In this document: positions 1 to 24,854 of the stretch, one piece after another
How the letters are laid out: each line of letters begins with the position of its first letter
Position numbering within the stretch: the stretch's first letter is position 1
Virus record (IMG/VR): IMGVR_UViG_3300042879_004011
Coordinates: 1-24,854 of that record
Direction: 5' to 3' (one strand)
Source: a virus
Length of the DNA: 24,854 bases
Notes under the pieces: model-generated
What the model was told of the DNA's origin: nothing
The model's input: the letters and a program-made list of their open reading frames with translations, nothing else
Databases searched by the model: none
Translations under genes and position numbers: made by a program

Positions 1-63
1 ATTAGTAATATTGGTCAACCTCAAACAACAGAAGCTAATCCATTCGAATCATCAGAAGACTAG
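1..63 (+). CDS. C-terminal end of an upstream protein (partial)
   Basis: Reading from base 1 gives 20 codons ending in a TAG at 61-63, with the C-terminus ...NPFESSED. The Shine-Dalgarno AGGA of the next gene overlaps this stop codon, as expected for two consecutive genes in one + strand operon. The fragment is too short to identify. Its position directly before virion protein genes makes a structural or assembly protein plausible, but that is inference only. Confidence 0.6.
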   Translation: MSNIGQPQTTEANPFESSED

Positions 64-71
64 GATAAATT

Positions 72-2159
72 ATGTCATATTCACCAACTATAAAAGTCTA
101 TTATAGTAGAGGATCTGTTCAAAGCACTGCTGCTGAAGATCCCACAAATAGTTTTGGCCCGTCATTAGCTGATCCAAACACATGCTGTGATATCACAACA
201 GAGAGTGGATGCGGTATTAATACTATTACTAAATTTGGATTAACAGATAATTATAGACTGTTACCAGCTCCAATAATAAGTATACGACCAGAAATATATT
301 ATGCTAATGATACTCCAATTGGATATACTTATATTATTGATCTTGATGGCTATGCTACTTCTATTGATTTAAATAAAAATATCATTCCCACAGGAATTGC
401 AGATTCTTTTGAGAAAACATTAGGCGCAATTCAGAAAGTTAAAAATATTTTTAGTTTTAATAATGGTATTTTAACCATATTAGAAACCACTAATAATGCA
501 AATGAATTTGACAAAGTGATTATGAGAGCATCTGGTTGTATTATCAGAGCATTAAATATTGAAGCTAATAATAATAATCATTGGGTTAATTATGCTAAAT
601 ATAAAATAACGCTAGAAGCTAATGAAACTAGTTTTGTTAGTTGCAGTGGTACAGGTCAAATTTTTGGTTGTGAAAATGGTACTCCCAAACCTTTGCCTAG
701 CGGTATAATTAATTCGGACTCACCATCACTAATAGATATGGTGAAATATAAAGTAAAATCATTTAATGATAGCTGGAATTTTGCTTTAAATAATAACATA
801 TATAATATTTATAGTTTAACTGATGATGATTCTGGTAATATTTTTAATTTAAATAATAATTATTTTGATATTGAATACACAGTCACAGCTAATGGTAAAC
901 ACTATACTAATTTTAAAAGTGATAGTGAAATATATGTTATGCCAGCTTGGGAACAAGCTAAGAATTTTTGTCAAGATAGATTATATAAAGTAGTTAATAG
1001 ATTAACAGAAAATTTATTGACTATTAATGATACGAATGAAGCTCAAGAATTATTTGCAGCACGATCTGGCAATGCTCTTGATGGTATTTTATATAGTCCA
1101 ACTGGTATATCTGATAGTTTTAATAGTAGCGTACCCTCTGGAATGAGTGGTAGTGGTATTAGTGTATTTGGTATTTACAACGAATCAGTATCGTGCAACA
1201 CATCAGAAAGCGATGGCTCATTCAGCGCAACTTATAAAGCTATTGTAAAAAAGAAAAATGTTCTAGATAACGATAAAATTAAATCAGATACTATCACTAA
1301 TATTACCACCTCTCGACAAGTTAGTGATGATGGTAAAAATAGAGAAGTTTCTGTGACTGTTAATGGATCAGTACAGGGTTTAGTAGAGGGTGGAATAATT
1401 AGAAGTTCTGGAGTTTTATATTTACCAGGTAGTGGTGAAATATTTAAAACTAATCCAAGTTATCCATCTGGAAGGTATGAAGCAGCTTTAATTGGTTATA
1501 ATAGTATTGCTAGTAAAAGTGGGCTAATTGATGGATTAGCTAAAGCCTTATCAATAACTTATTCTGGATTAAATGTAGATAGTGAATGTGATGCACTACA
1601 ATCTGAAGATGCCCTTGGAAAGGTCCCCCTAGCAATATCTCATTCTGTATCTCATGATTATTTTAATGGTACTATTAATTTTACCACAAATTATAATAGT
1701 AAAAATGGTTGTAAGGGAGATAGTAGATTAACTAGTTTTATTATAACTATTGATGATCCTATACCAAGAATAGCAGAATTTGTTATTCCTGGACGTAAGA
1801 GTGGACCAATTATTCAAAGAATAGGCACAGACACACCAAGATATATAACATATAATATTGAAGGATATGAACATGGTACTGGATGTGGTGATCCTAAAAG
1901 TATAATTGAGTCTATTTGTAGCAATGGTATTAATTTACCAAAAAATAGTGGATTTCCATTAAAAATGATTTTTGATGATACTATGAAAAAGGGTATGAAA
2001 TTAATAGATAATAAATACTCATATAATAGAACAGATGGATCCTTTTCTGTAGTTCGTAAATACTTATCATATAACTATAATACTGGTCTAAATGCAATGG
2101 GAGTAAATAATCCTGGCAGATTTAATACAACAGATTATGAAACGACTGATGAGGCATAA
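72..2159 (+). CDS. Virion structural protein, first of a tandem paralogous pair
   Basis: A 695-aa protein rich in Asn, Ser, Thr, Gly and Tyr, with alternating patterns that suggest beta-structure, typical of phage tail, fibre or baseplate parts. I do not recognise a named family. It is clearly paralogous to the next gene. Residues about 69-95 (an E-I-x-Y-A-N-D core, then G-Y-T-Y and D-G-Y) match residues 32-58 there, and an A-W-x-Q-A-K-x-F-x-Q-D-R-L-Y block is shared. The motif S-C-N-T-S-E-S-[DE]-G-[ST]-F-S is near residue 375 here and 322 there. A related N-R-T-D-G-S-F-S-V near residue 652 suggests an internal repeat. No signal peptide or membrane segment is seen. The ATG at 72 is preceded by AGGA overlapping the upstream stop. 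An adhesin or fibre role is possible; virion location is inferred from composition and neighbours. Confidence 0.72.
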   Translation: MSYSPTIKVYYSRGSVQSTAAEDPTNSFGPSLADPNTCCDITTESGCGINTITKFGLTDNYRLLPAPIISIRPEIYYANDTPIGYTYIIDLDGYATSIDLNKNIIPTGIADSFEKTLGAIQKVKNIFSFNNGILTILETTNNANEFDKVIMRASGCIIRALNIEANNNNHWVNYAKYKITLEANETSFVSCSGTGQIFGCENGTPKPLPSGIINSDSPSLIDMVKYKVKSFNDSWNFALNNNIYNIYSLTDDDSGNIFNLNNNYFDIEYTVTANGKHYTNFKSDSEIYVMPAWEQAKNFCQDRLYKVVNRLTENLLTINDTNEAQELFAARSGNALDGILYSPTGISDSFNSSVPSGMSGSGISVFGIYNESVSCNTSESDGSFSATYKAIVKKKNVLDNDKIKSDTITNITTSRQVSDDGKNREVSVTVNGSVQGLVEGGIIRSSGVLYLPGSGEIFKTNPSYPSGRYEAALIGYNSIASKSGLIDGLAKALSITYSGLNVDSECDALQSEDALGKVPLAISHSVSHDYFNGTINFTTNYNSKNGCKGDSRLTSFIITIDDPIPRIAEFVIPGRKSGPIIQRIGTDTPRYITYNIEGYEHGTGCGDPKSIIESICSNGINLPKNSGFPLKMIFDDTMKKGMKLIDNKYSYNRTDGSFSVVRKYLSYNYNTGLNAMGVNNPGRFNTTDYETTDEA

Positions 2160-2161
2160 AA

Positions 2162-4054
2162 ATGAGTAAAATGTATTACGGCCCATTGCCAAAATTACCA
2201 TTGGTGTCTGGAGCTACTATAGATAGCGCATATATATTATCTCCGGTCCCACATATTAGTATTAGTAGAGAAATAAATTATGCTAATGATGTGATAGGTG
2301 GATATACTTATAATATTAATTTTGATGGCTATGTAACCAATTCTGGATTACCACCATCTAGTGGTGTTATGACCAATAGATTATCTCAAATTTTAAGCAA
2401 TATTGAGAGGACCAAAGGAATATTATCATATAATGGAAGTACTTTATTAGTTTTAGATGACAATAATAAATCATTAATATGCGCTAGTGGCGGAATATTA
2501 AGATCATTAAGTTTCGATCAATCAGACAACCAATGGACCAGCTTCGCCCCATACTCTGCAACAATCGAATTTAATGAAATTAATTTAATTGATGAACAAT
2601 TATCTAGTGCTATCTCTGGTATTAGTATATCTACTAATATTATAGATACTAATAAGTATAAAATAAAAACTTTTAATGAAAATTGGTCTTTTGATCTCGG
2701 TAACGATTATTATAATCATGTTTTACATAGTGATATTAGTGGAGTGTTAAAAATTAATAATTCTATAATTAATGTAACATATAATCTATCTGCGACTGGT
2801 AAAAATTATTATGATTTTGAATATGCTGGATCTCAATTCTTCAAGAGCAAAACAAAAGCCGCTTGGTTACAAGCTAAAGATTTTGTACAAGATAGACTAT
2901 ATACTCAAGTTAAAGCTCTGGTTGGTGGAATTTTACACATACCAGAAGATGATAATAAGATTGCTAATAATTGTGAAAGCGATAAAACTCTTGGCCCAGA
3001 ATCAATTTCGACAGTATCAGGTCAGGATAACACGCAAATTCATTTCATAGATTCTCCCGATGGAGATAATGGTATATTAAAAGATATTAAAGATAAATAT
3101 AAAGTATATAATGAAACCATATCCTGCAACACATCAGAGAGTGAAGGAACATTTAGTTTAACTTATAATAGTATTTTAAAAAGAAATAAAGATGATAATG
3201 CTGAATTTGATGCAGATAATGTGCTTCATACTATCAGTAAAACAATTAATAATACATTAAATAATCCAGCCAGTACAAATACTACAATCTCAATTGAAGG
3301 TAAAATTCAAGGATTAATGATAGGCGGATTACTTAATAGTAGTGGAAATTATCAATTACCTCAAAATGGTAGATTATTTATTACTCATGATGGAACCACA
3401 AAATTTGATAATGCTAATAATTTTTTATCTCTAATAATAGATATTGATAAAGATGATTTAAAGCCAACTTTTAAAACTATTCTTGGAATTACAACTAGTG
3501 GTCTTAATACAATCGGTAATTTCACCAGAAGTGATCCATTTTTGACTAATAGCACAGCTGAGTGTACAACTGAGCCAACACTATTACCAACATCATTGAT
3601 CTTGACAAAAAACTATATTGATGGTAATATAACATATTCAGCAGAATATAGTTCTAATAAAACTGGTAAAGGAGATAAAGATAAATTTTTTACTGTTAGT
3701 AGTTATACTGTTGATGAGCCAGTTAGCGTATTACCCGAACATGTTTTTCCAGGATCATTTTATGCAAGTCCGAGTAGGTCAGGTACAACAGTATTTCAAG
3801 ATGTAAACACAGTTACTGCAAGAAAGATAAATATTGTGATAGAAGGTAGAGATAACACTTTAAAAAGATGTAGTCCATGTAAAGTAGAATTAGCTGATGT
3901 TATTGATGGTTTAACTATTCCAGATCTACCAGATAGTATATTGCCTGATCCAGAAGTTTATATATTATCAGGACGAAATACTTCATGGAATACAAGAGAA
4001 GGTTCTTATACTGTTAATTTAAATTATATTTGTAAAGTAGGATGTAAAATATGA
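2162..4054 (+). CDS. Virion structural protein, second of the tandem paralogous pair
   Basis: A 630-aa paralogue of the preceding protein, starting 2 bases after its stop. It lacks most of the Cys-rich N-terminal extension of the first copy but keeps the E-I-N-Y-A-N-D / G-Y-T-Y / D-G-Y block (residues 38-57), the A-W-L-Q-A-K-D-F-V-Q-D-R-L-Y helix-like block and the S-C-N-T-S-E-S-E-G-T-F-S motif (about 320-332). A C-terminal N-T-R-E-G-S-Y-T-V (about 608-616) echoes that motif, so each protein probably holds two related beta-domains. The C-terminus has several Cys (C-S-P-C, then C-K-V-G-C). Its stop overlaps the next start by 4 bases (ATGA), suggesting translational coupling and perhaps fixed stoichiometry. 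Tail, baseplate or fibre assignment is inference. Confidence 0.72.
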   Translation: MSKMYYGPLPKLPLVSGATIDSAYILSPVPHISISREINYANDVIGGYTYNINFDGYVTNSGLPPSSGVMTNRLSQILSNIERTKGILSYNGSTLLVLDDNNKSLICASGGILRSLSFDQSDNQWTSFAPYSATIEFNEINLIDEQLSSAISGISISTNIIDTNKYKIKTFNENWSFDLGNDYYNHVLHSDISGVLKINNSIINVTYNLSATGKNYYDFEYAGSQFFKSKTKAAWLQAKDFVQDRLYTQVKALVGGILHIPEDDNKIANNCESDKTLGPESISTVSGQDNTQIHFIDSPDGDNGILKDIKDKYKVYNETISCNTSESEGTFSLTYNSILKRNKDDNAEFDADNVLHTISKTINNTLNNPASTNTTISIEGKIQGLMIGGLLNSSGNYQLPQNGRLFITHDGTTKFDNANNFLSLIIDIDKDDLKPTFKTILGITTSGLNTIGNFTRSDPFLTNSTAECTTEPTLLPTSLILTKNYIDGNITYSAEYSSNKTGKGDKDKFFTVSSYTVDEPVSVLPEHVFPGSFYASPSRSGTTVFQDVNTVTARKINIVIEGRDNTLKRCSPCKVELADVIDGLTIPDLPDSILPDPEVYILSGRNTSWNTREGSYTVNLNYICKVGCKI

Positions 4055-7000
4055 GCACTCCCACATATCCAGACGATATATTATTAGTTAAGCCATTTAA
4101 ATTCTTAGGCGCTACCGTTCTAAATATGAACGCTAGTTTAGGACTAGGTACTGCGTCTAGTAGTTTAAATATAAATTTAATTTTAGACTGTGAGGATGGA
4201 GATTTTTTTGCTCCAGCATTATTGAACACTGATCCGAGATATATACAAGTTGGTGATGCTGTATATTTTTATGTTTATACATTAACACCAGAAGAGGATC
4301 CTGACAATGTAAGTATTTGCGATCTTCCAAAAGATAGAATAATTTTTCAATTTGGTGGAGTATTAACTTCATGGAGTGTTAATAAAAGCAGTAGCGGCTT
4401 AACATATTCTGTTAAGGTTGATGATCCTAGAGTTTTATTAGAAAATACAGCTATTGTTATAGATACTTTTAGTGATATATATAATCGTGGTGGTAATATT
4501 ATTGGCGATACTATTGTAGATAGGACGATTATCTATGATAAACCTAATTATATTAATGTTTATCAATATTTTGAAGGATTAGTTCATGATGGAGAATGTG
4601 AATTTTATGGAACAGCTGGGGTGTTAGAAAATGCTGGTATGCCATATAATAAAATTATTCAAGGTTTGCAAGAGTTGGATATGCCAATATATTCTTCAAC
4701 ATATGATCCCATTACAAATAGAGCAAATGCTGTATATCATATACAATGGAGTGATTTAGAAATTGGTGGTGTTCCAAACTATTTTAGAATAAGTGGTAAT
4801 CCTAAAATATCTCTATCCTCTTTATTAACTGAAATTGCAGATCTTATTGGAGCCGAATACTATGTTTATTTAGAAGAACTCAGTCCAGAAGGGGGATGTA
4901 TTGGACGTAATATGATTAGAGTTGGCTTTATACCTTTAAATAATAATCCCATATCATTTGATGGATTGATAAATTTTTATGACAATGCTGGTATTGCCAC
5001 GCAATTATCATATGGTCAAGAATTAAGATCAGAAAAAACTAAAACTATTTTAATTGGTTCTAATGTTCATAGAATGGCTGAATATGATGGAGGAGTGGAC
5101 GGATGTTTTCCATTTTTTGGTTTTGATCCACCAGATGAGGGAGCAGAATCCCCAACAGAAGATGTTCCAATTATTCCAGTTGGTTATGATAATTATGGAT
5201 TTTTTATTCAGAAAAAAATGTTAAAATTAAATACTCAACTCAATGTTCCTATTGGTAATGGACCGTATATTATTCATGAATATGATATTAGAGCAGCATT
5301 AGCTAGTCGTGATGCTTGGTTAGATAGAGTTATGGATTCTACGATTGGTGCTGGGGCCGCCGCGACCCCGCAGGCTGGCGACTCCTTAAATTTTGCTATT
5401 AGGAGTATATTCTCTCAATGCATAAAATCAAATAGAGACTATTGGGATGCTCTAGCTACTAATAATGATTTTAATGGTTTAACACCAAATGCTCAAGTAA
5501 GAGCTTTGGTAGACGTTCTGCAAAATCCAAAAAAGGGAACAGTAGAAGCATTTAAACCTGGTATTATTGATGATCTTGAAAAGATTCATGCATTTGTAGT
5601 TGGGTTGGGTCAAACTTACTACGCTAAACAATATCTGATACCTTTAGCGAATATAATTCAAGATCCACTGAATAGTGTTATTTTATGTGGTTATAGAAAT
5701 ACTTATGATACTATTAACGAAGAATGGCAATTCACTGCTGAACCAACAACAGATGGTGGTTGGGTAGATCTAGAGTATCCAGTATTAGGATTAGCTGATC
5801 CTTTTTTACAAATGTTTAGAAATGAAGATGGTAAAATAAATGCTTTTGCCAGATTCGCGGCTGGAAGTTGTGGACTATTAGACCTGAGTTATTTAAATGA
5901 CGATGAAGCAGTTGCTACTGATGATAGTAGTTTTGTTTTTGTTAGAGCAGATATTGATCCTAAAATTATACTTGTAGGTGTTGAGTCAAATTATTATTTA
6001 GATAAATTTATTAAAAGTTTAAATTTACCAGGAGACAAGCCTGATTTAGTTCCTTGTGTTTTATTCAAATTACCATCTCCATGTGTGCAAGCTTGTGGAA
6101 ACTGGTTTAGTCCAAATTGGGTATCATCTATTGCACAAGAACTTGTCATTAATGAAAATGCACAGGCTGTAGAAGCTAAAAACTTCGATCTACTGAATGG
6201 TAAAAATGTGGATGATGCTGGAGCAGTTGTGGACATTACTAGTTTAAATAATCGTGGTTTTATGCCTGCTGCTGTGCGTCCACAAAGAGTAGCAATTCCA
6301 TTAAAATATAATAATCAAGTTTATGGTCCGTGGGGATCTTCTGGATGTTTTGTGGATGGTGGGGGTGTGGAGGTTGTACAACAAACTGATTTGAATCCTT
6401 GGACGTATGGATCATTGGGAGCTATGACCACTATTGGTAGCGGCCTTGTGTCAACAATGAATAGAGGGCTATTAAGAGCAGAAACTGGATCGGCCACAGT
6501 TTTAGGCTTTCCGAATGTTGCTAATTTAGGAGCTGCAATTGCATCTGGTCCGGTGTTAAGTAGTATTAATATTGAATATGGGGCTAATGGAGTTACTAGT
6601 ACAGCTGAATTTAAAACTTATACTCCAAAATTTGGAACATTAAGTAAGGTTTATATTGATAGATTCAAAGAATATACAAAACAAAGATCTGAATATTTGA
6701 AAAAAATTAAAGATAATACAATAAATTTACAAAAAATGGGTAGACGTTTAAATTTAAATATAAATGGTAATAAAGTTAGTTTTAGACAGTTTCAAGCTAG
6801 AGAGGCTTCATTACAAAGAGTGATAATTGGTCAGATGACTGAATCTTATGAGGGAAGTAGACAAACCAGAGTTGGTTTTGAAACTTTATATAAGAGTGCT
6901 GCCGAAATGGTGATTGAATATGAGAAAAAATCTTATATGAGTTTGGATGCTTTTTTTGGTCCTGTTTCTATATTTGGAGAAGATGAATTACCAAAATTAG

Positions 7001-7749
7001 AATTATTGACTGTTACCTACCCTGGTGGTGCTACTGGTAGTGAGATTAAATCTTATACTAAAGCTCCACAGCCACCATCATGGAGAGGAACTAGTGGCGG
7101 TGGAGACTATGATATGAATAATCTATCTGTTAGATCGCTACATCTTAATCCATTAACTAATCCTAATACTCTAATAGATAGAGTTGATGGTGGTGCTCAT
7201 AAAGGTCATGTTATAGATTTAGTTGGAAGAAGTGATACAGTTCCAGAGGAAGGTTTATTAAATAATATTTTACCTCAAGATGATTTAATAAAATATGCCG
7301 ATGATTATAGATTAATAGCTATGAGAGGTCCAATTTTACTTCATGGTTGGGGTTATGATACTCAAGGAAAACCAATACCAAACGCATCGGGTTCTGATAA
7401 TTTATCTAGTTATTTTGCCCCAGATTGGTTACAAAAACCACAAGATTGGCCAGTTGGGCCTATTGATTTAAGATTTGACAGAGATAGGAAAGTATGGGTT
7501 AGTCCACCATCACACAGAATAGTTGCATTATCACTAGATGGAGGTTTAAATCCACATAGTTTAGGTACTGGCACACTTATTAAATATGGGGGTGCATATC
7601 CAGCTGGCCCTAATGCCATAGTAGACGGAGATCAAACTGTTGGAGTAATAGATAGACTTGGTTGCTTTTATCCTTCAGGATCAAAAGTATACGCTTACTT
7701 TGATACTTTTGATGGAAACTATATCATTTTAACTAAATGCTCAGGATAA
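4051..7749 (+). CDS. Large tail / baseplate-hub-like structural protein
   Basis: A 1232-aa protein, the largest here, coupled to the gene before it by ATGA. The first 160 residues have a hub-like pattern: a V-G-D-x-V-Y-F-Y-V-Y strand, then F-G-G-V-L-T-S-W-S-V, then Y-S-V-K-V-D-D-P-R-V-L-L. This resembles the opening domain of phage late-control/gp27-type tail hubs, although I see no decisive signature. A charged, probably helical or coiled-coil stretch runs from about residue 866 to 935. The C-terminal third is rich in Gly, Pro and Asp. Residues about 432-447 (A-G-A-A-A-T-P-Q-A-G) come from an abrupt GC-rich patch. No membrane segment or lytic active site is recognised. A long tail-tip or adhesin-carrying protein is the main alternative. 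It is the last gene of the + strand operon visible here. Confidence 0.65.
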   Translation: MSTPTYPDDILLVKPFKFLGATVLNMNASLGLGTASSSLNINLILDCEDGDFFAPALLNTDPRYIQVGDAVYFYVYTLTPEEDPDNVSICDLPKDRIIFQFGGVLTSWSVNKSSSGLTYSVKVDDPRVLLENTAIVIDTFSDIYNRGGNIIGDTIVDRTIIYDKPNYINVYQYFEGLVHDGECEFYGTAGVLENAGMPYNKIIQGLQELDMPIYSSTYDPITNRANAVYHIQWSDLEIGGVPNYFRISGNPKISLSSLLTEIADLIGAEYYVYLEELSPEGGCIGRNMIRVGFIPLNNNPISFDGLINFYDNAGIATQLSYGQELRSEKTKTILIGSNVHRMAEYDGGVDGCFPFFGFDPPDEGAESPTEDVPIIPVGYDNYGFFIQKKMLKLNTQLNVPIGNGPYIIHEYDIRAALASRDAWLDRVMDSTIGAGAAATPQAGDSLNFAIRSIFSQCIKSNRDYWDALATNNDFNGLTPNAQVRALVDVLQNPKKGTVEAFKPGIIDDLEKIHAFVVGLGQTYYAKQYLIPLANIIQDPLNSVILCGYRNTYDTINEEWQFTAEPTTDGGWVDLEYPVLGLADPFLQMFRNEDGKINAFARFAAGSCGLLDLSYLNDDEAVATDDSSFVFVRADIDPKIILVGVESNYYLDKFIKSLNLPGDKPDLVPCVLFKLPSPCVQACGNWFSPNWVSSIAQELVINENAQAVEAKNFDLLNGKNVDDAGAVVDITSLNNRGFMPAAVRPQRVAIPLKYNNQVYGPWGSSGCFVDGGGVEVVQQTDLNPWTYGSLGAMTTIGSGLVSTMNRGLLRAETGSATVLGFPNVANLGAAIASGPVLSSINIEYGANGVTSTAEFKTYTPKFGTLSKVYIDRFKEYTKQRSEYLKKIKDNTINLQKMGRRLNLNINGNKVSFRQFQAREASLQRVIIGQMTESYEGSRQTRVGFETLYKSAAEMVIEYEKKSYMSLDAFFGPVSIFGEDELPKLELLTVTYPGGATGSEIKSYTKAPQPPSWRGTSGGGDYDMNNLSVRSLHLNPLTNPNTLIDRVDGGAHKGHVIDLVGRSDTVPEEGLLNNILPQDDLIKYADDYRLIAMRGPILLHGWGYDTQGKPIPNASGSDNLSSYFAPDWLQKPQDWPVGPIDLRFDRDRKVWVSPPSHRIVALSLDGGLNPHSLGTGTLIKYGGAYPAGPNAIVDGDQTVGVIDRLGCFYPSGSKVYAYFDTFDGNYIILTKCSG
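5348..5385 (+). other. GC-rich patch inside the large tail gene
   Basis: In a gene that is otherwise about two thirds A+T, 26 of the 30 bases at 5351-5380 are G or C. The reading frame stays open and encodes an Ala/Gly/Pro linker-like segment. A GGGG near its left end faces a CCCC 13 bases further on. The abrupt change in composition suggests a short acquired or selected segment rather than drift. Confidence 0.6.
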
Positions 7750-7754
7750 AAAAA

Positions 7755-8075
7755 TTATTTTTCTTTAACCCACTTGTGCCAACCCTTATTGGCTAAATAG
7801 TTACCATCATCATCTTTGCGCTTTGGAAATAGTGTTCCACCCTTTTTGTGCTGACCAAATGCTAATATAGCACCACAATCACTGCAACGCAATTCGTAAT
7901 AATCATTACCCTCAACATTTCTTACCACAAATCGCAGATTGGTACTTCCACATAATCCACACTTCTCCTCACCAAAAATTTCTTGTATAAGAGCTAGTTC
8001 CTTAAAAACCTCTTTTTGACCAGCACCCTCAAGTTCAAACTCTAATCTGTCACTGACCTTATACTTTAATTTCAT
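7755..8075 (-). CDS. Small zinc-ribbon protein next to the annealing-like gene
   Basis: A 106-aa protein with a clear four-Cys zinc ribbon: C39-G-L-C42 and C64-S-D-C67, about 21 residues apart. It is preceded by an acidic helix containing G-Q-K-E-V-F-K-E-L-A and followed by a basic C-terminus ending G-W-H-K-W-V-K-E-K. The fold suggests nucleic-acid or protein binding rather than catalysis. It is the last gene of the - strand run, 8 bases after the putative annealing protein, so it may be an accessory factor for it. I recall similar pairs in uncultured phages, unchecked. The ATG start at 8075 has only a weak upstream GAGTGA. Its stop lies 5 bases from the stop of the opposing tail gene. The function is otherwise unknown. 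Confidence 0.7.
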   Translation of the reverse strand: MKLKYKVSDRLEFELEGAGQKEVFKELALIQEIFGEEKCGLCGSTNLRFVVRNVEGNDYYELRCSDCGAILAFGQHKKGGTLFPKRKDDDGNYLANKGWHKWVKEK

Positions 8076-8083
8076 AAATCACT

Positions 8084-8815
8084 CTATTTCCAGTTAGGAT
8101 CATACCCAATAATATTTTGAGGTATATCGTTAGTTTGTTGATAACCAGATAATGTTGTAACAGTTTTCACAGCATTATCATACGATATATTATAGATATT
8201 TGAGTTATCAATAGCAAGATTTTCCATTAATTTGATAGGATTAATATTCAATCTTTTAGCTAATACATCCATAAAATTAATTTGATTATTAGTAATCTTA
8301 TTTATAGTATCATGATCAGGATGATCCTCAATATCTTTAGCCAATTCTTCAGCAGCCACAACTTTGCGCAATTTTAGTGCTCTTCTCAAAGCACGACCCT
8401 CAGCCCTTGTTTCTGCCACAGCCACGGGATGATTACGATAAATCTTGTCGCAATTGCCCCAATAAACGTCTGCGGCACCGGATACTGACCTATATTTAAG
8501 TTCCTTAGACATAGACTCATCATTTAAATAATAGTGCAGAGTGTGTGTTACAGTTGCTCTATTTTCATTATCTCTTGAAGGAGATTGTACAACTTCTGAA
8601 GTGGCATCTAAAACCGTGCAATTTAATGCTGTTTCGAATATGCGTCTCAGACCATCTGTGGTTGGATTTCCACTAATTTTTTCATCATCAGATAACAAAC
8701 TTAACACATAGTCTGTCCATTCAATATCGTTAAATGTTGGAGTCACATTCGTGACCACCACCTCAACTGTATCATTGACTGTTTCTGTCACAATTTCTTT
8801 CTTTGGTCTTCCCAC
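8084..8815 (-). CDS. Putative ssDNA annealing / recombination protein
   Basis: A 243-aa protein with a compact core from about residue 30 to 160: W-T-D-Y-V-L, then a G-L-R-R-I-F-E helix, then R-A-T-V-T-H-T-L strands. The core ends in A-E-T-R-A-E-G-R-A-L-R-R-A-L with A-A-E-E-L (135-158). That last helix resembles the A-[TR]-A-x-G-R-A-L segment of Rad52/Sak-type annealing proteins. This is a pattern resemblance, not a proven family match. The first 25 residues are a variable Val/Thr-rich tail, and the C-terminal 80 residues look like a separate, poorly conserved region. The start is GTG at 8815: an AGGAGA lies 5 bases upstream, the ATG at 8817 is in another frame with a quick stop, and the next in-frame ATG is about 100 codons on. 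It lies 1 base after the endonuclease gene and before a zinc-ribbon gene. An unknown ssDNA-binding protein is the main alternative. Confidence 0.6.
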   Translation of the reverse strand: MGRPKKEIVTETVNDTVEVVVTNVTPTFNDIEWTDYVLSLLSDDEKISGNPTTDGLRRIFETALNCTVLDATSEVVQSPSRDNENRATVTHTLHYYLNDESMSKELKYRSVSGAADVYWGNCDKIYRNHPVAVAETRAEGRALRRALKLRKVVAAEELAKDIEDHPDHDTINKITNNQINFMDVLAKRLNINPIKLMENLAIDNSNIYNISYDNAVKTVTTLSGYQQTNDIPQNIIGYDPNWK

Positions 8816-8816
8816 A

Positions 8817-9596
8817 TTAATCTCCTATTTCTATATTTTTAGTGCTAGAGTTTTGTATTAATTCTATTGACTTTAAAAGTTCACGATAAATAACTGTGGC
8901 CCTAGCTTTTGAAAAATCTTTACTTTGTTTAACTCTTATTAAAGCCAATCCTTTTCCTAAAATCAATCCTGTTTTCTTATTGTCATAGCCCTTATTTCTT
9001 TTAAGAGTATCCTCACCCCACACAGGAGCAAAGTGTGATGGTCCATCGACCTCGATGACTATATTTAGTTTAGGTAAAAACAGGTCAAGTTGCAAGCGTG
9101 TATTTAGTAGATTTTGCTCTTTATGAAATTCCACAACGTAACCATCCTGCAACAATGTGTTGAATAAGAACAATTCTAGTTTAGAGCCTGTTTTACTAGC
9201 TTGTCTCACAGCAGTATTAGCTTCGTGTAAAATATTTTCTTTCACTTCTTCTGATAAACTTTCCCAGTTTTGTCTAGCCTTTTCTTTGCGTTTTTCTAGA
9301 GTCTCATCATCTAAATTTTCCCATGATGTCATGACTCCAGTACCAATCTTATTTTTAGTTTCTTCTGATCGTTCTTTGCCTTGTGTTGGATGTTGTGATC
9401 GGCCAGTTTTAAGAGCATTTTTCTGAGCCACGCTTTTATCTCTAATGTTGATCTTAAACTTAATAGCGTCTCTACGCACTTTATTAGCATAAGTGCCATG
9501 CTCATCAGCAATATCTCTAAAACTCTTTAAACCTACCTCATATTCTTTGCGAAGTAAATTTTCTTTTTGTTTATCAGATAATGATTCATATTTCAT
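8817..9596 (-). CDS. Free-standing homing endonuclease, EDxHD / VSR-like
   Basis: A 259-aa protein with the layout of phage homing enzymes. An N-terminal helix-turn-helix-like segment (about 24-50, S-F-R-D-I-A-D-E-H-G) is followed by a NUMOD3-like stretch (about 66-95, H-P-T-Q-G-K-E-R-S-E-E-T-K) and a repeated charged W-E-[NS]-L motif (92-95, 111-114). The C-terminus is a VSR-like PD-(D/E)XK nuclease domain. Candidate catalytic residues are E141, D171 (L-D-L-F-L-P), E182-V-D184, H188 and D206, fitting the EDxHD group typified by I-Bth0305I. The likely role is a sequence-specific double-strand cut in an allele lacking the gene, followed by its own copying. The enzyme acts in the host cytoplasm on phage DNA. 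No intron is evident; the gene is inserted in the operon, overlapping the 118-aa gene by 4 bases. Confidence 0.75.
   Translation of the reverse strand: MKYESLSDKQKENLLRKEYEVGLKSFRDIADEHGTYANKVRRDAIKFKINIRDKSVAQKNALKTGRSQHPTQGKERSEETKNKIGTGVMTSWENLDDETLEKRKEKARQNWESLSEEVKENILHEANTAVRQASKTGSKLELFLFNTLLQDGYVVEFHKEQNLLNTRLQLDLFLPKLNIVIEVDGPSHFAPVWGEDTLKRNKGYDNKKTGLILGKGLALIRVKQSKDFSKARATVIYRELLKSIELIQNSSTKNIEIGD
8821..8826 (-). promoter_or_regulatory. Shine-Dalgarno site that decides the GTG start at 8815
   Basis: On the - strand an AGGAGA sits 5 bases upstream of GTG at 8815-8813, inside the last codons of the homing endonuclease gene. A nearby ATG at 8817 overlaps the endonuclease stop but opens a frame of only nine codons, so GTG is the start. 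Confidence 0.6.
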
Positions 9597-9949
9597 AGTT
9601 CTATAACCTTATCATCTACCACAGATATAAATTTTGTTTGTTGTTCCAAACCGCCCTTTGCGACTTGTGGATCAGAAATAACGTAAGTGACTATGCCTTC
9701 CACAATCTCATGTTGTTTTGAAACATAGTCTTCAAGACTGGTAAAAATTAAAATACCATTATAAAATGGTAAATAATAAGCAGACAATATAGCATATGAT
9801 GGTTCAGCACTAACTGAGATAACATCGGAAAAAATATTAAAATCATTATTAGCGTTATATTTATTAATGATAAAATCTTTTACTGGCTCAACTATTAATG
9901 AATCAATTTTATTAGTGTATATGGCAAATTTTTCTGTGGTTGGTATCAT
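9593..9949 (-). CDS. Unknown 118-aa protein in the glycosyltransferase group
   Basis: I do not recognise a family. The protein starts with a beta-strand/helix pattern (K-F-A-I-Y-T-N-K-I near residues 7-15), then F-N-I-F-S-D-V, and later a hydrophobic strand N-G-I-L-I-F-T followed by an acidic helix. This alternation suggests a small Rossmann- or flavodoxin-like alpha/beta domain. It resembles the short N-terminal modules sometimes linked to phage glycosyltransferases, but that is a weak impression. There are no membrane segments, no Cys motif and no catalytic signature. It lies 2 bases after the nucleotidyltransferase-like gene and overlaps the homing endonuclease by 4 bases, so it is co-transcribed with the sugar-related genes. 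A role in that group is inferred from position alone. Confidence 0.6.
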   Translation of the reverse strand: MIPTTEKFAIYTNKIDSLIVEPVKDFIINKYNANNDFNIFSDVISVSAEPSYAILSAYYLPFYNGILIFTSLEDYVSKQHEIVEGIVTYVISDPQVAKGGLEQQTKFISVVDDKVIEL

Positions 9950-9951
9950 AA

Positions 9952-10584
9952 TTACTTTCTTGATAATATAGCTTGTTTATTTAAATAATAAGGCTTAAAA
10001 CATATTCCAATATCTATAGTTTTATTGATGATTTCAAAAATAAAATTATTATGATATCTCTTATCGGAAACTAATGAACTTAGCAAATGAGCAGTATCCT
10101 TGTTGATATAATACATGTTACTCAATGAGTTATCAAGATCAAAAGATATATTTTCTATAATATTATTATTTATAATACACCCAATTTCATTAGATGAATC
10201 TTGAGAAATGAATACTTGTGGCCCACACTTATTATTAAATTTATTAAAAATACTCTTACTAAGAATATTATCTCCGAACATTATAAAACAATCATCATTC
10301 AAAAATTGTTGTGCTAAACTTAGACTAAATGTTTGATTATTAATTTCATAGTCATTATTAAAGTAGTGCTTAATATCATCGTATCTATTTTTGCTTAAAA
10401 AATTAGTAAATTTTTTAGATTCAAAACCATGGATATAAATAATATTAGCTAATGGATAAAAACTTTTTATTATTTTATATTGATTTTCAAAGATATTTTG
10501 TGTTTTATTAATTTTAATTAATCCCACACAACCTTTGGATTTCATACCTTTTTGATATTTATCGCCTAATATAATAAAATTCAT
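9952..10584 (-). CDS. Degenerate sugar-nucleotidyltransferase-like protein
   Basis: A 210-aa protein with the overall plan of a GlmU/RmlA-type nucleotidyltransferase N-domain. An opening strand N-F-I-I-L-G (2-7) comes first, then a loop ending M-K-S-K-G (14-18), where the family has G-x-G-x-R-M...P-K. L-I-K-I-N-K follows, then an F-E-N-Q helix and an I-I-Y-I-H-G-F strand (48-54). F-I-M-F-G-D-N (100-106) stands where the family has its metal-binding G-D. The nucleotide-binding loop is clearly altered: the usual double Gly and the Arg are missing. It may therefore bind but not activate sugar phosphates, or have a changed substrate. It is coupled to the Cys-cluster gene by a 4-base overlap, within a sugar-modification group. 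The fold is inferred; the alternative is an unrelated alpha/beta protein. Confidence 0.6.
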   Translation of the reverse strand: MNFIILGDKYQKGMKSKGCVGLIKINKTQNIFENQYKIIKSFYPLANIIYIHGFESKKFTNFLSKNRYDDIKHYFNNDYEINNQTFSLSLAQQFLNDDCFIMFGDNILSKSIFNKFNNKCGPQVFISQDSSNEIGCIINNNIIENISFDLDNSLSNMYYINKDTAHLLSSLVSDKRYHNNFIFEIINKTIDIGICFKPYYLNKQAILSRK

Positions 10585-11333
10585 ACTATGATGTGACTAG
10601 AAAAATCTTTTAAAATATCCTTATGTTCATGAAAAGCACAATATCTATAAATTCCACCACTAAACATTAAACAAGATCGGCCCTCATCTGTTATAACATT
10701 AAATTGACCTAAATCTTCAAATACAATTTTATTAGTTTTTGTAATAATGTTATTAATATTATTGTATGGTTTATAAACAGATAATAAAAATCTATACTGA
10801 TTCTCTATAAAAATTACATTATGTAAAATTTCATCATATGAAAGAGCATAGTCCAACATACTTTGAATCCTCCATGGACAATGAATATCACAAGATTTTA
10901 ATAATTTATCCAATCTTTCAAAAGAATGAATGGGGTTATTATCATATCTTATAAAAATAATTTTACTTGGTTTAGTATCTAAAGTTTTAAGTTGCTCCTC
11001 TAAATCATCAACATCTTCCATAATAAATTGTTGAAGATCTATGATTAGTAAATATTGTAAATAATTTTCACTTTTTATTTTTTTAAATTTTTCTTCCATA
11101 CTTGAGTTTGACATATTATGTCTATCAAACCAAGCATTTTCTCTATAACCTAAACATTTTTTATCATTAATTATAAAGAATTCTTTATTGTCGTCAAATG
11201 CTTCAATAATTTCTATATTTTTTTCACGATATCTATCTAGGTATTTAGTAAAACAGCCAGTTTGAGTATTAGTATCAAATATACTAAAAACACAATTTTT
11301 ACATGAAGTATGAATTAATTTAATTTCACTCAT
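10581..11333 (-). CDS. Cys-cluster protein, possible glycosyltransferase-like
   Basis: A 250-aa protein with a distinct N-terminal four-Cys cluster: C11-x2-C14, C27 and C60, in the context S-C-K-N-C-V-F and T-G-C-F. This could hold zinc or an iron-sulfur cluster. The remaining part (about 85-250) alternates strands and helices: Y-L-L-I-I-D-L, then an acidic D-D-L-E-E-Q-L helix, then K-I-I-F-I-R-Y-D. This is compatible with a GT-A-like or other Rossmannoid domain, but no D-x-D metal motif is convincing. It overlaps the glycosyltransferase before it and the nucleotidyltransferase-like gene after it by 4 bases each, so a shared sugar-related task is likely. The exact activity is unknown. I recall similar Cys-headed proteins in uncultured phages, unchecked. 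Confidence 0.6.
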   Translation of the reverse strand: MSEIKLIHTSCKNCVFSIFDTNTQTGCFTKYLDRYREKNIEIIEAFDDNKEFFIINDKKCLGYRENAWFDRHNMSNSSMEEKFKKIKSENYLQYLLIIDLQQFIMEDVDDLEEQLKTLDTKPSKIIFIRYDNNPIHSFERLDKLLKSCDIHCPWRIQSMLDYALSYDEILHNVIFIENQYRFLLSVYKPYNNINNIITKTNKIVFEDLGQFNVITDEGRSCLMFSGGIYRYCAFHEHKDILKDFSSHIIV

Positions 11334-12976
11334 CCTAGGAAATCTTCCTTTTGTATGGAGTTTTCATTTATTCTCATATGTTCATAATGCATCTTTTCAT
11401 TAAGCAATTGATTTAAAACCTGTAGAGCGTGGTTATGGTCAATACTTTGTATCATATTATTTCTAGCGACTAAAATACTACCCAAATCTCTTATAAGATT
11501 TTGAGACATCGCAGTTTTAACTAAATTTGGTTCATTAATCACATTTGCAATAATGTATTCTACAAACTGTGCGGGATTGAGATTCTCAGGCACTGTAACA
11601 GAGGCGTGATTGGTTGGATGTGCTGTAGGGGTATTCCAAGGTATTTTATTTTTAATATCTATGCTATCAAAGCACTCATCCCAAACCTTAAAACAATTAT
11701 CCCATGAATATATTGAACTACACTTTTCTCTAATATTAGCACTTTGCTTTTGTTTATTTTCTTCGCTTGTATTTACAATATAATCATAAATAATATTTGT
11801 TGTAGCATCAATGTCGGGATAAACTCTATTAGCATTAGTCTCCATTTCTCTAAAAATTCTAGCTAATGGAATTTTAATACCATCTAATTTTTCAGCAATT
11901 TCTGTCATAGCGCTATAATCAACAGAAGCAATCTGCACTCCACACGACGCTGCTTCTACCTGTGGCATACCAAATCCTTCACAGATAGCATATTGAATAA
12001 ATAGGTCAAATAAATTATATACTTCATTTAATCCTTTTGTATCTAGATTATGAGCAACATTAGAAAACGATGCTGCTGGTGAACCACAGTGCTTACATTT
12101 TGTAATAGAATTTTGAAATTTAGCAGGGAACCAATTCTTACATCCTCTACAGATATATGTAAAATATACCTTATCTAGCATCTCATATTCTGCTAATAGT
12201 GCGGGGAAATCCCAGCCCTGCTCTTCTGGGTAGGAAGTGTGTAGATATAAATAAGACTTTTTATATAATTCAACTTGACCACTATCTTTTAATCTATTCA
12301 GATATTTTTTATATGCTAATAATATATCAGCAAATAGTTTTCTTTTCTGATTCCTCATTACTACACCAACAATCGAAACATCCTTACCAAAATATTTAAT
12401 CTTATGCTGTGTTTTATTTTCTAAAGGATAAAATTCAGTTGGATTAATACCAGCATTAGTAATTTTTGGAAAAAGATTAATTTTTGATCCACACTCATTG
12501 ATCAATACTTTTTTAGACCAATCTGTATACGGAACTATAAGATCAGCATTAGCAAAAGTATAAATCCACTCGTATTTTTGTGGAGCAGAATCAACTGTGG
12601 GCATAATTACCCAATTAAAATATTTTCTATATGGACTAGTTTCCTGATAAGAATACATCCAATAATCACGCACATCAAATACTATATGGGGCTTAAAATC
12701 TAAAACTGCCCTATTAAATCTCCATAGTCCAAATTGATTAAAAGCATTATTTCTATAATCATTATACCGCGGATCTGATCCACTCACAGCATTAGGATAA
12801 AATTTCCATGGAATATTCTTTATCCTAGGGTCAGTTATTTCTGCATAACATCCTAATTCTGCCACTTCATATTTTCCACAATTATGAAGTCTAGTTAATA
12901 GTTCTTTACCATAAACACCATAACCACTAGCTAAAAAACTAGAATCATTAGCAATAAATAATCTTTTTTTTGTCAT
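11330..12976 (-). CDS. GT-B glycosyltransferase with an internal zinc ribbon
   Basis: A 548-aa protein of the GT-B (GT4-like) fold. The N-terminal Rossmann domain begins R-L-F-I-A-N with a glycine-rich S-G-Y-G (17-20). The donor-binding domain has a V-V-M-R-N-Q-K-R-K strand and basic loop (205-213) and the E-x7-E signature C-E-G-F-G-M-P-Q-V-E-A (E333 and E341), which contacts the nucleotide-sugar. Between these lies a four-Cys ribbon, C276-x2-C279 and C294-x2-C297, uncommon in this fold. The C-terminal 150 residues are helical and not needed for catalysis in the family. It probably transfers a sugar from a nucleotide donor; acceptor and sugar are unknown. The ATG at 12976 has AGGA 9 bases upstream. 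It opens the second - strand run, just after the ssb terminator. Confidence 0.82.
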   Translation of the reverse strand: MTKKRLFIANDSSFLASGYGVYGKELLTRLHNCGKYEVAELGCYAEITDPRIKNIPWKFYPNAVSGSDPRYNDYRNNAFNQFGLWRFNRAVLDFKPHIVFDVRDYWMYSYQETSPYRKYFNWVIMPTVDSAPQKYEWIYTFANADLIVPYTDWSKKVLINECGSKINLFPKITNAGINPTEFYPLENKTQHKIKYFGKDVSIVGVVMRNQKRKLFADILLAYKKYLNRLKDSGQVELYKKSYLYLHTSYPEEQGWDFPALLAEYEMLDKVYFTYICRGCKNWFPAKFQNSITKCKHCGSPAASFSNVAHNLDTKGLNEVYNLFDLFIQYAICEGFGMPQVEAASCGVQIASVDYSAMTEIAEKLDGIKIPLARIFREMETNANRVYPDIDATTNIIYDYIVNTSEENKQKQSANIREKCSSIYSWDNCFKVWDECFDSIDIKNKIPWNTPTAHPTNHASVTVPENLNPAQFVEYIIANVINEPNLVKTAMSQNLIRDLGSILVARNNMIQSIDHNHALQVLNQLLNEKMHYEHMRINENSIQKEDFLG

Positions 12977-12990
12977 ATAGTATTATCCTA

Positions 12991-13028
12991 ATAAAATATC
13001 CCTAGTAGTGAGTTGCTACTAAGGATAT
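12991..13028 (-). terminator. Rho-independent terminator after ssb
   Basis: On the - strand, bases 13028-13016 pair with 13008-12996 in a 13-bp stem with one G-T pair and a 7-base loop, followed by a T-rich run (12995-12991, TTTAT). It lies 27 bases past the ssb stop. The T run is modest, so some read-through into the glycosyltransferase run is likely. On the + strand the stem is not followed by T's. Confidence 0.65.
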
Positions 13029-13054
13029 CTTATCAGGTTCTTTCCTTTGTTTAA

Positions 13055-13429
13055 TTAGAATGCGACGGTTTCAGTGTCTTTGGTATTCTTTTCTGATCTC
13101 TTGGTCTTAAGAATCTTACCAAAATTATTAACACGAACCTTCAGTGTGCTATGCTTAACACCATCCTTTTCCCAACTATCATTCCTAAGTGAACCTTCAA
13201 CCATCACTAGATCACCTTTCTTAAAAGATGAAGCAATAGCCTCGGCACCACTATCCCAAGCCTCACACTGAATAAAAGAGGTAACCTTATCTTGAGTTCC
13301 GTTAGCCTTAGTAAACTCACGAGATGTTGCAACTGTGAAGTTGACAACCGATGTTTGCTTATCTCCGATTGTTAGTACTCGAAGTTCAGGATCACGGGCT
13401 AGATTACCACGCAACATAACAATATTCAT
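13055..13429 (-). CDS. ssb: Single-stranded DNA-binding protein
   Basis: A 124-aa SSB with one OB-fold. The opening M-N-I-V-M-L-R-G-N-L-A-R-D-P-E-L-R is the classic bacterial SSB start (G-x-L-x-x-D-P-E-x-R). It is followed by V-N-F-T-V-A-T-S-R, then F-I-Q-C-E-A-W (for the usual F-x-x-x-x-x-W), then K-G-D-L-V-M-V-E-G-S-L-R. The start is ATG 13429, not an upstream TTG, because AGGAG lies 6 bases before it and the alignment begins there. The C-terminal tail is very short and ends D-T-E-T-V-A-F rather than the D-D-D-I-P-F that recruits bacterial partners. It coats ssDNA at the fork and may work with the annealing-like protein. The gene has its own perfect promoter and a terminator, so it can be expressed strongly and separately from the polymerase operon. 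Confidence 0.93.
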   Translation of the reverse strand: MNIVMLRGNLARDPELRVLTIGDKQTSVVNFTVATSREFTKANGTQDKVTSFIQCEAWDSGAEAIASSFKKGDLVMVEGSLRNDSWEKDGVKHSTLKVRVNNFGKILKTKRSEKNTKDTETVAF

Positions 13430-13435
13430 AATCAT

Positions 13436-13440
13436 CTCCT
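13436..13440 (-). promoter_or_regulatory. Shine-Dalgarno site of ssb
   Basis: AGGAG on the - strand, 6 bases before the ATG at 13429. It fixes the ssb start: an in-frame ATG at 13435 would lie directly against the site, and a TTG at 13465 falls far upstream. Confidence 0.75.
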
Positions 13441-13473
13441 TAAAAGTTAAAATAACCAAAACCAAGTTACTTT

Positions 13474-13501
13474 ATTATAAACCATAGTGGGCTGGTGTCA
13501 A
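13474..13501 (-). promoter_or_regulatory. Consensus sigma70-type promoter of ssb
   Basis: On the - strand TTGACA (13501-13496) and TATAAT (13479-13474) are both perfect consensus hexamers, separated by 16 bases. The predicted start is near 13467, giving a leader of about 37 bases before the ssb ATG. The TGA stop of the polymerase C-terminal part lies inside the -35 box. It is the only such pair in a true intergenic gap in this window, which implies use of the host's main sigma factor. Confidence 0.85.
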
Positions 13502-15120
13502 GATTTGGCAACATAAGCATTTTCTACAACCAGACTGTCTCCATTTTTTGACCTATTACCCTTTACTATAATGACATTTCCTGGGAATAAAACATTTTTA
13601 TATTGTTTATATTTTTCAGGAAAGAAGATTATAGAATCAATCGATCCTGTAGTATCACATAATGTTACAAACGCCATTTCTGAACCAACAGTTTTACCAC
13701 TCTTTGTTTTTGTAATATTGATAAAATCTATTTCGCCACCGAGTATAATATTATCTTTATTAATTCCATTCTTAAAATCTCTACAGGTGGTATTGGTCAT
13801 GCTAATATCATACATATCAACTTTAGCACAAGTGATAGAGCATCCTAAAGCCGAATCCTCCACATCAGAAATCCACTCTGCCGTATCTTCTAAAGAAAAT
13901 GGTGGAGAAAATATACTATGAATCATATCTTCAATAATTTTTCTTCTATTTTTATTTATCTTACCATTATCTAAAAGGTATTTTAAAGCATTTGATAGAG
14001 TATCATAATTAGCGATATTTTCAATCAAAAATGCTGTTTCTTTTTTAGTAAGATTAGAAGCAGTATTATATTCAAAAACCATACTATTTCTAGTTTGTTT
14101 AATAAAACTAGTAGCCCCACTCTCAATCAGAGCCTTTGCAGCAATTGAGTTTATATTTAATAAAACCCTGAATAAAAGATTCAACCAATTTATATTGTTT
14201 AAATCAATACTATTATCTTGTATCATATTCTTAAGTTTTTCAAATACTGATGCTCCAACCCCCTTAATATCTGTTAATCCAAAATAAATCTTATTATTCT
14301 TTAGAATGAAGAATTGATTCATATTTCTAATATCTGGAGTATGGATCACAATATCCATCTCAGTCGCATTTTGTACTAATTCTTTAATTTCTGCTTGAGG
14401 ATCTATTTTATCTTTAGCAAATCTTAAATATGACGCAAAGAAAATCTTGGGGAAATGTGCTTTAGCATATGCTGATAAATATCCATTGATAGCATAACTC
14501 ACAGCATGACTTTTATTAAATGAATATCTTTGACTCTTTTCGATCCAGCCGAAAATTTGTTCTGCTTGTTCCAAAGAAACAATATTAGTTTTTTGAGTAC
14601 CAGCAATAAACTTTTGTTTAACCTTGGCCATTTCTTCTGGTTTCTTTTTACCAATTGCTTTTCTTAACATATCTGCTTCTTGCAGATTAAAACCAGCAAT
14701 GACTTTGGCAATTTCCATAGCCTGTTCTTGATAAACCATTTCTCCATAAGTATTACGCAGAATGGTCTCTAATGATGGGTGGAAGTAATCAATACTCTCT
14801 TGACCATTTTTTTTATCAATAAAATGATTACTAACAGTTTTTCCATCTCTCACAGCTTCCAAACATCCTGGCCTCATAATACTAATTAATGCTGATAATT
14901 CTTCAATATTGGATGGCTTCAATTTTTTAGCCATAGAGCGTCCAAGTCTACTCTCTAACTGAAAACATCCTTTGGTATTACCATCAGATATTAAATCCCA
15001 AGTTCTTGAACAATCAAGACTAATATGGTCTATATTGGGTTCAAAGAGTATCTTTTTAGTTTCACCATTATCTACAATATCAAAACTACAACCACAACCA
15101 TACTGAAACTTTTTAGTCAT
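13498..15120 (-). CDS. dnaE: DNA polymerase III alpha, C-terminal part (fingers to OB-fold)
   Basis: A 540-aa protein matching the second half of DnaE. It begins with about 30 extra residues carrying C9-G-C11. It then enters the DnaE frame at I-S-L-D, followed by G-C-F-Q-L-E-S-R (51-58, the F-Q-L-E-S motif), M-R-P-G (82-85), Y-Q-E-Q-A-M (130-135) and A-I-G-K-K-K-P-E-E-M (155-164). F-N-K-S-H-A-V-S-Y-A (201-210) completes the fingers. A helix-hairpin-helix (I-K-G-V-G-A, 285-290) and a C-terminal OB-fold (about 455-540) follow. A tau-binding domain after the OB-fold is absent. The three catalytic Asp are in the other gene, so this part should be inactive alone and must assemble with it. No intein sequence is present. 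It overlaps the exonuclease gene by 8 bases. Together the two parts total 1164 aa, about the length of E. coli DnaE. Confidence 0.93.
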   Translation of the reverse strand: MTKKFQYGCGCSFDIVDNGETKKILFEPNIDHISLDCSRTWDLISDGNTKGCFQLESRLGRSMAKKLKPSNIEELSALISIMRPGCLEAVRDGKTVSNHFIDKKNGQESIDYFHPSLETILRNTYGEMVYQEQAMEIAKVIAGFNLQEADMLRKAIGKKKPEEMAKVKQKFIAGTQKTNIVSLEQAEQIFGWIEKSQRYSFNKSHAVSYAINGYLSAYAKAHFPKIFFASYLRFAKDKIDPQAEIKELVQNATEMDIVIHTPDIRNMNQFFILKNNKIYFGLTDIKGVGASVFEKLKNMIQDNSIDLNNINWLNLLFRVLLNINSIAAKALIESGATSFIKQTRNSMVFEYNTASNLTKKETAFLIENIANYDTLSNALKYLLDNGKINKNRRKIIEDMIHSIFSPPFSLEDTAEWISDVEDSALGCSITCAKVDMYDISMTNTTCRDFKNGINKDNIILGGEIDFINITKTKSGKTVGSEMAFVTLCDTTGSIDSIIFFPEKYKQYKNVLFPGNVIIVKGNRSKNGDSLVVENAYVAKS

Positions 15121-15805
15121 TTTTAAATGAATTCTTAAATTGAATCTTATGGGATAAACTACGATGTAACTTCATGAATCTAATCAAAATATTGGCTGTG
15201 TCCATAACGTCCTTTAAAGCATCATGACCACCCTCTTTAGAAATGCCGACATAATCTCTTAGAGTATCTAATGCATAACTTTTTAGATCATTATTATTCT
15301 CAAACCAATAAAAAACTAAATTCATAACATCAATAACATCACGAGGAAAGAAAATATCAGTCTTACCCTCTTTATTGACATTACCAAATTTATTACTAAG
15401 TCTATCAACTATTGGTAGATCAAACCTATTAATATTATATCCAGCAGCGATTGGAGCACTAAACTGACTTTTCTTAGATGTTCTAGTATGATACTTATCT
15501 AAGTAATTAATAAACAACTCCCAAGAATGCTGCTGCTTAGGATACTTTCTCCATGCCTGCACTACTTCTTCTTTAGAACATCCCTTAACCTTAGAATGAA
15601 AATCTAAGATATCAGTTTGATAAATATAGTTATCATTATTCTCTAATACTTCTGGTTTAAAATTAATATTAAATGTAGAATTAGGAATAATCTCTAATTG
15701 AATAGGGTCCACAATTACTGCTGCAATCTGAACAGGACTACAAGCTTTGGGATCAGAACCATCAGTTTCAAAATCAAAAACACAAATTTTATTATAGTTG
15801 ATCAT
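15113..15805 (-). CDS. DEDDh 3'-5' proofreading exonuclease (DnaQ-like)
   Basis: A 230-aa exonuclease of the epsilon/DnaQ superfamily. The Exo I motif is D11-F-E13-T-D-G, Exo II is N-I-N-R-F-D129-L-P-I-V, and Exo III is H194-D-A-L-K-D199. This completes the DEDDh set that binds two metals and removes mispaired 3' ends. I chose ATG 15805; a TTG nine bases upstream would add three residues but is a poorer start. The gene lies between the two polymerase III alpha genes, overlapping the 62-aa gene by 14 bases and the C-terminal polymerase gene by 8. It is therefore almost certainly the proofreading subunit of this polymerase. No clamp-binding motif is obvious. Some of the residue 87-115 stretch is an insertion relative to minimal epsilon domains. 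Confidence 0.9.
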   Translation of the reverse strand: MINYNKICVFDFETDGSDPKACSPVQIAAVIVDPIQLEIIPNSTFNINFKPEVLENNDNYIYQTDILDFHSKVKGCSKEEVVQAWRKYPKQQHSWELFINYLDKYHTRTSKKSQFSAPIAAGYNINRFDLPIVDRLSNKFGNVNKEGKTDIFFPRDVIDVMNLVFYWFENNNDLKSYALDTLRDYVGISKEGGHDALKDVMDTANILIRFMKLHRSLSHKIQFKNSFKND

Positions 15806-15980
15806 TAACTTCAACTTCTGTTAAGGGTTGTACTTGTATTTTATTATCTGGATGATCAACTGCTGTTGCATTAATAGATCGACAACAACTAATTTTAATA
15901 TTAGGTGTTTTCTTATATTGAATACCATTCATAGTAAATACAGAATCGACAGTTAAATCTTTAAATTGTACCATACTCAT
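15792..15980 (-). CDS. Small 62-aa protein between the polymerase parts
   Basis: A 62-aa protein read from ATG 15980, overlapping the N-terminal polymerase gene by 4 bases (ATGA) and the exonuclease gene by 14. The sequence has the plan F-x-D-L-x-V-x-x-V-F, then N-G-I-Q-Y-x-K, then C-C-R-S-I-N-A, and ends in an acidic V-Q-P-L-T-E-V-E-V strand. This resembles a group of very small beta-rich phage proteins of unknown role. Coding overlap on both sides and clear strand pattern make it a real gene. Placement inside the polymerase cluster suggests a replisome accessory or a bridge between the split parts, but nothing in the sequence proves that. A second in-frame ATG at codon 3 is an alternative start. 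Confidence 0.7.
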   Translation of the reverse strand: MSMVQFKDLTVDSVFTMNGIQYKKTPNIKISCCRSINATAVDHPDNKIQVQPLTEVEVNDQL

Positions 15981-17851
15981 ATATAAACTCCTTCTTTAAG
16001 AAGATCTTCAATAGTCATAATTTTATCTAACATCGCAATGCCTAAAATATCGAATTTAATAATTCCAATAGATTCTAAATCTTGCATTTCCATACCAGCA
16101 ATTGGTTGACCATTTTTAGAATCGTATATCATTGGACATATTTGATTTAACGATTGAGCACTAATGGCGATTCCAGCAGCATGTTTAGACTGATTTGATT
16201 TGGTTCCTTCTAAACGCATGGCTTGCTCAAACCTCTTTGCCAATGGACCCTGCAATTCTCCATTATCATCAATATAACACCACTCTTTGAGTTTGTCAAC
16301 ATTATTTTCTAATGCCCATCTGATAATAGAAGATTCACCGGTTTCTTCTTTCATTTCTTGAAGTTCATCAGCAATTTTCGCTTCATCTGGAATATTTTTG
16401 GTGATTTTATTCATTTCTTCAAATGATATATTTCCATAAACTCTTAATACATCTTTTAATGCTCCTCTACCTTTGATCGTATTAAAAGTTACCATTTGAG
16501 ATACTTTATCATGACCATATTTATTTTTAATATAATCGATAATAACTTCACGCTTATTAATTGGAACATCCACATCAATATCTGGCATGGAAATTCTATC
16601 AGCGGTATTTCGACCAGAATTATAAAATCTATCAAACAATAAATGATATTTAATAGGATCAATACTAGTAATGCCAATCAAATATGATACCAGACAACCA
16701 GCCGCACTACCACGACCCGGTCCTGGCAACCACCCATTCTTTCTCACATAGTTCACAATATCTTGCACAATAAGAAAGTAACTACTTAATCCAGCACCTT
16801 GAAGTACTTCTAATTCATACTTAATACGATCCACATAAATCTGCTGGTCTTCTTTGGGAATATTATCAGCAATCTTATCCCTCCAACCATCTCTACATAA
16901 TTGCCTTAAATATTCGTCTGGATTATATCCTTTGGGACATTCAAATGGAGGCAGATTAGGTTTGCTCAAAATATCATAATCTTCAACCAAATTGGCCACA
17001 TAATTGGTATTCTTAATTTCTGTTTCAGTATGTAATGCTGTCATCTCCTCTTGAGATGGAATATGATAATTATCTGATGTGAAAAAACACCCCATAGGCA
17101 CTTCTTCATCATTACTAATTTTACGACTAATCTCTGGAAATGTTGTTTTAAGATTATTACATAATAATATTCTTTGATCTATAGCGTCTTCTCTATTGCA
17201 GTAATGAGCATCGGGAGTACATATTACATATGTATTAGTTTCTTTTCCAAGAACCCTAATAGCATCTGTTAGAATTTTTTGTACTGGAAGATTTTCAACA
17301 TCGATTAATTGAGCTTCAAGAAATACTTTATTATTAAATAATGTTTTGATTTTGTTGATATGCTGAATACCAAGTTCTTTCCAATCGCTCTTTAATTGAT
17401 AATTATCCAGAATAGCATCTGCTAATGTGGATCCTAAATGACCAGTTATAGCAATAAGATTACCACTATTTAATTCTGATAATTTTTCTAAATTGAGTCT
17501 TGGCTTATGGTAATAATATTCTGGTTTATTAGATTCTGATACGATCTTAATAAGATCTTGCCATCCATTATAATTTTGTGCAAGAACGAGGAAGTGACTA
17601 AGATTTCTATTTTCTTTTTCTTGTACTGATGGATCTTGTTCACAAATGTAAAGTTCGCATCCAAGTATTGGTTTTATACCAGCCTTTTTCATCGCGGAAT
17701 AAAACTTAACAGCACCAGCAATATTACCATGATCCGTCAGAGCACACGCTGTAGCATTAATAGATTTACAGCGTTCTGCCATTTGTTCAGGTTTGGATAA
17801 TCCATCCAATAAACTGAACATACTATGACAGTGTAGGGGTATGTAGTTCAT
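15977..17851 (-). CDS. dnaE: DNA polymerase III alpha, N-terminal part (PHP and palm)
   Basis: A 624-aa protein matching the first half of bacterial DnaE. The PHP domain opens with L-H7-C-H9-S and D16, then T-D40-H41-G, G-C-E66, H86 and P-D214-A-H216. The metal site therefore looks intact, unlike in E. coli. The palm carries G-P-G-R-G-S-A-A-G (377-385), M-P-D424-I-D426-V-D (catalytic pair) and I-K-F-D601-I-L-G (third catalytic Asp). The protein then stops at residue 624, in the linker before the fingers. It is not a frameshift: the fingers begin in a separate gene 857 bases downstream. It cannot be processive alone and needs the C-terminal part. The ATG at 17851 overlaps the nuclease stop (ATGA), has no strong Shine-Dalgarno, and lies in the loop of an inverted repeat. 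Confidence 0.94.
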   Translation of the reverse strand: MNYIPLHCHSMFSLLDGLSKPEQMAERCKSINATACALTDHGNIAGAVKFYSAMKKAGIKPILGCELYICEQDPSVQEKENRNLSHFLVLAQNYNGWQDLIKIVSESNKPEYYYHKPRLNLEKLSELNSGNLIAITGHLGSTLADAILDNYQLKSDWKELGIQHINKIKTLFNNKVFLEAQLIDVENLPVQKILTDAIRVLGKETNTYVICTPDAHYCNREDAIDQRILLCNNLKTTFPEISRKISNDEEVPMGCFFTSDNYHIPSQEEMTALHTETEIKNTNYVANLVEDYDILSKPNLPPFECPKGYNPDEYLRQLCRDGWRDKIADNIPKEDQQIYVDRIKYELEVLQGAGLSSYFLIVQDIVNYVRKNGWLPGPGRGSAAGCLVSYLIGITSIDPIKYHLLFDRFYNSGRNTADRISMPDIDVDVPINKREVIIDYIKNKYGHDKVSQMVTFNTIKGRGALKDVLRVYGNISFEEMNKITKNIPDEAKIADELQEMKEETGESSIIRWALENNVDKLKEWCYIDDNGELQGPLAKRFEQAMRLEGTKSNQSKHAAGIAISAQSLNQICPMIYDSKNGQPIAGMEMQDLESIGIIKFDILGIAMLDKIMTIEDLLKEGVYI

Positions 17852-17884
17852 TCGGCGCTTCCCGGAGGTTTGTACATACCTACA
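17832..17884 (-). promoter_or_regulatory. Inverted repeat enclosing the start codon of the first polymerase gene
   Basis: TGTAGGTATGTA (- strand, 17884-17873) is complementary to 17845-17832, with a 2-base bulge on the latter side. Eight central pairs are uninterrupted. The 27-base loop holds the stop of the nuclease and the ATG at 17851. In RNA this would be a 12-bp hairpin around a translation start, a form expected of a translational operator. The function is inferred; chance is not excluded because both arms are coding. Confidence 0.4.
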
Positions 17885-18891
17885 GTATAGCCCGGAACAG
17901 TATACTCGTCAACAACATTGTCAACACCTTTTATACCTATATCGTGTTTAACTTGTTCACATTTTGTCATGTTTTGTCCAAGATTGCATAATTGCCCATC
18001 TCTATATTCAACAATCGGTAGAATATTAGTTCCTTCAAATGTTGTTTTACCATAATGACATAACTTGCTACATTTCCAAGATTTATTTAACTGTGGTATT
18101 TTTGTATTTTTGATCGTCTCAAATTTTTGTCTAATCATATTTTCTGTTTTTGGAAGATCGCTTTTATCATAACAGATAGTAAAAGCACCACCATCATTAA
18201 TAAAATTAATACTAACCATGATATGATCTATATCAGGATATAGTTGACTAACAGCATAATGATAAATTCTTAACTGAGGATCGTCTTGTAATTTAGCAAG
18301 AGTCTTTTCTTGACCAGTTGCCCAATCTAATCTTTTACCAGTTTTCCAGTCTATAATCTCTATGGTATTATCATTTACTTTAGTAATTAGGTCAATTGTA
18401 CCCTTAATGGCCAAATACCCGTCTAAATTTTCTGTATTAGTTTTATAATTATATTTTGCCCAAGGTTTTTTAATAACAATATCAAACCTTTGTTCTGGTT
18501 GCAGAATGTCTCGTGAGCGTGGATCAAACGATCCATTATGGTCTATTAGCGCCTTATGAACCCATTTGTGGCAGTCTTTATAATCTTTTACTTCCCATTC
18601 ATGATGTTTAAACTGGGCTGTATAGTATTTATAGACCCTTTCTGTGATACTATCAATATTATAATCATTAATATTAATATCACCCAAGATATCATCAGTA
18701 TAAATTAGTTTATTATTCTGAGAATATAATTTAATATAGGCCAATATTTCTAATACTTTATGACAGATAGTTCCTTTATCTGCTTTTTTGTTGGATGGAC
18801 TTTTCCATCCTAATACATAGTCAAAAAAATATTGTTGAGGACACATGCTATGTGTGCCATAGGAACTACTGCGTAAATAAGTTATGATCAT
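17848..18891 (-). CDS. RecB/Cas4-like PD-(D/E)XK nuclease
   Basis: A 347-aa nuclease of the RecB/Cas4/AddB-type PD-(D/E)XK superfamily. The family's opening S-x-S-x-x-x-x-x-x-C-P-x-x-Y appears as S-S-S-Y-G-T-H-S-M-C17-P-Q-Q-Y. Then come G-T-I-C-H44 (motif I His), G-T-I-D167, I-I-D181-W-K183-T-G (metal-binding D-x-K) and Q-L-R-I-Y-H-Y-A (206-213). Four Cys (C17, C274, C278, C311, with C302 as another candidate) could hold an iron-sulfur cluster as in Cas4 and AddB, but the spacing is not classic. It probably trims or resects DNA ends during replication or recombination. It overlaps the fucose synthase and polymerase genes by 4 bases each. There is no CRISPR array or cas1 nearby, so a Cas4 role is not supported. 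Confidence 0.82.
   Translation of the reverse strand: MIITYLRSSSYGTHSMCPQQYFFDYVLGWKSPSNKKADKGTICHKVLEILAYIKLYSQNNKLIYTDDILGDININDYNIDSITERVYKYYTAQFKHHEWEVKDYKDCHKWVHKALIDHNGSFDPRSRDILQPEQRFDIVIKKPWAKYNYKTNTENLDGYLAIKGTIDLITKVNDNTIEIIDWKTGKRLDWATGQEKTLAKLQDDPQLRIYHYAVSQLYPDIDHIMVSINFINDGGAFTICYDKSDLPKTENMIRQKFETIKNTKIPQLNKSWKCSKLCHYGKTTFEGTNILPIVEYRDGQLCNLGQNMTKCEQVKHDIGIKGVDNVVDEYTVPGYTVGMYKPPGSAE
17884..17912 (-). promoter_or_regulatory. Candidate internal promoter before the polymerase genes
   Basis: On the - strand TTGACG (17912-17907) and TATACT (17889-17884) each match 5 of 6 consensus bases, with the optimal 17-base spacing. The pair lies within the last codons of the nuclease gene, 33 bases before the polymerase start. 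A second TATACT lies at 17906-17901. Such matches occur by chance in AT-rich DNA, so this is tentative. Confidence 0.3.
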
Positions 18892-19832
18892 CTACAATTC
18901 TCTATGTTGTTTTTATACCACTCAACGGTCTGTCGTAAGCCATCATCAAAATTTTGTTTTGGTTCCCAACCCAACAATTCTTTTGCTTTAGAAATATCTA
19001 GCAATCTTCTGGGCTGACCGTCTGGTTTAGATGAATTCCATCTAACTTCACCATCATATTCACAATACTTAACAATTTTATCAATTAAATCTTTAATACG
19101 AATCTCCGAACCACTCCCCAAATTAATTGGTATTGGAGAATCTATTTTAAGAACAGCCTCAATAATGCCATTAGCAGCATCGTCAACATATAAGAAATCT
19201 CGTGTGGCAGAACCAGTTCCCCAACATTCTATAAATGGTTCTTTATTATTCTTAGCGGCAACACACTTTCTGATTAATGCGGGTACAACATGAGATGATG
19301 CTGGATTAAAATTATCATTTGGACCATAAAGATTAACAGGGATTAATACCGCACTCTTCAATCCATATTGTTGTTGATAAGCTTCCAACATCAAATAGAT
19401 AGCCTTTTTGGCAACTCCATATGGGGCATTAGTTTCTTCGGGATATCCATTCCATAAGTCTTCTTCTTTAAACGGCGATGGACAAAATTTAGGATAAGCA
19501 CATGCTGTACCAACAAATACAAATTTCTTAATATTATGAATTCTTGCTTGTTCTACAAGATTCAATCCCATGCTCATATTAGCATAAAAAAATCTACCTG
19601 GATTCTCCATGTTAGCACCAATACCACCAACTTCTGCCGCTAAATGTACTACTATATCTGGCTTATGATCTTCATATAGTTTAATTACATTTGCTTCTTT
19701 TGTCAGATCAATATCTGCTTTTCTTGGTACTACTATTTTTGACGGATCAAATCCTGCTTCTAATAGTTTTTTAACAACTGATTGACCAAGAAAGCCAGCA
19801 CCACCAGTAACTATAACCTTATCTTGAAGCAT
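18888..19832 (-). CDS. fcl: GDP-L-fucose synthase
   Basis: A 314-aa short-chain dehydrogenase/epimerase. It converts GDP-4-keto-6-deoxymannose into GDP-L-fucose with NADPH by epimerising two carbons and reducing the keto group. The Rossmann motif G10-G-A-G13-F-L-G16 binds [12 protein letters not shown] (64-71) and [13 protein letters not shown]138-G-V-A-K142-K, with the Y-x3-K catalytic pair, follow. [16 protein letters not shown] (about 167-182) is diagnostic of the family. The S-S-C segment is G-T109-A-C111 here, so Thr replaces the catalytic Ser while the Cys base is kept, as in a common subgroup. Length is typical. It follows gmd with a 14-base overlap, so the two-step pathway is complete. 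The cytoplasmic product would feed a fucosyltransferase. Confidence 0.93.
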
Positions 19833-20808
19833 AGAATTTTTCCTTTTCTGCTAATTGTAAATCATTTTCAATCATAATTCTAATGAGATCATTGAATGAT
19901 GTTTGTGGCGTCCACCCTAATTGTGTTTTTGCCTTATGTGAATCACCTAACAGAAGATCAACTTCTGATGGTCTATAATAAATGGGATCTATAGAAACAA
20001 AGTCACGATAATTTAAACCCAATTCATTAAATGCTAATTCACAAAACTCTCTTACAGAATGCGTCTCGCCGGTAGATATAACATAATCCTCTGGAGTTTC
20101 TTTTTGTAGCATCATCCACATAGCCTCAACATAATCTTTAGCATATCCCCAATCTCGTTTAGCATCTAAATTCCCTAACAGTAATTTATTTTGTAATCCT
20201 AATTTTATCCTAGTTGCTGCTCTGGTAATTTTTCTAGTGACAAAAGTTTCGCCTCGTCTTGGACTCTCATGATTAAATAGTATACCACTACATCCAAATA
20301 TATTATAACTTTCTCTATAATTGACTGTGATCCAGTGGCCATATAGTTTAGCAACCCCATATGGTGATCTTGGATAAAATGGTGTTGTTTCTTTTTGTGG
20401 AGTTTCATATACTTTACCAAACATCTCAGAACTCGATGCCTGATAAAATCTGATAGATTTATCTAAATCCTCTTTAATATCTCTAATTATTTCTAATATA
20501 TTTAATGTGCCTATTGATACAGAATTAGTTGTGTAAACAGGTTCTTGGAAACTAACCTTAACATGACTCTGTGCTGCAAGATTATAGATTTCGTCTGGTA
20601 AAATCTTTCTAATTATTCTTGATAAACAACTACTATCAGTAACATCACCATAATATAGATTTAAATCTTTATGAATATGATCAATTCTAGTGGTTGGAAA
20701 ATTACTGGTTCTTCTTATAATACCATGAACTTCATAACCCTTATTCAGCAATAACTCTGCTAAATAGGATCCATCTTGGCCAGTAATCCCCGTAATAAAT
20801 GCTTTCAT
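19819..20808 (-). CDS. gmd: GDP-mannose 4,6-dehydratase
   Basis: A 329-aa extended SDR enzyme converting GDP-D-mannose to GDP-4-keto-6-deoxymannose, the first step to GDP-L-fucose, GDP-rhamnose and related sugars. The NADP loop is [10 protein letters not shown] (6-15). N-L-A-A-Q-S-H-V (76-83), S-S-S-E-M-F-G (125-131, catalytic S/T and Glu) and Y150-G-V-A-K154 follow. [15 protein letters not shown] (179-193) is characteristic of the tetrameric Gmd family. [12 protein letters not shown] (about 218-229) is also diagnostic. Length is near normal. Its start overlaps the dNMP kinase stop by 4 bases, which is striking for a sugar gene inside a replication operon. GDP-mannose would come from the host. 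Confidence 0.94.
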
Positions 20809-21383
20809 TGTAAGATAGCTTTCTTTTTTAAGAAACTATAAACCTCATCACATTGTTCTTCTATAGTCATAATAGTATTATTCAATACAAGATCAAAGTT
20901 AGATTGATTATAATTATTAGCATCTAATGCAGTTTCACTGGCGTGATCAGAATTATATGGATTACGATTTAATTTAATAACAATACCACCAGCATTTCTT
21001 ATAGACTCTACTTCGTTAGGAAATCTACAATCTGCTATAATGGCTAAATCCATATTCTCTTTCATAATTTTATTAATTGTAGCATTTACCCAAACATCAT
21101 GATACATATTTCGTAGTATGTCTGTGCCTACTACTTGCATAACTTCTCTGGCTGTTAGATATTTATCCTGCCACTTAATATGTGTTAGAGTATTTTTCTG
21201 TAAATCAGAACCATAACATTGCTCATGGGATAAACCAAGAATATTAATACATATATCTTGTTTTAAAGGATCTGCGAAATTATAAATTTTAGTTTTTACA
21301 CCAAGACTACAACTAACAATAAATTCAGAGCAAGTTGTTTTTCCAGACTGTTTTCTACCAGCAAATGCTATAATTTTTGTCAT
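20805..21383 (-). CDS. Deoxynucleoside monophosphate kinase
   Basis: A 192-aa P-loop kinase like phage T4 gp1-type dNMP kinases, which phosphorylate dNMPs, sometimes modified ones, to diphosphates for replication. The Walker A loop is [10 protein letters not shown]15-T16-T. A central [14 protein letters not shown] segment and D-V-W-V-N-A form the substrate lid and base-binding region typical of the family. D-C-R-F-P-N-E-V (about 117-124) is the conserved Arg-bearing strand, and R-N-P-Y then D-H-A-S-E-T complete it. It is coupled by 4-base overlaps to primase before it and gmd after it. The substrate base cannot be read from the sequence. A kinase for a modified dNMP is possible given the adjacent sugar genes. 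Confidence 0.85.
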
Positions 21384-22537
21384 GTTATTCTCTGTAAATA
21401 GGTTTTAATTTCATCATTTATTTCTGCACTAGTCATTTCCCCAATATCTGGTTTGCTAATATTTGGGATGAATACTCTGTAAGTGTTTTGACATTTGATC
21501 TTAATTTGATCTGCGGCTTTTCTACCAGCCTCATCATTATCTGTTAAAATAACCAAACTCATAGCACCAGATGAATCTAATAGAATTTTTTGGCGATCAC
21601 TTAAAGAACAACCAAACATGGCAACGCTATTATGAATTCCGTTTTCTTCTAATCTCCACACATTACCAGGACTCTCAACTATAATAGCAACACCAGTCTT
21701 TAAGATATGTTCTTTAGCAAACCAAAAATTGTAAAGATGGTTTTGACTTTTAAAGTCTTTATTATGTTTCCATTTACAATACTTCCATATATCATCACTA
21801 TGAGGGCATGAATTGTTGGGATCATGAAATCCTTTGCAACTCTCACACTTTTCATATATACTGCGTCCAGTGCATCCTACCATAAACTTATAATTATTAT
21901 CATAAATTGGCACAACAACACGGTTTGTCATTTCTTTATTTGGAGATGAACAAAAACCAACATCATATTTTTCCAATATCTCTTTAGTATAGTGTCTATC
22001 AATAAAATATTGTGCTGGTATGTTTAAAGACTTAACTATTTGAGATCTTGTAATTTGTGGTGCTTCTGGTTGACTATTATTATTTAAATAACCCACCATG
22101 CTAGTAAATTGCTTTTTATCTCTGTCTACTCTGGAGATTTTAATATTGCTAAAATCTTTATTGATTAGACTCAAAGCATATTCTACGGCCTCCTGAAATG
22201 AACATGATTCATCTCCATCTTTTTTCCATCCATACTTTTGGTTGGAAATAATACCACGAATAAATCCTAGGATAGATCCTTTAAAAATCTTTTCACAATT
22301 ATGGGTTCTGCACTTCCAATTGCCACGATATGTATCACCCTCTGGATACAAATTTAATGCTGATAGATTATCTCCATCATGAATTGGGCAGGCCATTGTG
22401 ATCATCTTGCCGTTATTTTTATAATCTAAACCAAAAGCATCTAATAAGGATTCGATATTATCACATACCTCATCACATACTATCTTTAACTTGGCCTGAT
22501 CATTCAAATGGGATTTCTTGGTCTTCATTGTTTTCAT
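21380..22537 (-). CDS. dnaG: DnaG-type DNA primase
   Basis: A 385-aa primase that makes RNA primers for the replisome. The N-terminal CHC2 zinc-binding domain has C50-P-I-H53, C76 and C81. The core ends with a TOPRIM domain: I-I-V-E288-S-P-G-N-V-W-R-L-E, then L-T-D333-N-D335-E-A-G for the metals. It is much shorter than bacterial DnaG (about 580 aa) and lacks the C-terminal helicase-binding domain. Between the two domains, in place of the usual K-Y-L-N-S loop, sits a second Cys set (C231-x2-C234, C244, C254) that probably binds another zinc. The start at 22537 overlaps the helicase gene by 38 bases; an ATG three codons in is an alternative. AGGA lies 11 bases upstream. Helicase coupling is likely but must use another surface. 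Confidence 0.9.
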   Translation of the reverse strand: MKTMKTKKSHLNDQAKLKIVCDEVCDNIESLLDAFGLDYKNNGKMITMACPIHDGDNLSALNLYPEGDTYRGNWKCRTHNCEKIFKGSILGFIRGIISNQKYGWKKDGDESCSFQEAVEYALSLINKDFSNIKISRVDRDKKQFTSMVGYLNNNSQPEAPQITRSQIVKSLNIPAQYFIDRHYTKEILEKYDVGFCSSPNKEMTNRVVVPIYDNNYKFMVGCTGRSIYEKCESCKGFHDPNNSCPHSDDIWKYCKWKHNKDFKSQNHLYNFWFAKEHILKTGVAIIVESPGNVWRLEENGIHNSVAMFGCSLSDRQKILLDSSGAMSLVILTDNDEAGRKAADQIKIKCQNTYRVFIPNISKPDIGEMTSAEINDEIKTYLQRIT

Positions 22538-23957
22538 CTACGATAAATCCTTCGTCTCCAATTTTATTATTGTTCATTAATTCTAATCTGGTCTTACCCT
22601 CACTAATTTTTGCACACCAACCCTTCATGTGACAATTAATATAATCATTGTCATCTAATCCTCCACCGTGACGGCTAACTAATGGCAATAATTTTCGATT
22701 ACCATTAGTTGGACCATCCTCTGCCATTTCATCATCTGCTTTTCTCTTAAAAATACTAAAATTACTACACAACCAAATAATTCTATCTGAACCACTCGCC
22801 GTGTCAGTACTCTCTTTAGTTATACCATCTCTATTTAATTGTACAAAAGCCAAGATTGGAATCTGATATCTAACAGCAAAATTATGCAGTGCGGTCATCA
22901 TAAATCCTAATACTTGATATTCTTTCATATCTTGACTAATCCCAGCACTATCCATAAGTTTAAGATAATCATAAACTATTAAACACTGTTTTGCTGTGCC
23001 ATCATCATTTAATCCCACTTCCTTAACCAACCATCTTCTCATTAGTGATAATTGTTCTTCAAATGGTTTTCCAGCAATTGTTTTATAGAAAATAGGTGTA
23101 GATTTTAATTCTTCTGATGCTGTTAATATCTTATTTCTTTGATCTGGAGATTCTGCAAATTTACCAGTTTCAATGGCCGAAATTTCAGTCTCAGTCTTCA
23201 TTGCCAATACTCTATTAATATGATCCTTCACATTCATCTCAGTATCCATATTTAAAACAGGAATACCAAGTTTAGCAATATTATGACCCATATTATCTGC
23301 CAAAAGAGTTTTGCCAGTTTTGGGTCGTGCTGCTATTACATTAACAGTACCCTTTCTAAAACCTCCACCAATAGCCTGATCGTAAACTGGAAACCCCGTT
23401 GGAATACCAATTTGATCTATAGGATTTTCAACCAAATCTGTAATATATTGATCGATATCTTTACCGATATGTACTGGATTATTATCGCCATCATTTAATA
23501 AAGAAGAAAAATTAAATATAGCATCTTCTGCAATACCCAAAATATTTGCTATTGGTTCACTACCATTAATTTCTAATATCTTATCCTGAGCCTGCTCCAG
23601 CTGTTTGCGTAACAATCTTGCAATTTCAAGTTTACGAATTTTAGCAGCAAACTTACGAACATTCTCAAGATTAACGGGAAAGTCAATTATCGCTTTAAGA
23701 TGTTGAGTTTCTTCCTTTTTCGCTAAAATATGTGAAACGCCAACTTCTTGTGCAGCAGAATAAATTGATGGTATATCAATCTTAGGCTTTTGTTCGTTAT
23801 CACATAAGCATTTTAGACATTTAAATATTATAGCATTACTATCAATTGTAAAAGATGATTCTTGGACAATATCAGCAATATCTAAATAAGCATCTTCGCC
23901 AAATTTACAAATACCTGCTAATACTGCTCTTTCAGCAGCGGGGTCACATAGAATCAT
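22500..23957 (-). CDS. dnaB: Replicative DNA helicase (DnaB-type)
   Basis: A 485-aa hexameric 5'-3' replicative helicase. The N-terminal DnaB domain is recognisable by A-E-R-A-V-L-A-G (7-14). The RecA-like motor has G-I-P-T-G-F-P-V-Y-D (184-193), Walker A A210-R-P-K-T-G-K-T217, M-D-T-E240 (catalytic Glu), Walker B L-I-V-Y-D330-Y-L-K-L-M, F-V-Q373-L-N-R and a G-S-D-R-I-I-W motif (389-395). The C-terminus is acidic and ends D-Q-E-I-P-F-E, reminiscent of an SSB tip. The ATG at 23957 has AGGA ahead of it and lies 3 bases after the zinc-ribbon gene. It overlaps the primase by 38 bases, fitting a helicase-primase pair made together. No loader gene is seen in this window. Confidence 0.93.
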   Translation of the reverse strand: MILCDPAAERAVLAGICKFGEDAYLDIADIVQESSFTIDSNAIIFKCLKCLCDNEQKPKIDIPSIYSAAQEVGVSHILAKKEETQHLKAIIDFPVNLENVRKFAAKIRKLEIARLLRKQLEQAQDKILEINGSEPIANILGIAEDAIFNFSSLLNDGDNNPVHIGKDIDQYITDLVENPIDQIGIPTGFPVYDQAIGGGFRKGTVNVIAARPKTGKTLLADNMGHNIAKLGIPVLNMDTEMNVKDHINRVLAMKTETEISAIETGKFAESPDQRNKILTASEELKSTPIFYKTIAGKPFEEQLSLMRRWLVKEVGLNDDGTAKQCLIVYDYLKLMDSAGISQDMKEYQVLGFMMTALHNFAVRYQIPILAFVQLNRDGITKESTDTASGSDRIIWLCSNFSIFKRKADDEMAEDGPTNGNRKLLPLVSRHGGGLDDNDYINCHMKGWCAKISEGKTRLELMNNNKIGDEGFIVDENNEDQEIPFE

Positions 23958-23960
23958 TTT

Positions 23961-24326
23961 TTATCCTGCGGATGATGAGCATTTGTTACACTTATATCTT
24001 TCCACCGACTCGACCAATGAGGGGCAAATGGACTCTTTTTTGCCACACACCCTACATTGTATTGTGATGGGGGTGTAAGGTCTATTTCTTGGGACTGGTG
24101 CGAACTTTGCTAATTTTTTATCAATTGCAGTGTCTTCTTTATGCATTCTAGATTCTGGCATATCTTCAAATTTATTTTCTTTAACCGTTTCGACTGATTT
24201 TATATTTTTTGTTTTTGTAGACTTAGTTTTCTTTTTGGGCTTAGATGATTCTTCCTGAACATCATCACTCAGACCCTTTTGTAGAATAGCTATTAATGCT
24301 TTGATATCATCATTATCAAGACCCAT
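23961..24326 (-). CDS. Small C-terminal zinc-ribbon protein
   Basis: A 121-aa protein in three parts. A short acidic helix (3-25) is followed by a Lys-rich, low-complexity linker (29-56, K-P-K-K-K-T-K-S-T-K-T-K) and a four-Cys ribbon at the end (C91-x2-C94 and C113-x2-C116, with a spare C101). The ribbon follows a P-V-P-R-N-R-P-Y segment and is typical of small nucleic-acid-binding or transcription-related phage proteins. It overlaps the preceding gene by 11 bases and sits 3 bases before the helicase gene. I do not recognise a family. A helicase partner or transcription factor role is inferred from position and zinc-ribbon form only. Confidence 0.65.
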   Translation of the reverse strand: MGLDNDDIKALIAILQKGLSDDVQEESSKPKKKTKSTKTKNIKSVETVKENKFEDMPESRMHKEDTAIDKKLAKFAPVPRNRPYTPITIQCRVCGKKESICPSLVESVERYKCNKCSSSAG

Positions 24327-24804
24327 GTTTCACCTTTGTCTTTTGTACAGAAAGTATAATATCAGATAAATTCTTAATGCCATTGGCTAAATAAGATAGT
24401 CTATCAGATCTTTGTTTAGCATACTTCTTTATATTATTCAAGGACGTGGCTTTGTCATTGTGTTTAATAGCTTGGCCAGATTTTTCCACATATCCATATC
24501 CTTTATAATTATTAATTTCATCTGCTATGGTTTCTTTAATAGTTTCTTCGGCCCAATTGTAGCGTGCTATTTCTCTATTAATTGTTCTTTGAATATGAAA
24601 AGAGAATTGACCTAATCGATAAGCAATTTGAGCACAATCTTCTGGGCTTAATTTTTCAATAACATCTCTATTCATGGTCAGATATTGATTTAATTCATCA
24701 GAGGATAGTGCATCGTTCTGATATGGCGATAGACCAATAGAATTCTCATACTCGTCTAGAACATCATCCCAATATTTAATTTCTTCTTTAGATGTTTTAT
24801 GCAT
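24316..24804 (-). CDS. Helical protein of unknown function upstream of the helicase run
   Basis: A 162-aa, mostly helical and charged protein. It has S-P-E-D-C-A-Q-I-A-Y-R-L-G-Q-F-S-F-H-I-Q-R and a C-terminal L-S-Y-L-A-N-G-I-K-N-L-S-D-I-I segment. The pattern of long helices with a basic C-terminus is loosely like UvsY-type recombination mediators, but I cannot confirm this. I chose ATG 24804, which overlaps the upstream stop by 8 bases. In-frame starts at 24840 (ATG) and 24843 (TTG) would add 12-13 residues, but they fall well inside the upstream reading frame. The last codons overlap the next gene by 11 bases. It is co-transcribed with helicase and primase, so a replication or recombination accessory role is plausible. 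Confidence 0.6.
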   Translation of the reverse strand: MHKTSKEEIKYWDDVLDEYENSIGLSPYQNDALSSDELNQYLTMNRDVIEKLSPEDCAQIAYRLGQFSFHIQRTINREIARYNWAEETIKETIADEINNYKGYGYVEKSGQAIKHNDKATSLNNIKKYAKQRSDRLSYLANGIKNLSDIILSVQKTKVKHGS

Positions 24805-24854
24805 TTTTAATTCTTTCGTTCCATATGTCTTGTTCTTCATCAAAAGCTAATACT
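24797..24854 (-). CDS. C-terminal end of the preceding gene (partial)
   Basis: On the - strand the frame from 24853 stays open for 18 codons, with the C-terminus A-F-D-E-E-Q-D-I-W-N-E-R-I-K-N-A, and stops at 24799-24797. The sequence looks like real protein, rich in acidic and helical residues, and its stop overlaps the ATG at 24804 by 8 bases as is usual here. It shows that the operon continues beyond the right edge. The fragment is too short to identify. Confidence 0.45.
   Translation of the reverse strand, partial: VLAFDEEQDIWNERIKNA

Follow-up and report, generated by a model that had tools for sequence, protein, structure and literature searches.

Homing endonucleases are textbook selfish genes of phages and, to our knowledge, well-described cases of their domestication are few. 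The usual partner of a phage annealing protein is an exonuclease. Homing endonuclease genes that phages have domesticated, Odn of ICP1 and others, are treated in the parts of PMC10448857 that were consulted, where the cases are anti-satellite or packaging functions. A literature search for a Vsr- or EDxHD-type nuclease together with a phage annealing protein found nothing on the subject in titles and abstract openings.

The gene considered here (HE) lies in a viral stretch of 24,854 nt (IMG/VR record IMGVR_UViG_3300042879_004011, positions 1 to 24,854), hereafter the window. HE occupies positions 8817..9596 on the minus strand and is an intact ORF of 259 aa with an ATG start. It overlaps the upstream ORF, a member of the UP family (9593..9949, minus strand, 118 aa), by 4 nt, and a single base (8816) separates it from the ORF of a putative RAD52-like single-strand annealing protein (SSAP, 8084..8815, minus strand, 243 aa). 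A gap of 8 nt then leads to the ORF of a zinc-ribbon protein with four conserved cysteines (ZN, 7755..8075, minus strand, 106 aa). A search of the window with Rfam gave no match at or above the gathering score, and hence no known intron, and scans for promoters, terminators and repeats gave nothing usable. The initial annotation had described HE as a free-standing, intron-free EDxHD homing endonuclease in a tightly packed operon, and both the free-standing state and the packing hold.

The AlphaFold2 model of HE (mean pLDDT 88.7, 85-row alignment) has a Vsr-like C-terminal domain (residues 136-259, 8820..9191, minus strand). In VIA-align comparisons the best fold match was the Vsr structure 1vsr (Z 12.0, 113 aligned, 2.4 Å), with 1cw0 (Z 11.5, 135 aligned, 3.1 Å) and I-Bth0305I (3r3p, Z 11.1, 97 aligned, 3.1 Å) close to it. 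Toxoplasma mitoribosomal proteins likewise match the model (Z 11.3 and 10.3), and archaeal Holliday junction resolvases are weaker matches (Z 7.5 and 7.3). Foldseek gave weak results (best match 1cw0, E 8.8e-3), and 3r3p was absent among the 50 matches listed. At the sequence level HE matches PHROG 9084, 'homing endonuclease' (E 5.3e-8), and PHROG 559, 'HNH endonuclease' (E 5.5e-13). Three helices at the N-terminus of the model (residues 8-46, 9459..9575, minus strand) are read as a predicted helix-turn-helix (HTH), in which Y36, N38, R41 and R42 are kept in 223, 224, 217 and 225 of 227 sequences, respectively. A NUMOD3-like stretch follows (residues 64-84, 9345..9407, minus strand); it is below the Pfam cut-off in HE itself (E 0.044), and 12 of the 85 family members have a match at E up to 0.01.

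The predicted catalytic residues are Glu141 (9174..9176), Asp171 (9084..9086), His188 (9033..9035) and Asp205 (8982..8984), with a further conserved residue at Asp184 (9045..9047; all codons on the minus strand), and all five are present in the window HE. Judging from their order and spacing, E/D/H/D would correspond to the published EDxHD residues. Of 227 distinct sequences, 225 retain all four, and the remaining two belong to the catalytically altered branch described below. Assignment to the EDxHD class is thus upheld by the Vsr-like fold of the model and by the presence of E/D/H/D; the two observations that had been named as able to overturn it were a fold model without a Vsr-like core and mutated catalytic residues, and in the window the core is present in the model and the residues are intact.

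The neighbour was also modelled (pLDDT 80.7, pTM 0.55). The nine top rows among its fold matches are RAD52/Sak proteins (Z 6.7-7.3, with 80a Sak at 6.7), followed by a double-stranded-RNA-binding domain at Z 6.4, and no named family was found for SSAP in the sequence libraries searched. In agreement with the annealing-type neighbour proposed from the sequence, the fold match suggests, but at these low Z scores does not prove, a RAD52-like annealing protein.

To follow the association among relatives, the neighbours of HE were used as scan queries, because a search based on HE itself selects for HE. Six such scans examined the best 80 of 252, 137, 285, 104, at least 290 and 333 relatives, in order. 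The scans overlap in contigs; in the second ZN scan 49 of the 80 loci had been fetched earlier, leaving 31 new. Among the best 80 loci of each scan, an HE-like gene directly precedes SSAP in 80/80 (SSAP scan), 79/80 (second SSAP scan, with L223 at a contig end), 80/80 (ZN scan, with L325, L348 and L351 carrying the altered version) and 80/80 (distant SSAP scan). The second ZN scan found it in 30 of the 31 new loci, the exception (L446) again being a contig end and two others (L434, L435) carrying the altered version. ZN lies behind SSAP in 80/80, 79/80, 80/80 (where ZN was the anchor) and 76/80 of the best 80 loci in the first four scans, and each locus without it (L243, L376, L382, L413, L430) stops at a contig end. 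The HE-selected loci show the same arrangement. SSAP lies behind HE in 24 of the 25 full-length relatives from the first HE search, the other (L001) ending there, and it adjoins HE in 87/90 loci of the whole HE-selected set. Of the three exceptions, two (L001, L165) stop behind HE. The third (L026) was rejected as unrelated: its match covers only 52 residues and the ORF reads as a GIY-YIG-type protein.

Across loci, 226-229 distinct HE proteins were counted. Leaving aside the altered version, the shortest among 226 distinct copies has 254 aa, and no truncated copies were seen. A single full copy is present in 23/23 large records (138-238 kb), one of which has an extra HE fragment of 57 positions with a weak match. 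No isolate relatives were found in the phages collection by tblastn of the window HE, SSAP and ZN at E 1e-5 or 0.01; ZN of L257 and SSAP of L325 had no match there at E 1, and at laxer limits HE yielded no more than partial matches. Among 22 GTDB contig loci, the HE/SSAP/ZN triad is present in only six (L252-L257), the other 16 having a weak or no HE-profile match, no SSAP and no ZN. Four of the triad contigs, with HE identities of 42-44%, bear the labels SAR202 (two), Verrucomicrobiales and Rhodospirillales. The six lie in bacterial MAGs and are probably phage contigs binned with bacteria.

The altered version forms a branch of 16 contigs (L469-L484, five of them first met as L325, L348, L351, L434 and L435) in the same operon. 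In 16/16 there is no residue at the position of H188, and E141, D184 and D205 are all missing, while D171 and E182 persist and the HTH and NUMOD-like part is retained. These proteins are predicted to be catalytically inactive and are called dead hereafter. L325 differs from its relatives by a dN of 0.08-0.09 at a dS of about 1.5; among close pairs (dS near 0.1) dN/dS is about 0.2, with two pairs having too few changes. That the dead protein is conserved points to a function other than homing, and the branch indicates that cutting is not always needed.

HE as a whole evolves under purifying selection, with a median dN/dS of 0.047 (59 usable of 99 close pairs), compared with 0.077 for SSAP (73 of 99) and 0.038 for ZN (62 of 99). 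Distances for HE and SSAP are highly correlated (Mantel r 0.92, 193 triads), and 0 of 200 permutations reached as high a value. Of the well-supported splits in the HE tree, the SSAP tree contains 52/92 and contradicts 26/92; the corresponding figures for ZN, whose gene is short, are 14/49 and 30/49. HE therefore follows the descent of SSAP no less faithfully than ZN, and the 26 contradicted splits show that exchange happens. At synonymous sites 9 of 223 close pairs have markedly less divergence in SSAP than in HE and 1 has the reverse, and similarity goes up at the HE/SSAP border in five outlier pairs that were picked out. This asymmetry and the outlier pairs are what a nuclease gene at the boundaries of exchange would be expected to produce. 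A hot spot of conversion at the border was considered and rejected, since the average synonymous profile has none and the effect is limited to single outlier pairs.

Relatives without HE came from the sixth scan, in which the most divergent SSAPs were the queries. Among its best 80 of 333 relatives, an HE-like gene is present in 72 loci and absent in 8 (L485, L486, L487, L502, L508, L514, L515, L518). The 72 comprise 69 of the 78 loci scored by script and three read from the same output, one with an ORF overlap beyond the script limit (L492) and two with shifted coordinates (L505, L522). The SSAP ORF has an overlap of 14-20 bases with a UP-family gene in L502, L514, L515 and L518, and in L485-L487 it is joined at -20 to +5 bases by a gene of the family that lies upstream in the dead branch; L508 has 209 bases between the upstream gene and SSAP. 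An 80-aa ORF in this last interval was discarded as a nuclease remnant (profile comparison probability 4%). The joined junctions in 7/8 HE-less loci are genuine but deep: in five of the HE-less loci SSAP is 34-42% identical to that of the window over 173-246 residues, and in L485-L487 it aligns over 47-86 residues only.

ZN is absent from the locus in 8/8 of these cases, and a search without a positive control found it elsewhere in 0/8 of their records. Among the loci with an HE-like gene, ZN lies 211-252 bases behind SSAP in L481, L483 and L484; the contig of L495 stops before ZN. All eight HE-less records encode a Whirly-like protein, compared with 0/18 records that have an HE-like gene and ZN. 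Its gene is the first one behind SSAP in seven of them and the third in L502; in the two members scanned the Pfam Whirly match is below cut-off. An SSB-type gene is present in one HE-less record (G035) and was not found in another (G031), and the Whirly-like protein might take the place of SSB. HE-profile matches elsewhere in the HE-less records are weak: G035 has one, G031 has one in a further ORF, and in G032 the match is a small Vsr-like gene next to a RecA-like gene. In G035 a separate EDxHD-type gene lies away from the operon site (L549, 130550-131356).

The small Vsr-like gene recurs in the phage group. A match to PHROG 9084, within an ORF of 135-162 aa, lies 159-383 bases behind a UvsX/RecA-like match in 20/20 records. 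Gene order was read directly at L465 (1318-1734), for whose recombinase both the RecA and UvsX families are named, and at L467 (1342-1749); by gene order the gene would fall just past the right end of the window. In HE-less records the two genes are adjacent in G031 and about 930 bases apart in G035. Together with HE, this places Vsr-fold proteins near both recombinases of the phage group. GIY-YIG domains occur in only 3/20 records. The DNA polymerase III alpha gene of the window is split (13498-15120 and 15977-17851, minus strand), its two parts flanking a DnaQ-like exonuclease gene (15113-15814); the halves are in separate frames in 17/20 records, in more pieces in G027 and in one frame of about 1105 aa in G028 and G029, and among HE-less records there is one frame in G031 and two adjacent frames in G035. 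Intein-like in-frame insertions were seen in the C half of the polymerase (G003, the record of L005), in a RecA-like gene (G012, the record of L106) and in a ribonucleotide-reductase-like gene (L487, 6924-8594).

The reading that we prefer, with a probability of about 0.7, is that HE is a domesticated homing-type nuclease and a stable part of the SSAP operon, which comprises the three genes HE, SSAP and ZN and is shared by a large uncultured phage group. From its sequence and modelled fold, HE probably acts like homing-type nucleases and derives from them. A retained function is indicated by the one full copy in 23/23 records, the purifying selection and the conserved dead branch. Domestication is favoured by the joint absence of HE and ZN in 8 of the 80 deep loci (the best 80 of 333), by the Vsr-like match behind the UvsX/RecA-like match in every one of the 20 records and by the scarcity of GIY-YIG domains; against it stand the EDxHD-type genes found elsewhere in records that have no operon HE. 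The linkage of HE with its neighbours could also come from common descent of the phage group instead of function.

Under domestication, the N-terminal HTH and NUMOD-type part would bind a conserved DNA site, and the Vsr-like domain, presumed metal-dependent, would nick or break the DNA. SSAP would then anneal the resected ends, with ZN as a putative adaptor, and the cut and annealing together would start recombination or recombination-dependent replication. The suggestion that an annealing protein nearby could help to repair the cut of HE is plausible; taken alone, the cut-then-anneal mechanism has somewhat less than an even chance of being right. A broader proposal must be regarded as doubtful. 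According to it, the phages have two recombinase-nuclease pairs, UvsX/RecA-like with the small Vsr-like protein and RAD52-like with HE and ZN, and HE would make programmed breaks from which annealing-driven recombination starts, as the phage equivalent of a nuclease that initiates recombination, and would be evolutionarily exchangeable for a Whirly-like single-strand binding protein.

Three of the alternatives (a weapon, a branch cutter and a DNA binder) are themselves other forms of domestication, and the probabilities given to the readings do not sum to one. HE might be a weapon that cuts co-infecting phage, satellite or host DNA at a conserved site while the other products of the operon keep the DNA of the phage itself repaired or protected. 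Domesticated phage genes of this kind are among those described in the consulted parts of PMC10448857, and the predicted recognition residues of HE are near-invariant. However, a weapon would not need the fixed linkage to SSAP and ZN, no target was seen and the dead branch would be without activity, making this reading unlikely.

Distinctly unlikely is that HE remains selfish, a free-standing homing endonuclease that has become fixed and persists by homing again and again into the junction of the upstream gene and SSAP. Its enzyme class and predicted DNA-binding modules are of the homing type, junctions between the same upstream families and SSAP exist in 7/8 of the deep HE-less loci, and some pairs show exchange near the HE/SSAP border. 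Mobility in the EDxHD family is marked by occupied and empty sites in close relatives, and this was not seen: apart from the contig-end loci L223 and L446, five scans with queries other than HE gave no site without HE among their best 80 loci. The initial annotation had placed the target in the joined neighbour genes of related phages lacking HE, and this is not supported, as no such relative was among those loci and joined junctions were seen only in deep relatives in which ZN is missing too. Simple homing fails to explain that joint absence. Moreover, the lack of truncated copies and the conservation of a dead version are at odds with selfish homing.

A branch cutter, resolving Holliday junctions or flaps in the joints made by annealing, would fit an operon shared with an annealing protein, the weaker resemblance to archaeal resolvases and the finding of RuvC in 0/17 records. 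The need for this role is weakened by a protein of the Endonuclease VII family in 12/17 records, a family that includes other nucleases too, and the predicted HTH and NUMOD-like parts point to a protein that recognises a DNA sequence, so that we consider it very improbable. Equally improbable is a protein that mainly binds DNA or regulates the operon, with cleavage secondary, for although the dead branch retains the HTH part and its place in the operon under purifying selection between its lineages, 225/225 distinct sequences outside that branch keep E, D, H and D.

The value of HE as a case is that it can be traced at one place through three states, predicted active, dead and absent, and that a neighbouring gene occurs or is missing together with it. 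How such a gene is domesticated, and what a nuclease does next to an annealing protein, thereby become directly testable. The locus also warns that domain content alone is insufficient for calling such genes mobile.

In comparison with known systems, HE resembles the EDxHD homing endonucleases, I-Bth0305I in particular, in its Vsr-like catalytic fold, in the order of its E/D/H/D residues and in a putative DNA-binding part with a NUMOD-like segment. Unlike them it has no known intron and is not sporadic, standing next to SSAP and ZN in every close relative fetched. Its best fold matches are to the Vsr very short patch repair endonuclease, which differs from HE in that HE has a predicted HTH and helical repeats and lies in a phage operon. 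With its probable RAD52-like fold SSAP recalls the RAD52/Sak-type annealing modules of phages, but here the partner nuclease is a Vsr-fold endonuclease. Finally, as far as the consulted parts of PMC10448857 describe them, ICP1 Odn and the other domesticated genes would share with HE the retention of a homing-derived nuclease for a phage function, in anti-satellite or packaging roles there and, in the window, in the context of DNA annealing.
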